Assembly: GCF_018881795.1 (NCBI RefSeq) | Contig: NZ_JACVPQ010000001.1 | Location: 1,531,305-1,595,304, forward strand | Reading direction: 5' to 3' | Origin: Polynucleobacter sp. MWH-Jannik1A5 | GTDB lineage: Bacteria; Pseudomonadota; Gammaproteobacteria; Burkholderiales; Burkholderiaceae | DNA: 64,000 nucleotides | Shown here: piece by piece, positions 1-64,000 of the stretch | Position numbering within the stretch: the first letter of the stretch is position 1 | Layout: every line of letters starts with the position of its first letter | Notes under the pieces: generated by a model | The model's database searches: none | The model's input: the letters and a program-made list of their open reading frames with translations, nothing else | Told to the model about the DNA's origin: nothing | Translations under genes and position numbers: made by a program

Positions 1-353
1 TTGATTTGTTGGCTGAAATTAGTGATTCTGTTTATCGTCGTATGGAAGCAGAGCGTAAGCGTGTTGCTAACGAGTTGCGATCTACTGGTGCTGCAGAGTC
101 TGACAAAATTCGTGCAAATGCCGAACGTCAACGCGATACGATTTTGGCTGAAGCCTATCGTGATGCACAAAAAATTAAGGGAGCAGGTGACGCTAAAGCT
201 ACTGCACTTTATGCAGAGGCATTTGGGCGCGATCCTCAGTTTGCTCAGTTCTATCAAAGCCTTGAGGCCTATAGAAGCTCCTTTAAGGATAAGAAGGACG
301 TGATGGTGGTTGAGCCAAGTGGTGAGTTCTTCAAGTTCCTGCACAAAAAATAA
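1..353 (+). CDS. hflC: HflC, C-terminal part (partial at window edge)
   Basis: Only the last ~116 codons are present, read in the frame starting at base 3. The segment is rich in Ala, Arg and Glu, with a long helical run (ERKRVANELRSTGAAESDKI) followed by the AEAFGRDPQFAQFYQSLEAY stretch typical of the end of SPFH/band-7 proteins of the HflC family. HflC and HflK form a membrane complex that encloses and modulates the FtsH protease. The stop at 351-353 is 20 bases before hisZ. The order hflC-hisZ-purA is what is expected in Burkholderiaceae (knowledge, not proved here). The N-terminal membrane anchor lies outside the window. Confidence 0.9.
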   Translation, partial: DLLAEISDSVYRRMEAERKRVANELRSTGAAESDKIRANAERQRDTILAEAYRDAQKIKGAGDAKATALYAEAFGRDPQFAQFYQSLEAYRSSFKDKKDVMVVEPSGEFFKFLHKK

Positions 354-373
354 GAAAGCAAATAGTTCACATC

Positions 374-1537
374 ATGAATCGCTGGTTACTTCCTGAAGAT
401 ATTGCAGATGTATTGCCCGCCGAGGCTCGCAAGGTTGAGTCTTTGCGTCGTGCTGTCTTGGATTTATATCAGTCCTATGGTTACGAGCTAGTTGCCCCTC
501 CAATCCTGGAGTTCTTAGATTCTTTATTGACTGGTACTGGCTCAGATCTCAATCTTCAGACCTTTAAATTGGTAGATCAATTGTCAGGGCGTACCTTGGG
601 TTTGCGCGCTGACATGACGCCACAAGTTGCTCGTATTGATGCGCACCTTTTAAATCGTGCTGGGGTCACTCGCCTTTGTTACGCAGGCTCTGTTGCTCAT
701 GCACGTACGCCAGTAGGTAGCTCTGCTCGCGAAGAATTACAACTGGGTGCTGAGATTTATGGCTGTGCCACTTGGGAAGCTGATCTAGAAGCGATTACCT
801 TGTTGCTAAAAACACTTGATATTGCTGGCGTCAAGAAGGTTTATCTTGATCTGTCTCATGCCGGTATTTTGGCTGGCATCTTGGATGGCCAGAACTTAGA
901 TAAATCAACGGTAGAAGCTTTGTATGGCTTATTGCAAAGCAAAGATCGTCCGCGTTTAAGTCAATGGGCGACTTGCTTGCCAGCAAATGTGGCAAAAGCG
1001 CTTGTAGCATTGACAGAATTGAATGGCCCTTGTGCTGAGGTATTGGCTAAAGCTAAAAAAGATTTGCCTAAGCATGTTGCTATTGATCAGGCATTGGCAG
1101 ATCTTGAGCGCTTGGTTGCTGCTGCAGCAAAACTGTCGAGCAACTTAGAGCTCAGTATTGATTTGGCTGATTTGCGTGGTTATCAATACCACAGCGGTGT
1201 GATGTTTGCCGCCTATGTTGATCAATTGCCGCAACCCATTGCAAGAGGTGGTCGCTATGACCATGTTGGTCAGGCATTTGGTCGACCACGTCCTGCCACT
1301 GGTTTTTCTTTGGATCTGCTAACGCTGGCAAGTTTGTCGCCATTTAGTGCGCGCAAGATGGCCATTATTGCCCCTTGGATTGACGATGCTGAATTAACTA
1401 AGGCAGTCGCTGATCTCAGAGGCAAAGGTGAGGTGGTGATTCAAGTGCCTGCGGGTACCAGCCTAGAGGCTGCCGAATACGAATGTGACCGAGAGCTTGT
1501 CAAGCAAGCTAGCTCTTGGGAAGTAAAAAAGAAGTAA
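374..1537 (+). CDS. hisZ: ATP phosphoribosyltransferase regulatory subunit HisZ
   Basis: The 387-residue protein resembles a class II histidyl-tRNA synthetase core without the anticodon-binding domain, which is the hallmark of HisZ. The motif-2-like segment RADMTPQVAR lies at about residues 78-87, and the glycine-rich RGGRYDHVG segment and ATGFSLDLLTL near the end of the core fit the family. HisZ has no aminoacylation activity. It joins the short form of HisG to build the first enzyme of histidine synthesis. hisG is not in this window, so partnership with a short HisG is inferred. The ATG follows hflC closely and purA follows after 66 bases, suggesting co-transcription. Confidence 0.95.
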   Translation: MNRWLLPEDIADVLPAEARKVESLRRAVLDLYQSYGYELVAPPILEFLDSLLTGTGSDLNLQTFKLVDQLSGRTLGLRADMTPQVARIDAHLLNRAGVTRLCYAGSVAHARTPVGSSAREELQLGAEIYGCATWEADLEAITLLLKTLDIAGVKKVYLDLSHAGILAGILDGQNLDKSTVEALYGLLQSKDRPRLSQWATCLPANVAKALVALTELNGPCAEVLAKAKKDLPKHVAIDQALADLERLVAAAAKLSSNLELSIDLADLRGYQYHSGVMFAAYVDQLPQPIARGGRYDHVGQAFGRPRPATGFSLDLLTLASLSPFSARKMAIIAPWIDDAELTKAVADLRGKGEVVIQVPAGTSLEAAEYECDRELVKQASSWEVKKK

Positions 1538-1582
1538 AGCGACATATCAATTAAAGCAGTGAACAGTTAACTTATTTTGTAA

Positions 1583-2944
<1,362 letters not shown>

Positions 2945-2999
2945 TTGAAAATAATTGATTCACCTTAATTTATTAACTTTTGCATAAGAAGATAACAAC

Positions 3000-5213
3000 A
3001 TGACTGCGCGCACTACCTGCAATAGCCTTCAAGTGGCAACCCCTTTATATCGTTTTATCGAAGACAAAGTACTTCCTGGTACCGGTATTAAGAGTGCTGA
3101 CTTTTGGAAGGGTTTTGATGAAATCGTTAAAGATCTCACACCAAAAAATGAAGCCTTGCTAGCAAAACGTGATCGCATTCAGGCGGATCTGGATAAATGG
3201 CATCAAGCCAATCCAGGTCCAATCACCGATATGCCGGCATACCGCAAGTTCCTGAAAGAGATTGATTACTTAGTTGATGTGCCAGGAAAAATTACTGCAA
3301 CTACTAAGAACGTGGATGATGAGTTGGCTCTTCAGGCTGGTCCTCAGCTGGTAGTTCCAGTTCTCAATGCGCGTTATGCGTTAAATGCTGCTAATGCACG
3401 TTGGGGCTCCCTGTATGACGCTCTTTATGGCACCGACGTTCTCTCTGAAGAAGACGGCGCTACTAAGACTGGTGCTTACAATCCAATTCGTGGCGCTAAA
3501 GTAGTTGCGTATGCGCGTAACTTCTTAGATCAAGCTGCGCCATTGGCCAAAGGCTCGCACCGCGACTCTGTTGCCTACACAGTTGATGGCAATAAGTTGG
3601 CTGTCAAATTAAAGGATGGCACAACAACTGGTTTAGCTGACGAGAAGCAATTTGTTGGTTATCAAGGCGAGGCTTCAGCACCAAGCTCAATCCTCTTGCG
3701 TAACAACGGCATTCATATTGATATCGAAATCAATAAGAGCAAAACAATTGGCGCAAGTGACCCTGCAGGCATCAACGATGTTGTACTGGAAGCAGCGCTA
3801 TCCACTATTTTGGATTTGGAAGACTCTATTGCTGCAGTAGATGGCGATGACAAAGTGGTTGCCTATGAAAACTGGTTAGGTATTCTGAAGGGTACTTTGG
3901 TTGAAGAGGTGAAGAAGGGTGATAAGACGATTACTCGTACACTCAACCCGGACCGTAATTACAAAGCTGGCATTGGTGCTGTTGATGCCAAAGATGGCAT
4001 CGTTACATTGCATGGCCGTTCACTCTTATTCCTCCGTAACGTTGGGCACTTAATGACTAACCCAGCCATTATTACTGGCGAAGGCAAAGAGATTTACGAG
4101 GGTATCTTGGATGCTGTAGTGACTGTATTGATTGCTTTGTATGACATCAATCGTCCAGCGAGCCAAGCAATTGGTAATACACGGAAAGGTTCTGTTTATA
4201 TCGTTAAGCCAAAAATGCATAGCCCAGAAGAAGTGGCTTTTGCAGGCGAATTGTTTGGCCGCGTTGAAAAATTACTCGGCTTGCCAGCTGACACTGTGAA
4301 GTTGGGCATCATGGACGAAGAGCGTCGCATGAGCGCAAATATTAAAGCTGCGATTGCTGCTGCTGGTGCACGTGTTGCCTTTATTAACACTGGCTTCTTG
4401 GATCGCACTGGCGATGAGATGCACACTGCAATGTATGCGGGTCCAATGATGCGCAAGGGCGATATGAAAACCAGCAAGTGGTTGTCAGCCTATGAGCGTC
4501 GTAACGTTTTTGCTGGCTTAGATTGTGGTTTACGTGGTCGCGCTCAAATCGGTAAAGGCATGTGGGCAATGCCAGATATGATGAAGGCCATGGTTGAGCA
4601 GAAGATTGTTCATCCAAAAGCAGGTGCTAACACTGCTTGGGTTCCATCACCAACAGCTGCTACCTTGCATGCACTTCACTACCATCAAGTAAACGTAGCT
4701 GAACTCCAAAAAGAAATGGAAAAGCTCGATACTCAAGCTGAAGCAGAAGCCTTAATCAACGATTTGTTGACCATTCCAGTAGTTGAAAAAGCAAACTGGT
4801 CTAAAGAAGAAATTCAGCAAGAATTGGACAATAACTGCCAAGGAATCTTAGGTTATGTGGTTCGTTGGATTGATCAAGGCGTAGGTTGCTCGAAGGTGCC
4901 TGATATTCATAACGTCGGTTTGATGGAAGATCGCGCTACTTTACGTATCTCTAGCCAGCACATTGCCAACTGGTTGCTGAACGGTATTGTGACTGCTGAT
5001 CAAGTGAACGAAACTTTGCAGCGTATGGCTAAAGTGGTGGATGGTCAAAATGCTGGCGATCCTTTGTACAAGCCAATGATGCCAAACTACAAAGATTCTT
5101 ATGCTTATAAGGCAGCTAGTGATTTGATTTTCAAAGGTCTTGAGCAGCCTAATGGCTACACTGAGCCTTTATTGCATGCATGGCGTTTGGAAGTCAAAAA
5201 AGCGAACGCTTAA
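3000..5213 (+). CDS. glcB: Malate synthase G
   Basis: The 737-residue length is that of malate synthase G, which condenses glyoxylate and acetyl-CoA to malate in the glyoxylate bypass or glycolate use. Recognisable segments are [20 protein letters not shown] (about residues 465-484), [17 protein letters not shown], and [17 protein letters not shown]. The last contains the conserved Cys (about 630) and the Asp (about 644) matching the E. coli GlcB active-site Cys617 and Asp631. No isocitrate lyase or glycolate oxidase gene lies nearby. It is followed by a perfect-stem terminator at 5236. Confidence 0.96.
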
Positions 5214-5235
5214 TACTACTTAGACCTCAGATAAG

Positions 5236-5270
5236 AATGGATTTGCCCACAAAGCAAATCCATTTTTTAT
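5236..5270 (+). terminator. Rho-independent terminator after glcB
   Basis: Arms AATGGATTTGC (5236-5246) and GCAAATCCATT (5254-5264) form a perfect 11-bp stem with a 7-base loop and run into a T-rich tract. It lies 23 bases after the glcB stop and 13 bases before the next ATG. Confidence 0.85.
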
Positions 5271-5282
5271 TAGCCCATAACT

Positions 5283-5777
5283 ATGTTTGGATTTCTAAAC
5301 CCCTTTTCTAAGCCTCATTCTAGGTTCCCATTCCAACCAAATGATGGCGGTCGGGAGGCTGCTGGGTTTAAAGGTGGAGCAGGTGATTGCGTGGTGAGAT
5401 CGATTGCTATTGCTGCTGACCTGCCTTACCTCCAAGTCTATGAAGATCTAAGACTTGCTAACGAGAGATACGCACAACTCAAAAATGATCGTCTTGCGAA
5501 AAGATTGACCATCAAGGGAGCGTCCCCTAGAAACGGCAATCATCGCAACGTCTTTCATGATTACATCCTAGCTCAGGGATTTGACTGGGTTCCAACGATG
5601 AAGGTGGGGGCAGGCTGTCAGGTTCACCTTTGCCCTGATGAGTTGCCTGCTGGCGTGGTGATAGCCAAGGTTTCTAAGCACTTGACCGCCATTATTGATG
5701 GCGTCATTCATGATACGCACGATCCTTCCCGAGGCGGGAAGCGTTGCGTCTATGGGTACTATATTAAGAGACGCTAG
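5283..5777 (+). CDS. Small cysteine-peptidase-like protein of unknown function
   Basis: The 164-residue soluble protein has no signal peptide. After the leader NDGGREAAGFKGGAGDC it places a Cys at residue 36 at the start of a helix (GDCVVRSIAIA). Later it has SKHLTAIIDGVIHDTHDPSR with His133 and Asp144/Asp147, ending CVYGYYIKRR. Cys at a helix start plus a downstream His on a strand followed by Asp is the arrangement of papain-like or C39-like folds. From memory, similar uncharacterised proteins occur in phage and bacterial genomes. Catalysis is inferred, not shown. No phage genes are nearby. Its 3' end overlaps the convergent channel gene by 14 bases. Confidence 0.7.
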   Translation: MFGFLNPFSKPHSRFPFQPNDGGREAAGFKGGAGDCVVRSIAIAADLPYLQVYEDLRLANERYAQLKNDRLAKRLTIKGASPRNGNHRNVFHDYILAQGFDWVPTMKVGAGCQVHLCPDELPAGVVIAKVSKHLTAIIDGVIHDTHDPSRGGKRCVYGYYIKRR

Positions 5778-6279
5778 GATCTATTTGGTGATGTTTGAGA
5801 TTCCAAGCTGCTTTGTATGAATTAGTCATCCCAATCATGGTGGAAGTAGTCCAGGCTACCGCAAATAATCCCGAGAAAGAAATGAAGAAGGCAAGACTTT
5901 TCCAGCCGGCCGGCAAAATATCCTCAATAAAGCCAACGGTGGTGTAGCAACTACCCACGAAAAGTAGGGTCTGAACACCATCATTCATGATGCCAAGTGC
6001 CATCACATAAAGAGACCAAATAACAATTTCGCTAATGTGAATCAAAGCAATAAAGAAAAAGGACGCGTAAAAATGAAAAAACACGCGGTTATATTGCTTC
6101 AGTTTTAGATTTCCAATGGTCAATCTTTCAAATCGCAGCATGATGTAGTTGATCGAGCTGCCATGAAAGAGAAGGATAAGGAGTAGACCAAAAACCCCAT
6201 AAAAAATATCTCTGATTAGCAGTAGAAGCGGGATGCCGCCTATTGTTGCTTGGGTAATGACTTCAGTGGAAATGGACAT
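5764..6279 (-). CDS. Two-transmembrane ion-channel-like protein
   Basis: The 171-residue membrane protein has hydrophobic segments at about residues 18-40, 66-96 and 127-150. Between the last two is a pore-helix-like stretch ending in TTVGF at 113-117. This resembles the selectivity filter of the Ion_trans_2 / two-pore-domain potassium channel family. The residue after TVGF is Ile (TVGFIED) rather than the Gly of the usual TVGYG/TVGFG, so potassium selectivity is uncertain. There is no cytoplasmic RCK/TrkA domain. It converges on the cysteine-peptidase-like gene with a 14-base overlap. Confidence 0.65.
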   Translation of the reverse strand: MSISTEVITQATIGGIPLLLLIRDIFYGVFGLLLILLFHGSSINYIMLRFERLTIGNLKLKQYNRVFFHFYASFFFIALIHISEIVIWSLYVMALGIMNDGVQTLLFVGSCYTTVGFIEDILPAGWKSLAFFISFSGLFAVAWTTSTMIGMTNSYKAAWNLKHHQIDPSVS

Positions 6280-6370
6280 AAGTTAGGCGAATTTCATTTG
6301 GTTTAAGGGTGGGCAAGATTCCTTATCAGGGTTGATAATGTCATATTGATTAAGCCATGTAAAGCAACCT

Positions 6371-7603
6371 TTGAATATCGCCGTCCATACCACTGAAGTC
6401 AAGAAGCGAGAACGCTTCTTTTTGTTTTCATTGGCAGGCATTCAGTTCACCCATATCCTGGACTTCATGATCATGATGCCATTGGGCCCTGAGTTTATTC
6501 GGGAGCTCAATATCAATACGCATCAATTTGGCTTATTGCTTTCTTCCTATACTTTTGCTGCAGCAGCAGCGGGTATCTTTGCTACCTACTATGTAGATCG
6601 ATTTGAGCGTAGACAGCTCTTATTGAGCCTGTATGCCCTTTTTATTGTTGCTACTTTTGCTTGTGGTCTAGCGCCCAACTACGAAGCACTTTTTATTGCT
6701 AGAGCATTTGCTGGTGCTTTCGGGGGCATCCTAGGATCCTTGGTCCAGACTATCGTGGCTGACTCCATACCGTTCGAGCGCAGAGGGAAGGCATTGGGAA
6801 CAGTGATGGCGGCATTTTCGGTATCAACCGTAGCCGGAGTTCCGCTGGGATTATTTCTTGCAAACCACATACCAAGTTTAGGTTGGCGTGCGCCGTTTTT
6901 CTTTATTGCATTGATCTCCGCTCTCATTCTTTATCTGGGATATCGAAACATTCCGAAGATTGCAGGGCACTTAGATCACATCCATGAGGGTAGTCGACTA
7001 AGTCAAATCATGAAGATTTTGACTGCACCTCAAAATATCAAAGCTTTCGTATTTATGGCGCTCATTATGATTACCGGCTTCTCAGTGATTCCATATATTG
7101 CGCTGTATTTAACATCTAATGTGGGCATTAGTAACTCTTATATTTCATTGATCTACTTGTGTGGCGGCATCGCTACTCTGATGAGCTCTCGTTTTATTGG
7201 GCACATGGCCGATAAGTATGGAAAGGTAGCTGTTTTTCGAGTACTGGCCATTATTAGTTTGATACCGCTTCTTGTGACAACGAACTTGCCGGTTACGCCT
7301 TTATGGATCGTACTGATTAATTCAACTGCATTCTTCATCTTGGTATCTGGCCGCATGATCCCTGCAATGGCCATGGTTAGCCAGGTAGTTGAAAGCAAGA
7401 TTCGTGGCACCTTTATGAGTTTGGTCGGTTCAGTGCAAATGCTGTCTTCAGGTATAGCCTCGGTTCTGGCTGGCTGGATAGTCACTATTGGCCCGGATGG
7501 CATGATGCAGCACTACAACTTGGTGGGCTATGGCGCGGCAATTTGTGGGTTGCTTACATTTTGGCTGGTAGGATATATTCATTCTGATACGAAAAAAGCA
7601 TAA
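6371..7603 (+). CDS. MFS transporter
   Basis: A 410-residue polytopic protein with about 12 hydrophobic segments and a conserved loop after the second (YYVDRFERRQLLL). The architecture resembles drug/arabinose-type efflux members of the major facilitator superfamily (AraJ/PbuE-like). The TTG start is the first usable in-frame start after a stop at 6347-6349, and no nearby ATG would keep the first membrane segment. The substrate cannot be told. A dienelactone hydrolase gene follows 9 bases later, so the two are probably co-transcribed. Confidence 0.85.
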   Translation: MNIAVHTTEVKKRERFFLFSLAGIQFTHILDFMIMMPLGPEFIRELNINTHQFGLLLSSYTFAAAAAGIFATYYVDRFERRQLLLSLYALFIVATFACGLAPNYEALFIARAFAGAFGGILGSLVQTIVADSIPFERRGKALGTVMAAFSVSTVAGVPLGLFLANHIPSLGWRAPFFFIALISALILYLGYRNIPKIAGHLDHIHEGSRLSQIMKILTAPQNIKAFVFMALIMITGFSVIPYIALYLTSNVGISNSYISLIYLCGGIATLMSSRFIGHMADKYGKVAVFRVLAIISLIPLLVTTNLPVTPLWIVLINSTAFFILVSGRMIPAMAMVSQVVESKIRGTFMSLVGSVQMLSSGIASVLAGWIVTIGPDGMMQHYNLVGYGAAICGLLTFWLVGYIHSDTKKA

Positions 7604-7612
7604 GGAGACCTC

Positions 7613-8299
7613 ATGATTGAATTTAAAAGACCTGATGGACAAACTGTAAAAGGCTACCTTGCTGAGCCAGTCGATAAATCCAATGCTCCTGGAGTTGTTG
7701 TCATTCAGGAGTGGTGGGGTCTTGATGATGAGGTCAAGGCGGTAGCTGATCGCCTTGCAAATGCTGGATATAGAGCATTAGTGCCCGATCTCTATCGCGG
7801 TAAATTAGCAATTGAAGCAAATGAGGCAGAGCATCTGATGGGTGATCTTAATTTTGGTGATGCTGCTGGACAAGATATTCGCGGTGCTGTTCAATACTTA
7901 AAAGCTTCTGGCAGCGGGAAAGTTGCAGTAACGGGTTTTTGTATGGGCGGCGCATTAACTATCTTGGCTGCCTGTAATGTACCGGAGCTGGATGGCTCGA
8001 TAGTTTGGTACGGCAACCCTCCTTTAGAGTACGTTGATGCAAAAGCGATTACAAAGCCGATGTTAGGGCACTGGGCTATGCATGATGAGTTTTTCCCAAT
8101 CGCTGGAGTCGATCAACTTGAAGAGAAGTTAAAGCACGCAGGCGTGAACTATGAGTTTCATCGCTATGACACTAAGCATGCCTTTGCCAATCCTAAATCG
8201 GATGCACGTGGTCTAGCGCCTCTGAAGTACAGCGAGGAAGCTGCCCAATTGGCCTGGGATCGTACATTCACTTTCTTAAAAAAATATATTAATAATTAG
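7613..8299 (+). CDS. Dienelactone hydrolase family protein
   Basis: A 228-residue alpha/beta hydrolase. The nucleophile elbow is GFCMGG with Cys110, and Asp158 (HDEFFP) and His189 (KHAFANP) complete the Cys-Asp-His triad typical of dienelactone hydrolases. Glu33 in QEWWGLDDE matches the conserved Glu that interacts with the Cys. The family hydrolyses dienelactone in chlorocatechol breakdown, but many members act on other esters. No catechol pathway genes lie nearby, so the substrate is open. The start has a good ribosome-binding site (AAGGAGA). Confidence 0.88.
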   Translation: MIEFKRPDGQTVKGYLAEPVDKSNAPGVVVIQEWWGLDDEVKAVADRLANAGYRALVPDLYRGKLAIEANEAEHLMGDLNFGDAAGQDIRGAVQYLKASGSGKVAVTGFCMGGALTILAACNVPELDGSIVWYGNPPLEYVDAKAITKPMLGHWAMHDEFFPIAGVDQLEEKLKHAGVNYEFHRYDTKHAFANPKSDARGLAPLKYSEEAAQLAWDRTFTFLKKYINN

Positions 8300-8304
8300 G
8301 TAAT

Positions 8305-9114
8305 ATGAAACAGCGAGTTCGCGAAGATAAGTTTTTCAATTGGATTTATACAAAAAGTAATATCCAAATATTATTAATACTGGTCCTCTTTTTTGTGACC
8401 ATGTTAGATATATTGCCGCGCCTATTGCAATGCATACCTATTTTTGCTCCAACTCAAGATAGCACCCGATTGGGCTTGGGTTTATTTGGATCGATCATTA
8501 CCTTAAGTGGTTTGTTAATTGGTTTTTTGCTCAATCAAGCGCAAACCAATTTTCGTGAGGTCCAAACTTTAGTTTCACAGGAGGCGGGGCGTATTAATAA
8601 CTTAGATCGTTTACTGACCCGTTTTGGCGATCCAGCCATTGCGCCTATTCGTGCTGAGCTATTTGCGTATATGAATTCGATTGTTCATGATGAATGGCCT
8701 TTGCTACAAAAGGGCGAAGGCAGCCCTAAGACACACATGCTTTGGCGCAGCATTTCTCGTAATCTGATGGCGATTGAGCCGCACACCAATCGGCAAACGG
8801 CCATGTATACCGACATTATTAAGAAATCAGAAGAGGTGGCCGAGAGCAGAGAAGCCCGTATTGAGCGTTCAAGTATTCGCTTGCCTGGTTTGTTTTGGGT
8901 GGTTATTCTGATTTGTATGTTCGCCCTCATGGGGACTAACACTTTATTTCTGCCATCAGACTCTTTTTTCTTTGGTCTCAAGATTTTGCCGGTAACTTTA
9001 GGGGCCTTAATCTCGCTCTTGGTGATAACAGATCAGCCATTTAAAGGGCAAAACTCAGTTCAACCTGATGCCTTCTATAAAATTATTGAATCCATTAAAA
9101 CTCGTAAAGAGTGA
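8305..9114 (+). CDS. DUF4239-like (bestrophin-like) membrane protein
   Basis: A 269-residue protein with hydrophobic segments at about 20-40, 59-77, 193-213 and 218-238 around a large soluble helical middle. The segment after the second helix (NQAQTNFREVQTLVSQEAGR) and the two-plus-two membrane layout match DUF4239 proteins, sometimes annotated bestrophin-like. The function of the family is not established. It starts 5 bases after the hydrolase gene and its stop overlaps the next start, placing it in the MFS-hydrolase operon. Confidence 0.7.
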   Translation: MKQRVREDKFFNWIYTKSNIQILLILVLFFVTMLDILPRLLQCIPIFAPTQDSTRLGLGLFGSIITLSGLLIGFLLNQAQTNFREVQTLVSQEAGRINNLDRLLTRFGDPAIAPIRAELFAYMNSIVHDEWPLLQKGEGSPKTHMLWRSISRNLMAIEPHTNRQTAMYTDIIKKSEEVAESREARIERSSIRLPGLFWVVILICMFALMGTNTLFLPSDSFFFGLKILPVTLGALISLLVITDQPFKGQNSVQPDAFYKIIESIKTRKE

Positions 9115-9632
9115 TGTCTCATTTAACTGCTATGCACTTATTTTCTGAAAATCTTGCTGTAGAAATTTCTACCTATTACCGTAACTTGGCCTTGGGGCAT
9201 GGAGTAGTGCCCAAGGTATTTACTTTGGTAAACAGCGAGGGTGATCAATACCTTTTCTTTATTGATGATCTTCCCTTTGAAAAAGAGGAAGAAAAGAATC
9301 AGTTTCTTGCCTACATTGTGCAAGAGCATGATGCTGTTAGTTATGCTCGCGGAACCTTAGTGATTGTTGAAAAAAATCAGCAGTACATTGAGTTTGCTGT
9401 GGTTGACAAAGATGATGCTGATGCCATTGTCTGCTCGGCAGAGTTAACAAGGGATATGGACGATAAGCCAATTGGCTTGGGTGAGTTTGAGAAGACCCTG
9501 GTAAAGAAGGGCTCAATCATTTTTGGCCATCTTTTTGAGCCGATCCAGTTTTCCGAAGAAAAGACCGAAGATTTTCAGAGTCTTTGGATCGAAATGAAAG
9601 CAAAAATCCTGCACCGCTCAATGGGGCTTTAA
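9114..9632 (+). CDS. Hypothetical protein, 172 residues
   Basis: I do not recognise this acidic soluble protein. It has no signal peptide or membrane segment, and is rich in Glu/Asp with alternating short strands and helices (YLFFIDDLPFEKEEEKNQFL). The ATG at 9114 overlaps the stop of the preceding gene (TGATG), implying translational coupling; a GTG one codon upstream is also possible. The 3' end overlaps the convergent permease gene by 15 bases. It is the last gene of the MFS / hydrolase / DUF4239 cluster. Confidence 0.75.
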   Translation: MSHLTAMHLFSENLAVEISTYYRNLALGHGVVPKVFTLVNSEGDQYLFFIDDLPFEKEEEKNQFLAYIVQEHDAVSYARGTLVIVEKNQQYIEFAVVDKDDADAIVCSAELTRDMDDKPIGLGEFEKTLVKKGSIIFGHLFEPIQFSEEKTEDFQSLWIEMKAKILHRSMGL

Positions 9633-10928
9633 TAGCCCTCTGAGATATTTGCGGGAAATGGCTTCAGCGGAAAAGGATCCGAATAAAGCAATCACTAGTG
9701 CAATCGCGCTACCTGGAGCGCTTTCAACAACATTGATAAATAAAGTTGTAAATAAACTTAGATTGATAATGATTGCGGCCCAGAGTGGCCATAGCTTCGC
9801 ACCGGTCTGATGGCGAACTCGAATGTGCCCAAAGGTAATCGCCGCATAGACTAATAAAAAAGCAAGACTTGCCATTTTTCCAACCACTTCTAGTGGGAAT
9901 GCCAATACCAAGGCTATGACTAAGATGGTAGATACGGTTAAAGAGCGTGAGTCTGTTGTTAAGACGGACTCGCCTAGTACTTTTGAGATTGAGCTCTTGT
10001 TGGCCATGTCTGCAGCAATGTTGGATGCAGCAAAGATGGTGGCATTCAGGGCGGCAGCGCAAGCCAAGAGCGCTGATGCGCCTATGACAACAAAGCCTGT
10101 CTTGCCGGCCACGATTTTGGCAGCATCCGCTAAAACATGTCCGCTATAGGCTGCCATTTGAGCGGGGGAGAGTAGCAATATGGCTGCGGTACTCACCAAG
10201 AAATAAGCAATGGTTACTAGAATGAGGGCTGAAAACATAGCCAGTGGCAGCTCTTTTCTAGGCTCTTGCATGGCATTGGAGGAATTGGTCACCACACCAA
10301 AGCCTTGGTAGTTTATGTACAAGATACCAGTGGCAATAGCAATACCGTTGATCGACCAGCTCGACATCTTAAATGCGTCAATATCAGCAACATGAATGCC
10401 GTCTACGGAAAAGAGTAGAAGGGCAATCGTCACAAAGCCTATCGCTAATGCCTCTGCCTTGCCAACAAAATTTGTACCAAGTAATTTAATGCCGGCACAA
10501 AAAATCACTATGCCAGCACCAACAAGCTGTATCTCTACGGGAGATAAATTACCACCAAGCAAGGTATTGGCGTATTCAGAGAAGCCGGCAGCGTATAGAG
10601 CAGCAGCAATGAGATAGGCTATGAATTGAAATATATTGAGGCCGCCAGAAATAACACCTGGACCAAAACTCATCACAGTGAATGTGGCAGCCCCTCCGCT
10701 ACTTGGAAAAGTGGCACCCAATTTGGCGTACGAGTAGACAGAAAATGAGGCGGCAATTGCGCCCAGCAAAAATGCCAGGGGAATATGGGATCCAGCATGT
10801 GCGCTTGCAGTGCCCAATAAGGAAAAAAGTCCGGCACCCATCATTCCGCCGATACCCAGGGCGGTAGCTGAAAAAAGACTAATCCCTTTATTCTTATTGC
10901 TCGCGGTTTTGAGTAGGGCAGGATTCAA
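9618..10928 (-). CDS. APC family amino-acid permease
   Basis: A 436-residue polytopic protein with 11-12 hydrophobic segments. The N-terminal stretch ATALGIGGMMGAGLFSLLG (residues 21-39) is the glycine-rich first-helix motif of amino acid-polyamine-organocation transporters, which bind substrate at its unwound part. Conserved YINYQGFGVVTNSS and EPRKELPLAM follow helix 6. The substrate cannot be assigned. It stands between the unknown gene, which it overlaps at the 3' end, and tRNA-Leu. Confidence 0.85.
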   Translation of the reverse strand: MNPALLKTASNKNKGISLFSATALGIGGMMGAGLFSLLGTASAHAGSHIPLAFLLGAIAASFSVYSYAKLGATFPSSGGAATFTVMSFGPGVISGGLNIFQFIAYLIAAALYAAGFSEYANTLLGGNLSPVEIQLVGAGIVIFCAGIKLLGTNFVGKAEALAIGFVTIALLLFSVDGIHVADIDAFKMSSWSINGIAIATGILYINYQGFGVVTNSSNAMQEPRKELPLAMFSALILVTIAYFLVSTAAILLLSPAQMAAYSGHVLADAAKIVAGKTGFVVIGASALLACAAALNATIFAASNIAADMANKSSISKVLGESVLTTDSRSLTVSTILVIALVLAFPLEVVGKMASLAFLLVYAAITFGHIRVRHQTGAKLWPLWAAIIINLSLFTTLFINVVESAPGSAIALVIALFGSFSAEAISRKYLRGLLKPH

Positions 10929-11020
10929 TGGGTGATCAGTAATGAGTAGTTAGTGGTGGGGCTCGTTGATTGAGTAATAGAGCCCTATATTAAGGCTCTT
11001 ATGGGTGACTTTAAGCTGTT

Positions 11021-11107
11021 TGGTGCCCAGGAAGGGACTCGAACCCCCACAACCTTACGATCGCCAGCACCTGAAGCTGGTGCGTCTACCAATTTCGCCA
11101 CCTGGGC
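11021..11107 (-). tRNA. tRNA-Leu (anticodon CAG)
   Basis: The reverse complement folds as a class II tRNA of 87 nt including encoded CCA. The acceptor stem is GCCCAGG / CCTGGGC. The anticodon stem CCAGC / GCTGG encloses the loop TTCAGGT with CAG at the anticodon. A long variable arm is present, and the T arm has GGTTCGAGTCC. It stands alone between the APC permease and rnr, and no integrase or duplicated 3' end suggests an integration site. Confidence 0.97.
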
Positions 11108-11115
11108 ATACCTTT

Positions 11116-11145
11116 ATTATAGAGGGATGGGCATTTCTGGGTCAT
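11116..11145 (-). promoter_or_regulatory. Likely sigma-70 promoter of tRNA-Leu
   Basis: On the minus strand a perfect TATAAT lies at 11116-11121 with ATGACC 18 bases upstream (11140-11145, four of six matches to TTGACA). Start of transcription would be near 11109, just before the mature 5' end at 11107. Confidence 0.5.
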
Positions 11146-11262
11146 TTCTGGCCCCATCCGGCTTTTTCCCATCAGACTTGGTGGTTTGATACAGTAGCCT
11201 TATTCATAACAAAAATAGATATCACTAGATATATACAGGGCATGTATTGCCGAAGGAATTAA

Positions 11263-13644
11263 ATGCGTAAAGCAAAAGACTTGGTGCCACGCGAGGCTGA
11301 TCGTTTAGGAACAGTTCAAGGGCATCGAGATGGATTTGGATTTGTTATTCCCGATGATGGTGGCGAAGACATCTTTCTTTCAGAAAGAGAAATGTCGCGC
11401 GTCATGCACGGGGATAGAGTGAATGTCAGAGTTTTAGGTACAGACCGCCGCGGTCGTCCAGAAGGTCAAATTGTAGAAGTTGTTCTGCATGCCAATAAAG
11501 TAGTTATCGGTCGACTCTTAAATGAGAACGGAGTTTTAATTGTTGCGCCGGAAGATAAGCGTATTGGTCATGACATATTGATTCCGCCAAAAGGGCAGGG
11601 TAATGCCAAATTGGGGCAAGTTGTTAGTGTCGAGATTATTGATTACCCAGATAGCTATCGCCAAGCGGTAGGTCGCGTAGTAGAGGTCTTGGGTGAAATT
11701 GATGATCCGGGTATGGAAATCGAAATCGCTGTTCGCAAGTATGGTGTTCCCCATGAGTTTTCTGCTGCCGCCATGAAAGAGGCCGCAGCCTTGCCAGATA
11801 CGGTGCAGCAATCTGATCTGGAAGGTCGTGTAGATCTGCGTGATGTGCCTTTGGTGACTATTGACGGCGCTGATGCACGAGATTTTGATGATGCTGTTTA
11901 CTGTGAGCCCGTCATGTATGGCCAGACTAAGGCCTGGCGTTTGATTGTGGCGATTGCTGACGTATCTCATTACGTCAAACCAGGTCAGCCATTGGATGAT
12001 GAAGGCTTGTTACGCGCTACTTCGGTTTACTTCCCAAGGCGCGTTATTCCGATGCTGCCAGAGAAGATTTCCAATGGACTTTGCTCGCTCAATCCTGGTG
12101 TAGACCGTTTGTGTATGGTGTGCGATTCTGTTGTGGATAACAACGGTATTGTGTTGGCATACCAGTTCTATCCAGCGGTATTGCACTCTGCACAAAGATT
12201 CACTTACGACACTGTTTGGGAGATTCTTTCTAATAGCAAGGGTCCTGAAGCAACTCGCTTTGCACAGTTCCGTCCCTTACTAACAAATCTCTACTCGCTG
12301 TATAAGATTTTGCTTTCTGCTCGTGAGAAGCGGGGCGCTATTGAGTTCGAAACAACTGAGACTCAAATCATTAGCAATGAGCTAGGCAAGATTCTGCGTA
12401 TTGAGCCACGTCTACGCAATGATGCACACCGCTTAATTGAAGAGTGCATGTTGACGGCTAACGTTTGTGCCGCAGACTTCATTGATAAAAATAAGCACCT
12501 TAGCTTGTACCGTGTTCACGGTGAGCCATCAGAAGAGAAGTTGGTTACTTTGCGCCAAGTTCTCAGAACCTCTGGTCTATCATTGGGCGGCGGCGAGAAA
12601 CCTAAGCCACGCGATTACGCTAAATTGATGCGGGAGATTAAAGAGCGACCTGATGCCAATATGTTGCAATCGGTTGTTCTGCGCTCCATGCAGCAGGCGA
12701 TGTACCAGCCTGACAATGAAGGTCACTTTGGTTTAGCTTACCCAGCATATTCTCATTTCACGAGCCCGATTCGTCGTTACCCTGACTTGCTAACTCATCG
12801 GGTAATTAAATCGATTCTTCAGAAAAAGCCCTACGTACCGGTATTGCCGCCGAAGGTTCCGCTTAATCTCACATTGCCACGTAAAGGTAAGGGTCGTGAG
12901 AATGCAGTGAATGCCAAGAAATCCCAAAGCGATGCAAAAGCGGGAGTCAAGGGTGCAAAAACACCTAAAGGCGCAAATGCGGCCCTACCAATTTGGGGGC
13001 AGCTAGGTGTTCACTGTTCATCTAATGAGCGCCGTGCGGATGAAGCTTCGCGTGATGTCGAAGCATGGCTTAAGTGTTACTACATGCGCGACCATTTGGG
13101 TCAAGAGTACGCAGGTACGGTAACTGGTGTTGCCAACTTTGGTTTATTCATCCAGTTAGAGAACTTATTTGTTGAAGGTATGGTGCACGTCACTGAGCTT
13201 GGTGGCGATTACTTCCAGTATGACGAAGCACGCCAAGAATTGCGTGGAGAGCGTACCGGTATTCGTTATCGCTTAGGTGATCGCATGCATGTATTGGTAA
13301 GTCGTGTTGATTTAGATGCTCGCAAGATTGAATTTAGCTTGGTTAAATCGGTCGGGGCAGAGCCTGGCGGATCATCTAACCGCCGTCAGCTCTTGTTAGC
13401 AACTGATACCGGAAGACCAAACAAAAAAGCGGCTTCGAAAAGAAGTCGGCCTGACAACAAAGTTCCGCAAAAACCCAGTGGCATCAATGTGAACGCGGCT
13501 AAATCTGCGGGCACATTAGGCGCTAACCAGTCTAAGAGCAAAGCAGCGCGTAAGACCGGCAAGACCGGCAAGCCTGGAAGATCTATTGGCAAGCCTGCTG
13601 GTAGTAAACCTCCAGTTCGTAGCACTAAAGCGCGCCGCAAATAA
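11263..13644 (+). CDS. rnr: Ribonuclease R
   Basis: A 793-residue 3'-5' exoribonuclease that degrades structured RNA. In order it has N-terminal cold-shock/OB regions (GTVQGHRDGFGFVIPDDGG), the RNB catalytic domain with its metal-binding aspartates in DGADARDFDDAVYC (about 202-215), an S1 domain from about 613 (GTVTGVANFGLFIQLENLF), and a Lys/Arg-rich tail from about 705. Between the end of the RNB core and LGVHCSSNERRADEA there is a basic low-complexity insertion at about 522-580, longer than the corresponding linker I recall for E. coli RNase R. The ATG follows GAAGGA. rlmB follows 33 bases later. Confidence 0.96.
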   Translation: MRKAKDLVPREADRLGTVQGHRDGFGFVIPDDGGEDIFLSEREMSRVMHGDRVNVRVLGTDRRGRPEGQIVEVVLHANKVVIGRLLNENGVLIVAPEDKRIGHDILIPPKGQGNAKLGQVVSVEIIDYPDSYRQAVGRVVEVLGEIDDPGMEIEIAVRKYGVPHEFSAAAMKEAAALPDTVQQSDLEGRVDLRDVPLVTIDGADARDFDDAVYCEPVMYGQTKAWRLIVAIADVSHYVKPGQPLDDEGLLRATSVYFPRRVIPMLPEKISNGLCSLNPGVDRLCMVCDSVVDNNGIVLAYQFYPAVLHSAQRFTYDTVWEILSNSKGPEATRFAQFRPLLTNLYSLYKILLSAREKRGAIEFETTETQIISNELGKILRIEPRLRNDAHRLIEECMLTANVCAADFIDKNKHLSLYRVHGEPSEEKLVTLRQVLRTSGLSLGGGEKPKPRDYAKLMREIKERPDANMLQSVVLRSMQQAMYQPDNEGHFGLAYPAYSHFTSPIRRYPDLLTHRVIKSILQKKPYVPVLPPKVPLNLTLPRKGKGRENAVNAKKSQSDAKAGVKGAKTPKGANAALPIWGQLGVHCSSNERRADEASRDVEAWLKCYYMRDHLGQEYAGTVTGVANFGLFIQLENLFVEGMVHVTELGGDYFQYDEARQELRGERTGIRYRLGDRMHVLVSRVDLDARKIEFSLVKSVGAEPGGSSNRRQLLLATDTGRPNKKAASKRSRPDNKVPQKPSGINVNAAKSAGTLGANQSKSKAARKTGKTGKPGRSIGKPAGSKPPVRSTKARRK

Positions 13645-13677
13645 AGACACTCTGTGTAGAAATTAAGTTAGAAAAAA

Positions 13678-14445
13678 ATGAAACAAATATTAGTAGGGTT
13701 CCATGCAGTGCAAGCGCGATTACGAGTAGACCCAGATAGCTTGAAGTCGGTGTACTTTGATTCTGGTCGTCGCGACAGACGCATGGGCGATTTCCTAAAG
13801 CAAGCTGAAGAGATTTTGGGCGAGCGTTTGCATGCAGCGGATGCTGAACGTCTTCATAAGTTAACAGGTCATGACCGTCACCAAGGTGTAGTTGCTTTGG
13901 CTGAAAAAATGACTGTTGCAAGAACCATTACTGAAGTAGTTGAAGATGCGGAGAGTGCGCAGAAGAAGCCACTATTTTTAGTTTTAGATGGTGTGACCGA
14001 TCCTCATAACTTTGGAGCATGTCTGCGCGTAGCGGACGGTGCTGGCGTAGATGCTGTTGTGATCCCTAAAGATCGTTCAGCATCCATTAATGCCACTGTA
14101 AGTAAGGTATCCAGCGGTGCGTCAGAAGTCATGCCGGTGATCACAGTTACCAACCTCGTACGCAGCATGAAAGAAATGCAAGAAGCTGGGGTTTGGCTCA
14201 TTGGCACGGATGATGAAGCAACTAAGTCAATCTATGACATCGACCTTACCGGACCTATTGCAATAGTGATGGGTGCGGAAGGTGAGGGCATGCGTCGCCT
14301 CACAAAAGAAACCTGTGATGAGCTTGTACGCATCCCAATGCTGGGTGTGGTCTCAAGTTTGAATGTCTCGGTTGCAAGTGGCGTATGCTTGTATGAGGCA
14401 TTAAGACAGCGCCTAGCCAAAGTATCTGACAAAGCTGCCAAGTAA
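13678..14445 (+). CDS. rlmB: 23S rRNA (guanosine-2'-O-)-methyltransferase RlmB
   Basis: The 255-residue SpoU/TrmH-type (SPOUT) methyltransferase modifies G2251 of 23S rRNA in E. coli. It has an N-terminal substrate-binding domain (VGFHAVQARL) and the three SPOUT motifs: DPHNFGACLRVADGAGVDAV, IVMGAEGEGMRRL and IPMLGVVSSLNVSVASGV, which form the knotted SAM site. It sits directly behind rnr, the same pairing as in E. coli. Confidence 0.95.
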   Translation: MKQILVGFHAVQARLRVDPDSLKSVYFDSGRRDRRMGDFLKQAEEILGERLHAADAERLHKLTGHDRHQGVVALAEKMTVARTITEVVEDAESAQKKPLFLVLDGVTDPHNFGACLRVADGAGVDAVVIPKDRSASINATVSKVSSGASEVMPVITVTNLVRSMKEMQEAGVWLIGTDDEATKSIYDIDLTGPIAIVMGAEGEGMRRLTKETCDELVRIPMLGVVSSLNVSVASGVCLYEALRQRLAKVSDKAAK

Positions 14446-14460
14446 AATAAGGAGCTTCAT

Positions 14461-14646
14461 ATGAAATGCAATATGGGACACACAGATCGCGTTCTGCGTA
14501 TGACTGTTGGCGTTACGCTAATGGGTTTAGCTGGATTTGGTATTACTGGCCCTTGGGCCTGGATAGGTGTCATCCCGTTATTAACAGGAATGATTGGTAA
14601 TTGCCCGGCCTATTCAATACTAGGTATTAATACTGGCAAGAGGTAG
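14461..14646 (+). CDS. DUF2892 small membrane protein
   Basis: A 61-residue protein starting MKCNMGHTDRVLRM with two short hydrophobic segments and ending GNCPAYSILGINTGKR. This is the typical DUF2892 pattern (also found fused to rhodanese in YgaP). Its Cys residues sit at the two ends. The function is unknown. An excellent AAGGAG lies 7 bases upstream of the ATG, and the gene is 15 bases after rlmB. Confidence 0.85.
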   Translation: MKCNMGHTDRVLRMTVGVTLMGLAGFGITGPWAWIGVIPLLTGMIGNCPAYSILGINTGKR

Positions 14647-14730
14647 GCTGTCACGCCTCTTACAAGACTAATCATTGGGCCTATATCCCTAGATAAATGC
14701 ACAAGATAACTAAATTGTTCTAAGGTCTTT

Positions 14731-15594
14731 ATGTTTAGAAAAAATAACGAATTCATTCTCTGGCTGCTAGTTGCTCTCACTGCCAGTATGTCTATTATTG
14801 GTTCAATGCCATTTGCAGTCGGTATCGCTGGCAAATTGAGCATGATTGCAACTTCTGCGCGATTACTTTTTGCATTAATACACGGCTCCCAGCGTTTGGG
14901 TTGGCGCAGGCTGGGAATTATGTTTGTTATCGCATGTATTGTTAGTTGGTGTTATGAATCCTTAAGCATTGCAACTGGTTTCCCTTTTGGCCATTACGTT
15001 TACACGTCTGAATTGGGGCCAAAGATTGGTACTGTCCCTCTAATGATCATGCCATCCTATTTTGGTGTGTGCTATCTCGCTTGGGCATTAGCTCACGTTC
15101 TTTTGGATAGATTCGATCTTAAAATTCAGAAGAGTTTGATGTTTGCAATTCCCATCATTGCCAGTTTTATTATGGTGATGTGGGATATGAGCATCGATCC
15201 AGCATCATCTACAGTCAAGCATGAGTGGATTTGGCGTGACGGGGGAGGCTACTTCGGAGTTCCTTTTTCTAACTTCATGGGATGGTTCCTCTGCGTATAC
15301 ACCATCTTCCAGCTTTGGGCGATCTATTTGATGCGCTCAAAAGAAATACAAAATTGTGCTGAAGATAACAATAAGTCGAGCTGGTATCTTGTGATTGTTA
15401 TCTATGGAAGTATCTTTCTCGGGCCTATTGCAGCTGCATTTACGACCAGCGATGGCAGTATTGCTGATGCCAGCTCTCAGGTTTGGCCTTTGAAAGCGCT
15501 TTATGAAACTTTAGGGCTGGTATCTATTTTTACGATGCTTTTTGTAATCTGCTTAGCTTTTTTTAAAGTACAGAAGAACGACAATCTGCAGTAA
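14731..15594 (+). CDS. Carotenoid biosynthesis-family membrane protein (CruF-like, PF04240)
   Basis: A 287-residue polytopic protein with about seven hydrophobic segments. The sequence SWCYESLSIATGFPFGHYVY and the later DMSIDPASSTVKHEWIWRDGG with FGVPFSNFMGWF match the family that includes bisanhydrobacterioruberin hydratase and CruF 1',2'-hydratase. No other carotenoid genes (crtB, crtI, crtY) are in the window, so a role in carotenoid hydration is family-based inference. It stands alone, with 84 bases upstream. Confidence 0.8.
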   Translation: MFRKNNEFILWLLVALTASMSIIGSMPFAVGIAGKLSMIATSARLLFALIHGSQRLGWRRLGIMFVIACIVSWCYESLSIATGFPFGHYVYTSELGPKIGTVPLMIMPSYFGVCYLAWALAHVLLDRFDLKIQKSLMFAIPIIASFIMVMWDMSIDPASSTVKHEWIWRDGGGYFGVPFSNFMGWFLCVYTIFQLWAIYLMRSKEIQNCAEDNNKSSWYLVIVIYGSIFLGPIAAAFTTSDGSIADASSQVWPLKALYETLGLVSIFTMLFVICLAFFKVQKNDNLQ

Positions 15595-15613
15595 GTGGTC
15601 AGATGAATCGCAA

Positions 15614-16591
15614 TTATTTTGCGAGTAGGGCCTCTAGTTTTTCAGTGTCCACGCAGAAGTTTCGAATACCTTCGGCTAGCTTCTCAGTTGCCATAGCGTC
15701 ATTATTGAGCTGCAGGCGGAAACTGGATTCATCCAACTTTAGAGGTGTAACGCCTTCTGCCTGCAATGCTGCTTGAGCATTAGAGGTATTGAGTTTGATC
15801 TCTACAGATGCATTGCTGCTTTGAAGCTCAGCCAATAATTCTGGGCTAATGGTCAAAAGGTCACAGCCAGCCAGCTCTAGGATCTGACTGGTGTTTCTAA
15901 AGCTTGCACCCATGATCTCAGTGGGGATGCCAAAGTGCTTGTAGTAATGAAAGATTCTCTTGACTGAAGTCACGCCAGGATCATTTGCTCCACCATTGGC
16001 TGTATCACTCCAGTTGGCACCGAGCTTAGCCTTATTCCAATCAGTAATGCGACCTACGAATGGAGAAATCAGTTTGGCATTCGCAGCACCACATGCAGCT
16101 GCTTGAACTAAAGAGAAGAGTAGGGTCATATTGCAGTGAATGCCTTGGGCTTCTAATTCTTTTGCAGCAGCGATACCTTCCCAAGTGCCAGCTAGCTTAA
16201 TCAAAATACGCTTACGATCAATCCCATGAGATTCGTATAGGGTAATTAAATGCTTTGCTTTGGCTACGGTACCTTTGGTATCAAATGACAGCCTAGCATC
16301 TACTTCGGTAGATACGCGTCCTGGAACAATCTTCAGAATCTCTAAACCAAAGGCAACCAAGATGTAATCCACCAGGTCGGTTGGACTCATGCCTGGATGG
16401 GCCGCTTTTACAGCCTGCACCAAATTCTGGTAATTACTTTGCTGGGCAGCTTTCAGAATCAGCGAGGGGTTGGTAGTCGCATCCTGCGGTTGGAAGGCCT
16501 GCATACGCTCAAAATCGCCTGTATCGGCTACAACCGTAGTCAGTTTCTTTAGCTGGTCTAACTGGCTTAATGCTGAGGCGGTGCTATTCAT
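15614..16591 (-). CDS. tal: Transaldolase
   Basis: Transaldolase transfers a dihydroxyacetone unit between sedoheptulose-7-P and glyceraldehyde-3-P in the non-oxidative pentose phosphate pathway. Conserved segments are [21 protein letters not shown] and the Schiff-base lysine in [11 protein letters not shown]. From the ATG at 16591 that lysine is residue 132, the number it has in E. coli TalB, which favours this start over a TTG four codons upstream (16603). It is divergent from rpiA, another pentose phosphate gene, with under 100 bases between them. Confidence 0.95.
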
Positions 16592-16628
16592 GGGCTTACT
16601 CAATGCTCTAAAGTGGTTATCTTGTGAA

Positions 16629-16640
16629 TATCATATGATA
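16629..16640. promoter_or_regulatory. 12-bp palindrome between tal and rpiA
   Basis: TATCATATGATA is a perfect 12-bp palindrome in the short divergent region between two pentose phosphate genes. It could be an operator. A/T-rich palindromes of this size also arise by chance, so support is weak. Confidence 0.25.
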
Positions 16641-16684
16641 GATGGATTAATTACTCAGTTCCAGTAAAGGCGTTTGATAGCTAT

Positions 16685-17395
16685 ATGAATCAAGATCAAC
16701 TAAAGCAAATGGTAGGCGAGGCGGCTAGAGACGAAGTCCTCAGGTTGCCAGCCGGACAAATTTTGGGTGTGGGCACTGGTTCCACCGCCAATTGTTTTAT
16801 TGATGCGCTAGCTCCGCATAGGGATCATTTTGCAGGCACAGTATCTAGCTCTAACGCAACAACTGATCGCTTGCTCAAGCATGGCTTTAAGGTTCTTAAT
16901 CCAAATGACGTACAAAGTCTTCCTGCTTACGTAGATGGCGCAGATGAAATTGATCCAGCTGGACATATGATTAAAGGTGGCGGTGGGGCACTCACGAGAG
17001 AAAAAATCATTGCCTCCATGGCAAAGCAATTCATTTGCATTTGCGACTCATCAAAGCAGGTGCCAGTGCTAGGCAACTTTGCGCTGCCAGTGGAAATTAT
17101 TCCTCTTGCTCAAGGTGTCGTGAGTCGCGAATTGGAAAAGTTTGGCGGTAAGGTGACTCTCCGCTTAGCAAAAAATACTCGCGCTGATCTCAATCAAACA
17201 CCAGCTGAGCCATTTGTCACGGATAACGGTGGATGGATCTTGGATGTTGCGGGTTTGAAGATCGCCAACCCAATTCAGATGGAAGCGCAAATCAATCAAA
17301 TTGCTGGCGTAATCACCGTAGGCCTATTTGCCAAGGAAAAAGCCAATATTTTGTTGGTGAGTAACGCTGCTGGGGTAGAGCGTCTCGCTCTGTAA
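16685..17395 (+). CDS. rpiA: Ribose-5-phosphate isomerase A
   Basis: The 236-residue enzyme interconverts ribose-5-P and ribulose-5-P. The phosphate-binding loop GVGTGSTAN is at 28-36, DGADEID at 84-90, and KGGGGALTREK at 97-107 with the catalytic Glu106. All match the RpiA family. Length is normal. It is divergent from tal and convergent with the small-RNA candidate, sharing the hairpin at 17405-17431. Confidence 0.96.
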   Translation: MNQDQLKQMVGEAARDEVLRLPAGQILGVGTGSTANCFIDALAPHRDHFAGTVSSSNATTDRLLKHGFKVLNPNDVQSLPAYVDGADEIDPAGHMIKGGGGALTREKIIASMAKQFICICDSSKQVPVLGNFALPVEIIPLAQGVVSRELEKFGGKVTLRLAKNTRADLNQTPAEPFVTDNGGWILDVAGLKIANPIQMEAQINQIAGVITVGLFAKEKANILLVSNAAGVERLAL

Positions 17396-17400
17396 GAAAT

Positions 17401-17431
17401 AAAAAACCCGACGGGGTATCCCCATCGGGTT
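17401..17431 (-). terminator. Intrinsic terminator of the small RNA, shared with rpiA
   Basis: Arms at 17405-17416 and 17420-17431 with a 3-base loop. Read on the minus strand, AACCCGATGGGG pairs with CCCCGTCGGGTT with one U-G wobble and is followed by TTTTTT. Read on the plus strand the same position is an A-C mismatch, though a short T tract (TTGTTTT) also follows, so it may serve rpiA too. Confidence 0.8.
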
Positions 17432-17558
17432 GTTTTGCCATGGTTTGCATGGCGCAGGCGCTCGGAAGGTATTTAGTTCCTTAGCCTATAAGCACATAGA
17501 TGTACTTATTAAGATTGGCTTTCGCCAATGTGGCGGGGCACTATAACTGCCTCACCAC
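17401..17558 (-). ncRNA. Candidate small RNA (~158 nt), unassigned family
   Basis: The minus strand carries all parts of an independent small-RNA gene with no open frame. A TTGACA / TAGGAT promoter with a 16-base spacer (17565-17592) predicts a start at a G near 17558. The transcript can form GTGG...CCAC with inner GGCA...TGCC, a hairpin ATTGGC-GAAA-GCCAAT, and a stem around AGTACAT/ATGTGCT. It ends in a terminator whose stem is fully paired (one G-U) only in the minus-strand RNA and is followed by six U. I considered 6S RNA because of size, but could not see its long closing stem and central bubble. It lies downstream of argA-yggX on the same strand. Confidence 0.6.
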
Positions 17559-17564
17559 GACTTC

Positions 17565-17592
17565 ATCCTACGCTTATCTTTGGCGGTGTCAA
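17565..17592 (-). promoter_or_regulatory. Sigma-70 promoter of the small RNA
   Basis: On the minus strand the -35 element is a perfect TTGACA (17587-17592) and the -10 is TAGGAT (17565-17570) after 16 bases. It lies between the yggX stop and the predicted RNA start, so it cannot serve yggX. Confidence 0.65.
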
Positions 17593-17630
17593 CACCCCAA
17601 ATCAATAATTAATTAAAAGGTAATGAATAT

Positions 17631-17903
17631 TTATTCTGCTGGAGGCACGTAACCTTGTGCCATGTCGGCTCCACCCTCAAAGAAATGCTTCTCTACTTGT
17701 TTTAAGAGGTATTGGCGTGCGCGCGGGTCCGCCATATTGAGGCGATTTTCATTAATCAACATGGTTTGCTGCTTTAACCAACCAGCCCAAGCTTCTTTTG
17801 AGACTTGATTCCAAATCTTTTTACCCAGCTCTCCAGGAAGCGGGGCGAAATCCATACCTTCAGCTTCTTTATTGAGTTTGATACATTGAACCATGCGTGC
17901 CAT
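17631..17903 (-). CDS. yggX: Oxidative damage protection / Fe(2+)-trafficking protein YggX
   Basis: The 90-residue protein has the conserved Cys7 near the start ([10 protein letters not shown]), [19 protein letters not shown] and the C-terminal [18 protein letters not shown] typical of YggX. YggX protects iron-sulfur clusters and limits iron-driven oxidative damage. The start is 23 bases after the argA stop, so the two are probably transcribed together. Confidence 0.95.
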
Positions 17904-17926
17904 CTGTAATGCCTTTCTAGTGTTTC

Positions 17927-19291
17927 TTATAGATCTTTAGTTAAAACCATGGACTTGCGGTCCCAGTTATAAATTTGTTTTCTTTCTTCAGGCAGGTCAT
18001 CCACTGACGCCCGTTTAAAGCCACGCTTTAAGAACCAGTGCTCGGTTCTTGTTGTAAGAACAAATAATTTTTTGATGCCTTCTTGTTTGGCGCGCATCTC
18101 AACACGCTTTAGCAGGCGCTCACCGTCACCTGATCCTTGAACATCGGGATCAACAGCGAGACAGGCCAGTTCGCCAACGCCATTCGGGAAGGGGAAGAGT
18201 GCTGCGCAACCGAAGAGAACACGATCATGCTCAATGACGGAGAAGCGCTGAATATCACGCTCAATGACATCTTGGCCACGAGCAGCCAGAATGCCTTCGT
18301 CTTCTAAGGGCATAGTCAATTGCAGGATGCCACCAACGTCATCTTGATTGGCTTCACGTAAGTTCTCAATATCGGATGAAGCTAGCATCATGCCAATACC
18401 ATCATGGGTAAAGAGCTCTTCCAGTAGGGCGCCATCTTGATTGCAAGGCAGGAAATGAACACGGCTAACACCAGCCCGAATTGCTCTACCAGCGGTATTC
18501 AATAGACCCTTCATACCAAGATCAATATCTTTATTCTGGGAGATATATTCTTGTAGCTGCGGCATTGAGAGTTCGGTAATGAAATCACCCTCAGCATCTT
18601 TTAAGCCAGCATATGGACTCAAGAAAATCAGCTTATCCGCTTTGAGCGCTGCAGCAGTAGACGCTGCTACATCTTCATATGCCAAGTTGAATGCTTGACC
18701 AGTTGGTGAAAAACCTAAAGGTGAAAGCAAGACAATTTTGTTGCTATCCAGAGATTGTCTAATCGAACCAGAGTCCACTTTGCGAACTAGTCCTGTATGA
18801 ATATAGTCAGTACCCTCGACAACACCTACTGGCATTGCAGTGATGAAGTTGCCAGAGATCACTGAAATGCGTGAGCCGGCCATTGGGGTATTTGGTAAAC
18901 CACGACTAAAGGCTGCTTCGATATCCAAGCGTAATTCACCGGCAGCTTCTTTGACGCACTCTAGTGCGGCAGCATCGGTAATCCGGTAGCTGTGCATAGC
19001 ACTCTTGCCGAACTTGCTCTTAATGTTGCGGAGCATGAGCTGCTCTTCAATTTGTGGGCGAATACCATGAACCAACACAATACGCATACCCATGGCATGC
19101 AACATGGCGATATCTTCAATCAGGTTCTCAAGACCGATTTCTTGTACGAGTTCACCTGCAAAAGCAATAACAAAGGTCTTTTCGCGGAAGCTATGAATAT
19201 AGGGCGCAACATCACGCAGCCACCCTACAAAAGGGAAGTTGGAGGTCGTTTCTTCGGCCAATGAGGCCTGGTTTGGTGCATTTGTCGGCAT
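17927..19291 (-). CDS. argA: N-acetylglutamate synthase (amino-acid kinase-like + GNAT)
   Basis: The 454-residue protein has an amino-acid-kinase-like domain at about 20-290 ([31 protein letters not shown]) followed by a GNAT acetyltransferase domain at about 305-445 with the acetyl-CoA loop [14 protein letters not shown]. It acetylates glutamate with acetyl-CoA, the first step of arginine synthesis. In ArgA enzymes the kinase-like domain binds the feedback inhibitor arginine. The ATG is 17 bases from the divergent hrpA start, so any argA promoter must lie inside hrpA. Confidence 0.95.
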
Positions 19292-19308
19292 AGTGAGAAA
19301 ATTATAGG

Positions 19309-22300
19309 GTGCAAGAGCCTATAAACCAACAAAAACCCAAAGCAATCCCAAAGCCTGTGCCTGCTTCCAACACCTTGCGGAAGCTAGATATTCGCTTTCC
19401 GGAGGAATTGCCGGTCTCTGGTCAGCGCCAGCTGATCAAGGATGCCCTGCAGAGCCACCAGGTCGTGATTGTTTGTGGTGAGACGGGCTCAGGCAAGACT
19501 ACACAGTTACCGAAGATCTGCCTAGACCTAGGTCGGGGTACGATTAATGGCGGCAAGCTCATTGGTCACACTCAACCCCGCAGAATTGCGGCTACCGCCA
19601 CAGCCAAGCGTATTGCTCAGGAGTTAGGCTCTCCCATTGGTCAAGATGTCGGCTACCAAGTACGCTTTGCCGATAAGACCAGCAATGCAGCCTCTATCAA
19701 ACTGATGACAGATGGCATCTTGCTAGCCGAGACTCAGCGTGACCCACAGCTACGCGCTTACGACACGCTCATCATCGATGAGGCGCATGAGCGCAGTCTA
19801 AATATTGATTTCTTATTGGGATATTTGCGCCAACTGCTTCCTAAACGCCCCGATCTTAAGCTCATCATCACTTCAGCAACCATTGATGCACAACGATTTG
19901 CAGAGCACTTTGCAATCAATGGCCAAGTGGCGCCAGTGATTGAGGTGAGCGGTCGACTGTTTCCGGTAGAGCAGCGCTATGCGCCACTAGAGCCAGATGC
20001 AAAGCCTGATGGCAAGAAAGAATCAAAGACTGCCAAAGAAATTCCGGATGCCGTTACCGAAGAGATTGCGAGTTTATGGCGTGAAGGTGCCGCTGGTGCT
20101 GGAGATGTGTTGGTCTTTTTGCCGGGTGAGCGGGAGATACGTGACTGCGCAGAAGCTTTACGCAAAGATCATGTGCTGCAGCAGCGCTTTCATCCAGAGA
20201 TTCTGAGTTTATTTGCACGTCAATCGGTAGCCGAGCAAGAAAGGGTATTTAGCCCAGGCAATGGTCGCAGAATTATTCTGACTACCAACGTTGCTGAAAC
20301 CTCGTTAACCGTTCCGAATATTCGGTATGTCATTGACAGTGGTTTAGCGAGGGTCAAGCGTTACTCCTATCGCAACAAGGTCGAGCAGCTTCAAATAGAG
20401 CCGATCTCTCAAGCAGCTGCCAATCAAAGGGCGGGGCGTTGCGGTCGTGTATCGGATGGCATCTGCGTGCGCTTGTATAGCGAGCAAGATTATCAAGGTC
20501 GCTCCAAATTTACCGATCCAGAAATTCTCAGAAGTTCTTTAGCGGCAGTGCTATTGCGCATGAGCTCCTTACGCTTGCCGAAGATTCAGCACTTTCCATT
20601 TATTGATAAGCCACTAGGTAGGGCAATTGCAGATGGCGTTCAGCTCTTGGATGAATTAGGTGCAATAGAGTTCGATGAATCCGAGACGGCTGATATTAAG
20701 GATGCCGGCAAAGATATCAACAACAGCTTCAAGCTTACTGCCATTGGCAAGCAATTAGCAGACTTGCCATTGGATCCCCGTATTGGACGAATGTTATTGG
20801 CCGCTAAAGAGCAGAATGCTTTAAAAGAAGTGACCATTATTGCTTCGGCATTAGCTACACAAGACCCGCGTGATCGACCCATGGACCAGGCTGCGGCTGC
20901 GGATCAAGCGCACTTGCAGTTTGCCGATGAGCGCTCTGAGTTTTTGAGTTTCGTGAAACTCTGGAATTGGTATCAAGATGCTTTGCAACATAAGCACAGC
21001 AATCGTCAGCTAGAGAATCTCTGTAAAAGTAAATTTCTGTCACCACGTCGCTTGCGTGAATGGCGCGATGTCCATGGTCAACTCCATACGATGCTGGGCG
21101 AGAAGGGTTGGAAAGAAAATGGCTTGGCTGCAACTTATGAACAAGTTCACCTATCTTTGTTGACTGGCTTACTAGGGTATGTAGCCAAAAAAGAAGAGGA
21201 CGAAAAATCCCAGGATCGCAATAGCAAGACCGGTGGTTACGTTGGTGCTCGCGGTATTCGTCCATTCATCTGGCCTGGATCTACGATTGGCAAAAAAGCC
21301 GGTGCCTGGATTCTGGCTGGTGAACTGCAGGAAACCAATCGCATGTATGCCAGAACCATTGCGAAGATCGAGCCGCAATGGGTGGAACGTGTAGCCGCCC
21401 ATCGACTCATTAAATCCTTGAGCGATCCCTTTTGGGATAACCGTCAGGGAGAGGTTATGGCATTTGAGCGAGGTACTTTATATGGCTTGCCGATTTACCA
21501 TGGCCGTCGTGTTCGCTATGAACCGCATAACCCTAAGGAGGCAAGAGAGCTATTTATCCGCCAAGCCCTAGTTCAAGAAGAAATGTTTGGGCGTATGGAT
21601 ACGCCAGCACTGCAACGTGAGACTGAAACTGATGCCAAGAAAAAATATCCAAATCTGTTTGGATTCTTTTGGCATAACCGCCGACTGATTAAAGAAATTG
21701 AGGCACTAGAGCATCGTTCACGTCGACCAGATGTTTTGGTGGATGATGAGTTGCTATTTGCCTTCTATGAGTCTCGTATTCCAAATGGGGTATGTAGTCG
21801 AGAAAGTCTTAAAGCGTGGTTAGCTAAAAAAAGTGGAGAAGATAAAAATCAAGGAAGCGAGCTAGATGCTCAGCTTCGCCTAGAAAAGGCAGACTTGATG
21901 CGTCACGAGGCGGCAGGCATTACTGTAGATCGTTATCCCAAGACGATGCTGGTGGGGGGTGCGCAACTTAGCCTGACCTACCACTTTGAACCAGGAAGTC
22001 CGAAAGACGGTGTAACGCTTGTTGTTCCTCTGACTCAGTTAAATCAAGTGGATGGGCGTCGCTGTGAGTGGCTGGTGCCTGGTATGTGCGAAGAGAAGGC
22101 GTTGCTTTTATTGAAGTCTTTGCCTCAGAAACTTAGACGTCATTGTGTGCCGTTACCTGACTATGCCAAATCTTTTCTAGAGCGAAAATTAGAAGAGAAG
22201 CAATTTGGTGTCGGTGATTTCTTGGATAGTCTAATTAGCGACATTCGCAAGGAGCGTGGTCTGGAGATTAAAAGGACTGACTTTAGACCAGAGGCATTGC

Positions 22301-23403
22301 CACTCCATTCTTCGATGAACTTCCGCTTGATTGATGAGCATGGGCGACAGTTAGAAGTGGAGCGCAACTTAGCGCGCTTACGCTCTGAGTATGGACAGAC
22401 TGCCCGAAATGCTTTCCAAGCAATTGCCCAGGAAACTGCGCAGGTTGAGTTAGGCGTAGAGCCGCCAGTAGGAGAAAAAACGAAAGCCAATTCAACTGGC
22501 GATAAAAGTACTACAGATACGACTCGTAAGGTGGAGCAGGGCGGTTGCCGTACCTGGGAGTTTGGTGAGCTACCTGAAACATTAGAAATACAAAAAGGCA
22601 ATAAAACCTTATTTGGGTATCCTGCTTTGGTAGACCGCGGCGACTTCTGCGATCTTGAAGTATTTGATGATTTAGAAGAGGCGCGCAAGCAGCATAGCTT
22701 AGGATTACGACGCTTATTTGCTTTAAGTAATAAAGATACGCTCAAGGCTTTGCAAAAACAGCTGCCAGGAATTCGTGAGTTGGGACTGCTCTTCATTAAT
22801 GTGGGCTCAGTCGAGGGATTGATTGATCAGATTCTCAATCTAGCGTTAGACCGCGCATATATGACGGAGCCCTTGCCGGTGAATGCTGAGCAATTTACCG
22901 AGCGCTTACAAGCAGGAAAACCAAGATTGGCGCTCATCGCCCAAGAGATTTCTCGTCATGCATTAAATGCATTACAAGCCCACGCGGATTTGCAGAAAAA
23001 GATTGCCAGTGCAAAAGCTGCATCACCGAGTGCTTATGCAGATATTCAGGCGCAGATGCAGGGCTTGATATTTCCCAAGTTTGTTGCAGAGATACCGTAT
23101 GCCCAGCTAGTGCATGTGCCGCGCTACTTAAAAGCCATTGCGATGCGGATTGATAAATTACGTTCCAACCCAAGTCGCGATGCCCAGTGCCAAAAAGATT
23201 GGGAATCGGTTGCCCGTCCATGGCAAAAACTAATTCAGGGAAACAGGGGTACTGCTGCCTATGCCATGGCTGAAGACCAGGCTTTAGTGGATTTCCGCTG
23301 GCAACTAGAGGAGTTGAGGGTAGCTTTATATGCACAAGAGCTAAAAACACCAACCCCAATGTCCTTAAAGCGCCTTGAAAAGGTTTTGGCTAGCTTGCGC
23401 TAA
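19309..23403 (+). CDS. hrpA: ATP-dependent RNA helicase HrpA
   Basis: A 1364-residue DEAH-box helicase. Walker A GETGSGKTT is at 57-65, DEAH at 157-160, SAT at 189-191 and the motif VI QRAGRCGR near 373-380. The helicase-associated HA2 and OB-fold regions follow, then the long C-terminal DUF3418 region specific to HrpA. HrpA in E. coli acts on stalled ribosomes and mRNA processing. The GTG start has only a weak purine stretch upstream, and the start region is shared with divergent argA. Confidence 0.95.
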   Translation: MQEPINQQKPKAIPKPVPASNTLRKLDIRFPEELPVSGQRQLIKDALQSHQVVIVCGETGSGKTTQLPKICLDLGRGTINGGKLIGHTQPRRIAATATAKRIAQELGSPIGQDVGYQVRFADKTSNAASIKLMTDGILLAETQRDPQLRAYDTLIIDEAHERSLNIDFLLGYLRQLLPKRPDLKLIITSATIDAQRFAEHFAINGQVAPVIEVSGRLFPVEQRYAPLEPDAKPDGKKESKTAKEIPDAVTEEIASLWREGAAGAGDVLVFLPGEREIRDCAEALRKDHVLQQRFHPEILSLFARQSVAEQERVFSPGNGRRIILTTNVAETSLTVPNIRYVIDSGLARVKRYSYRNKVEQLQIEPISQAAANQRAGRCGRVSDGICVRLYSEQDYQGRSKFTDPEILRSSLAAVLLRMSSLRLPKIQHFPFIDKPLGRAIADGVQLLDELGAIEFDESETADIKDAGKDINNSFKLTAIGKQLADLPLDPRIGRMLLAAKEQNALKEVTIIASALATQDPRDRPMDQAAAADQAHLQFADERSEFLSFVKLWNWYQDALQHKHSNRQLENLCKSKFLSPRRLREWRDVHGQLHTMLGEKGWKENGLAATYEQVHLSLLTGLLGYVAKKEEDEKSQDRNSKTGGYVGARGIRPFIWPGSTIGKKAGAWILAGELQETNRMYARTIAKIEPQWVERVAAHRLIKSLSDPFWDNRQGEVMAFERGTLYGLPIYHGRRVRYEPHNPKEARELFIRQALVQEEMFGRMDTPALQRETETDAKKKYPNLFGFFWHNRRLIKEIEALEHRSRRPDVLVDDELLFAFYESRIPNGVCSRESLKAWLAKKSGEDKNQGSELDAQLRLEKADLMRHEAAGITVDRYPKTMLVGGAQLSLTYHFEPGSPKDGVTLVVPLTQLNQVDGRRCEWLVPGMCEEKALLLLKSLPQKLRRHCVPLPDYAKSFLERKLEEKQFGVGDFLDSLISDIRKERGLEIKRTDFRPEALPLHSSMNFRLIDEHGRQLEVERNLARLRSEYGQTARNAFQAIAQETAQVELGVEPPVGEKTKANSTGDKSTTDTTRKVEQGGCRTWEFGELPETLEIQKGNKTLFGYPALVDRGDFCDLEVFDDLEEARKQHSLGLRRLFALSNKDTLKALQKQLPGIRELGLLFINVGSVEGLIDQILNLALDRAYMTEPLPVNAEQFTERLQAGKPRLALIAQEISRHALNALQAHADLQKKIASAKAASPSAYADIQAQMQGLIFPKFVAEIPYAQLVHVPRYLKAIAMRIDKLRSNPSRDAQCQKDWESVARPWQKLIQGNRGTAAYAMAEDQALVDFRWQLEELRVALYAQELKTPTPMSLKRLEKVLASLR

Positions 23404-23462
23404 GTCAAATCCATTGTGGTCTAGAGGTCATTTAGTGCCTCCTGATTGCTTACAATAGGAGC

Positions 23463-24497
23463 ATGTATACATTTATCAGAATTAGAGGTTTTCGCATAAT
23501 TGCGACCTCAGCTTTATTCTCACTTTTTTTAGCCAGTCAAAACGGATTTGCGCAGACAGGTAATGCTGCGGCAGCAGTTGTAGCGAATCAGCCTAAGTTG
23601 GCGGTGATTCTTAATTCGGGCGAAGCTTCCATTAGTTTGATTGATATGCCTACTCGTCAAGTCATCAAAACAATCCCAGTTGGTAAAGAGCCTCATCATT
23701 TGATGTTGACTCCAGATCAAAAGACTTTACTGATCGCAAATGCAGCTGGTAATGATGTGGCCTTAATGAACCCAACCACTGGTGAGTTAACTGGCAGAAT
23801 TCCCAACATCATTGATCCATACCAAATTGGATACTCCCCAAATCACAAATGGTTTGTAGCAAATGGTAATCGCTTAGATCGTGTTGATATTTATGCTGCT
23901 GATGGCGCTAATCTAAAGTTGGCAAAGACGGTGAAATTAGCAAAGACACCAAGCCATATTGCATTTACCGCTGATAGCAAAATTGCCTTTATAACCTTGC
24001 AAGACTCTAATGAGCTTGCTGCCATTGATCTTGAAACGCAAAATGTATTGTGGGTAATGCCAACAGGTAAAGTGCCCGCAGGCTTATGGATGACACCAGG
24101 TGATCAGTATTTATTGGTAGGTATTACCGGCGAAGACAATGTTCAGGTAATTGATTGGAAAAATCGCAAAGAAGTAAAGCGCATTCCAACAGGGAAGGGC
24201 GCACATAACTTCCGCCCCCTGGGTGATAAGAAGCATGTATTTGTAAGCAACCGTATTGCCTCAACAATCAGCCTGATTAATATGCAAACCTTAGAAAAGG
24301 TTGGTGACATCACTGGGCTTCCAGCGGGTCCAGATGATATGGAAATTACTCCAGATGGAAAAACACTCTGGGTTACTTTGCGTTTCTCAAAAAAGGTTGG
24401 GGTGATCGATATCCCAACCATGAAGTTGGTTACCGTGATCCCAGTAGGTAAGTCACCGCACGGCGTCTTCTTTACACCAAGGGCAGGATGGGAGTAA
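23463..24497 (+). CDS. Secreted YVTN-family beta-propeller protein
   Basis: A 344-residue protein with an N-terminal signal peptide (hydrophobic ATSALFSLFLASQNGFAQ, cleavage near residue 31). About seven repeated blade units follow, with motifs such as VIKTIPVGKEPHHLMLTPDQ, VGDITGLPAGPDDMEITPDG and VTVIPVGKSPHGVFFTPRAG. This is the YVTN beta-propeller pattern of periplasmic or surface proteins. Its partner and ligand are unknown. It heads a run of five tightly spaced plus-strand genes. Confidence 0.88.
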   Translation: MYTFIRIRGFRIIATSALFSLFLASQNGFAQTGNAAAAVVANQPKLAVILNSGEASISLIDMPTRQVIKTIPVGKEPHHLMLTPDQKTLLIANAAGNDVALMNPTTGELTGRIPNIIDPYQIGYSPNHKWFVANGNRLDRVDIYAADGANLKLAKTVKLAKTPSHIAFTADSKIAFITLQDSNELAAIDLETQNVLWVMPTGKVPAGLWMTPGDQYLLVGITGEDNVQVIDWKNRKEVKRIPTGKGAHNFRPLGDKKHVFVSNRIASTISLINMQTLEKVGDITGLPAGPDDMEITPDGKTLWVTLRFSKKVGVIDIPTMKLVTVIPVGKSPHGVFFTPRAGWE

Positions 24498-24505
24498 CCA
24501 TCACC

Positions 24506-25294
24506 ATGAAGCGCATTGGTCATCACGCATTCCTTCGCATCACAGCCGCGCTTTTGCTCGGCTGTTTTTCATTAGGCGTCTTTGCTCAGGCTGCGCAGTG
24601 CAGTAAAAACGTTTACCTGACTTTTGACACTGGCAATATGTCAGTCGCAGAAAAAGTGGCGGAGATTCTCAAGCGACAAAACGTGAAGGCTACTTTCTTT
24701 TTGGCTAATGAGAAAACTTTCCGCGGTGATTTTTCCTTGGATGATTCTTGGAAGGCTTATTGGCAAGAGCGCGTTAAAGAGGAGCACCATTTTGGTAGCC
24801 ATACTTATGACCATACCTATTTTGTTAAAGATGGACCGAAAGGCGAGGTGTTTGAAAAACCGCAATTTGGACCTAAAGCTGGTATGACCGTTCTTTATAA
24901 CGAAGCAGCAATGTGTAAAGAAATCCGTAAGGTAGATCAGCGCTTTCAAGAGCTGACAGAGCATCCGATGCAAAAGATTTGGCGTGCGCCCGGCGGCAAA
25001 ACTTCACCCACCTTAATTCGGATGGGGGATATGTGTGGATATGAGCATATTGGCTGGTCTCCTGCTGGATTCTTGGGTGACGAGCTTAATTCTGACAGGC
25101 ATCCCAATAGCGCACTCCTGGATAAAGCCAGTCGCAGCATAAAAGACGGCGATATTGCTATGGCTCACTTAGGCATTTGGTCTAGAAAAGACCCCTGGGC
25201 GCCTGCCGTTCTCGAGCAACTCATTGTTAATCTGAAGGCTCGTGGTTTCTGCTTTGGGCTGCTGCCCAAGAATTCTGTAAATCAGTCAAAATAA
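24506..25294 (+). CDS. Polysaccharide deacetylase-like protein, secreted
   Basis: From the ATG at 24506 the protein has 262 residues and a clear signal peptide (ITAALLLGCFSLGVFAQA). An ATG six codons upstream at 24488 overlaps the previous gene and would add a short extension; GGGAG before 24506 supports the choice. The NodB fold is shown by VYLTFDTG (Asp41), SHTYDH (His99, His103), WRAPGGK and the C-terminal DGDIAMAHLG. The usual TFDDG is TFDTG here, so the second Asp, a metal ligand in family members, is Thr. The substrate is unknown. Confidence 0.82.
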   Translation: MKRIGHHAFLRITAALLLGCFSLGVFAQAAQCSKNVYLTFDTGNMSVAEKVAEILKRQNVKATFFLANEKTFRGDFSLDDSWKAYWQERVKEEHHFGSHTYDHTYFVKDGPKGEVFEKPQFGPKAGMTVLYNEAAMCKEIRKVDQRFQELTEHPMQKIWRAPGGKTSPTLIRMGDMCGYEHIGWSPAGFLGDELNSDRHPNSALLDKASRSIKDGDIAMAHLGIWSRKDPWAPAVLEQLIVNLKARGFCFGLLPKNSVNQSK

Positions 25295-25297
25295 AGC

Positions 25298-26269
25298 ATG
25301 GATCTCAATGCCATCACTTCTGTCATTTCTTCTGCGTACGCTAGCGTTCAGGAGTTTCTGTTTGTAAATATAGCGGGACCAGTTTTATATCAATTCGATT
25401 TAATGGCTTGGGCTGAAGATGTATTTGATGGACTTGATTGGTTTTTATTTGGCTGTATCCAAATTTTCTTAATTATTGTTGTTCTAAGAACTTGGGAACG
25501 TCTAGCACCAGCAGAGAAGCAAGAGCGTTTTGCAAAAGCAAGCAGGGCGGATGTCTTGTACACCTTGTTTCATCGCTTGGGAATTTTTCATGGCCTAGTA
25601 TTTATCGCTTTGTCTGGATTCTTCTTTGGGGTCGACTCCATCCTGCACGATTTCCGTTTCGATCGCTTGAATGTCGAGTCATGGTGGCCCGGTGTAACTT
25701 CTATTCCGGCTATTAGTTTCTTGATTTACTTGGTATTGCTAGATTTTGTTGACTATCTCTACCATCGTGCATCTCATGTGTTTAACTGGTGGTGGCAGTT
25801 GCATGCTTTACACCACAGTCAAACAGTCATGACTGCTTGGTCTGATAATCGCAATCACATCCTGGATGACATCATGCGGGCAGTGGTGATGTCTTTTGTT
25901 GCCTTGATGTTTGGAGTATCACCGGGCCAATTTATTTTGCTGATTGCTTTGAGTGAATTTCTGCAAAGTTGGCAGCACGCCAATATTAAATCTCATCTAG
26001 GTCCCGCTAAGTATCTATTGGTGTCTCCCATGTTTCATCGTATGCACCATGCAGTGGGATATGGTCATGAAGCTAAAGGTAAGCCTGGCGTATTAGGAGG
26101 CTGTAATTTTGGTGTTTTGTTTCCGTGGTGGGATATGTTGTTTAGAACGGCTATCTTCCCTAAAGAGGTCTATCCTACAGGGGTAAGAAACCTAACGGTT
26201 TCACAAAATATTCTTACCCAACAATGGCAAGGCTTTATTCATGCCCTTAAAGAAATCATGCCCAAGTAG
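25298..26269 (+). CDS. Sterol desaturase / fatty acid hydroxylase family membrane protein
   Basis: A 323-residue integral membrane protein with the histidine clusters of the di-iron hydroxylase superfamily: HRASH (156-160), HALHH (169-173) and HRMHH (247-251). At least four hydrophobic segments surround them. Bacterial members hydroxylate or desaturate lipids, but the substrate cannot be predicted. It starts 3 bases after the deacetylase gene, so the two are almost certainly co-transcribed. Confidence 0.87.
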   Translation: MDLNAITSVISSAYASVQEFLFVNIAGPVLYQFDLMAWAEDVFDGLDWFLFGCIQIFLIIVVLRTWERLAPAEKQERFAKASRADVLYTLFHRLGIFHGLVFIALSGFFFGVDSILHDFRFDRLNVESWWPGVTSIPAISFLIYLVLLDFVDYLYHRASHVFNWWWQLHALHHSQTVMTAWSDNRNHILDDIMRAVVMSFVALMFGVSPGQFILLIALSEFLQSWQHANIKSHLGPAKYLLVSPMFHRMHHAVGYGHEAKGKPGVLGGCNFGVLFPWWDMLFRTAIFPKEVYPTGVRNLTVSQNILTQQWQGFIHALKEIMPK

Positions 26270-26298
26270 ACTTCAAGTCTCAAGGCAATAGGAGTTGT

Positions 26299-27168
26299 AT
26301 GGTCGGCTTGCAGCAGGTATTTAAATCATTTGGCATGGCCTTGGTTGGAACTATGCATCCACGTATGTTGTGGCTTAGCCTAAGACCGTTTCTGATCGTC
26401 TCCGTTTTATGGGGCTGCCTGATTTGGCTTACATGGTCCCCAGCACTCGAAGCATTAAGTATCTTTCTAACAACTTCGATATTTACCAGCTGGATTCAAG
26501 AAGGCCTTGTTTGGGCAGGATTTGATAACGCACGAGCATGGATAGCGCCATTATTTTTTGTCATGCTGATCATTCCGTTAATCACAATCAGCTTATTGGT
26601 GTTTATTGCTTTTTCAACCGTCCCGGCAATCGTCAAAATTGCTTCTCGTCAATCGCAATTTCATGGTCTTGAATGCAAACAGGGCGGCGGGTTTTTTGGC
26701 AGTTTGGTTTACACCTTATGGTCTGCTCTTATTTGCCTCGCTCTAGTGATGTTGACTTTGCCCGTTTGGTGGGTGCCACCACTGGTAGCTGTTTTACCGC
26801 CTTTACTTTGGGGGTGGTTAACGATGCGATTAATGTCTTATGACGTGCTGGCTAAACATGCTAGCGCTGAAGAGCGCGATTTGCTGATTCAAAAGTATCG
26901 CTGGCCCTTGCTTTGTATGGGCATTGCTTCAGGTGCGTTGGGCGCTGTGCCTACTTTCTTTTGGGCTACCTCTGCATTGGCTTTAGTGTTATTTCCGATA
27001 GTGAGCTTTATTGCGCTTTGGATTTATTCTCTGATCTTTGTCTTTGCTGCTTTGTGGTTTAGTTATTTCCTATTAGATGCGCTTAAACAGCTAAGAGAAG
27101 AAGAGCTCGATAAAGCACTTACAGTGGAATCGCGTATTGTTGATTTGGAGCTCCCTCACCATGGTTGA
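26299..27168 (+). CDS. EI24 domain membrane protein (CysZ-like)
   Basis: A 289-residue protein with six or so hydrophobic segments (LRPFLIVSVLWGCLIWLTW at the start, then pairs near 90-115, 140-175, 205-225 and 230-260). The hydropathy pattern and the segment GGGFFGSLVYTLWSALICLA fit the EI24 family, which includes the sulfate transporter CysZ. No cys genes are near, so sulfate transport is not claimed. Its 3' end overlaps the next gene by 8 bases. Confidence 0.8.
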   Translation: MVGLQQVFKSFGMALVGTMHPRMLWLSLRPFLIVSVLWGCLIWLTWSPALEALSIFLTTSIFTSWIQEGLVWAGFDNARAWIAPLFFVMLIIPLITISLLVFIAFSTVPAIVKIASRQSQFHGLECKQGGGFFGSLVYTLWSALICLALVMLTLPVWWVPPLVAVLPPLLWGWLTMRLMSYDVLAKHASAEERDLLIQKYRWPLLCMGIASGALGAVPTFFWATSALALVLFPIVSFIALWIYSLIFVFAALWFSYFLLDALKQLREEELDKALTVESRIVDLELPHHG

Positions 27169-28024
27169 TGTAATGAAGAAAGTTGAAGTAGATGTGACTA
27201 ATGGAGCAACCGTGGCACAGCGCCGCTTTGGTTTAATTGTCATTGGCGATGAGATTCTCTCTGGGCGCCGCCAAGATAAGCATATGAGTAAGCTCATCGA
27301 GCTTCTCAATGAGCGTGGTCTGAGTCTTGCGTGGGCTAAATATGTTGCTGATGATCCAGAGCAAATCACCGCCACACTCAAGGCTAGCTTTGCAAGTGGA
27401 GATGTGGTGTTTAGTACGGGCGGTATCGGTGCGACCCCAGATGACCACACTCGTCAATGCGCAGCTTTGGCATTAGGTACAAAAATTGAATTGCATCCAA
27501 CTGCGCGAGAACTTATTGCCGGCAGAATTCAGTCGATGGCTGAGGGTGATCCGATTAAGTCAGACCTCAGCACCCCAGAAAATCAACATCGCTTCAAGAT
27601 GGGAGAGTTCCCAATTGGCAGTGAAATTATTCCAAATCCCTATAACCAAATTCCGGGCTTCCGAATTCAGGAGCATCACTTTGTTCCCGGCTTTCCTGTG
27701 ATGGCTGCGCCGATGATGGCCTGGAGTTTGGATACGCACTATAAGGATCTCTTTCATCAAGAGAACTGGGCTGAGCAGAGCTTTATCGTTCCCAAGGGCA
27801 TCGAATCGACTTTGACCCCATTAATGGAGCGCATAGAAGCGAATTTTCCTGGGGTTAAGGTCTTTAGCCTGCCATCGGTAGGCGATGCCACAAGGGGTGG
27901 CGTGTACGCCCAGCGCCATATAGAGCTGGGTATCAAAGGCAATGCCAACCTTTTGGAAAGTGCTTGGATTGCATTAAGAGCTGGCACCCAAGAGCTGGGC
28001 TACGAAATCCACGATATCAGCTAA
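27161..28024 (+). CDS. Molybdopterin-binding (MoCF/CinA-like) protein
   Basis: The 287-residue protein has a MoaB/Mog-type domain: FGLIVIGDEILSGRRQDKH at about 20-38 and FSTGGIGATPDDHTRQ at about 86-101. This matches the N-terminal domain of CinA; the C-terminal nicotinamide-nucleotide amidase domain of full CinA is missing. The ATG at 27161 is preceded by GGAG at 10 bases, whereas the longer frame would begin with TTG at 27137. It overlaps the EI24 gene by 8 bases. Its exact function is unknown. Confidence 0.83.
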   Translation: MVDVMKKVEVDVTNGATVAQRRFGLIVIGDEILSGRRQDKHMSKLIELLNERGLSLAWAKYVADDPEQITATLKASFASGDVVFSTGGIGATPDDHTRQCAALALGTKIELHPTARELIAGRIQSMAEGDPIKSDLSTPENQHRFKMGEFPIGSEIIPNPYNQIPGFRIQEHHFVPGFPVMAAPMMAWSLDTHYKDLFHQENWAEQSFIVPKGIESTLTPLMERIEANFPGVKVFSLPSVGDATRGGVYAQRHIELGIKGNANLLESAWIALRAGTQELGYEIHDIS

Positions 28025-28031
28025 CCTTATT

Positions 28032-28048
28032 TGCACTAAAAAGGTGCA
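28032..28048. promoter_or_regulatory. NtrC-type binding site 1 upstream of glnA
   Basis: TGCACT-AAAAA-GGTGCA matches the NtrC dimer consensus TGCACC-N5-GGTGCA at 11 of 12 arm positions. It is centred about 190 bases before the glnA ATG, just after the preceding stop codon. Confidence 0.75.
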
Positions 28049-28083
28049 AAGAGGTGTATTTGAGGCGATATGAGGGGTGTTTC

Positions 28084-28100
28084 AGCACTTAAACAGTGCA
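28084..28100. promoter_or_regulatory. NtrC-type binding site 2 upstream of glnA
   Basis: AGCACT-TAAAC-AGTGCA has the same 6-5-6 layout as site 1 with more mismatches. It is 52 bases from site 1 (about five helical turns), so dimers would lie on the same face of the DNA. Confidence 0.65.
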
Positions 28101-28150
28101 ATAATGAGTGTTCCCATTTGTTTGCTTCAGTAAATTACATACATCCATAA

Positions 28151-28165
28151 GGCATGTTTGGTGCC
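28151..28165 (+). promoter_or_regulatory. Weak sigma-54-like -24/-12 element before glnA
   Basis: GG at 28151-28152 and GC at 28163-28164 are separated by 10 bases (GGCATG...GTGCC), the spacing of a -24/-12 promoter. The -12 element reads GTGC instead of TTGC and the base before GG is A. Together with the altered NtrC encoded downstream, real sigma-54 use is doubtful; it may be a relic or chance. Confidence 0.35.
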
Positions 28166-28229
28166 TGGAATAAACAAGGGTGTATGCCTTAAGTTTTAAT
28201 TCCGAATTTAGTTAATAGAGGAGATTTGC

Positions 28230-29645
28230 ATGACGAAGACCGTCGCTGATGTGATGAAGTTAGTTAAAGAGAAAGAATGTACTTTCGTTGATTTCCGCTT
28301 TGTAGACACAAAGGGTAAAGAACAGCACACGACAGTTCCTATCTCTGCTTTTGACGAAGATAAATTTGAGAGTGGTCATGCATTTGACGGTTCCTCTATC
28401 GCTGGCTGGAAGGGTATCGAAGCATCTGATATGTTGCTCAAACCAGATCCAACAGCTGCTTATATCGATCCATTCTATGAAGAGCCAACTTTGGTGTTGA
28501 CTTGTGACGTGATCGAGCCAGCTGATGGCAAAGGTTACGACCGTGACCCACGTTCTATTGCTAAGCGCGCTGAAGCGTATTTGAAGAGCACTGGCTTGGG
28601 CGACACAGCTTACTTTGGTCCAGAGCCAGAATTCTTTATTTTTGACGGCGTTCGTTGGGGTGCCGACATGCAGGGTTGCTTCGTGAAGATTGATTCAGAA
28701 GAAGCTCCATGGTCTTCATCAAAAGAAATCGAAGGCGGCAACACTGGCCACCGTCCAGGTAAAAAAGGCGGCTACTTCCCAGTTGCTCCAGTAGATACAT
28801 TCCAAGACATGCGTTCTGAAATGTGTTTGATTCTTGAATCATTGGGCATTCCAGTTGAAGTTCATCACCATGAAGTTGCTGGTCAAGGCCAAAACGAATT
28901 GGGTACAAAGTTCAGCACATTGGTGCAACGCGCTGACTGGACTATCTGGCAGAAGTACGTTGTTCAAAACGTAGCTCATGCTTACGGTAAGACAGCAACC
29001 TTTATGCCTAAGCCAGTAGTTGGCGATAACGGTTCTGGTATGCACGTTCACCAATCCATTTGGAAGAACGGCGAGAACTTGTTTGCTGGTAACGGCTACG
29101 CAGGTTTGTCAGAATTCGCATTGTTCTACATTGGCGGCATCATCAAGCACGCTAAAGCATTGAATGCGATTACTAACCCAGGTACAAACTCTTACAAGCG
29201 TTTGGTACCAGGCTTTGAAGCCCCGGTGAAGTTGGCTTATTCAGCACGTAACCGTTCTGCTTCAATCCGTATTCCACACGTTCCAAATCCTAAGGGTCGT
29301 CGTATCGAGACTCGCTTCCCAGATCCATTGGCTAACCCATACCTCTGCTTCTCTGCATTGATGATGGCTGGTTTGGATGGTGTTCAAAACAAGATTCATC
29401 CAGGCGAAGCTGCTGACAAGAACCTGTATGACTTGCCACCAGAAGAAGACGCAAAGATCCCAACCGTTTGCGCAAGCTTGGAAGAGGCATTGGATGCATT
29501 GAAGAAAGATCACGAGTTCTTGACTCGCGGTGGTGTATTCACTGAGTCCATGATTGATGCATATATCAATTTGAAGATGGAAGATGTCACACGTTTCCGT
29601 ATGACTACCCATCCTATCGAATTTGATATGTACTACTCCCTGTAA
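28230..29645 (+). CDS. glnA: Glutamine synthetase, type I
   Basis: The 471-residue enzyme joins ammonia to glutamate using ATP. Conserved family segments are [51 protein letters not shown], the Glu-flap region [17 protein letters not shown], and the adenylylation-loop segment NLYDLPPEE with its target Tyr at about residue 400. Codon use is strongly biased, as in a highly expressed gene. GAGGAG lies 6 bases before ATG. Two NtrC-type sites lie upstream. glnL follows after 14 bases. Confidence 0.98.
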
Positions 29646-29659
29646 GCGAAGGAGAGAAC

Positions 29660-30793
29660 TTGAGCGCAGGTTTGTTGCGCAATTCGTTCAAGGGAGCAGC
29701 TTCGGCTGCTCCTTTTTTTCCGACATTGCTCGATCAGATGCCCAATGCCATCGTGGTATTTGAGGCTGAGACCCAACAATTGGTGTACGTGAACCCAGCT
29801 GCCGAGTCAGCTTTGGACCTTTCGCGTAAATCGCTCGAGGGTCAATCTGTGCACAATTTATTTGGCGATAACGAAGCATTAAGGGTCATGATTGGCGAAG
29901 TGAAGCAAGGACATGTTTTGGCGCAGCGCCAAGAAATGATCTTGCATTCCTTGCCTGGCAGTATTCATCATGAGTCAATACCGGCACACGTAGTTGTGGC
30001 GGTCCTCGAGGATCCTACCCTGATCATGATGGAGTGGTTTCCGATTGATCAGCAGTTGCGTAGTGAGCGCGATGAACGCGTGACGCAGCAAGTTGAGGCA
30101 AACAAACAGTTAATGCGTAACTTGGCGCATGAAATTAAAAACCCATTGGGTGGTATTCGTGGAGCGGCTCAGCTGCTGGAGTTTGAATTACCAGATAAAA
30201 GTTTGCGAGAGTACACCCAAGTCATCATTAAAGAATCTGATCGTTTGCAGACCTTAGTTGATCGACTCTTAGCGCCTCATCGTAAGGCGCATGTGATGGA
30301 GTCCTTCAATGTGCACGAAGCGTTAGAGCGCGTTCGCAGCTTGGTTTTGGCTGAGTTTCCAAAGGGACTCAAAATTATTCGTAATTACGATACGAGTCTG
30401 CCAGATGTATTGGGAGATCGTGAGCAGTTGATTCAGGCAACTCTTAATATTGTTCATAACGCAGCACAAGCACTTTCTGAAGAGATTCAAAATGGTGTTG
30501 CGCAAATTGAACTTAAGACCCGTGTGGCACGTTCTGTCACGATCGCTAAGCATCGCTACAAGTTGGCCATGGATTTACATGTCATTGATAACGGCCCGGG
30601 CATTCCAGAAGAAATTATTGAACGCATCTTCTTCCCCTTAGTTTCAGGTAGGGAAGGTGGTAGCGGCCTTGGTCTTACCTTGGCGCAAACCTTTGTTCAG
30701 CAGCACCAGGGCTTTATTGCTTGTAATAGCCGTCCTGGGCGTACCGATTTTCATATTCAAATTCCATACCGTAGGCAGGAGAAAGCATCATGA
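29660..30793 (+). CDS. glnL: Nitrogen regulation sensor kinase NtrB
   Basis: A 377-residue soluble kinase: PAS domain at about 27-135 (MPNAIVVFEAETQQLVYVN), HisKA with the phosphorylated His157 in NLAHEIKNPLGG, the N box NIVHNAAQAL, and the G boxes DNGPGIP and GSGLGLTLAQ. NtrB phosphorylates NtrC under nitrogen limitation and is controlled by PII. The TTG start is supported by AAGGAGAG 8 bases upstream and by the ~27-residue leader before the PAS domain. That leader encodes a complete intrinsic terminator (29691-29719). Its end overlaps glnG by 4 bases. Confidence 0.94.
   Translation: MSAGLLRNSFKGAASAAPFFPTLLDQMPNAIVVFEAETQQLVYVNPAAESALDLSRKSLEGQSVHNLFGDNEALRVMIGEVKQGHVLAQRQEMILHSLPGSIHHESIPAHVVVAVLEDPTLIMMEWFPIDQQLRSERDERVTQQVEANKQLMRNLAHEIKNPLGGIRGAAQLLEFELPDKSLREYTQVIIKESDRLQTLVDRLLAPHRKAHVMESFNVHEALERVRSLVLAEFPKGLKIIRNYDTSLPDVLGDREQLIQATLNIVHNAAQALSEEIQNGVAQIELKTRVARSVTIAKHRYKLAMDLHVIDNGPGIPEEIIERIFFPLVSGREGGSGLGLTLAQTFVQQHQGFIACNSRPGRTDFHIQIPYRRQEKAS
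29691..29719 (+). terminator. Intrinsic terminator inside the 5' end of glnL
   Basis: GGAGCAGC (29693-29700), loop TTCG, GCTGCTCC (29705-29712), then seven T. The loop closes as C(UUCG)G, an unusually stable tetraloop. The hairpin lies at codons 11-20 of glnL and encodes KGAASAAPFF. Transcripts from glnA must pass it, so it likely reduces ntrBC expression unless ribosomes translating glnL melt it. Confidence 0.8.
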
Positions 30794-32238
30794 AACCAAT
30801 TTGGATCGTCGACGATGATCAATCCATTCGTTGGGTCTTAGAAAAAGCGTTATCGCGTGAGAATATTCCGCATAAGAGCTTCTCTAATCCAAATGATGTT
30901 CTAAATGCTTTGGAAAAAGAATCTCCGCAAGTATTGATTTCGGATATCCGGATGCCCCGCGGTAATGGGTTAGATCTCTTGCAGCATGTAAAGGCTAGTC
31001 ATCCGAATTTACCTGTCATCATCATGACGGCTTACTCGGATTTGGATTCAGCCGTCTCTTCATTTCAAGGTGGTGCATTTGAATATCTCACTAAACCATT
31101 TGATGTCGAAAAGGCAGTAGAACTGATCCATCGTGCTGTAGAGCAGGGCATACGCAATGACTCAGGCGCTAAGGAATTAACTGCATGGCGCCAAGATGCC
31201 ACTGAGATCATCGGTCAAGCACCAGCCATGCAAGAGATTTTCCGTGCGATTGGCCGCTTGGCTCAATCTAATGCGACAGTCCTTATTACCGGCGAGTCTG
31301 GTACCGGTAAAGAGTTGGTAGCTCATGCATTGCATAAGCATAGCCCTTGCGCCAAGGGGCCATTTATCTCTCTGAGTACATCAGCAGTTCCAAAAGATTT
31401 ATTGGAGTCTGAGTTATTTGGCCATGAGCGCGGCGCTTTCCCGGGTGCGCAAACACTGCGTCGCGGTCGCTTTGAGCAGGCTGATGGCGGCACTCTGTTT
31501 TTAGGTGAAGTAGGCGATCTTCCATTTGACTTGCAGACCCGTTTACTACGAGTTTTGTCTGATGGGCATTTTTATCGTATTGGTGGCCAAGATCCGATTA
31601 AGGCTAATGTACGCATCATTGCTTCTACCCATCAGAACCTAGATGCTCGTGTAGCCGCCGGGCTGTTCCGTGAAGATTTATTACATCGCCTAAATGTCAT
31701 TCGTCTGCGCATGCCTTCATTGCGTGAGCGTAGCGAGGATATCCCGATGTTGGCTCGTCATTTCATGCTCACTTGTGCAAAGTCATTAGGTGTTGAACCT
31801 AAAAAGCTTTCTGATGAAGTTTTAAAAGAAATCAGCGCCATGCCATTTCCAGGAAATGTTCGCCAGCTTGAGAATTTGTGCCACTGGTTAACGGTGATGA
31901 CACCTGCGAATGTGATCGGCGTAAGTGACCTACCTGCGGATATCGTTGCAGAAGCTAGCGAGCAACCCGTCATTCTTCATGGCGAATCTTCACCAAGTAA
32001 TCCTGCTGCTAAAGTTGCCTCAGGCGACTGGGAGAGTGGCTTAGGACGTCTTGCTGTCAAGATGCTGCAAGATGGCGATAAGGAAGTCTTTGATGCCCTA
32101 ACTGCGCGTTTTGAAAAAGCAGTATTGCAGGCGGCACTAGAGGTAACGCGCGGTAGAAGGGTAGAGGCCGCTCAACGTCTAGGTATTGGACGCAATACGA
32201 TTACCCGTAAGTTGCAAGAGCTGGGAATCGATGACTGA
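30790..32238 (+). CDS. glnG: Nitrogen response regulator NtrC, with altered sigma-54 ATPase motifs
   Basis: The 482-residue protein has the NtrC layout: receiver domain with phospho-acceptor Asp52 (LISDIRMP), AAA+ domain with Walker A GESGTGKE from about 168, arginine-finger segment FREDLLHRLNVIRL, and a Fis-type helix-turn-helix at the end (VEAAQRLGIGRNTITRKLQE). Two key motifs differ from the family: GAFTGA is GAFPGA (215-220), and the Walker B DE is GE (Gly239-Glu240). The former contacts sigma-54 and the latter binds Mg-ATP in family members. DNA binding and phosphorylation should persist. Activation by sigma-54 is doubtful; Rhodobacter capsulatus NtrC is a known sigma-70-type precedent. 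Confidence 0.93.
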   Translation: MKPIWIVDDDQSIRWVLEKALSRENIPHKSFSNPNDVLNALEKESPQVLISDIRMPRGNGLDLLQHVKASHPNLPVIIMTAYSDLDSAVSSFQGGAFEYLTKPFDVEKAVELIHRAVEQGIRNDSGAKELTAWRQDATEIIGQAPAMQEIFRAIGRLAQSNATVLITGESGTGKELVAHALHKHSPCAKGPFISLSTSAVPKDLLESELFGHERGAFPGAQTLRRGRFEQADGGTLFLGEVGDLPFDLQTRLLRVLSDGHFYRIGGQDPIKANVRIIASTHQNLDARVAAGLFREDLLHRLNVIRLRMPSLRERSEDIPMLARHFMLTCAKSLGVEPKKLSDEVLKEISAMPFPGNVRQLENLCHWLTVMTPANVIGVSDLPADIVAEASEQPVILHGESSPSNPAAKVASGDWESGLGRLAVKMLQDGDKEVFDALTARFEKAVLQAALEVTRGRRVEAAQRLGIGRNTITRKLQELGIDD

Positions 32239-33079
32239 TTCAGTTCGCATAGCCGCATGGAATGTTAACTCATTAAAGGTTCGCCTTCCACACGTCCTGC
32301 GTTGGTTGCAGGATCAGGAAAAAAAGCAGCAGCCTATTGATGCATTGTGTTTGCAGGAGCTCAAGCTCACGGATGATAAGTACCCTCATAAAGAGCTTGA
32401 GGATGCCGGCTACTTAAGCCTAGCAGCAGGCCAAAAGACCTATAACGGTGTTGCCATCATTGTGCGCAAGGCGGCGCTAGCACCGATTGCCTCTGACACA
32501 GCAACCAGCTTTCTAAAACCCATCAGAAACATTCCAAACTACACGGATGAGCAGCAGAGAATCTTAGCTGCCACGATTCCCTTTGCGGGAACCCAGCCAA
32601 TGAGGTTAGTCTCTGCATATTTTCCAAATGGGCAATCACCTGATAGTGATAAATTCATTTACAAGCTGAGTTGGCTTAAAGCATTGCAAACTTGGTTAGG
32701 TGAAGAGCTCCAGCAGAACTCACGTTTAGCTTTGCTAGGCGACTTCAATATTGCACCTACCGATGCTGATGTGCACGATCCTTCAAAATGGATCGGCCAG
32801 AACTTAGTTTCTCCGGAGGAGCGTCAAGCCTTTCAAGAATTGATTCAATTGGGCTTAACTGACTCTTTCAGAATGTTTGAGCAGCCACCAAAAACCTTCA
32901 GTTGGTGGGACTATCGCATGATGGGCTTCAGAAGAAATGCCGGTATGCGGATCGATCACATCCTTCTTAGTGAAGCGCTTAAAGATAAATGCACCGCGAG
33001 CGTGGTCGATAAAGAACCCAGAACCTGGGAGCAGCCTTCTGACCATGCCCCTGTAATCGCAACGATTAAAAAAGTATAG
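32231..33079 (+). CDS. xth: Exodeoxyribonuclease III family AP endonuclease
   Basis: The 282-residue enzyme of the exonuclease III / AP endonuclease fold shows RIAAWNVNSLKVRLP, the metal-binding Glu in CLQELKLTDD, LLGDFNIAPTDADVHDP, and the C-terminal MRIDHILLS and SDHAPVIATI motifs. It repairs abasic sites and has 3'-exonuclease activity on double-stranded DNA. The ATG at 32231 overlaps the glnG stop (ATGACTGA), so it may be translated with the ntrBC transcript. A longer frame from 32186 is less likely. Confidence 0.93.
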   Translation: MTDSVRIAAWNVNSLKVRLPHVLRWLQDQEKKQQPIDALCLQELKLTDDKYPHKELEDAGYLSLAAGQKTYNGVAIIVRKAALAPIASDTATSFLKPIRNIPNYTDEQQRILAATIPFAGTQPMRLVSAYFPNGQSPDSDKFIYKLSWLKALQTWLGEELQQNSRLALLGDFNIAPTDADVHDPSKWIGQNLVSPEERQAFQELIQLGLTDSFRMFEQPPKTFSWWDYRMMGFRRNAGMRIDHILLSEALKDKCTASVVDKEPRTWEQPSDHAPVIATIKKV

Positions 33080-33144
33080 CCAGCCTTAATTTCTGCTTGG
33101 CTTGGTGTTTAATAGAGGTTTTAGAACCTCATTTCATCATATCC

Positions 33145-34449
33145 ATGAAAAAAATCACTCGTCTTTCAGTTTTAGCGCTCGGTACCGCCTTCGGAGTTTT
33201 ATCTACTGCTGTATTTGCTGATCCTCCAGTGCAGCCTTTTTATACGGCAGTGATGAAGATGGCCCCTGAAGGTAAATTGGGGCAAGTGATTAAACAGGAA
33301 AAAATTGAAACATCCGTCAAAGGCGCTCAAGCCTGGAGGATTGCTTATATTTCATCCGATATCTCTGGTCGCAAAACCATTTCAACTGGTTTAGTGGTTG
33401 CGCCAATGGGTCAGGCTCCTGCAGGCGGTCGTCCAGTGATGACGTGGGCACATGGCACAACAGGTGCAGCGCAAAATTGTGGTCCATCCCAAGTTATTGA
33501 TCCTGCATCTCCTTTGAATGAGTATTTCTTGGTTGGCGGAAATTCTTGGACAGATTATGGAATTCCAGCGGTAGAAGAATTTATTAAAGAGGGTTATGTA
33601 TTGGTTGCAACCGACTACCAAGGTTTGGGTGGTGGCGGTAGACATCAATATAGTGTTGCAGCGACCAATGGCATGGATACGCTTAATGCTGCTCGTGCTG
33701 CTGGCTCTATGAAGGAGACGGGCGCCAATAAGAAGACCATTGTTTATGGTTGGTCACAAGGCGGCGGGGCAGTCATTGCATTGGCTGGAATGCCTGACTA
33801 CATTAAGCAAGCTGGCACTGCATTTGATGGCGTGGATATCGTTGGATTTGTGGCTCTAGCGCCGCAAGATATTTCCATATTGGCTCCAGCAGGCAAGCTC
33901 GATCAAGCAACAGCAGATAAATATTTGCAAGGTTCCCAAAAGATGTTTTTGGATAACGTCTTTAACTTTACTCATGCAACGATGTACTACTGGGGAACTC
34001 AAGCCGCCTTTTCTAATCTGAAATTATCAGACCTCTTTACTGATGAGGGCGTGAAAGTGGCTAACGATATTTATAGTAATAAATGTATGCACGCAGCTAG
34101 TGATACCTTTAACTTTAACTACGGCGCAAACTACGCTAGCTTATTAAAGTCAACGCCTACTAATACTCTTGCTTGGGCACAGGCAATGCTGAAGGGTGGT
34201 GTACCTGTAGTAAAGCCTATTGCGCCAGTACAAATTTACTTTGGCTCAAAAGATACCGCCGTTCCTCCAATGATGCATAAGCTCTACCAAGATCAAGTTT
34301 GCAAACTTGGAGGTAATGTTGGAAGAATGCAATTGCCTGGTGAACAATCTCACTTTACGACTCCTGGATCATCTAAGCCGTTCTATTTGGCTTGGGTTAA
34401 GGATCGCGTAGCAGGCAAGCCACTAGAAAATGCTTGCCCCAAAAACTAA
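33145..34449 (+). CDS. Secreted lipase / alpha-beta hydrolase
   Basis: From the ATG at 33145 the protein has 434 residues and a signal peptide (SVLALGTAFGVLSTAVFA). An upstream in-frame start at 33097 would put 16 residues before the signal and is rejected. The nucleophile elbow is GWSQGGG with Ser204; Asp in FGSKDTAVPP and His in GEQSHFTTPG fit a Ser-Asp-His triad. The layout resembles the secretory lipase family (PF03583). Substrate unknown. It ends before the shared terminator at 34513. Confidence 0.83.
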   Translation: MKKITRLSVLALGTAFGVLSTAVFADPPVQPFYTAVMKMAPEGKLGQVIKQEKIETSVKGAQAWRIAYISSDISGRKTISTGLVVAPMGQAPAGGRPVMTWAHGTTGAAQNCGPSQVIDPASPLNEYFLVGGNSWTDYGIPAVEEFIKEGYVLVATDYQGLGGGGRHQYSVAATNGMDTLNAARAAGSMKETGANKKTIVYGWSQGGGAVIALAGMPDYIKQAGTAFDGVDIVGFVALAPQDISILAPAGKLDQATADKYLQGSQKMFLDNVFNFTHATMYYWGTQAAFSNLKLSDLFTDEGVKVANDIYSNKCMHAASDTFNFNYGANYASLLKSTPTNTLAWAQAMLKGGVPVVKPIAPVQIYFGSKDTAVPPMMHKLYQDQVCKLGGNVGRMQLPGEQSHFTTPGSSKPFYLAWVKDRVAGKPLENACPKN

Positions 34450-34512
34450 TTCAGAAACTAAGGCAGCAATTAAATCAGACATGAAATCTTGAAATTCATA
34501 GCTCAAGAAACT

Positions 34513-34537
34513 AAAAAACCACCCGAGGGTGGTTTTT
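34513..34537. terminator. Bidirectional terminator between the lipase gene and prlC
   Basis: AAACCACC (34516-34523), loop CGAG, GGTGGTTT (34528-34535), with A and T runs on the two sides, so it can act on both converging transcripts. Confidence 0.85.
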
Positions 34538-34560
34538 CTATTTGCGTAATCTAGCAACAA

Positions 34561-36687
34561 TTATGCCAAGCCACCATGCCTGAGAAGGGCATCAATGCTC
34601 GGCTCTCTGCCTCTAAAGGCCTTGAATGATTCGGCTGCCGGACGGCTACCACCCACTTCTAAGATCTCTTCGCGATAACGAGTACCCGTTTTTTCATCTA
34701 GGACGCTACCAGTAAGCTTGGCTGCTTCTTCAAAGGCGGAGTAGACATCTGCAGATAGAACTTCTGCCCATTTATAGCTGTAATAGCCTGCTGCATAGCC
34801 ACCTGCGAAGATATGGCTGAAGGTATTAATCCAGCGAGAGATAGCGGGCTGTGGGATGACATTAAATTGATCAGCAATCGTTCTCGATAAGTCGAGTACC
34901 GCTTGATCTTTCGCATCTTTGGTATCCAAACTGGAGTGTAGGCGCCAGTCGGTTAATGACATCACAATTTGGCGCAGGGTCATATAGCCATTTTGGAAAT
35001 TCTTGGCTGCCATGATTTTTTCAAAGAGCTCACGCGGCAACGGTTTGCCAGTTTCAGCATGTGCAGTCATCTTTTCTAGGACTTCCCATTCCCAGCAGAA
35101 GTTTTCCATAAACTGACTTGGCAGCTCAACTGCGTCCCATTCAACTCCATTGATTCCAGAAACACCCAAAGCGCTCACTTGGGTTAGGAGGTGGTGCAGC
35201 CCGTGCCCACTCTCATGGAAGAGGGTGATCACATCATCATGGGTAATCGTTGGCTGACGCAAGACGCCATCAACCTTCACTGGAGGTGCAAAGTTACAGA
35301 CTAAATACGCTACAGGTACTTGGATCTCTCCATTGGGCAATACTCTACGTCCGCGCGCATCATCCATCCAGGCGCCACCACGCTTGCCAGGACGAGCATA
35401 GGGATCGAGATAGAAATAGGCCACGATATTTCCCGCGCCATTCTTTACTGAGAAGGATTGCACGTCAGCATGCCATGTAGGCAGGTTAGCTGCTTCAATC
35501 TTCACACCAAATAAAGTTTGGATAACCTGGAAGAGTCCATCTAATACTTTGGGTAATGGGAAATACTGCTTCAATTCATTTTCTGAGAATGAGTAACGTT
35601 CTTGCTTCAATCGCTCAGAAGCAAATGCAATATCCCAAGGCTCCAAGCCATCTGTAATTGAAAGTTCAGTTTTGGCAAACTTGGAAAGTTCCTGCCAATC
35701 TTTGAGTGCAAATGGTTTTGCCTTCTGGGCGAAATTGGTTAAGAAAGTATCGACCTCCTCAACACTATTGGCCATCTTCGGCGCCAAGCTCAGTGCAGCA
35801 TAGTTCTTGAATCCCAGCATCCGAGCTTCTTCATCGCGCAGCCTGAGTTGCTCAAGCATATTTTTCGTATTATCCCAATCCAGCTTGCCTTTGCCGTACT
35901 GTGGCGCCAGCTCTGAGGCGCGCGTTACATAGGCCTCGTACATCAAGCAACGCAACGCACGATTTTCAGAGTACTGCATGACTGGGTAATAAGAAGGGAA
36001 GTGCAGTGTGAATGCCCAGCCCTGCAGGTTCTTTTGCTGGGCAGTATCTGCAGCTGCAGCAACAGCATCCTCAGGCAGCCCCACTAGTTCTGCTTTATCC
36101 GTTACAAGGTGCACAAAGCCATCGGTTGCATCTAAGACATGATCGGAAAAGGCTTTGCCTAAGGTCGCTTGCTCATCTTGAATTTGGGCAAAACGCGGCT
36201 TGTCTGCGTCACTCAGCTCTGCGCCGCCAAGGCGAAAATCTCTTAATGAGTTTTCAATGACTTTTTTCTGGGCAGAACTCAATTTTGCAAAGTCAGGAGA
36301 CTTACTGAGCTCTTTAAATTTCTTGTAGAGATCTAAGTTCTGTCCAAGACTTGAAAAGAAAGCAGTCACCTTAGGTAGCATTGCTCCATATGCAGCGCGT
36401 AACTCTGGGGTATCCGCAACGCTATTCAAATGAGAGATCACACCCCAAGATCTACCTAAAGACTCGGTAGCATCTTCAAGAGGCTCAGCAAGGGCATCCC
36501 AGTTTGGGGCGGTACTGGGATTGACTGCGACGTCGACTGCGTCCTGTGCATGCTTCAAAAGGTATTCAATTGCTGGAGCAATGTGCTCAGGCTTTACTTC
36601 AGAGTAGGCGGCAATGCCACGTCCAAAAGTAACCAGAGGATTGTTTTGTAATTCAGCGGGGAGGGTATTAGCGAGGGATGTAGTCAT
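34561..36687 (-). CDS. prlC: M3 family oligopeptidase (oligopeptidase A-like)
   Basis: A 708-residue zinc metallopeptidase of the thimet oligopeptidase family. The active site is FHESGHGLHHL with His491, Glu492 and His495. Conserved PSQFMENFCWE downstream supplies the third zinc ligand region. The C-terminal part HIFAGGYAAGYYSYKWAEVL is typical of PrlC/OpdA. It degrades short peptides and cleaved signal peptides in the cytoplasm. It follows folD on the minus strand after about 53 bases. Confidence 0.94.
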   Translation of the reverse strand: MTTSLANTLPAELQNNPLVTFGRGIAAYSEVKPEHIAPAIEYLLKHAQDAVDVAVNPSTAPNWDALAEPLEDATESLGRSWGVISHLNSVADTPELRAAYGAMLPKVTAFFSSLGQNLDLYKKFKELSKSPDFAKLSSAQKKVIENSLRDFRLGGAELSDADKPRFAQIQDEQATLGKAFSDHVLDATDGFVHLVTDKAELVGLPEDAVAAAADTAQQKNLQGWAFTLHFPSYYPVMQYSENRALRCLMYEAYVTRASELAPQYGKGKLDWDNTKNMLEQLRLRDEEARMLGFKNYAALSLAPKMANSVEEVDTFLTNFAQKAKPFALKDWQELSKFAKTELSITDGLEPWDIAFASERLKQERYSFSENELKQYFPLPKVLDGLFQVIQTLFGVKIEAANLPTWHADVQSFSVKNGAGNIVAYFYLDPYARPGKRGGAWMDDARGRRVLPNGEIQVPVAYLVCNFAPPVKVDGVLRQPTITHDDVITLFHESGHGLHHLLTQVSALGVSGINGVEWDAVELPSQFMENFCWEWEVLEKMTAHAETGKPLPRELFEKIMAAKNFQNGYMTLRQIVMSLTDWRLHSSLDTKDAKDQAVLDLSRTIADQFNVIPQPAISRWINTFSHIFAGGYAAGYYSYKWAEVLSADVYSAFEEAAKLTGSVLDEKTGTRYREEILEVGGSRPAAESFKAFRGREPSIDALLRHGGLA

Positions 36688-36740
36688 CCCTCTAGCTTAA
36701 TGGACTGGGAGTAATTTTGCCAAAACTCCCAGCCAAATCC

Positions 36741-37595
36741 TTAGTGCTTTGATGCCTTTTCAGCGGCTTCTAAGGTATTCATGAGCAACATGGTGATAGT
36801 CATCGGGCCAACGCCGCCAGGAACGGGAGTGATCCAGCCGGCGACATACTTAGTGGTATCAAAATCCACGTCACCACAAAGCTTGCCATCTGGCAGGCGA
36901 TTAATACCGACGTCAATTACTACCGCACCATTTTTGACCATATCACCAGAGATCATTTTTGGTTTGCCGGTAGCAACCACCAAGATATCGGCATCCTTTG
37001 TATGATGTGCCAGATCACGTGTCTTGCTATTGCAGATGGTGACGGTTGCGCCAGCCTGTAGCAGCAACATCGCCATTGGTTTGCCCACAATATTGGATGC
37101 ACCAACAATCACAGCGCGGGCACCGCGAATGGGATATTCAATGCTCTCCAGAATTTTCATGCAACCATAAGGTGTGCAGGGTTTGAACTCTGGTTGACCA
37201 ACCATCAATGCGCCAGCATTCGCAACGTGAAAGCCGTCTACATCTTTCTCTGGAGCAATTGCTTCGAGTACGCGTTCTGAGGCAATGTGCTCTGGCAACG
37301 GAAGTTGCACCAAGATCCCATGAATTGCGGGGTCGGCATTCAGGGTTGCAATACGAGCGAGCAATTCTTCTTCGCCAAGCTCAACAGAGTAGCGCTCTAA
37401 AACAGAATGAAAGCCAACATCTTCGCAGGCTTTGACTTTATTGCGGACGTATACAGCGCTGGCAGGGTTGTCGCCAACGACGATCACAGCTAAGCCAGGT
37501 CTAGTGCCTTTGGCAGTAACGATTGCGCCACGGGCAGCAATCTCTGTACGTAACTTTTTAGATAGGGCATTACCGTCTAATAATTGCGCTGGCAT
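36741..37595 (-). CDS. folD: Methylenetetrahydrofolate dehydrogenase / cyclohydrolase
   Basis: The 284-residue bifunctional enzyme interconverts 5,10-methylene-THF, methenyl-THF and 10-formyl-THF. [14 protein letters not shown] contains the catalytic Lys, VQLPLPEHI and PEKDVDGFH are family signatures, [14 protein letters not shown] is the NADP-binding turn, and [15 protein letters not shown] is near the C terminus. It starts 16 bases after the response regulator stop. Confidence 0.96.
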
Positions 37596-37611
37596 CTTAA
37601 GACTCTAGTAA

Positions 37612-38259
37612 TTAATTGGGTTGGGGATCAGATAAAGCCAAGCGGAGTAGGTCTGCCACGGTATTGACGTTGAGCTTTTCCATAATATTGGCACGGTGCG
37701 CTTCAACTGTTTTAATAGAAATGCCGAGATCATCGGCGATTTGTTTATTTAAGCGGCCAGCAACAATGCGCTCTAGCACTTGACGTTCGCGACCAGTGAG
37801 TTTGCTGAGCAAGCTCTGGGTAATTTTGCGTTGGCTTGCTTGTGAGTAATCAACGCGCGCTTTGGCAAGCATACGATCTACCAAACCACATAGATCATTT
37901 TCTTTAAAAGGCTTTTCAATGAAATCTACTGCACCACGCTTCATTGTGGAAACTGCCATAGAAACATCACCATGACCGGTAATGAAGGCAACTGGCATTG
38001 GCAAATTTTCAGCGGTTAAGCGTTCTTGTAATTCAAGACCAGACATGCCAGGCATACGCACATCCAAAATGGCACAAGAGATAGTGGACTTATCGGTGCT
38101 TTGCAAAGACTGTAAGAAACGCTCAGCGCTTGCGTGACAACGCACAACATAACCGTTGCTTTCTAAAAGCCAAGTGAGGGAGTCTCTAACTGCTTCATCA
38201 TCATCTACTACGTAGACAACTTCAGCTTGGTTTGGTTTTGCAGTGGCACTTAAGTTCAT
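37612..38259 (-). CDS. FixJ/NarL-type response regulator
   Basis: A 215-residue two-domain regulator. The receiver has the acidic cluster VVDDDEAVRD, phospho-acceptor Asp66 (AILDVRMP), and the Lys of IEKPFKEND. The LuxR-type helix-turn-helix is LTGRERQVLERIVAGRLNKQ to IKTVEAHRANIMEKL. This REC-LuxR pattern is that of FixJ/TtrR proteins. It is 35 bases behind the PAS sensor kinase, its likely partner. The pair is divergent from aceE, so control of pyruvate dehydrogenase is inferred. Confidence 0.9.
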   Translation of the reverse strand: MNLSATAKPNQAEVVYVVDDDEAVRDSLTWLLESNGYVVRCHASAERFLQSLQSTDKSTISCAILDVRMPGMSGLELQERLTAENLPMPVAFITGHGDVSMAVSTMKRGAVDFIEKPFKENDLCGLVDRMLAKARVDYSQASQRKITQSLLSKLTGRERQVLERIVAGRLNKQIADDLGISIKTVEAHRANIMEKLNVNTVADLLRLALSDPQPN

Positions 38260-38294
38260 ATCAGTTCTCGCGAGGTAAACCTATAAATTCAATG

Positions 38295-40820
38295 TTAAGT
38301 ATTGGCCTTGGATTCAGGGGATTCCAAGGGTAGAAGTATTGTAAAGGTGCAGCCGACCAGCTTGGTCTGTTCGGAGTCCTGGGCATTGGTGGCCCATAGC
38401 CTGCCATGATGGGATTCAATAATAGAGCGGCAGATATTGAGCCCCATGCCCATACCATCGGATTTAGTGCTAAAAAATGGCTCAAACATGTGTTCCAGCA
38501 CATTTTCAGGGATTCCGCCCCCAGCATCGGTGACCTGGATTCTGAGCATGGCCGGGAATATGCTGGTATCCAAATCAGCAGTAATTTTCACAGCAGGAGC
38601 TGACCAGCGTGAGGAGAGGGGGTAGGCCTCACGAACGCTATCAAGCGCATTCTTTAGTAGATTGACGACCACCTGCAAGATTAAAACGGGATCCAAATTG
38701 ACCACTGGGAGGTTTTCAGCAATTTCAGAGGTAATACTCAAGCGGTGACGATGCGCTTCAATCTCCACTAAACCAACTGCATCATTAATGATTTCAGAAA
38801 CACACGCTGCTTTGCGCTGAGGTTCGCTACGTTTTACAAATCCTCGAATGCGTTGAATGATGGTTCCGGCACGGTGAGCTTGTTCGGAGGCTTTGGCCAG
38901 TGCTGGCAAGATCTCCTTGGTAATAGCAGGATCAACATTGCCATCCAAACGTTTTGCGACGCCCATGCAGTAATTTGAAATCGCGGAGAGGGGTTGATTT
39001 AACTCGTGAGCCAGTGAGGAAGCCATTTCACCCATTGTGGTGAGGCGGCTGGTGAACTGCATACGCTCTTGTTGCTGGAGTGCCAAATCATCTGCCTCTT
39101 TACGAGCGGTAATATCAGTAGCAACCAATAGCTGTGCAAGATGACCGTCTACCCAAGGGATAAAGCGTCGCCTTACTTCAAACCACTTATTGCTACCGTC
39201 AGTTAACTGCACTTCTTCTGATTCTGATTCCTGATAGAGGAATGAGGTTGGTATGCCGTCGCGGATGTAGTCCTGTAAATCTTGCGCAATATTATGCAAA
39301 GTCGCAATCTTGTTTTCCTGGTGCGCTAACTGAAAGTGTCCCTTGGAATCATTGCCAAAATTCTCCCGGTAGAAGCGGTTTGCAAATAGTAGTTCATCAG
39401 TTTCAAGGGAGACAACAGACACTGCCGCATCTAGACTTTCTAGAACGGTGGTAAATCGTTCTTGAGACGCAGCCAATTCTTCGCGAATCTTTTTTGGCTC
39501 CGAAATATCGATTAATGAGGTTACCCAGCCAGTCTGCTTACCTTTTTCATTAATCAAGGGCGCAATAAATGTACGGGTTTGGATCATAGTTCCGTCACGC
39601 TTCAGAATGGCGCCCTCGATACCAATCTTCATGCTGCCGCTGATCTCAGATTTCAGGGCGCGATTCATTTTTTCTACCAGCTCATCTTTTCGGCTATCTG
39701 GCCAAAATGGAAAGGGTGGGGTTAGGCCCATTAATTCTTCAGAGGTCCAGCCTGTCATTTCGCAAAAGGCTCGATTGACGTACGTGATTCTTCTCTCCAT
39801 GTCGTGAGCGCGAATACCTACAGGAGTGGAGTTTTCCATCGCATTACGAAAGCTGGTTTCTGTGCGTAGACTAGCTTCGGCTTCCTGGCGAACTTGCATT
39901 TGCTTGAGGACGGACCACAGGCTCCAAATCACGAAGATACTTAATCCCAATACAACACCAATGAGCATCCTGAAGGTGAGATTAGTGGGTGGAGGGTAGG
40001 TGTCAATCCGCAAGGTAATGTTGGGACTCAAGACGCCGATGTCTAAGCTAGTTTGATTGCTAAAAGCACGTTTAGGAGTGCCTTTGTCCGAAGAAATGGC
40101 GAGCACCTTTTCATTGTCAGTCATCAGGGTGAAGCGGTAATAGGATTTGAGCTCTCCAGGTATGACGTCCAGGATTCCCTGGGTCGTATAGAGTGCCGCC
40201 AAATACCCCACAGCTTCTCCGCCGACGATATTTGGAACTACTTGCCAAAACACAATTTTTCTCTCGGCGTTAATGGGTTCATCACCTGGCAGATTGAGAG
40301 ATATAAACTGACTGAACGCTGCTCGACTAGTTACTCGACTGAGTTCAATGGTGGACGTAAGATTGGCATTCACCACCTGATCATTTTTTGTTTTAGTAAT
40401 CCAATCTGGTTTACTGGTTTCAGATGGAGCAACCCATTGCCTTTGTTGTTGATTGTTCAGCCAGACGATCTTGATGATTTCATGATTGTTGACAACCAGA
40501 TCATCCGCTTGCTCCCTGGCGATTAGTTTTAACTTGGCTTGATCTTCGCTAGCAGCCACTTCACGGTTAATAGTGGTGAATGCATCAAGATTATTGGCAA
40601 AGCGAGATTGAATTCGTTGCTTTGCAAAAGATAACTCTCTAAATAGAGCAGCTTCCTGCTGTGTCTTTTCTTGTAAGTGGAGCGTGCCCAGAATAATGCC
40701 CATGACTGCTGTGAAAAGAACAATCGCGAGCAGGGGGGTGTAAACAAGCCTAAATCCGCGTATTTTGCGGAGCCATTTCAATGGCCTTAGAAATAGATTG
40801 GTGGAGGCTGATACTTTCAT
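38295..40820 (-). CDS. Membrane PAS-domain sensor histidine kinase
   Basis: From the ATG at 40820 the protein has 841 residues. It has transmembrane segments at about 26-48 and 284-305 flanking a periplasmic sensor region, a PAS domain at about 320-440 (RRITYVNRAFCEMTGWTSEE), a second PAS at about 455-570, HisKA with His605 (SLAHELNQPLSAISN), and an HATPase with DAGGGIPENV and GMGMGLNICRSI. The SLAHELNQPL box is that of FixL/DctB-type kinases. A GTG at 40910 would add 30 residues and run into the palindrome before aceE, so it is rejected. The signal sensed is unknown. Confidence 0.9.
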   Translation of the reverse strand: MKVSASTNLFLRPLKWLRKIRGFRLVYTPLLAIVLFTAVMGIILGTLHLQEKTQQEAALFRELSFAKQRIQSRFANNLDAFTTINREVAASEDQAKLKLIAREQADDLVVNNHEIIKIVWLNNQQQRQWVAPSETSKPDWITKTKNDQVVNANLTSTIELSRVTSRAAFSQFISLNLPGDEPINAERKIVFWQVVPNIVGGEAVGYLAALYTTQGILDVIPGELKSYYRFTLMTDNEKVLAISSDKGTPKRAFSNQTSLDIGVLSPNITLRIDTYPPPTNLTFRMLIGVVLGLSIFVIWSLWSVLKQMQVRQEAEASLRTETSFRNAMENSTPVGIRAHDMERRITYVNRAFCEMTGWTSEELMGLTPPFPFWPDSRKDELVEKMNRALKSEISGSMKIGIEGAILKRDGTMIQTRTFIAPLINEKGKQTGWVTSLIDISEPKKIREELAASQERFTTVLESLDAAVSVVSLETDELLFANRFYRENFGNDSKGHFQLAHQENKIATLHNIAQDLQDYIRDGIPTSFLYQESESEEVQLTDGSNKWFEVRRRFIPWVDGHLAQLLVATDITARKEADDLALQQQERMQFTSRLTTMGEMASSLAHELNQPLSAISNYCMGVAKRLDGNVDPAITKEILPALAKASEQAHRAGTIIQRIRGFVKRSEPQRKAACVSEIINDAVGLVEIEAHRHRLSITSEIAENLPVVNLDPVLILQVVVNLLKNALDSVREAYPLSSRWSAPAVKITADLDTSIFPAMLRIQVTDAGGGIPENVLEHMFEPFFSTKSDGMGMGLNICRSIIESHHGRLWATNAQDSEQTKLVGCTFTILLPLESPESKANT

Positions 40821-40906
40821 GAATACAGAGCATTTTGCCCTATTGCGATACCAAAAACGGGATTTCTCAGCCAAGAACGCCTTCTTATTTGCGGTGCAAT
40901 AAAATA

Positions 40907-40937
40907 CCACATTATGAGAAATACTATCATTATGTGG
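40907..40937. promoter_or_regulatory. Inverted repeat upstream of the aceE promoter
   Basis: CCACATTATGA (40907-40917) and TCATTATGTGG (40927-40937) are an inverted repeat with one mismatch per 11-base arm and a 9-base spacer. It ends 8 bases before the aceE -35 and lies between the divergent kinase and aceE genes. The position fits an activator or repressor dimer site; which protein binds is unknown. Confidence 0.55.
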
Positions 40938-40945
40938 AAAATTGC

Positions 40946-40974
40946 TTGTTTACACCCATATACCTTCCTAGAAT
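40946..40974 (+). promoter_or_regulatory. Sigma-70 promoter of aceE-aceF-lpdA
   Basis: TTGTTT (40946-40951), 17 bases, TAGAAT (40969-40974), predicting a start near 40981 and a 45-base leader that ends in a GGAGAC ribosome-binding site before the ATG at 41026. Confidence 0.6.
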
Positions 40975-41025
40975 ATTGCCTATAGAGTTAATGACAAATA
41001 AAGCACTATTTAACGGAGACAAAAG

Positions 41026-43722
41026 ATGGCAGCTGTTCCAGACCAAGTATTAGGCACGCAGAATCCTCAGGACGCTGATCCGGGCGAGACTCAAGAATGG
41101 TTGCAGGCGCTTGATGGCGTGATTCGCAATGAAGGGCCAGAAAGAGCTGCCTATCTCATTGATCAACAAATTTCTCATGCACGTGTAAACGGGGTAGTTC
41201 AGCCATTTCATGCTGAGACTCCTTACATCAATACGATTCCTGTTGAAAACCAAGCGCGCTTACCTGGTGATCAGAACGTAGAGCACCGTATTCGTTCATA
41301 TACTCGCTGGAATGCCATGGCGATGGTATTGCGCGCTAATAAAGACACCAACGTTGGTGGTCACATTTCCTCTTTCCAGTCAGCCGCAACTCTGTACGAC
41401 GTTGGCTTTAATCATTTCTGGCATGCACCTTCTCCAGAGCATGGTGGCGACTTGATCTTTGTGCAAGGTCACTCAGCTCCAGGTGTTTATGCACGTGCTT
41501 ATATGTTGGGTCGTCTCGAAGAAGGACAACTTAATAACTTCCGTCAAGAAGTGGGTGGCAAAGGAATTTCTAGCTATCCACATCCTTGGTTGATGCCAGA
41601 CTTCTGGCAGTTCCCTACAGTATCAATGGGCTTGGGCCCGATCATGGCGATTTACCAAGCGCGCTTTATGAAGTATTTAACTGATCGCGGCTTTATCCAG
41701 GAGCAGAGTCGTAAAGTTTGGGCTTTCTTGGGTGATGGCGAAACTGACGAGCCAGAATCTTTGGGCGCGATTGGTATGGCCGGTCGTGAAAAACTCGACA
41801 ACCTCATATTTGTTATCAACTGTAACTTGCAACGCTTGGATGGCCCAGTGCGTGGTAACGGAAAAATTATTCAAGAGCTTGAGAGTGAGTTCCGTGGTTC
41901 AGGCTGGAATGTCATCAAGGTAGTGTGGGGCGGCCAATGGGACGCCTTATTTGCCCGTGATAAAAAAGGCATCTTGATGCAGCGTTTGGGCGAGATCGTT
42001 GATGGTCAGTACCAGACAATGAAGTCCAAGAATGGTGCCTACGTTCGCGAGATCGTGTTCAATACCCCAGAATTAAAAGCCTTAGTAAGCGACTGGAGTG
42101 ATGATGAGATCTGGCAGCTGAATCGTGGTGGCCATGACCCACATAAAGTATTTGCGGCGTTCCATGCTGCAGTAAATCACAAAGAGCAGCCAACGGTGAT
42201 CTTGGCTCATACTATCAAGGGTTACGGTATGGGTGGCTCTGGTGAGGCGATGAATATTGCTCACCAAGCGAAGAAGATGAATGCGGATGACGTACGTCGT
42301 TTCCGTGATCGCTTTGAGATCCCTGTCAAAGATGAGCAGTTAGACGAAATGCCTTTAGTGAAGTTTGCTGAAGGCAGTCCAGAGTTGGAATACATGAAAG
42401 CGCGTCGCCAAGAACTGGGTGGTTACTTGCCGCAGCGCCGCACGAAAGCAGAGAGCTTGCCTGTTCCAGCATTAGATGTGTTTGCACCTTTACTGGAAGC
42501 TACTGCTGAAGGTCGTGAGATCTCCACAACAATGGCATTTGTGCGTATGCTGAACACTGTGGTGCGCGATAAGGTTCTCGGTAAGCGTGTCGTTCCGATT
42601 GTTCCAGATGAGTCCCGTACTTTTGGTATGGAAGGCATGTTCCGTCAATTGGGTATTTGGAATCAATTGGGTCAGCTTTATACGCCAGAAGACCATGATC
42701 AATTGATGTTCTATAAAGAGGACAAGACTGGTCAGATTCTGCAAGAGGGCATTAATGAAGCGGGCGGTATGTGCGATTGGATCGCAGCTGCTACTTCATA
42801 CTCTACGCACGGTGTACCGATGTTGCCTTTCTATATCTTCTATTCCATGTTTGGTTTCCAACGCATTGGTGACTTGGCTTGGGCTGCAGGTGATATGCGT
42901 AGCCGTGGTTTCTTATTGGGCGGCACTGCTGGTAGAACCACTTTGAACGGTGAAGGCTTGCAACACGAAGACGGCCATAGCCATTTATGGAGCGGTGCAG
43001 TTCCAAACTGCATTAGCTACGACCCTACATTTGCATTTGAATTGGCGGTAGTGATTCAGGATGGTATGCGTCGCATGTTAGAAGTTCAGGAAGATGTCTA
43101 TTACTACATCACTTTAATGAATGAAAACTACGCTCATCCAGCAATGCCTAAGGGTGCAGAAAAAGACATCATTAAAGGTATGTACAAGCTGAAGTCAGTT
43201 GGTGACGATAAGGCAAAGCTGCGTGTACAACTCTTGGGTTCTGGCACGATCTTCCGTGAAGTTATTGAGGCAGCCGAGATTTTGCATAAAGACTGGGGTA
43301 TTGCTTCAGACTTGTGGGGTTGTCCAAGCTTTACTGAGTTGGGCCGTGATTGGACTGCAGCACATCGTAGCAATCTCTTAAACCCAGCTGCTGCGCCAAC
43401 CTTATCTCATGTTGAGAAGTGTCTCAAAGACACGACTGGTCCAGTCATTGCTGCTACTGACTATGTTCGTTTGTTTGCAGAACAGATTCGTCCAGCAATT
43501 CAGCACATGGGTCGTCGCTATGAAGTGCTTGGCACTGATGGCTTTGGTCGTTCCGATACTCGTGAAAAACTCCGTGATTTCTTTGAGGTAGATCGTCGTT
43601 GGGTAGTTCTGACTGCTTTGAGATCTTTGGTTGACTCTGGTCAGCTCGATCGCTCTAAGTTGGCAGAAGCGATTAAGAAATACGACATCGACACTACTAA
43701 ACCAAACCCAATGACGGTTTGA
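41026..43722 (+). CDS. aceE: Pyruvate dehydrogenase E1 component (homodimeric)
   Basis: The 898-residue enzyme decarboxylates pyruvate with thiamine diphosphate and passes the acetyl group to E2 lipoyl domains. The ThDP motif begins GDGETDEPE at about 237 and closes with FVINCNLQRLDGPVRGNG near 260. HTIKGYGMG and DESRTFGMEGMF are further E1 signatures. Length is normal. It heads the operon with aceF 15 bases behind. Confidence 0.98.
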   Translation: MAAVPDQVLGTQNPQDADPGETQEWLQALDGVIRNEGPERAAYLIDQQISHARVNGVVQPFHAETPYINTIPVENQARLPGDQNVEHRIRSYTRWNAMAMVLRANKDTNVGGHISSFQSAATLYDVGFNHFWHAPSPEHGGDLIFVQGHSAPGVYARAYMLGRLEEGQLNNFRQEVGGKGISSYPHPWLMPDFWQFPTVSMGLGPIMAIYQARFMKYLTDRGFIQEQSRKVWAFLGDGETDEPESLGAIGMAGREKLDNLIFVINCNLQRLDGPVRGNGKIIQELESEFRGSGWNVIKVVWGGQWDALFARDKKGILMQRLGEIVDGQYQTMKSKNGAYVREIVFNTPELKALVSDWSDDEIWQLNRGGHDPHKVFAAFHAAVNHKEQPTVILAHTIKGYGMGGSGEAMNIAHQAKKMNADDVRRFRDRFEIPVKDEQLDEMPLVKFAEGSPELEYMKARRQELGGYLPQRRTKAESLPVPALDVFAPLLEATAEGREISTTMAFVRMLNTVVRDKVLGKRVVPIVPDESRTFGMEGMFRQLGIWNQLGQLYTPEDHDQLMFYKEDKTGQILQEGINEAGGMCDWIAAATSYSTHGVPMLPFYIFYSMFGFQRIGDLAWAAGDMRSRGFLLGGTAGRTTLNGEGLQHEDGHSHLWSGAVPNCISYDPTFAFELAVVIQDGMRRMLEVQEDVYYYITLMNENYAHPAMPKGAEKDIIKGMYKLKSVGDDKAKLRVQLLGSGTIFREVIEAAEILHKDWGIASDLWGCPSFTELGRDWTAAHRSNLLNPAAAPTLSHVEKCLKDTTGPVIAATDYVRLFAEQIRPAIQHMGRRYEVLGTDGFGRSDTREKLRDFFEVDRRWVVLTALRSLVDSGQLDRSKLAEAIKKYDIDTTKPNPMTV

Positions 43723-43737
43723 TAAGAGACAAATACT

Positions 43738-45348
43738 ATGAGTCAAATAATTGAAATCAAAGTCCCGGATATCGGCGACTACAAAGATGTGCCAGTGATT
43801 GAGGTTTTGGTGAAGGTAGGCGATAAGGTTGAGAAAGAGCAATCCATCGTTGTACTTGAATCTGATAAAGCTACGATGGACGTTCCGTCATCACACTCTG
43901 GTGTTGTGAAAGAAGTCAAAGTAAAGATTGGCGACAATCTTTCTGAAGGCTCTGTTGTGATTACTTTAGAAGAGGGTGCTGCAGCAGCGGCACCAGTAGC
44001 TAGCGCCCCCGCATCTGCGCCGTCAGCCCCAGCGGCGACATCTGTAAATGCTGGTGGATCTCCTATTGAAATCAAAGTCCCGGATATCGGCGACTACAAA
44101 GATGTGCCAGTGATTGAGGTTTTGGTGAAGGTAGGCGATAAGGTTGAGAAAGAGCAATCTATCGTTGTACTTGAATCTGATAAAGCTACGATGGACGTTC
44201 CGTCATCACACTCTGGTGTTGTGAAAGAGGTCAAAGTAAAGATTGGCGACAATCTTTCTGAAGGATCGGTGGTTGTGATCTTAGAGGGTGGGTCTTCAGG
44301 TTCTGTTGCTACTCCAGTAGCTGCCAGCGCAGCTCCTGCAGCACCTGCGGTGAAAGCTGTTGAGCCTCCGATTCCAAGAGCACCAGCACCACCTCCGCTG
44401 AGCAATACTCCTCCGCCAGTAGAGACACCGGTCAGTCATGCGAGCCCATCTGTCCGCAAGTTTGCACGCGAGCTTGGCGTCACGATTGATCAGGTTAAAG
44501 GATCGGGCCCAAAAGGTCGCATTACTCAAGAAGATGTACAGGCATTTGTTAAGGCGGCAATGAGTGGCGGGGCAGGTAATTCTGCTGCAGCTTCCAGTGG
44601 CGGTAGCTTAGGCGGCCTAAATCTCATTCCTTGGCCGAAAGTGGATTTCACGAAGTTTGGTGAGATCGAGCGTCAACCATTAAATCGCATCAAGAAGCTC
44701 ACTGCAGCGAACTTAGGTCGTAACTGGGTAATGATTCCAGCGGTGACGTATCACGAGGATGCTGATATCACTGACTTAGAAGCATTCCGCGTTCTTACTA
44801 ACAAAGAGAATGAGAAAAAAGGCGTCAAGATCACGATGCTTGCTTTCTTGATGAAGGCTGCAGTAGCTGCATTGAAAAAATATCCAGAATTTAATAGCTC
44901 ACTGGATGGTGATGACCTGATTCTGAAGAAATACTTCAATATTGGTTTTGCTGCAGATACGCCTACTGGTTTAGTTGTGCCAGTAATTAAAGATGCGGAT
45001 AAGAAAGGTATCTTTGAGCTAGCTAAAGAAACTTCAGACCTCGCAGCACTTGCGCGCGATGGCAAATTAAAGCCGGATCAAATGCAGGGTGCTAGCTTTA
45101 CGATTTCATCACTAGGCGGCATTGGTGGTACGTATTTCTCGCCAATCGTCAACGCACCTGAAGTAGCTATTTTGGGTGTTAGCAAGGCTGCGATGAAACC
45201 GGTATGGGATGGTAAGCAGTTTGTGCCACGCCTCATTTGCCCATTGTCTTTATCAGCAGATCATCGCGTGATAGATGGCGCCTTAGCTACTCGCTTCAAT
45301 GTCTATATTGCTCAGCTCTTAGCCGACTTCCGTCGCGCTAGTCTGTAA
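43738..45348 (+). CDS. aceF: Pyruvate dehydrogenase E2, dihydrolipoamide acetyltransferase with two lipoyl domains
   Basis: The 536-residue protein has two lipoyl domains at about 1-80 and 108-185 (lipoyl-lysines in ESDKATMD at 44 and 149), Ala/Pro-rich linkers, a peripheral subunit-binding domain at about 235-270 (SVRKFARELGV to GRITQEDV), and the catalytic acyltransferase domain with ADHRVIDGA near 507-515. The two lipoyl domains are identical in protein over most of their length and nearly so in DNA (see the repeat entry). E. coli AceF has three. Confidence 0.97.
   Translation: MSQIIEIKVPDIGDYKDVPVIEVLVKVGDKVEKEQSIVVLESDKATMDVPSSHSGVVKEVKVKIGDNLSEGSVVITLEEGAAAAAPVASAPASAPSAPAATSVNAGGSPIEIKVPDIGDYKDVPVIEVLVKVGDKVEKEQSIVVLESDKATMDVPSSHSGVVKEVKVKIGDNLSEGSVVVILEGGSSGSVATPVAASAAPAAPAVKAVEPPIPRAPAPPPLSNTPPPVETPVSHASPSVRKFARELGVTIDQVKGSGPKGRITQEDVQAFVKAAMSGGAGNSAAASSGGSLGGLNLIPWPKVDFTKFGEIERQPLNRIKKLTAANLGRNWVMIPAVTYHEDADITDLEAFRVLTNKENEKKGVKITMLAFLMKAAVAALKKYPEFNSSLDGDDLILKKYFNIGFAADTPTGLVVPVIKDADKKGIFELAKETSDLAALARDGKLKPDQMQGASFTISSLGGIGGTYFSPIVNAPEVAILGVSKAAMKPVWDGKQFVPRLICPLSLSADHRVIDGALATRFNVYIAQLLADFRRASL
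43750..44264 (+). repeat. Tandem near-identical lipoyl-domain repeat in aceF
   Basis: Bases 43750-43949 and 44065-44264 (offset 315) are identical at 198 of 200 positions. The two differences, C/T at 43845/44160 and A/G at 43914/44229, are both synonymous. The similarity stops sharply after the shared CTGAAGG, and the linkers between are not alike. Confidence 0.95.
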
Positions 45349-45357
45349 GGGGAATTC

Positions 45358-47145
45358 ATGGCTAAGCAAATAATTCTCGTTCCAGATATTGGCGACTATT
45401 CCGATGTGCCTGTTATTGAAGTGCTGGTTAAGGTTGGTGATGTAATCGAAAAAGAGCAGCCTTTATTAGTCCTAGAATCAGATAAGGCAACTATGGAAGT
45501 GCCAGCAGATGCTGCGGGCACTGTCACCAGTATTGCAGTCAAGCTCGGGGATAAGGTCAGCAAGGGTTCTGTGATCATGGAGATTGAAGCTAGCGGTGCA
45601 GTACCTGCACCTCAACCAGCTCCAGTAGCAAAATCTGCCGCACCAGCGGCCCCAGCTGCACCAGTCATGACAGCAGCACCGATTGCTGGTCAATACAGTG
45701 GCAAAGTTGATCACGAATGCGAAGTATTGGTTTTGGGTGCCGGCCCTGGCGGTTATAGCTCAGCGTTTCGTAGTGCTGACCTAGGCATGAATACTGTTCT
45801 AGTAGAGCGTTACCCAACGTTGGGCGGCGTTTGTTTGAACGTAGGCTGCATTCCCTCTAAGGCGTTGCTCCATACGACTTCAGTCATGGATGAAGTCAAG
45901 ACTATGGCGAAGCACGGTATTACTTTTGGTGCTCCGAAGATTGAGATAGATCAGTTGCGTGGTTACAAAGAATCTGTGATTGCTAAGTTAACTGGCGGTC
46001 TTGCTGGAATGGCCAAGGCTCGCAAAGTAAAAGTAGTGCGCGGCCTAGGTAAGTTCTTAGACGCAAACCATGTCGAGGTTGAGCTAACCGACGGTACTGG
46101 ACAAGATCTCACTGGCAAAAAAGAAGTGGTCCGCTTTCAGAAAGCCATCATTGCTGCTGGTAGTCAGCCAGTGAAGTTACCTTTCTTGCCTGAAGATCCA
46201 CGGATCGTTGATAGTACTGGCGCCTTATTGCTCAAAAGTATTCCAAAGCGCATGCTGGTCATCGGCGGCGGCATTATTGGCTTAGAGATGGCTACGGTCT
46301 ACAGCACACTAGGTTCACGCATTGATATTGCAGAGATGATGGATGGCCTTATGGCTGGTGCTGATCGTGATTTGGAAAAAGTCTGGGAGAAATTTAACGC
46401 CGGTCGTTTTGAAAAAATCATGCTCAAGACCCGTGCTGCTAAAGCAGAAGTGAAGCCTGATGGCATTCAAGTGAGTTTCGAAGGCGAGAACGCTCCTGCT
46501 CAACCACAAACTTATGACTTGGTATTAGTTGCAGTGGGCCGCACTCCAAATGGCAAGAAGATAGACGCCGGTAAAGCAGGTGTGCAGGTCGATGAGCGCG
46601 GATTTATTCCGGTGGATAAGCAAATGCGTACCAATGTCGCCAATATCTTTGCGATTGGCGACTTAGTAGGTCAACCGATGTTGGCTCACAAGGCGGTGCA
46701 CGAAGGTCACGTCGCTGCTGAAGCTGCTGCTGGTGAGAAGTCTTACTTCGATGCGAAGCAAATTCCATCGGTTGCCTACACTGATCCCGAAGTGGCTTGG
46801 GCTGGTTTAACGGAGGAGCAGTGCAAAGCTCAAGGTATTGCTTATGAGAAGGGTTTATTCCCATGGGCGGCTAGTGGACGCGCGATTGCTAACGGACGTG
46901 ATGAAGGTTTCACAAAACTCATTTTTGATGCAACTACCCATCGCATTATTGGTGGCGGTATTGTTGGTACACATGCCGGTGATTTGATCGGTGAAGTGTG
47001 TCTGGCAATTGAGATGGGTGCTGATGCGGTAGATATTGGTAAAACAATTCATCCACATCCAACCCTTGGTGAATCAGTGGGTCTTGCAGCTGAGGCAGCC
47101 CATGGCCATTGCACTGATCTGCCACCAGTAAAAAAGAAATCCTAA
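45358..47145 (+). CDS. lpdA: Dihydrolipoamide dehydrogenase with N-terminal lipoyl domain (E3)
   Basis: The 595-residue protein begins with a lipoyl domain (ESDKATMEV with Lys43) and an Ala/Pro linker at about 80-110, followed by the flavoprotein: FAD-binding VLGAGPGGYSSAF, the redox disulfide in GGVCLNVGCIPSK, NAD-binding VIGGGIIGLEMA, and the catalytic His/Glu in HPHPTLGES near the end. The lipoyl fusion is usual in Burkholderiaceae and Neisseria PDH operons. Its lipoyl domain is distinct in sequence from those of aceF. Confidence 0.97.
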   Translation: MAKQIILVPDIGDYSDVPVIEVLVKVGDVIEKEQPLLVLESDKATMEVPADAAGTVTSIAVKLGDKVSKGSVIMEIEASGAVPAPQPAPVAKSAAPAAPAAPVMTAAPIAGQYSGKVDHECEVLVLGAGPGGYSSAFRSADLGMNTVLVERYPTLGGVCLNVGCIPSKALLHTTSVMDEVKTMAKHGITFGAPKIEIDQLRGYKESVIAKLTGGLAGMAKARKVKVVRGLGKFLDANHVEVELTDGTGQDLTGKKEVVRFQKAIIAAGSQPVKLPFLPEDPRIVDSTGALLLKSIPKRMLVIGGGIIGLEMATVYSTLGSRIDIAEMMDGLMAGADRDLEKVWEKFNAGRFEKIMLKTRAAKAEVKPDGIQVSFEGENAPAQPQTYDLVLVAVGRTPNGKKIDAGKAGVQVDERGFIPVDKQMRTNVANIFAIGDLVGQPMLAHKAVHEGHVAAEAAAGEKSYFDAKQIPSVAYTDPEVAWAGLTEEQCKAQGIAYEKGLFPWAASGRAIANGRDEGFTKLIFDATTHRIIGGGIVGTHAGDLIGEVCLAIEMGADAVDIGKTIHPHPTLGESVGLAAEAAHGHCTDLPPVKKKS

Positions 47146-47174
47146 AAGAACGCGTAGAAGAAATTACGCAAGAA

Positions 47175-47200
47175 AAAAGCCCCGAGTGATCGGGGCTTTT
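47175..47200. terminator. Bidirectional terminator between lpdA and the phasin gene
   Basis: AAAAGCCCCG (47175-47184), loop AGTGAT, CGGGGCTTTT (47191-47200), a perfect 10-bp stem with A and T ends, placed between converging genes. Confidence 0.9.
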
Positions 47201-47225
47201 GCATTACAGAGTGCTCTGCGGTAAT

Positions 47226-47780
47226 TTACTTCTTCTTCGCGGTTTTGCTAACAGTATCAGCGGCCTTTAATACAGTTTCTGTAGCGCTATTGAGATTGGT
47301 TTGAGCAACTTCAACCGCATGCTTTACAGCCTTCTGACTAGTCTCAAATACATTGTTCGCAGAAGCAATAGCTTGCTTCATGGCTTGAACAGCTGCATCA
47401 GATCCTGCAGGCGCATTCTTAGTCCACTCTTCTACCAAAGAATTGATTTTCTTTTGGCCTGCTTGAAATTCTTTTTCAGCAGATTGAGTAAAGCTGTTTT
47501 GAGTTTCGTGGGCTAACTCGTATAAGTGACGGCTATAAGCCATAATTTTTTCTGCCATTGGCTGTACAGCTTCTGCTTGATGAGCAAGTAATTGCTGAAT
47601 GTCTTTTACTTCCAATGCTTTTTTAGCGCTATTCATACTATCGCTCAAGCTTTGCTTAGCAATATGCATATTGAGCTCTACTAATTTTTCAATGCTTTGT
47701 AGGGCTTGATTAGTCAATCCGCTCAAAGTCTCTAAGTTCGCTTTTTGTGCTGCTGCAAGTTGTTCTGGAGTTAAGTTCAT
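47226..47780 (-). CDS. Phasin (polyhydroxyalkanoate granule-associated protein)
   Basis: From the ATG at 47780 the protein has 184 residues, is mostly helical and amphipathic, and begins MNLTPEQLAAAQKANLETL, the usual start of PhaP-type phasins. The middle SAKKALEVKDIQQLLAHQAE and the Lys/Ala-rich tail ending TVSKTAKKK agree. Phasins coat polyhydroxyalkanoate granules. GGAAAGAG precedes the ATG; a longer frame to 48032 would add 84 untypical residues over the promoter and is rejected. No pha synthesis genes are in the window. Confidence 0.92.
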   Translation of the reverse strand: MNLTPEQLAAAQKANLETLSGLTNQALQSIEKLVELNMHIAKQSLSDSMNSAKKALEVKDIQQLLAHQAEAVQPMAEKIMAYSRHLYELAHETQNSFTQSAEKEFQAGQKKINSLVEEWTKNAPAGSDAAVQAMKQAIASANNVFETSQKAVKHAVEVAQTNLNSATETVLKAADTVSKTAKKK

Positions 47781-47859
47781 TTCAGTCTCTTTCCGTTTGA
47801 GTTTGATCTGTGGCTTGATTTTGTCTTTAGGCTTTTGCCTAATGTACTCTCTTTGGCGA

Positions 47860-47893
47860 ATTATATGGCATATATGTTGCGTTGCAGCATATG
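47860..47893 (-). promoter_or_regulatory. Phasin promoter with overlapping palindrome, candidate PhaR operator
   Basis: The minus strand has a perfect TATAAT (47860-47865). Upstream at 47869-47893 is a near-palindrome with core TGTTGC-GTT-GCAGCA flanked by CATAT/ATATG. It covers the spacer and -35 region, where a repressor would act. PhaR represses phasin genes in Ralstonia; that PhaR binds here is inference. No clear TTGACA is present. Confidence 0.5.
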
Positions 47894-47943
47894 TTCCTAA
47901 ACTTGGATATAAATAGGGTAGATGGGTAAAAGCGCCTAAAATC

Positions 47944-48873
47944 ATGGATTCAGTAAAAAATCCTAATAATTTCAGCAAGTTACTCATGAAGCTTACGCTA
48001 GACAACGCGATTGCCCCGATATTTGTGCTCATTTGGAGTACAGGTTTCGTGATTGCACGTTTAGCAATGCCTTATGTTGAACCAGCAACCTTTTTGTTTT
48101 GGCGTTTTGCAGGTGTTTTAGCGGCAATGGCAGCGCTTAGCTTGGTTTGGAGAATCACTTGGCCTACCTGGTCTCAAATCAAGCATATCGCCGTTGCCGG
48201 CATCCTACTTCAGTTTGGATATTTACTGGGCGTATGGTTTGCCGTCAGACTGGGAATGACTGCAGGTTTGGTGGCCATTATTGTTGGGCTTCAGCCAATT
48301 GTGACAGCCTGGTTTGCTGCTTGGATTTCCGAGAAGGTATCGCCGCGTCAGTGGATTGGCTTGGGATTTGGTTTTGCTGGTGTCGCCCTAGTGGTGGCTG
48401 AAAAGATTGGTTTTATGCATATTCCTTTGGCGAGTTATGCGCTTGCATTTGCTGGACTACTCTCGATTACCTTTGGCACTTTGTATCAGAAGAAATATTG
48501 CCCAGTATTCGATCTACGTGCCGGCTCCTCTATTCAATTCGGTGTTTCAGCGGTGCTGTGCTTTATTTGTATGTATTTGTTTGAATCAGGCGAGATGGTC
48601 TGGAATCCCTCTGTTGTTGGAGCGTTGCTCTGGGCTATCTTCCCCTTATCAATAGGATCAATTAGTTTGTTGTTCATGATGATTCGTAAGGGAGCCGCTA
48701 CTAAAGTTACTAGCTTTCTCTATTTAGTGCCGCCGACAACTGCTGCAATGGCTTGGCTGTTGTTTGATGAGCCATTTACCTTGTTGATGGCCGTTGGTTT
48801 ATGCCTAACGATGACGGGTGTGGTGCTGGTAAATGCACGTCAAGCTAATACCGTAGCGACTATTGCAGAGTAA
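47944..48873 (+). CDS. DMT superfamily (EamA) transporter
   Basis: A 309-residue protein with ten hydrophobic segments in two repeats of the EamA type (FVLIWSTGFVIARLAMPYVEP starts the first; FAGLLSITFGTLYQKKY the second). It is typical of drug/metabolite exporters with unknown substrate. An ATG at 47986 just before the first helix is an alternative start. It is divergent from the phasin gene. Confidence 0.85.
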   Translation: MDSVKNPNNFSKLLMKLTLDNAIAPIFVLIWSTGFVIARLAMPYVEPATFLFWRFAGVLAAMAALSLVWRITWPTWSQIKHIAVAGILLQFGYLLGVWFAVRLGMTAGLVAIIVGLQPIVTAWFAAWISEKVSPRQWIGLGFGFAGVALVVAEKIGFMHIPLASYALAFAGLLSITFGTLYQKKYCPVFDLRAGSSIQFGVSAVLCFICMYLFESGEMVWNPSVVGALLWAIFPLSIGSISLLFMMIRKGAATKVTSFLYLVPPTTAAMAWLLFDEPFTLLMAVGLCLTMTGVVLVNARQANTVATIAE

Positions 48874-48993
48874 GGATGCTGGCTAGTATTAATTTTGGTG
48901 AATGAAATACCTAGATTGGGGCGAATAAAACTGCCTTGTCTTAGGAAATTAATTATCATTCCGTATGTTGAAAGTTTTGGAAGGTATTTTGGG

Positions 48994-50010
48994 ATGCGTT
49001 TGAATCGATTTTGGCTCTTTGCCGTAGCGGTATTTTTTGCAGTTGGCGCTTTAGCGAATGCGCCTGCAATTGCTGCCAATAAAGATAAACAGCAAACCAA
49101 AACAAGTGCTAAAGCCGCTACCAAGACAAGCAATAAGGCTGCCAAGAAACCCAAAACAGTTCGCGTAACGGTGACACGTTCATCGGAGCCCGTTATTCCT
49201 GCAAGACCATCTCTTGCAACCGCATTAGGCTTACGCGGACAACACGATGAGCTCAATCTCAAATCCAGCGTGGCAATGGTAGTCAATCAAGATACCAAAG
49301 AAGTGTATTTTGAAAAGAACCCTTCAGTAAGTTTGCCAATCGCTTCTATTACCAAGTTAATGACAGCGATGGTGGTATTAGATTCTCATATGCCCCTAGA
49401 TGAAACTTTAGTCATTAATTCTGAGGATGTACAAAGTTATCGCTCTTCGCGTTTAGCTGGCGGTACTGTTTTAACTCGCGAAGAAGCCTTGTTATTGGCT
49501 TTGATGTCCTCTGAGAACCGCGCTGCATATACCTTAGGTAGAAATTATCCTGGTGGCGTTTCATCATTTGTGGGTGCCATGAATCGCAAAGCCAAAGAGC
49601 TTGGCATGGACCATTCTCACTTTGCGGATCCAACTGGTCTGATGAGTGAGAACGTTGCAACAGCAGAAGATCTGACGCGCATGCTCAATGCAGCCTATCA
49701 ATACAAAATGATTCGTGAGTTTTCAACCTGGCCAGATTTGACTATGGTGATTGCAAAACGTCCGCAGAAATTCTTGAATACCAATCGCCTAGTGCGCTCT
49801 GGTGATATGAATATCGGCCTACAAAAAACCGGCTTTATTAATGCCGCTGGTAAATGTTTGGTGATGCAGGCAAGAGTGAATAACACACCGTTGTTATTGG
49901 TTTTCTTGGATTCTGTTGGAACACAATCGCGCTTTGCTGATGCCGTGCGTGTCCGCGATTGGTATGAGCGAATGCCTCCTGGGGCACAGCCAATTCGTCG
50001 CTTAATGTAA
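48994..50010 (+). CDS. pbpG: D-alanyl-D-alanine endopeptidase (PBP7/8-like)
   Basis: From the ATG at 48994 the protein has 338 residues with a signal peptide (FWLFAVAVFFAVGALANA), a Lys/Thr-rich linker, and a serine-type penicillin-binding domain. The motifs are SITK (Ser118, Lys121), SEN near 173, and KTG at 278-280. PbpG cuts D-Ala-mDAP cross-links in peptidoglycan. A GTG at 48895 would put 33 residues before the signal and is rejected. It converges on the IclR gene with a 2-base gap. Confidence 0.93.
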   Translation: MRLNRFWLFAVAVFFAVGALANAPAIAANKDKQQTKTSAKAATKTSNKAAKKPKTVRVTVTRSSEPVIPARPSLATALGLRGQHDELNLKSSVAMVVNQDTKEVYFEKNPSVSLPIASITKLMTAMVVLDSHMPLDETLVINSEDVQSYRSSRLAGGTVLTREEALLLALMSSENRAAYTLGRNYPGGVSSFVGAMNRKAKELGMDHSHFADPTGLMSENVATAEDLTRMLNAAYQYKMIREFSTWPDLTMVIAKRPQKFLNTNRLVRSGDMNIGLQKTGFINAAGKCLVMQARVNNTPLLLVFLDSVGTQSRFADAVRVRDWYERMPPGAQPIRRLM

Positions 50011-50012
50011 GA

Positions 50013-50837
50013 CTAGCTTGTGCTGCCTGGTTCGGCAGATTTGGGCTTAAAGCCCATGCCCTTCGAGATCTGTAGGGCAGTTTCTTGTAGGGCGCGCAGC
50101 CAGTCCGCCTGAATACGATCGGTTGGTGCGCTTAAGGAGAGGCCGGCAACTAATTTTCCTGTGTCATCCAAAATAGCGGCTGCTAAACAGCTCACGCCCA
50201 ACTCTAATTCTTCATCATCACGAGCGTTACCTAGTTTACGAACTTGATTGAGTTCAGCTTCGAGTTTGCCTAATTCCGTAATACTGTTTCGAGTGTGTCC
50301 AGATAAACCAGTGCGCGTGACATATGCACGAACCTGGCCAGGATCATCGCTAGCTAAAAAGAGTTTGCCAACCGAGGTCAGGTGCAAGGGTGCGCGTCCA
50401 CCAATCGCGCGAACGACTTGCATTCCTGAGCGCTCGCTATAAGCGCGATCAACATAAACGATTTCATCGCCTTGGCGAACAGATAGGTTCACTGTTTCAC
50501 CGGTGAGCTTATGCAGGGTGCGCATTGGGAGTTGCGCTGCTTCACGTACTGACAATCTGGCTTTGACTAAATTGCCAAGCTCTAAGAGTTTTAAACCAAG
50601 ACGGTAAGTGCCACCATCACCACGCTCAACTAGTCTGCAAGCAACCATGTCATTCAAAATGCGGTGGGCAGTAGAGGGGTGCAAGCCAGTTAATTCAGCA
50701 AGATTTTTGAGGCTACTAGAGTCTTCTTGATCGGCCAACGCATCCAGTAAATTCATCATGCGCTCCACCACCTGGATGGCAGTTTTGCCAACCTCACCGG
50801 TAGATTTAGAGGTTTTGATAGTTTTGCTAGTGCTCAT
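50013..50837 (-). CDS. IclR family transcriptional regulator
   Basis: A 274-residue regulator with an N-terminal winged helix-turn-helix at about 20-80 (SLKNLAELTGLHPSTAHRIL) and a C-terminal IclR effector domain (GETVNLSVRQGDEIVYVDRA, GRAPLHLTSVGKLFLA, CLAAAILDDTGKLVAGLSLS). The effector is unknown. Neighbouring genes suggest no clear target. A perfect 9-bp inverted repeat lies just upstream of its start. Confidence 0.92.
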   Translation of the reverse strand: MSTSKTIKTSKSTGEVGKTAIQVVERMMNLLDALADQEDSSSLKNLAELTGLHPSTAHRILNDMVACRLVERGDGGTYRLGLKLLELGNLVKARLSVREAAQLPMRTLHKLTGETVNLSVRQGDEIVYVDRAYSERSGMQVVRAIGGRAPLHLTSVGKLFLASDDPGQVRAYVTRTGLSGHTRNSITELGKLEAELNQVRKLGNARDDEELELGVSCLAAAILDDTGKLVAGLSLSAPTDRIQADWLRALQETALQISKGMGFKPKSAEPGSTS

Positions 50838-50852
50838 AGGGCTTATTGTAGC

Positions 50853-50883
50853 GATTTCATATCAAATTGCATATTATGAAATC
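50853..50883. promoter_or_regulatory. Inverted repeat upstream of the IclR gene, likely autoregulatory operator
   Basis: GATTTCATA (50853-50861) and TATGAAATC (50875-50883) are perfect inverted arms with a 13-base spacer, 16 bases before the start codon. It overlaps the upstream side of a TACAAT -10 candidate (50845-50850 on the minus strand). IclR regulators commonly repress their own genes; binding here is inferred. Confidence 0.5.
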
Positions 50884-50918
50884 CCATTTTATAGGCCTAG
50901 CAATGGAAAAACACCCAC

Positions 50919-50960
50919 TTAGGACTGTCTAAGACGGTATTAGGGCTGTCTTAGGGCGGC
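50919..50960 (-). repeat. Imperfect 21-bp tandem repeat at the pyrD 3' end
   Basis: On the plus strand TTAGGACTGTCTAAG (50919-50933) and TTAGGGCTGTCTTAG (50940-50954) are adjacent 21-bp units with two mismatches in 15. The second contains the pyrD stop codon. Reading past that stop gives a near copy of the last residues (LRQ) and then another stop. Confidence 0.6.
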
Positions 50961-51974
50961 AGCGCACTCATCGACTAAATCTGGACCTCGATAGATCAAG
51001 CCACTGTACAACTGGACTAGGCTAGCGCCTGCCATGATCTTTTCTCGGGCATCGGCGCCGGACAGGATTCCACCCACGCCAATAATCGGAATTTGATTGC
51101 CCAGTCGTGCTTTTAATGCTTTGATCACGATATTGGAAGCATTACGAACAGGTGCTCCAGATAGGCCGCCAGCTTCTTCGCCAAACTCCATGCCTTTGAC
51201 TGCATCACGGGAGATGGTCGTGTTGGTAGCAATGACTGCATCGATACCAAACTCCAGAAGAAGGTCGGCAATCAGATTGATATCGCCATGATCCAAGTCC
51301 GGCGCAATCTTGAGGAAGAGTGGTTTACGTACGCCGTAGCGATCGCATAAACGTTTTCTGGCTTCATCCAAACTTCCTAATAATTCACGGAGCATTGCTT
51401 CGCCCTGTAAGGCACGGAGATTTTGAGTATTTGGAGAAGAGATATTGACAGTAATGTAAGTGGCAATTTCGTAAACAGCTTCCATCGCCAAGACATAATC
51501 ACGAGAGGCTTCTTCAATTGGTGTGCTGGCATTCTTGCCGATATTCATGCCAAGAACACCACCGCTTTGCCAAAATTTAGAGCGCCGTACTCTGCTTACA
51601 CAGGCATCAACGCCATCGTTATTAAAGCCCATGCGATTGATGATGGCCTGCGCTTCTGGTAAGCGAAACATTCTTGGCTTAGGATTGCCTGGCTGTGGGC
51701 GAGGGGTGACAGTACCAATCTCTAAGAACCCAAATCCTAATGCAGCAAGCGCATCAATGTGTTTGCCATCTTTATCTAAGCCGGCAGCCAGACCAACAGG
51801 GTTTGGAAACTCGATACCACATAGCATTTGTGGATCATTGATAGGCTTGGTAACCAAGCGCTCTAATAATCCCCAGCGCTGCGCGCGATCCATATTGCTT
51901 AAGGTGAGGTTATGCGCCTTCTCAGGGTCTAGACAAAAAAGCCAAGGGCGCAAAAGAGAATAACGATCGATCAT
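50940..51974 (-). CDS. pyrD: Dihydroorotate dehydrogenase, class 2 (quinone)
   Basis: The 344-residue membrane-associated flavoenzyme oxidises dihydroorotate to orotate with quinone in pyrimidine synthesis. [34 protein letters not shown], the catalytic Ser in [10 protein letters not shown], and FMN-binding [13 protein letters not shown] support class 2. The N-terminal helical extension ([20 protein letters not shown]) is the quinone-site domain. It is the last gene of the aat-bpt-pyrD group, 9 bases behind bpt. Confidence 0.96.
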
Positions 51975-51983
51975 GGGTAGATA

Positions 51984-52730
51984 TTATGACTCAGAGAGCG
52001 GTTGCCAATGATCGTCGATTAGACCTTCCATTGGCTGATACTTCACTTTGTACGACATCTTGTTGCTTTCTTTGATGTAGTACCCCAGGTAGAGGTAGGG
52101 TAAGCCTAAGGCGCGTGCTTGCTCGATCTGCCATAGGATGCTGTAGCTGCCATAGCTTGCTGAATGGCTTGAGGTGTCATAGAAGGTGTAAACCGAAGAA
52201 ATGCCTTGTTCCAAAATATCGATCATGCTGACCATGCGTAATCGACCCGGATGTGGATCATGAGGACCATCTCGAAACTCAACAATGCGCGAGTTCACCC
52301 GACTTTGTAATAAAAATTGCATGTACTGATCTTGATCATCGCTATCCATATCGCCACCTTCATGACGTTCATGTTGATAGCGCTGATAGAGTTGGTAATG
52401 CTCTTCTTGGTAGCCTAGATTTAATACGGAGGCTTCGAGGCCAGCGTGTTTCTTCTGGGCGCGACGCTGACTACGTGAGGGTATAAATTCATTCACCAAA
52501 ATACGTGTCGCAACACAGGCTCTGCATTCATCACAATAAGGTCTATAGGTATATAGACCGCTTCGCCTAAAGCCGGCATTCAATAAATCACTGTACACAT
52601 CTGCATGTATCAAATGTGATGGCGTGGCTACTTGTGAGCGAGCTGTCCTGTTTGGTAGATAGCTACAAGCGTAGGGAGCAGTCGCATAAAACTGCAGTGT
52701 AGTTAAAGGAAGTTCTTTAAGCTGGGTCAT
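51984..52730 (-). CDS. bpt: Aspartate/glutamate leucyltransferase (Bpt, arginyltransferase family)
   Basis: A 248-residue ATE-like aminoacyl-tRNA-protein transferase. N-terminal [13 protein letters not shown] and [18 protein letters not shown] carry the conserved Cys residues, and the C-terminal [17 protein letters not shown] is a family signature. Bpt adds Leu to N-terminal Asp/Glu for degradation by ClpAP. Its start overlaps the aat stop by 4 bases, and Aat serves the same N-end pathway. Confidence 0.94.
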
Positions 52731-53464
52731 AGCCAGTGATGCAGGATAGTTTTATCAAAAGTCCAAGATTTATCAATCTTAGTTTGATTTAAAGATATTT
52801 GCAGTTGCTCTAAAAAGATTTGCCGAGGAATGGGTGCGGCGCCCAGGGAATGGAGGTGGGCTGTCTCTTGTTGACAGTCAATCATGTGCACTCCATTTTC
52901 TAAGCACCAGGCGCTTAGGGCTGCCAAGGCGATTTTGGAGGCATTCGTCTTGCGGCTAAACATGGACTCACCAAAAACCATGGCCCCAAAAGAGACGCAA
53001 TAAAGTCCACCCATCAGCTGTCCATTCTCTGTTACAGCAATACTGTGGGCATTACCTTGCTCATGTAATGCGGTGTAGGCATCCATAATTTCATGGGTGA
53101 TCCAGGTGCCATCTTGATCTTTACGGGCACTCGTTGCACAAGAACGGATGACTGCGCCAAAATCTGCGTCAACTGCTATTTGGGAATGGGCGTCTTGACA
53201 AAAGAGGCGAATAATTTTTCGTAAGGACTCACTGCATTTAAAGTCTTTTGGCTTAAGAACCATCCTCGGATCTGGTGACCACCATAAAACTGGTTGATTG
53301 TCGGAGTACCAGGGAAAAATGCCTTGTTGATAGGCGCGTGCGAGTTGACCTGGATATATTTGCTCACTGACCGCAATCAATCCAGGAACACTAGGATCCG
53401 GATCAGCCTCCAGTAGGGGGTTTGGAAAAGGGTCGTGTGGCCCTAGCCAGGCAATCTGACCCAT
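52727..53464 (-). CDS. aat: Leucyl/phenylalanyl-tRNA-protein transferase
   Basis: The 245-residue enzyme adds Leu or Phe to N-terminal Lys/Arg of proteins for degradation by ClpAP. Signatures are [57 protein letters not shown] and the C-terminal [13 protein letters not shown]. It overlaps bpt by 4 bases and the NUDIX gene lies 9 bases upstream. Confidence 0.95.
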
Positions 53465-53473
53465 GTCGACTCT

Positions 53474-54034
53474 TTAAATTCTCTCGGATGGCAAGACATC
53501 ACGACTACGCACATGAAACTCTTTGCCAGCAACCAAGTTACCTGCAGCGCGGTCTGCAAAAAACCACTCTAGGGTCTGCTTCACCGTGGGGAAAGCTAAA
53601 TCCTCCCAGGGAATCTCGTGTTCAAGAAAAAGAGCCACTTCAAGACTCTCTTCGCCAGCTGAAAACTCTGGAGTACTCATCGTCGCTAAATAGAAAAGAT
53701 GGACTTGCTCAGCATGCGGCACATTCAGTAGGGAGTATAGCGGTCCAATTTCGACAACAGCACCAGCCTCTTCCAGTGTTTCGCGAGCAGCTCCATGACT
53801 TGTGCTTTCGCCAAGTTCCATAAACCCCGCGGGAAGCGTCCAATATCCATGACGAGGTTCAATTGCTCTGCGACATAAAAGCACTTGCTGGCCATATACC
53901 GGAATGCTACCTACTACATTACGAGGATTTTGATAGTGAATGCTGCCACAAGCGTCGCATACATGGCGCTCACGAGAATCATCGGCCGGAATTTTGATCG
54001 TCAATACAGCGGCACAGTTAGGGCAATACTTCAT
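53474..54034 (-). CDS. NUDIX hydrolase with N-terminal zinc ribbon
   Basis: A 186-residue protein. Cys4, Cys7, Cys26 and Cys29 form a zinc ribbon, and residues 70-92 are a perfect Nudix box (Gly70, Glu76, Arg84-Glu85, Glu88-Glu89, Gly91). The zinc ribbon recalls NudC, but the protein is shorter, so ADP-ribose or nucleotide-sugar substrates are equally possible. It lies between pabBC and aat, spaced about 9 bases from each. Confidence 0.9.
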   Translation of the reverse strand: MKYCPNCAAVLTIKIPADDSRERHVCDACGSIHYQNPRNVVGSIPVYGQQVLLCRRAIEPRHGYWTLPAGFMELGESTSHGAARETLEEAGAVVEIGPLYSLLNVPHAEQVHLFYLATMSTPEFSAGEESLEVALFLEHEIPWEDLAFPTVKQTLEWFFADRAAGNLVAGKEFHVRSRDVLPSERI

Positions 54035-54043
54035 ACTGACTTT

Positions 54044-55870
54044 CTAAAAATGGGCTTTGATGGCACCGCGGAGGGCATTACTAAGAATAATCTCATCCGC
54101 CATTGAAACATCATTAATAGTCAGGTTGGCTTCACGGGCATTCATTTTGGGATCAGCAAGCAAAGCGGCACGCATGACACCAGGCAAAAGACCGGCGGAG
54201 ACAGGTGGCGTAAGCCATTCTGAGCTATCTTGAGATTTAACAAAAATGCTAGTCCTACCACCCTCTGTCACAAAGCCTTGCTCATTACAGAAGAGGGCAT
54301 CAAAACCACCTAACTTAGTAGCTTCTTGCCATGCTTGATCGTAAAGAGTTCGTTCGCTAACCTTGTGTCTCAGTAGTGCATCCCCTGAATACATCGTTAC
54401 GTCACCAGGCAGGATGTCTTTAGCCCAGAAGATTTTGACTGGTTCATTTGTCTGATGAATGACGGCGCTTGAAACAGAAAGTTCTCCATTAGCTGCGAGA
54501 TCGAGTCTTAAGCGATGCGACAAGTTTTTATCAAAAGACGTACAGGCCTCCAGAATCAACTTTTCTGCAGTCGCAATATCAAAGGAAATTCTTAAAGCAA
54601 ACGCAGATGCTTGTATGCGCTGTAAGTGCGATTGAAGTCTCTGCGGCTCACTATGAATCACAGCAATCGTTTCAAATAAGCCTGTAGCACTGGGAAGATC
54701 CATCAGAAAAGCCGATTTAATATGGCATTCCTGCCATTCTTCCTTGGTATTCGAGTCATTGGTAATGCCAGCACCTATTCCCAAGGCAAAGGAGGATGCA
54801 TGCGACTGACGATCCACAGCAATTTCAACAGTACGAATGGGTACGCTAAATGCAAAGTTGCCATTGGGATCGAGCCAGCCTAACGCGCCACAGTAGTAAC
54901 CACGATCTTCGGGTTCAAGCTCTTGAATAATCTCCATGCTGCGCTTCTTTGGGGCGCCAGTAACAGAGCCGCATGGAAAAACAGCCTTAAAAATATCAAA
55001 TAGACCAACGTCAGGTCTGATCTGACCTTGCACAGTGGAGGTCATCTGCAAGACATCACCATGTCTTGCAACTTCAAATAAATTGGGTACGGTTACCGAT
55101 CCCGGTAAAGAGACGCGACTGAGATCATTGCGGAGTAAGTCAACAATCATGACATTCTCTGCTTGATTCTTGGGGTCATCAGATAAAGCACTTGGAACCG
55201 CAGATAAAGCGCTAGCAGTACCTTTCATGGGCATGGCTTTTAAAGTATCACCATCACGCGCAATAAACAGTTCTGGGGACTGAGACAGTAGAAAATTACC
55301 ATCATGTTCCAGATAAGCGCCAAATCTCCCTGGCTGCCTATCTCGCAGGCGACTATATAAGGCTAAAGGCGCTCCATAGGTTTCACCCTTAATGCGATAG
55401 GTGTGATTAATTTGGTAGCTATCACCACTGCGGATATATTCCTGAATCGCAGCCATATCAGCATTAAAGCGATCTTCGGATATAGACTCTTGTACATTGA
55501 TGACGCCAGAGCAGCACTCTGAAGCACCAAGTAATGCCAGTTTTTTCGCAATGCAGAGATCTACATCCTGTTTAGAGAGTTTTGTGAAGCTCGAGAAAGC
55601 CCAGGCTTCAATTAATGGATGTGGTTCATCAGATAAAGATGGTCTCTGGGGAAGCTTGTGTATTTGTCTGCCTAATTCATAAGCAAAAGCAGCGACAACA
55701 TATTCACCCTTGGCTAGAGACGCAGATATCTCAGAAAAGCATTTTTGGGTTGCAGATAAATCTAGAACGTCATCACCAGTCGGGAGTACGCGCCAGTAGT
55801 GGAGCACATTTTCATAAAGGCGACTGGTAGGTGAGGCCGCGGTGCTTTGCGCATCATCGAGCAAAATCAT
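54044..55870 (-). CDS. pabBC: Fused aminodeoxychorismate synthase component I / aminodeoxychorismate lyase
   Basis: The 608-residue protein joins a chorismate-binding PabB domain (about 1-385: SGDSYQINHTYRI, DLLRNDLSRVS, FPCGSVTGAPKKRSMEII) to a PLP-dependent class IV aminotransferase-like PabC domain (from LFETIAVI near 393 to LLPGVMRAALL). It makes 4-aminobenzoate from chorismate for folate. The glutaminase PabA is not in the window. Such fusions are common in betaproteobacteria. Confidence 0.93.
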   Translation of the reverse strand: MILLDDAQSTAASPTSRLYENVLHYWRVLPTGDDVLDLSATQKCFSEISASLAKGEYVVAAFAYELGRQIHKLPQRPSLSDEPHPLIEAWAFSSFTKLSKQDVDLCIAKKLALLGASECCSGVINVQESISEDRFNADMAAIQEYIRSGDSYQINHTYRIKGETYGAPLALYSRLRDRQPGRFGAYLEHDGNFLLSQSPELFIARDGDTLKAMPMKGTASALSAVPSALSDDPKNQAENVMIVDLLRNDLSRVSLPGSVTVPNLFEVARHGDVLQMTSTVQGQIRPDVGLFDIFKAVFPCGSVTGAPKKRSMEIIQELEPEDRGYYCGALGWLDPNGNFAFSVPIRTVEIAVDRQSHASSFALGIGAGITNDSNTKEEWQECHIKSAFLMDLPSATGLFETIAVIHSEPQRLQSHLQRIQASAFALRISFDIATAEKLILEACTSFDKNLSHRLRLDLAANGELSVSSAVIHQTNEPVKIFWAKDILPGDVTMYSGDALLRHKVSERTLYDQAWQEATKLGGFDALFCNEQGFVTEGGRTSIFVKSQDSSEWLTPPVSAGLLPGVMRAALLADPKMNAREANLTINDVSMADEIILSNALRGAIKAHF

Positions 55871-55894
55871 CGCGGCTTACCTGGTAACGTCTGA

Positions 55895-56470
55895 TTACTT
55901 GAGAATCGTGGCAGATTCGATGGTGACAGTTTTGGTCGGAACATCGGCCATTCTGCCCATACGAGGTGCTGGCGCAACCATCGTAGGTATCTTGCGAATC
56001 GCATCAATCGTTTGTGTGCCTGAGATGACTTTGCCAAACACGGTATAGCCATTACCCATTGCATTTGGATAATCTAATCCGGTATTGTCTTTAACGTTAA
56101 TGAAAAACTGAGAAGTGGCTGAATCGGGATCGGATGTACGGGCCATCGCAATGGTGTAGATATTATTTTTTAAGCCGTTTTGTGCCTCAGAAACTACTGG
56201 AGCATCAGTTGGTTTTTGGTTTAAGTCTGCAGTAAAGCCGCCGCCCTGAATCATGAAGCCATCAATCACACGATGAAAGATAGTGCCGTTATAAAAACCG
56301 CTCTTCACATAGTTTAAAAAATTAGCAGTGGTCTTAGGTGCTTTAACGTCATCTAACTCCACCACAAAATTACCCATGGTTGTTTTAAATTCCACCTTTG
56401 GTCCAGCAAATGCCACTTGACTGGAGAGGCAGGCAACTGCAACAACGAGGGCGGCGAATAGCTTACGCAT
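55895..56470 (-). CDS. Periplasmic peptidyl-prolyl cis-trans isomerase (cyclophilin)
   Basis: A 191-residue cyclophilin with a signal peptide (LFAALVVAVACLSSQVAFA). Core motifs are VELDDVKAPKTTANFLNYV, FHRVIDGFMIQGG, DSATSQFFINVKDN and GYTVFGKVISG, with Phe and Arg of the active site kept. It speeds proline isomerisation of exported proteins and resembles PpiA. It lies 24 bases upstream of pabBC. Confidence 0.93.
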   Translation of the reverse strand: MRKLFAALVVAVACLSSQVAFAGPKVEFKTTMGNFVVELDDVKAPKTTANFLNYVKSGFYNGTIFHRVIDGFMIQGGGFTADLNQKPTDAPVVSEAQNGLKNNIYTIAMARTSDPDSATSQFFINVKDNTGLDYPNAMGNGYTVFGKVISGTQTIDAIRKIPTMVAPAPRMGRMADVPTKTVTIESATILK

Positions 56471-56552
56471 ATGAACTCCTTAAACAAGATAAAAATGACT
56501 TGAGTTGATTGTATTGCTCAATACCGCAGGGCGGGTAAATGGAGTGGTGCCC

Positions 56553-57179
56553 TTAACTCAGGCCATTGGGAACATTGCCAGCATAGGCGTAAGAGGCTTC
56601 GCCAAACATGCCTGGCCTGGCAAGGTAATCCAAAACCCAATCAATAGTGTCGACACCCCAAAAGCAGTGTTGATTGACAACCAGAGCGGGAACTCCAAAA
56701 GCACCATCCGCCTTTGCTTGATTGGTATTGGCAATCAGTTTTGCCTTTACCTCTGGGCTTTCAGGTTTAGGGGTGTCTATAGGCAGACCTAAGTAGGTAC
56801 AAAACTCTGGCCAAGATAGATTGGGATCCTTGCCTTCCACCCAAACATAATCAAAGGCGCGCTCAACCATTGGCCAGTCTGCATTTTGTTCAACCAGAAG
56901 ACGTTGTGCTGCAACCGTCATAAATGGATGGTGTTCCGGAAAGCGAAAGGGGATACCTATTTTCTCTGCTTGCCAGACACAGAACTGATAAGTGTGTGGA
57001 CGTTTGGCGGCCACCTCACCCGGACCCTTATTTTCGGCAGCACGGAGTAGGCCGCCCAACAGAATCGGAACGGGTTTGATGTCTAGCTTACCTTCGAGAC
57101 GCTGTCTTTGCTTAACGTAAAGATAAGCAAATGGCGAAACAATGTCGTAATAAAAAGTAGCCGGAGTTTTTGTGCTCAT
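56553..57179 (-). CDS. 2-hydroxychromene-2-carboxylate isomerase family protein (DsbA fold)
   Basis: A 208-residue thioredoxin-fold protein of the DsbA/HCCA isomerase (kappa-class GST-like) family. The N terminus FYYDIVSPFAYLY has the SPF/Ser active-site region instead of a CxxC, and FGVPALVVNQHCFWGVDTID near 165-185 is the conserved cis-Pro segment. HCCA isomerase acts in naphthalene breakdown, but no such pathway is nearby, so a glutathione-linked role is only inferred. It is 6 bases behind rarA. Confidence 0.87.
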   Translation of the reverse strand: MSTKTPATFYYDIVSPFAYLYVKQRQRLEGKLDIKPVPILLGGLLRAAENKGPGEVAAKRPHTYQFCVWQAEKIGIPFRFPEHHPFMTVAAQRLLVEQNADWPMVERAFDYVWVEGKDPNLSWPEFCTYLGLPIDTPKPESPEVKAKLIANTNQAKADGAFGVPALVVNQHCFWGVDTIDWVLDYLARPGMFGEASYAYAGNVPNGLS

Positions 57180-57185
57180 ATGGCT

Positions 57186-58499
57186 TTACTTCTTCCTGTG
57201 CTCGTCATCGAGCTTTTTTAAGAAAGCTAACTTTTCTTTAATCTGAGACTCCAGGCCACGTTCAACTGGCTCATACCAGTGTGGTTCTTTCATACCCTCA
57301 GGTAAGTAGGATTCGCCGGCAGCATAGCCATGAGGTTCGTCGTGGGCGTAGCGATATTCTTTGCCATGACCAAGCTCTTTCATGAGCTTTGTTGGGGCAT
57401 TGCGCAAATGATTCGGCACACCTCTAGATTGATCTTGCGCCACAAAGGCACGTGCAGCATTAAAGGCGTTGTAGCTGGCATTACTCTTAGAGGCGACGGC
57501 AAGGTAAACCACTGCCTGGCCAAGTGCAAGCTCACCCTCAGGTGAGCCGAGTCTTTCAAAGGTTTGCGCAGCATCATTGGCTAATTGCATTGCTCTTGGA
57601 TCTGCTAAGCCAATATCTTCCCAAGCCATGCGGATAATGCGACGCGCTAGATAGCGGGGATCTGCTCCACCATCGAGCATGCGGCAAAACCAATACAAGG
57701 CTGCATCAGGATTGGAACCACGAACAGATTTGTGTAGTGCAGAGATTTGATCGTAGAAGTGATCGCCACCCTTGTCAAAACGTCGCGCTTGAGCGCTGAG
57801 GGCATTTTCAATAAATTGCTGATCGACGTTCTTGAGTTCAGCATTCGGAGTGAGTGCCGCATTACGTACTTGTTCAACCAGATTTAATAGACGCCTTGCA
57901 TCGCCATCAGCATTGGAGATGAGCGTGTCAATGGCGGCAGATTCAAATTGCACATCAGGCATTGCATGTTGGCGCGCACGATCAAAGAGTAATTTCAACT
58001 CCTCTGGAGTGAGTGACTTCAATACATACACCTGAGCTCGCGACAAGAGTGCGGAGTTCACTTCAAAAGAAGGGTTCTCAGTAGTGGCGCCAATAAAGGT
58101 AAACAAGCCCGATTCCACGTGGGGTAGCAGGGCATCTTGCTGGCTCTTATTGAAGCGATGAATCTCATCTACAAACAAAATCGTTTGCTTGCCATACTGA
58201 GCCATGTTCTGTTGTGCTTGCTCAATAGCCTCGCGGATTTCTTTGACTCCAGCAAGAACTGCAGAAATCGCTATGAACTCTCGATCGAATGCTTTTGCTG
58301 AGAGACGTGCCAATGTTGTCTTGCCAACACCCGGGGGCCCCCACAAAATCATGGAGTGTGGCTTGCCCGAGGCAAATGCTAGGTTAAGAGGTTTGCCGCT
58401 GGTTAATAAATGTGTTTGCCCAATGACTTCTTCAATCGTTTTTGGGCGCAGCGCCTCCGCTAAGGGTGGGGGCGGAGTGCTATCAAAAAGACTGCTCAT
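57186..58499 (-). CDS. rarA: Replication-associated recombination protein A
   Basis: The 437-residue AAA+ ATPase has Walker A GPPGVGKT (54-61), Walker B FVDEIHRF (DEIH 111-114), sensor-1 [10 protein letters not shown], and C-terminal MGSA/RarA segments [19 protein letters not shown] and [19 protein letters not shown]. RarA acts at stalled replication forks together with SSB. The DUF3429 gene lies only a few bases upstream. Confidence 0.95.
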
Positions 58500-58503
58500 T
58501 ACA

Positions 58504-58983
58504 TCATGCTTGAATAAAAAGAATCACTAAAGATGCCCAGGTTAGGCATGCAGCGGCAATATAGGTCAAGCGATTACGCATCGTCATAAATGCTGCGCGA
58601 GTAGCGTCATCAGAAAAATAATATTGATAAGTATTCTGATCAATATTGCGCTGAATAATCAGAGTGGAGGCAAGGATGAGTAGACCCACAGGGATATAAA
58701 TATGAAGTGCAACCCATGCAACTAAGGCTGGGATAACCCCCCAGATCCAAGCATTGCGGTCTTCCCAGCGATCTCCAGCGGGTGCTTTGCCCAAGAGGTG
58801 CAAATTAGCGCCCCAATGTAAGGCCCCCATAAATGAAGTAATGACAGCTCCATAGCCTGCTAATGATTCAGCGCTCAAGTAGTTCATCGGTGTTGGTGCA
58901 AGTTGCACCATTAAAGCTAGACCAATAAATGGAATAAGACCGGCATAACCAAGTTTGCGTACTAGAGGTGGAATGGGGTTCAC
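58504..58983 (-). CDS. DUF3429 membrane protein
   Basis: A 159-residue protein with four or five hydrophobic segments (GLIPFIGLALMVQLAP, YGAVITSFMGALHWG, WGVIPALVAWVALHIYIPVG, YIAAACLTWASLVILF). AVITSFMGALHWG is characteristic of DUF3429. The function is unknown. It lies directly upstream of rarA. Confidence 0.85.
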   Translation of the reverse strand: MNPIPPLVRKLGYAGLIPFIGLALMVQLAPTPMNYLSAESLAGYGAVITSFMGALHWGANLHLLGKAPAGDRWEDRNAWIWGVIPALVAWVALHIYIPVGLLILASTLIIQRNIDQNTYQYYFSDDATRAAFMTMRNRLTYIAAACLTWASLVILFIQA

Positions 58984-59014
58984 GATGGGATGGTTTCGTT
59001 ATTTAAAGTAAAAA

Positions 59015-59869
59015 TTATTTATCGTAGGTATAAACGCCGCGTCCTGTTTTGCGACCGAGGTATCCAGCTGCAACCATTTCACGCAACAGTGGGCAAGGGC
59101 GATACTTAGAGTCGCTGAAGTTTTCAAAATAAACTTCCATAACTGCTAGGCAAGTATCTAAACCAATGAGATCAGCCAATGCCAGTGGACCAATCGGCTG
59201 ATTGCAGCCCAACTTCATTCCGGCATCAATATCTTCCGGACTAGCAAGTCCTTCTGACAGAACAAAGAATGCTTCATTGATCATTGGTAACAAAATACGA
59301 TTGACTACAAAGCCAGGAGAGTTTTTAACGGTGATCGGCTCTTTACCAACTCGCTTAGCCATCTCAATAATGGCGGCATGAGTTGCATCGCTAGTTTGTA
59401 GGCCACGAATCACCTCTACTAGAGCCATCAAGGGTGGCGGGTTAAAGAAGTGCATTCCAATAAAGCGCGCAGGATTGGAATCAAGAGCTGCTAATTTGGT
59501 GATGGATAAAGAAGAGGTATTGGTAGCAATGATGGTGTCTTTGCTCACAATCTCATCGACTTGCTTCAAGATTTTCTCTTTAATTGCTTGGTTCTCAGTA
59601 GCGGCTTCAATCACCAAACCCAAACCTTTGAAGTCGTGATAAGAAGTGCTGCCTTTAATTCGTTTCAGCGCAGCATCTTTAGCTTCAAGTGTTAAGGTTT
59701 CTTTTTTGACGAGACGATCCAGGCTTTTACTAATTTGATCGAGACCGCGTTGAACTGCTGCGTCGTTAATATCAACCATGACGACATCAAGGCCAGCAAC
59801 TGCACACACTTGCGCAATACCATTTCCCATAGTGCCTGCACCGATTACACCGACGGATTGAATACTCAT
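59015..59869 (-). CDS. 3-hydroxybutyryl-CoA dehydrogenase
   Basis: From the ATG at 59869 (GAGGAAA upstream) the protein has 284 residues. The NAD-binding GAGTMGNGIAQ is at 10-20, with IATNTSSLSITKL, RFIGMHFFNPPPLMALVEVI (catalytic His) and NSPGFVVNRIL. It converts 3-hydroxybutyryl-CoA to acetoacetyl-CoA in fatty acid or polyhydroxybutyrate turnover. A longer frame from 59926 overlaps the gst stop and is rejected. Confidence 0.93.
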   Translation of the reverse strand: MSIQSVGVIGAGTMGNGIAQVCAVAGLDVVMVDINDAAVQRGLDQISKSLDRLVKKETLTLEAKDAALKRIKGSTSYHDFKGLGLVIEAATENQAIKEKILKQVDEIVSKDTIIATNTSSLSITKLAALDSNPARFIGMHFFNPPPLMALVEVIRGLQTSDATHAAIIEMAKRVGKEPITVKNSPGFVVNRILLPMINEAFFVLSEGLASPEDIDAGMKLGCNQPIGPLALADLIGLDTCLAVMEVYFENFSDSKYRPCPLLREMVAAGYLGRKTGRGVYTYDK

Positions 59870-59870
59870 C

Positions 59871-60599
59871 TTATTTCCTCTTTTGATACTGGGTTGAACC
59901 AAATAACTGCTCTCTAGCCTTGTCATCGTGCAAGGGTTTGCGTAATGCGGTTAATACTTCACAACCACGCTTTACAGCTGGTCGTGCACCAATCTTTTCA
60001 AACCAACGTTTGAAATGCGGGTACTCGTTGATATCGATACCTTGATTTTTCCAATTACGCGTCCATGGATAAATCGCAATATCGGCAATCGAATACGTTT
60101 TCCCTGCTACATAGGGATTATCTTTCAGTTGGCTATCCAACACCCCATAGATTCGCCTAGCTTCATTGGTATAGCGATTAATCGCGTATTCAATTTTCTC
60201 AGGTGCGTAGAGGCGGAAATGGTGGTTTTGCCCAAGCATAGGGCCTAGGCCACCCATTTGGAACATCAGCCATTGCAGCACTTCATACTTGCCGCGGGTG
60301 TCTTGGGGTAAGAGCTTGCCAGTCTTGCCGGCTAAATAGAGAAGAATCGCTCCAGACTCAAAAAGACTAATGGGCTTGCCATCTGGACCATCAGGATCAA
60401 CTATTGCCGGGATTTTGTTATTGGGGCTAATCTTTAAAAAATCAGGGGCAAATTGATCTCCTGCACCAATATCGATGGGGTGAGCGATCCAATCCTTTCC
60501 CAGTCGAAAGCCGCATTCTTCCAGCATGATGTGCACTTTGTGGCCATTTGGTGTCGGCCAGCTATAAACATCAATTACGGTAGATTTTTTATTTGCCAT
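59871..60599 (-). CDS. Glutathione S-transferase family protein (nu-class, YfcG/YghU-like)
   Basis: A 242-residue protein: thioredoxin-like N domain (VYSWPTPNGHKVHIMLEECG; ISPNNKIPAIVDPDG; LFESGAILLYLA, the glutathione-binding ES) and a helical C domain (YSIADIAIYPWTRNWKNQG). The TPNGHK motif marks the YfcG/YghU group, which has disulfide-bond reductase activity with glutathione. It ends one base before the hbd start, so the two are coupled. Confidence 0.9.
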   Translation of the reverse strand: MANKKSTVIDVYSWPTPNGHKVHIMLEECGFRLGKDWIAHPIDIGAGDQFAPDFLKISPNNKIPAIVDPDGPDGKPISLFESGAILLYLAGKTGKLLPQDTRGKYEVLQWLMFQMGGLGPMLGQNHHFRLYAPEKIEYAINRYTNEARRIYGVLDSQLKDNPYVAGKTYSIADIAIYPWTRNWKNQGIDINEYPHFKRWFEKIGARPAVKRGCEVLTALRKPLHDDKAREQLFGSTQYQKRK

Positions 60600-60607
60600 G
60601 ATGTCCT

Positions 60608-61804
60608 TTAGATTTTTTCTAAACGTTGTAAGGCGCTTGATAGTGTTTGATCTTGTTTAGCGAAACAAAAACGAATGACGCCAGATTCAGTAGCTTGCTC
60701 ATAAAAAGCAGAGACTGGTATCGCTGCCACCCCAATCTCCGTTGTAAGCCATTTACAAAAGTCAGCCTCATTGAATTTTGCCTGGGGAATACCTAATGCT
60801 GAGTAGTCAACGCACTGAAAATAGGTGCCTGGAGTAGGGAGCAACTTAAATTTAGTTTTGCTCAGTCCCGCCCTAAAAAAATCACGCTTAGCCTGATAAA
60901 AGGCGGGGAGATTTAAATAATGTTCAGCATCTGCAAGATATGTTGCTAGACCATATTGCATCGGTGTGTTCACGGTAAATACATTGAACTGATGGACCTT
61001 GCGAAACTCTTTTGTAAGTGCCGGTGGTGCGGCAACATAACCTACTTTCCAGCCTGTCACATGATAGGTCTTGCCAAAACTAGAAATCAGAAAGCTCCTA
61101 GCGGCAAGCTCAGGATGAGAGGCAACGCTGTGATGCTGAGCTCCGTCATAGACCATGTGCTCATAAACCTCATCACTCAAAATCAATGTGGAAGTATTGC
61201 GCACTAAGCCTGCGAGGCGATCTAAGTCAGTCTTGTCCCAAACCATTCCAGTAGGGTTGTGTGGCGTATTGATGATGAGCAGTCGGGTTTTGGTGTTGAT
61301 TGCTTTGGCTAGGATTTCCCAAGGAATTTCATAAGAAGTCACTTGCCCATGCTCATCACGAATGACTTGTAAAGCAATGGCAATAGTTTTGCCGCCTGCC
61401 AATTCAATAGCAGGTCGATAGCTGTCATACGCTGGTTCAATAATGATGACTTCATCGCCCGGACTAACGCAAGCGAGTATGGTCGTCAAAATACCTTGTG
61501 TACCGCCCGCAGTGATGGTGATATCGGTATCAGCATCGTAGTGATGTCCATACAAGTTTTGAATCTTCTGGCTAATGCCATTGCGTAGCTCTGCAATACC
61601 AATCATGGGTGGATATTGATTGCGATTGGCTAACATCGCTTCATTGACCTCGGCAATCAGTTTTCGATCACAAGGAAAATCTGGAAAACCTTGGCCTAAA
61701 TTAATTGCTTTGTGCTCTGCAGCTAAAGCTGACATTACCGTGAAGATCGTGGTCCCCACCCTTGGCAGGCGACTTGGAAAAGAGGGGGTCTCTAGTGGGT
61801 TCAT
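60608..61804 (-). CDS. PLP-dependent aminotransferase (methionine aminotransferase YbdL-like)
   Basis: A 398-residue class I/II aminotransferase. Segments AINLGQGFPDFPC, TAGGTQGILTTI, NTPHNPTGMVW, ILSDEVYEHMVYDG, and SSFGKTYHVTGWKVGY with the PLP lysine near 242 match the YbdL/kynurenine aminotransferase group. The final IRFCFAKQDQTL has the substrate-binding Arg. Methionine as substrate is family-based inference. It heads the aminotransferase-gst-hbd group. Confidence 0.88.
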   Translation of the reverse strand: MNPLETPSFPSRLPRVGTTIFTVMSALAAEHKAINLGQGFPDFPCDRKLIAEVNEAMLANRNQYPPMIGIAELRNGISQKIQNLYGHHYDADTDITITAGGTQGILTTILACVSPGDEVIIIEPAYDSYRPAIELAGGKTIAIALQVIRDEHGQVTSYEIPWEILAKAINTKTRLLIINTPHNPTGMVWDKTDLDRLAGLVRNTSTLILSDEVYEHMVYDGAQHHSVASHPELAARSFLISSFGKTYHVTGWKVGYVAAPPALTKEFRKVHQFNVFTVNTPMQYGLATYLADAEHYLNLPAFYQAKRDFFRAGLSKTKFKLLPTPGTYFQCVDYSALGIPQAKFNEADFCKWLTTEIGVAAIPVSAFYEQATESGVIRFCFAKQDQTLSSALQRLEKI

Positions 61805-61836
61805 GGAGGTGAAGGCAGGTGGTCAGTCTTTTAGAG

Positions 61837-61848
61837 CGGATATATCCG
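61837..61848. promoter_or_regulatory. 12-bp palindrome between the aminotransferase gene and yaaA
   Basis: CGGATATATCCG is a perfect 12-bp palindrome in the 85-base divergent intergenic region. It may be an operator; nothing else supports it. Confidence 0.3.
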
Positions 61849-61889
61849 GTAGTCGCTAGAATGGTAAAAATACATAAACAAATTGTGCC

Positions 61890-62666
61890 ATGCTGATCGT
61901 CCTTTCACCTGCTAAATCCCTGGATTACAAGACCCCGGCCAAGGTCAAGGCACCCACTTTGCCAGAATTTGTCTCCGAATCAGCCAAGCTGATCGCCGAT
62001 CTCAAGAAGCTCGCACCACAAGATGTTGCCAAGCTCATGGGCTTATCTGACCAATTGGCAACTTTGAATGTCGGGCGCTATCGCGATTGGTCTAAGAAAT
62101 TTACCGAAGAAAATAGCAAGCCGGCGATCTACGCCTTTGATGGTGATGTATATGACGGTTTTGATGTCAAAACCCTGGATGCCAAGTCCGTTCAGTTTGC
62201 TCAAGACCACATTCGGATTTTGTCTGGCTTGTATGGCGCCCTGAAGCCCTTGGATTTGATGCAGCCATATCGTCTAGAGATGGGCACCTCCTTCAAAAAT
62301 GCAAGAGGTAAGGATCTCTATGCATTCTGGGGCGGTAGAGTGACTGATTCCATTAAGAAGGTTTTAGAAAAACAAAAGAAGCCCGTACTACTTAATTTGG
62401 CCTCGGAAGAGTATTTCAAGGTACTTCAGCCCAAAGAATTGGATTGCCTAGTGATTGCTCCTGTGTTTCAGGATGCTAAAGATGGTAAGTACAAGATCAT
62501 TTCTTTTTATGCCAAGCGGGCTCGCGGTTTAATGGCGCGCTATGTAGTTGAGAATCGCATTACTGATCCAGCAGATTTAAAAGGCTTTAATTTAGATGGA
62601 TATAAGTACTATGCCGCAGAATCTAAAGTAGATAAGCCTGTGTTTAGAAGGGCAGAAAGAAAATAA
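61890..62666 (+). CDS. yaaA: Peroxide stress protein YaaA
   Basis: The 258-residue protein starts [17 protein letters not shown], contains [27 protein letters not shown] and [22 protein letters not shown], and ends with KYYAAES. All are YaaA (DUF328) signatures. YaaA lowers intracellular iron toxicity under peroxide in E. coli. Its stop overlaps the start of the DUF2863 gene by one base. Confidence 0.95.
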
Positions 62667-63877
62667 TGGCTGTTCATCGCACCAAAGCATCGCAACGCAA
62701 TTCTCCAGAGGTGGAGAAGTTGGTGGCTGACGCTATTTCTTTGGCCGCTTCTGGAAGTCAGGTCGAAGACCGTTTTTGGGAGGAGCGCTTGAACGTGCGC
62801 TTAATGCGCTTACTCAAAAGCCAAAATCAAAATGTGATTGATGCTGCCCTAGATCAAACCTTTCGGATTAATACAGTCGCTTTTGAGGTACTTGCCGATA
62901 TCGCAGAAACCTTGGCCGAATCCTTAAGGATCGAGCATGAAGGGCAGGAGTGGGATGTGTTGTTATTAGCGCTGCCAATCGTTGCACATACGCGCTATCA
63001 AATTCCTTCTGGCCCACTGCCAACCAACATCATTGAATCCACAGCCCAAGCATTACATAGCGCGATTGCCTCAACAGATACACGTTTAGCGATTGTTCCT
63101 TGGTTGTACAGCATCGATCAAATGCCTCATTCGCATTGTCAAACTCGCATCCTGACTGAATCATTAGCAAGTGCAGCAATCTCTGGAAAAGACGTCAAGC
63201 TCGAGTTGCGCGACATGTCAGAAACCATTGCTGTTTTGGCTGATCCCCGTTTCATTATTGCTGCCTTAAGTGCGCCTGCTGGCTCACCAATCTTCCGTTG
63301 GCAGGCAGAGCCACCAGCACGCCAAGAGCGTGGAGTGAGTTTGATCGGTTGGCAAAACGCCATGCAAGAGCCGATTGCTTCTTTATTGCCGGGCTGTGAG
63401 TTTGAACTTCTCTTGCCGGAAGCGTATTTCACAAACTGTCGTTTGGCTGATAAACATGTGCGGCCATTAAGCATTCGTGCAGCAGTGAACTTTCTCGAGA
63501 GCACTCTCGGAATTCTGCCTGCAGGCTTATCCTGTGTTGTTGGTGCATTTGGCGAAGAACAGGCTGATGAGTACCGGATTTCTTTTAGTGCAAAAGGATC
63601 CTCAGAGGTAATGTATGGCGTGATCTGGCCTCTATATGACCGCGAGAGTGTGGCAAGCGACGCCTTAAATGATTTATCGGATGATGAGAGTCCGATTAAG
63701 AAGATTTGCGATGCCTTGCATGATGCTGGAGTGGAGGATGTCTTCCGCCATGCCATGCTATTTGATCCAGAGCTGTGCGACGACTGCGGCGCACCGTTAT
63801 TTCCGGATCGCTCTGGTGAAGCGGTGCATGCTGAAATGCCTGATGACGCACCGTCACAGCAACCTTTGTTCCACTAG
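62666..63877 (+). CDS. DUF2863 family protein
   Basis: A 403-residue soluble protein resembling DUF2863, a family known mainly from betaproteobacteria. It has a central segment GVSLIGWQNAMQEPIASLLPG and a short C-terminal Cys pair in CDDCGAPLFPD. The function is not known. It overlaps yaaA by one base (TAATG) and ends before the terminator at 63912. Confidence 0.88.
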   Translation: MAVHRTKASQRNSPEVEKLVADAISLAASGSQVEDRFWEERLNVRLMRLLKSQNQNVIDAALDQTFRINTVAFEVLADIAETLAESLRIEHEGQEWDVLLLALPIVAHTRYQIPSGPLPTNIIESTAQALHSAIASTDTRLAIVPWLYSIDQMPHSHCQTRILTESLASAAISGKDVKLELRDMSETIAVLADPRFIIAALSAPAGSPIFRWQAEPPARQERGVSLIGWQNAMQEPIASLLPGCEFELLLPEAYFTNCRLADKHVRPLSIRAAVNFLESTLGILPAGLSCVVGAFGEEQADEYRISFSAKGSSEVMYGVIWPLYDRESVASDALNDLSDDESPIKKICDALHDAGVEDVFRHAMLFDPELCDDCGAPLFPDRSGEAVHAEMPDDAPSQQPLFH

Positions 63878-63911
63878 AGAAATAAGAAATTAAGTAAAGA
63901 AACTAAGCAAT

Positions 63912-63940
63912 AAAAAAGCCGAGGAATCCTCGGCTTTTTT
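63912..63940. terminator. Bidirectional terminator after the DUF2863 gene
   Basis: AAAAAAGCCGAGG (63912-63924), loop AAT, CCTCGGCTTTTTT (63928-63940): a perfect stem with A and T runs on the two sides, serving both converging genes. Confidence 0.9.
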
Positions 63941-63960
63941 AATTAATGCAACGTGAGAAA

Positions 63961-64000
63961 TTAATTCTGCACAAATGGTTCCGCACCAGCAAACAAGTGT
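63961..64000 (-). CDS. Possible C-terminal end of a minus-strand gene (partial)
   Basis: On the minus strand an open frame enters from the window edge and ends HLFAGAEPFVQN at a TAA (63961-63963), 20 bases before the bidirectional terminator. The position fits a gene end, but 13 codons are too few to name it. Confidence 0.35.
   Translation of the reverse strand, partial: HLFAGAEPFVQN

Follow-up and report, generated by a model that had tools for sequence, protein, structure and literature searches.

A conserved RNA between yggX and rpiA in Polynucleobacter is probably a free-standing HRC-28-1 small RNA gene

The gap between the convergent genes yggX and rpiA of Polynucleobacter sp. MWH-Jannik1A5 holds a structured element on the yggX strand, which raises the question of whether it is the tail of the yggX message, an accessory of rpiA or a gene in its own right. 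The window, the whole stretch of DNA that was analysed, is 64,000 nucleotides long. From 17592 to 17401 its minus strand carries a promoter, TTGACA-16-TAGGAT, followed by six structured units: P1, P2, P3, P4/P5, P6 and the terminator (Table 1). The initial annotation had sited an RNA gene between yggX and rpiA, and NCBIfam confirms both neighbours, yggX through NF003817/PRK05408 at 142.4 bits against a cut-off of 74. A tRNA gene is found on the same strand at 11024-11107.

Comparison with homologues makes it likely that this is a free-standing HRC-28-1 small RNA gene, with its own sigma-70 promoter, an RNA of about 158 nt and an intrinsic terminator. The predicted transcript ends in the T run, at about 17401, and its start is placed at about 17558, 6-8 nt beyond the -10 box; this span of ~158 nt agrees with the length first proposed.

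Table 1. Features of the yggX-rpiA locus in window coordinates; both-side changes are counted over 68 homologues
Feature	Coordinates	Strand	Remarks
yggX (PRK05408; oxidative damage protection / Fe(2+) trafficking protein)	17631..17903	-	Upstream, same strand; NCBIfam
-35 hexamer TTGACA	17587..17592	-	TTGAC[AGT] in 67/68 homologues
-10 hexamer TAGGAT	17565..17570	-	TAGGAT in 61/68 homologues; position unchanged in 67/68
RNA body as modelled (R1/R2)	17401..17562	-	Covariance models; fold z -6.94
Hairpin P1, apical A-G-NNNNN-G-U	17530..17558	-	8/10 pairs changed on both sides; 97.7% of cells paired
Hairpin P2, GAAA tetraloop	17516..17527	-	3/4 pairs changed on both sides
Hairpin P3, conserved AUCUAU-type tip	17489..17508	-	7/8 pairs changed on both sides
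Stem P4, enclosing P5 (17464-17480)	17456..17487	-	Both-side changes 4/4 (P4), 4/4 (P5)
Hairpin P6	17437..17453	-	5/6 pairs changed on both sides
Intrinsic terminator	17405..17431	-	12 pairs, 3-nt loop, T-rich tail; begins 9 nt beyond rpiA stop codon
rpiA	16685..17395	+	Convergent neighbour; NCBIfam

Fold, covariation and coding potential

The fold of the minus-strand RNA has an energy of -70.6 kcal/mol, and none of 200 shuffles folded as well. The plus strand folds less strongly (z -4.21), yet it too was matched by none of 200 shuffles. A structured body with a GAAA-capped hairpin had been described from the window, and both are borne out by the minus-strand fold.

Covariation among homologues had been proposed as a check of these stems. 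Alignment A1, of 23 sequences aligned without regard to structure (L024 and L002 excluded), has 98.7% of cells paired over the seven-helix structure. Both-side changes fall on 18 of its 46 pairs, against 9.5 +/- 1.3 in shuffles and 2-6 in slid versions of the structure. P2 and the terminator (0/10 pairs) have no such changes among these 23 yggX-rpiA copies, P2 being nearly invariant in them; it is the wider set of homologues that supports both, and there five of the ten terminator pairs change on both sides. Both-side changes reach 34/46 pairs in an alignment of 36 sequences and 36/46 among 68 distinct copies (98.2% of cells paired; shuffles 19.4 +/- 1.9, slid versions 9-16), although both alignments were fitted to the model and so lean towards the structure. 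The stems are conserved among homologues. Alignment A4 left out L002, L008, L014, L015, L019, L023, L075 and L077 of 44 loci, and also L024; A5 comprises the 68 copies chosen among the loci retrieved, without L024, which is cut by a contig end, and with the doubtful L193 counted.

The best-conserved unpaired letters are the hairpin tips, namely the ends of the P1 loop (67/68 each), the GAAA loop, the P3 tip and the P5 loop. Across the 68 copies we saw no long, unpaired and conserved stretch that could act as a seed.

The RNA is presumably not translated. No open reading frame is common to all 68 copies, while 64 have some frame of at least 12 codons. TTGGCG lies over P2/P3 in 53 copies, and in part of them the TTG frame from about model position 35 (window 17401-17562) recurs as a LAKA...IYVLIG-like peptide. 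That the RNA is a short message, with some 15 codons translated from a TTG start over P2/P3, is nevertheless very improbable: many of the yggX-rpiA copies would yield a similar short peptide, with at least 12 codons to the stop in 33/53 and exactly 15, in similar letters, in 22, but the frame is stopped within seven codons in 12/53 and has no stop inside the RNA in 8/53, TTGGCG is absent from the other 15 copies, and no ribosome site was noticed by eye upstream. As its start sits in stem P2, where the fold explains the letters, we read the frame as a by-product.

Homologues within and beyond the genus

BLASTN found the RNA in 25 of 61 genomes, the window's own included, all of one genus. Covariance model R1 matched 104 of 151 genomes of the genus, counting G162, which has the terminator only. 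The wider model R2 matched 128 of 186, including a weak match in G595 (E 8.8e-4); most of the 128 were counted from the listing of matches, and 68 copies were aligned. Most of the listed genomes hold one copy. Two are present in G601, a draft of 140 contigs, which could represent mixed strains.

No convincing member was found outside the genus among 150 genomes of the family, 300 of the order and 369 of the class, searched with stricter filters that may lose weak matches. All three samples include the window's own genome, and those of the family and order contain other genomes of its genus as well. The outside matches (three in the family, six in the order and four in the class, at 25-38 bits) are not convincing because each has the look of a terminator with unrelated sequence next to it; L121, the strongest of them at 37.8 bits, resembles a coding region's end together with its terminator. 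True copies were sometimes accompanied by a second match of 23-33 bits; these matches cover the terminator on the opposite strand and were left out of the copy count. We also scanned one genome of each of 84,980 species, in contigs of at least 3,000 bases and perhaps without the window's own record, for the -10 box followed by P1. This returned 53 stretches, of which 35 carry the RNA: 26 are titled Polynucleobacter and nine are metagenome-assembled genomes (MAGs) titled Burkholderiaceae bacterium or beta proteobacterium. The remaining 18 look like chance. Plasmids and phages gave no BLASTN match to the RNA.

Two loci stand apart. A 31-bit match, L194, was not accepted as a copy, its letters being unlike HRC-28-1. 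This stretch (2613-2777, G091:C291) lies near what by eye is a groEL-like gene, has a TTGACA-17-TAATAT of its own along with hairpin-like stretches and an end resembling a terminator, and is perhaps another small RNA or contamination of the MAG. L193 (4253-4423, G602) is a doubtful, degenerate or distant copy at 50 bits whose promoter is not in place.

At the yggX-rpiA site the arrangement is uniform. In all 56 copies there yggX precedes the RNA on the same strand, at a distance of 49-114 nt, and 6-40 nt separate the end of the RNA from that of the rpiA match, the two being always opposed. The other 12 of the 68 copies have neither gene in the stretch examined (1 to 8.5 kb), and 11 of them have the promoter. 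Neighbours were read for eight of these stretches (L130 to L134 and L191 to L193), and L072, L074, L075 and L077 were seen within one kilobase; some of the loci come from draft genomes. The RNA at L130 has a PIN-domain gene and a cyclase-like gene (Pfam) as neighbours, and L131 and L134 are alike by resemblance; a search of the window's own genome gave no match to the cyclase-like gene of this second site. At L191 the neighbours are HemW and a solute-binding protein, and at L130, L131, L134 and L191 a gene lies upstream of the RNA on the same strand. The neighbours are AzlD and LysR at L132, and an HD-domain gene and a TctC-type receptor at L192. TRAP transporter-like genes were noted by eye near L133, where about 0.7 kb upstream was seen. 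The nearest upstream gene or reading frame points away from the RNA at three of these sites (LysR at L132, an open reading frame at L133 and the TctC-type gene at L192), so the RNA cannot be its 3' end there. A similar fold was obtained for three of the copies at other sites (z -5.4, -4.95 and -6.4).

The history of the yggX-rpiA site was read from a midpoint-rooted RpiA tree of 63 of 73 loci, comprising 46 positives, 16 negatives taken from the genomes with no match, and G011, which has its copy elsewhere; ten one-kilobase loci were dropped because their piece of rpiA was too short. All positives and G011 fall in one crown group together with two lone negatives, L090 and L091, and the other 14 negatives fall outside it. 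This pattern, taken from the topology with no support values read, fits one gain at the yggX-rpiA site and at least two losses. One of the losses is visible in G162 (L091 / L078), where the RNA body is deleted and the terminator is kept directly after the yggX stop.

Promoter, terminator and the neighbouring genes

The TTGACA-16-TAGGAT promoter claimed for the minus strand is present. It scores 10/12, the best of six promoter-like sites between 16000 and 19000. Since six sites are within chance for that interval (4.4 +/- 2.1 in shuffles), we examined its conservation among homologues. TTGAC[AGT] with a -10 hexamer ending at a fixed position relative to the RNA occurs in 67/68 copies, the spacer being 17 nt in 50 and 16 nt in 17. 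As a control, a score of 9/12 was reached in 51 of 1360 letter shuffles of the homologues' upstream sequences. The flank farther upstream is mostly variable among the 56 yggX-rpiA copies and less so among the remaining 12, several of which are close relatives. The sole exception to the promoter is L193, which also has the weakest body, at 50.2 bits.

These observations bear on the suggestion, made by the authors who described HRC-28-1, that it may belong to the 3' untranslated region of the upstream gene (PMC8632094, as described in the accessible part of the paper). The element would then have no promoter of its own and would protect the yggX message or yield a processed RNA. The constant position of yggX fits this, as does the gap between yggX and the RNA, which has no terminator-like site in 55 of 56 copies. 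In G162 the hairpin retained behind yggX probably ends that gene; G112 has a different terminator there. Read-through from yggX is thus likely, with a processed product possible, and the terminator is probably shared with yggX. Against an origin solely in the yggX message stand a promoter fixed in 67/68 copies while the flank beyond it varies, and 12 copies with no yggX in the stretch examined, three of them behind a divergent gene. We regard that origin as distinctly unlikely. The fixed promoter, the copies away from yggX and rpiA, and the loss of the body with the hairpin retained favour an independent gene, so comparative sequence data support the initial proposal that the minus strand holds an RNA gene complete with promoter and terminator. 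Sequence comparison shows the structure, the constant promoter, the presence of copies elsewhere and the losses; transcription is what we infer from them.

The terminator also raises the question of whether the element serves rpiA, convergent transcription and a shared hairpin tuning that gene by antisense or interference. The RNA ends close to rpiA and opposed to it at every yggX-rpiA copy, and the hairpin folds on both strands. It had been described as fully paired only in the minus-strand RNA. The terminator scan did report the hairpin at 17431-17405 on the minus strand only, but on the plus strand 17405-17431 still folds, with mismatches, so that it is strand-specific in degree rather than absolutely. 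In 23/23 yggX-rpiA copies of A1 the terminator keeps a U-G wobble, which turns into a C-A mismatch when the rpiA strand is read and weakens the hairpin in that direction. The terminator may also end rpiA. As an account of the whole element we give this little credence, with 12 copies having no rpiA in the stretch examined and 31 of the 36 covarying pairs falling outside the shared hairpin.

As an independent gene, the element would work as follows. The sigma-70 promoter would start an RNA of ~158 nt, which would fold into five structured units and end at the intrinsic terminator, and the same terminator would probably also end the yggX message read through from upstream.

Possible function and relation to known RNAs

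There is good support for an ordinary type of bacterial small RNA gene here. We tentatively go further and suggest an autonomous regulatory RNA gene that has settled at several unrelated sites within the genus, moving with its promoter and terminator and usually present once per genome, and that would represent a class of regulator with no described mechanism. Its product would probably be a regulatory RNA acting in trans, and would do so through the conserved tips of its hairpins instead of a long single-stranded seed. Hfq-bound small RNAs end in a run of U. As the genome encodes Hfq (103.5 bits) and this RNA has such an end, it is possibly held by Hfq at its U tail.

With the best-conserved unpaired letters in the tips, loop pairing and protein binding are both possible. 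A purely protein-binding RNA or sponge, like 6S or CsrB, is one form that the independent gene could take. The conserved tips fit it, as does a structure kept while the sequence changes, but no repeated GGA-type sites were noticed by eye and there is no 6S match, and we think it rather unlikely.

The initial annotation had suggested 6S RNA as a possible identity. Rfam gave no RF00013 match in the window, and the 6S RNA of the genome lies elsewhere (C1:265099-265317, 58.1 bits). The RNA is like 6S in size, but its fold has no long closing stem. No family of Rfam 15 reached its gathering score in 17401-17592, the best weak E-value being 0.017. Anti-hemB, Burkholderia RNA 7 (RF02837), has a weak match of 19.7 bits, against a gathering score of 49.5, at 17398-17466, which covers P6 and the terminator end and excludes the 5' hairpins P1-P3.

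Small RNAs with their own promoter inside or after the 3' end of a gene are known, for example DapZ and MicL. The locus resembles this type, with a promoter just past the upstream reading frame and a shared terminator. Unlike that type, it also has copies away from the upstream gene.

The view that the RNA belongs to no known family thus holds for Rfam 15, but a motif in the literature fits it. HRC-28-1 was described in 2021 in RNA Biology from 33 examples, mostly in Polynucleobacter, with a PRK05408 gene upstream, rpiA downstream and always opposed, and six stems of which the last is an intrinsic terminator (PMC8632094, accessible part). The name was not found beyond that paper in the literature searched. 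Our locus shares the genus, the PRK05408 gene upstream and the opposed rpiA downstream, and has six stems if P4/P5 is counted as one; on genus, neighbours and stem description the RNA therefore fits HRC-28-1 (PMC8632094). The motif was already known, and interpreting it as a small RNA gene probably corrects the published suggestion: taken over the whole family, a 3'-untranslated nature is probably mistaken. Read as a gene, HRC-28-1 can be tested directly, by deleting it or mutating its promoter, in a genus of freshwater bacteria whose genomes are small. Beside the 33 published examples (PMC8632094, accessible part), we find it in 128 of 186 genomes of the genus, with a conserved promoter of its own and with copies at other sites.
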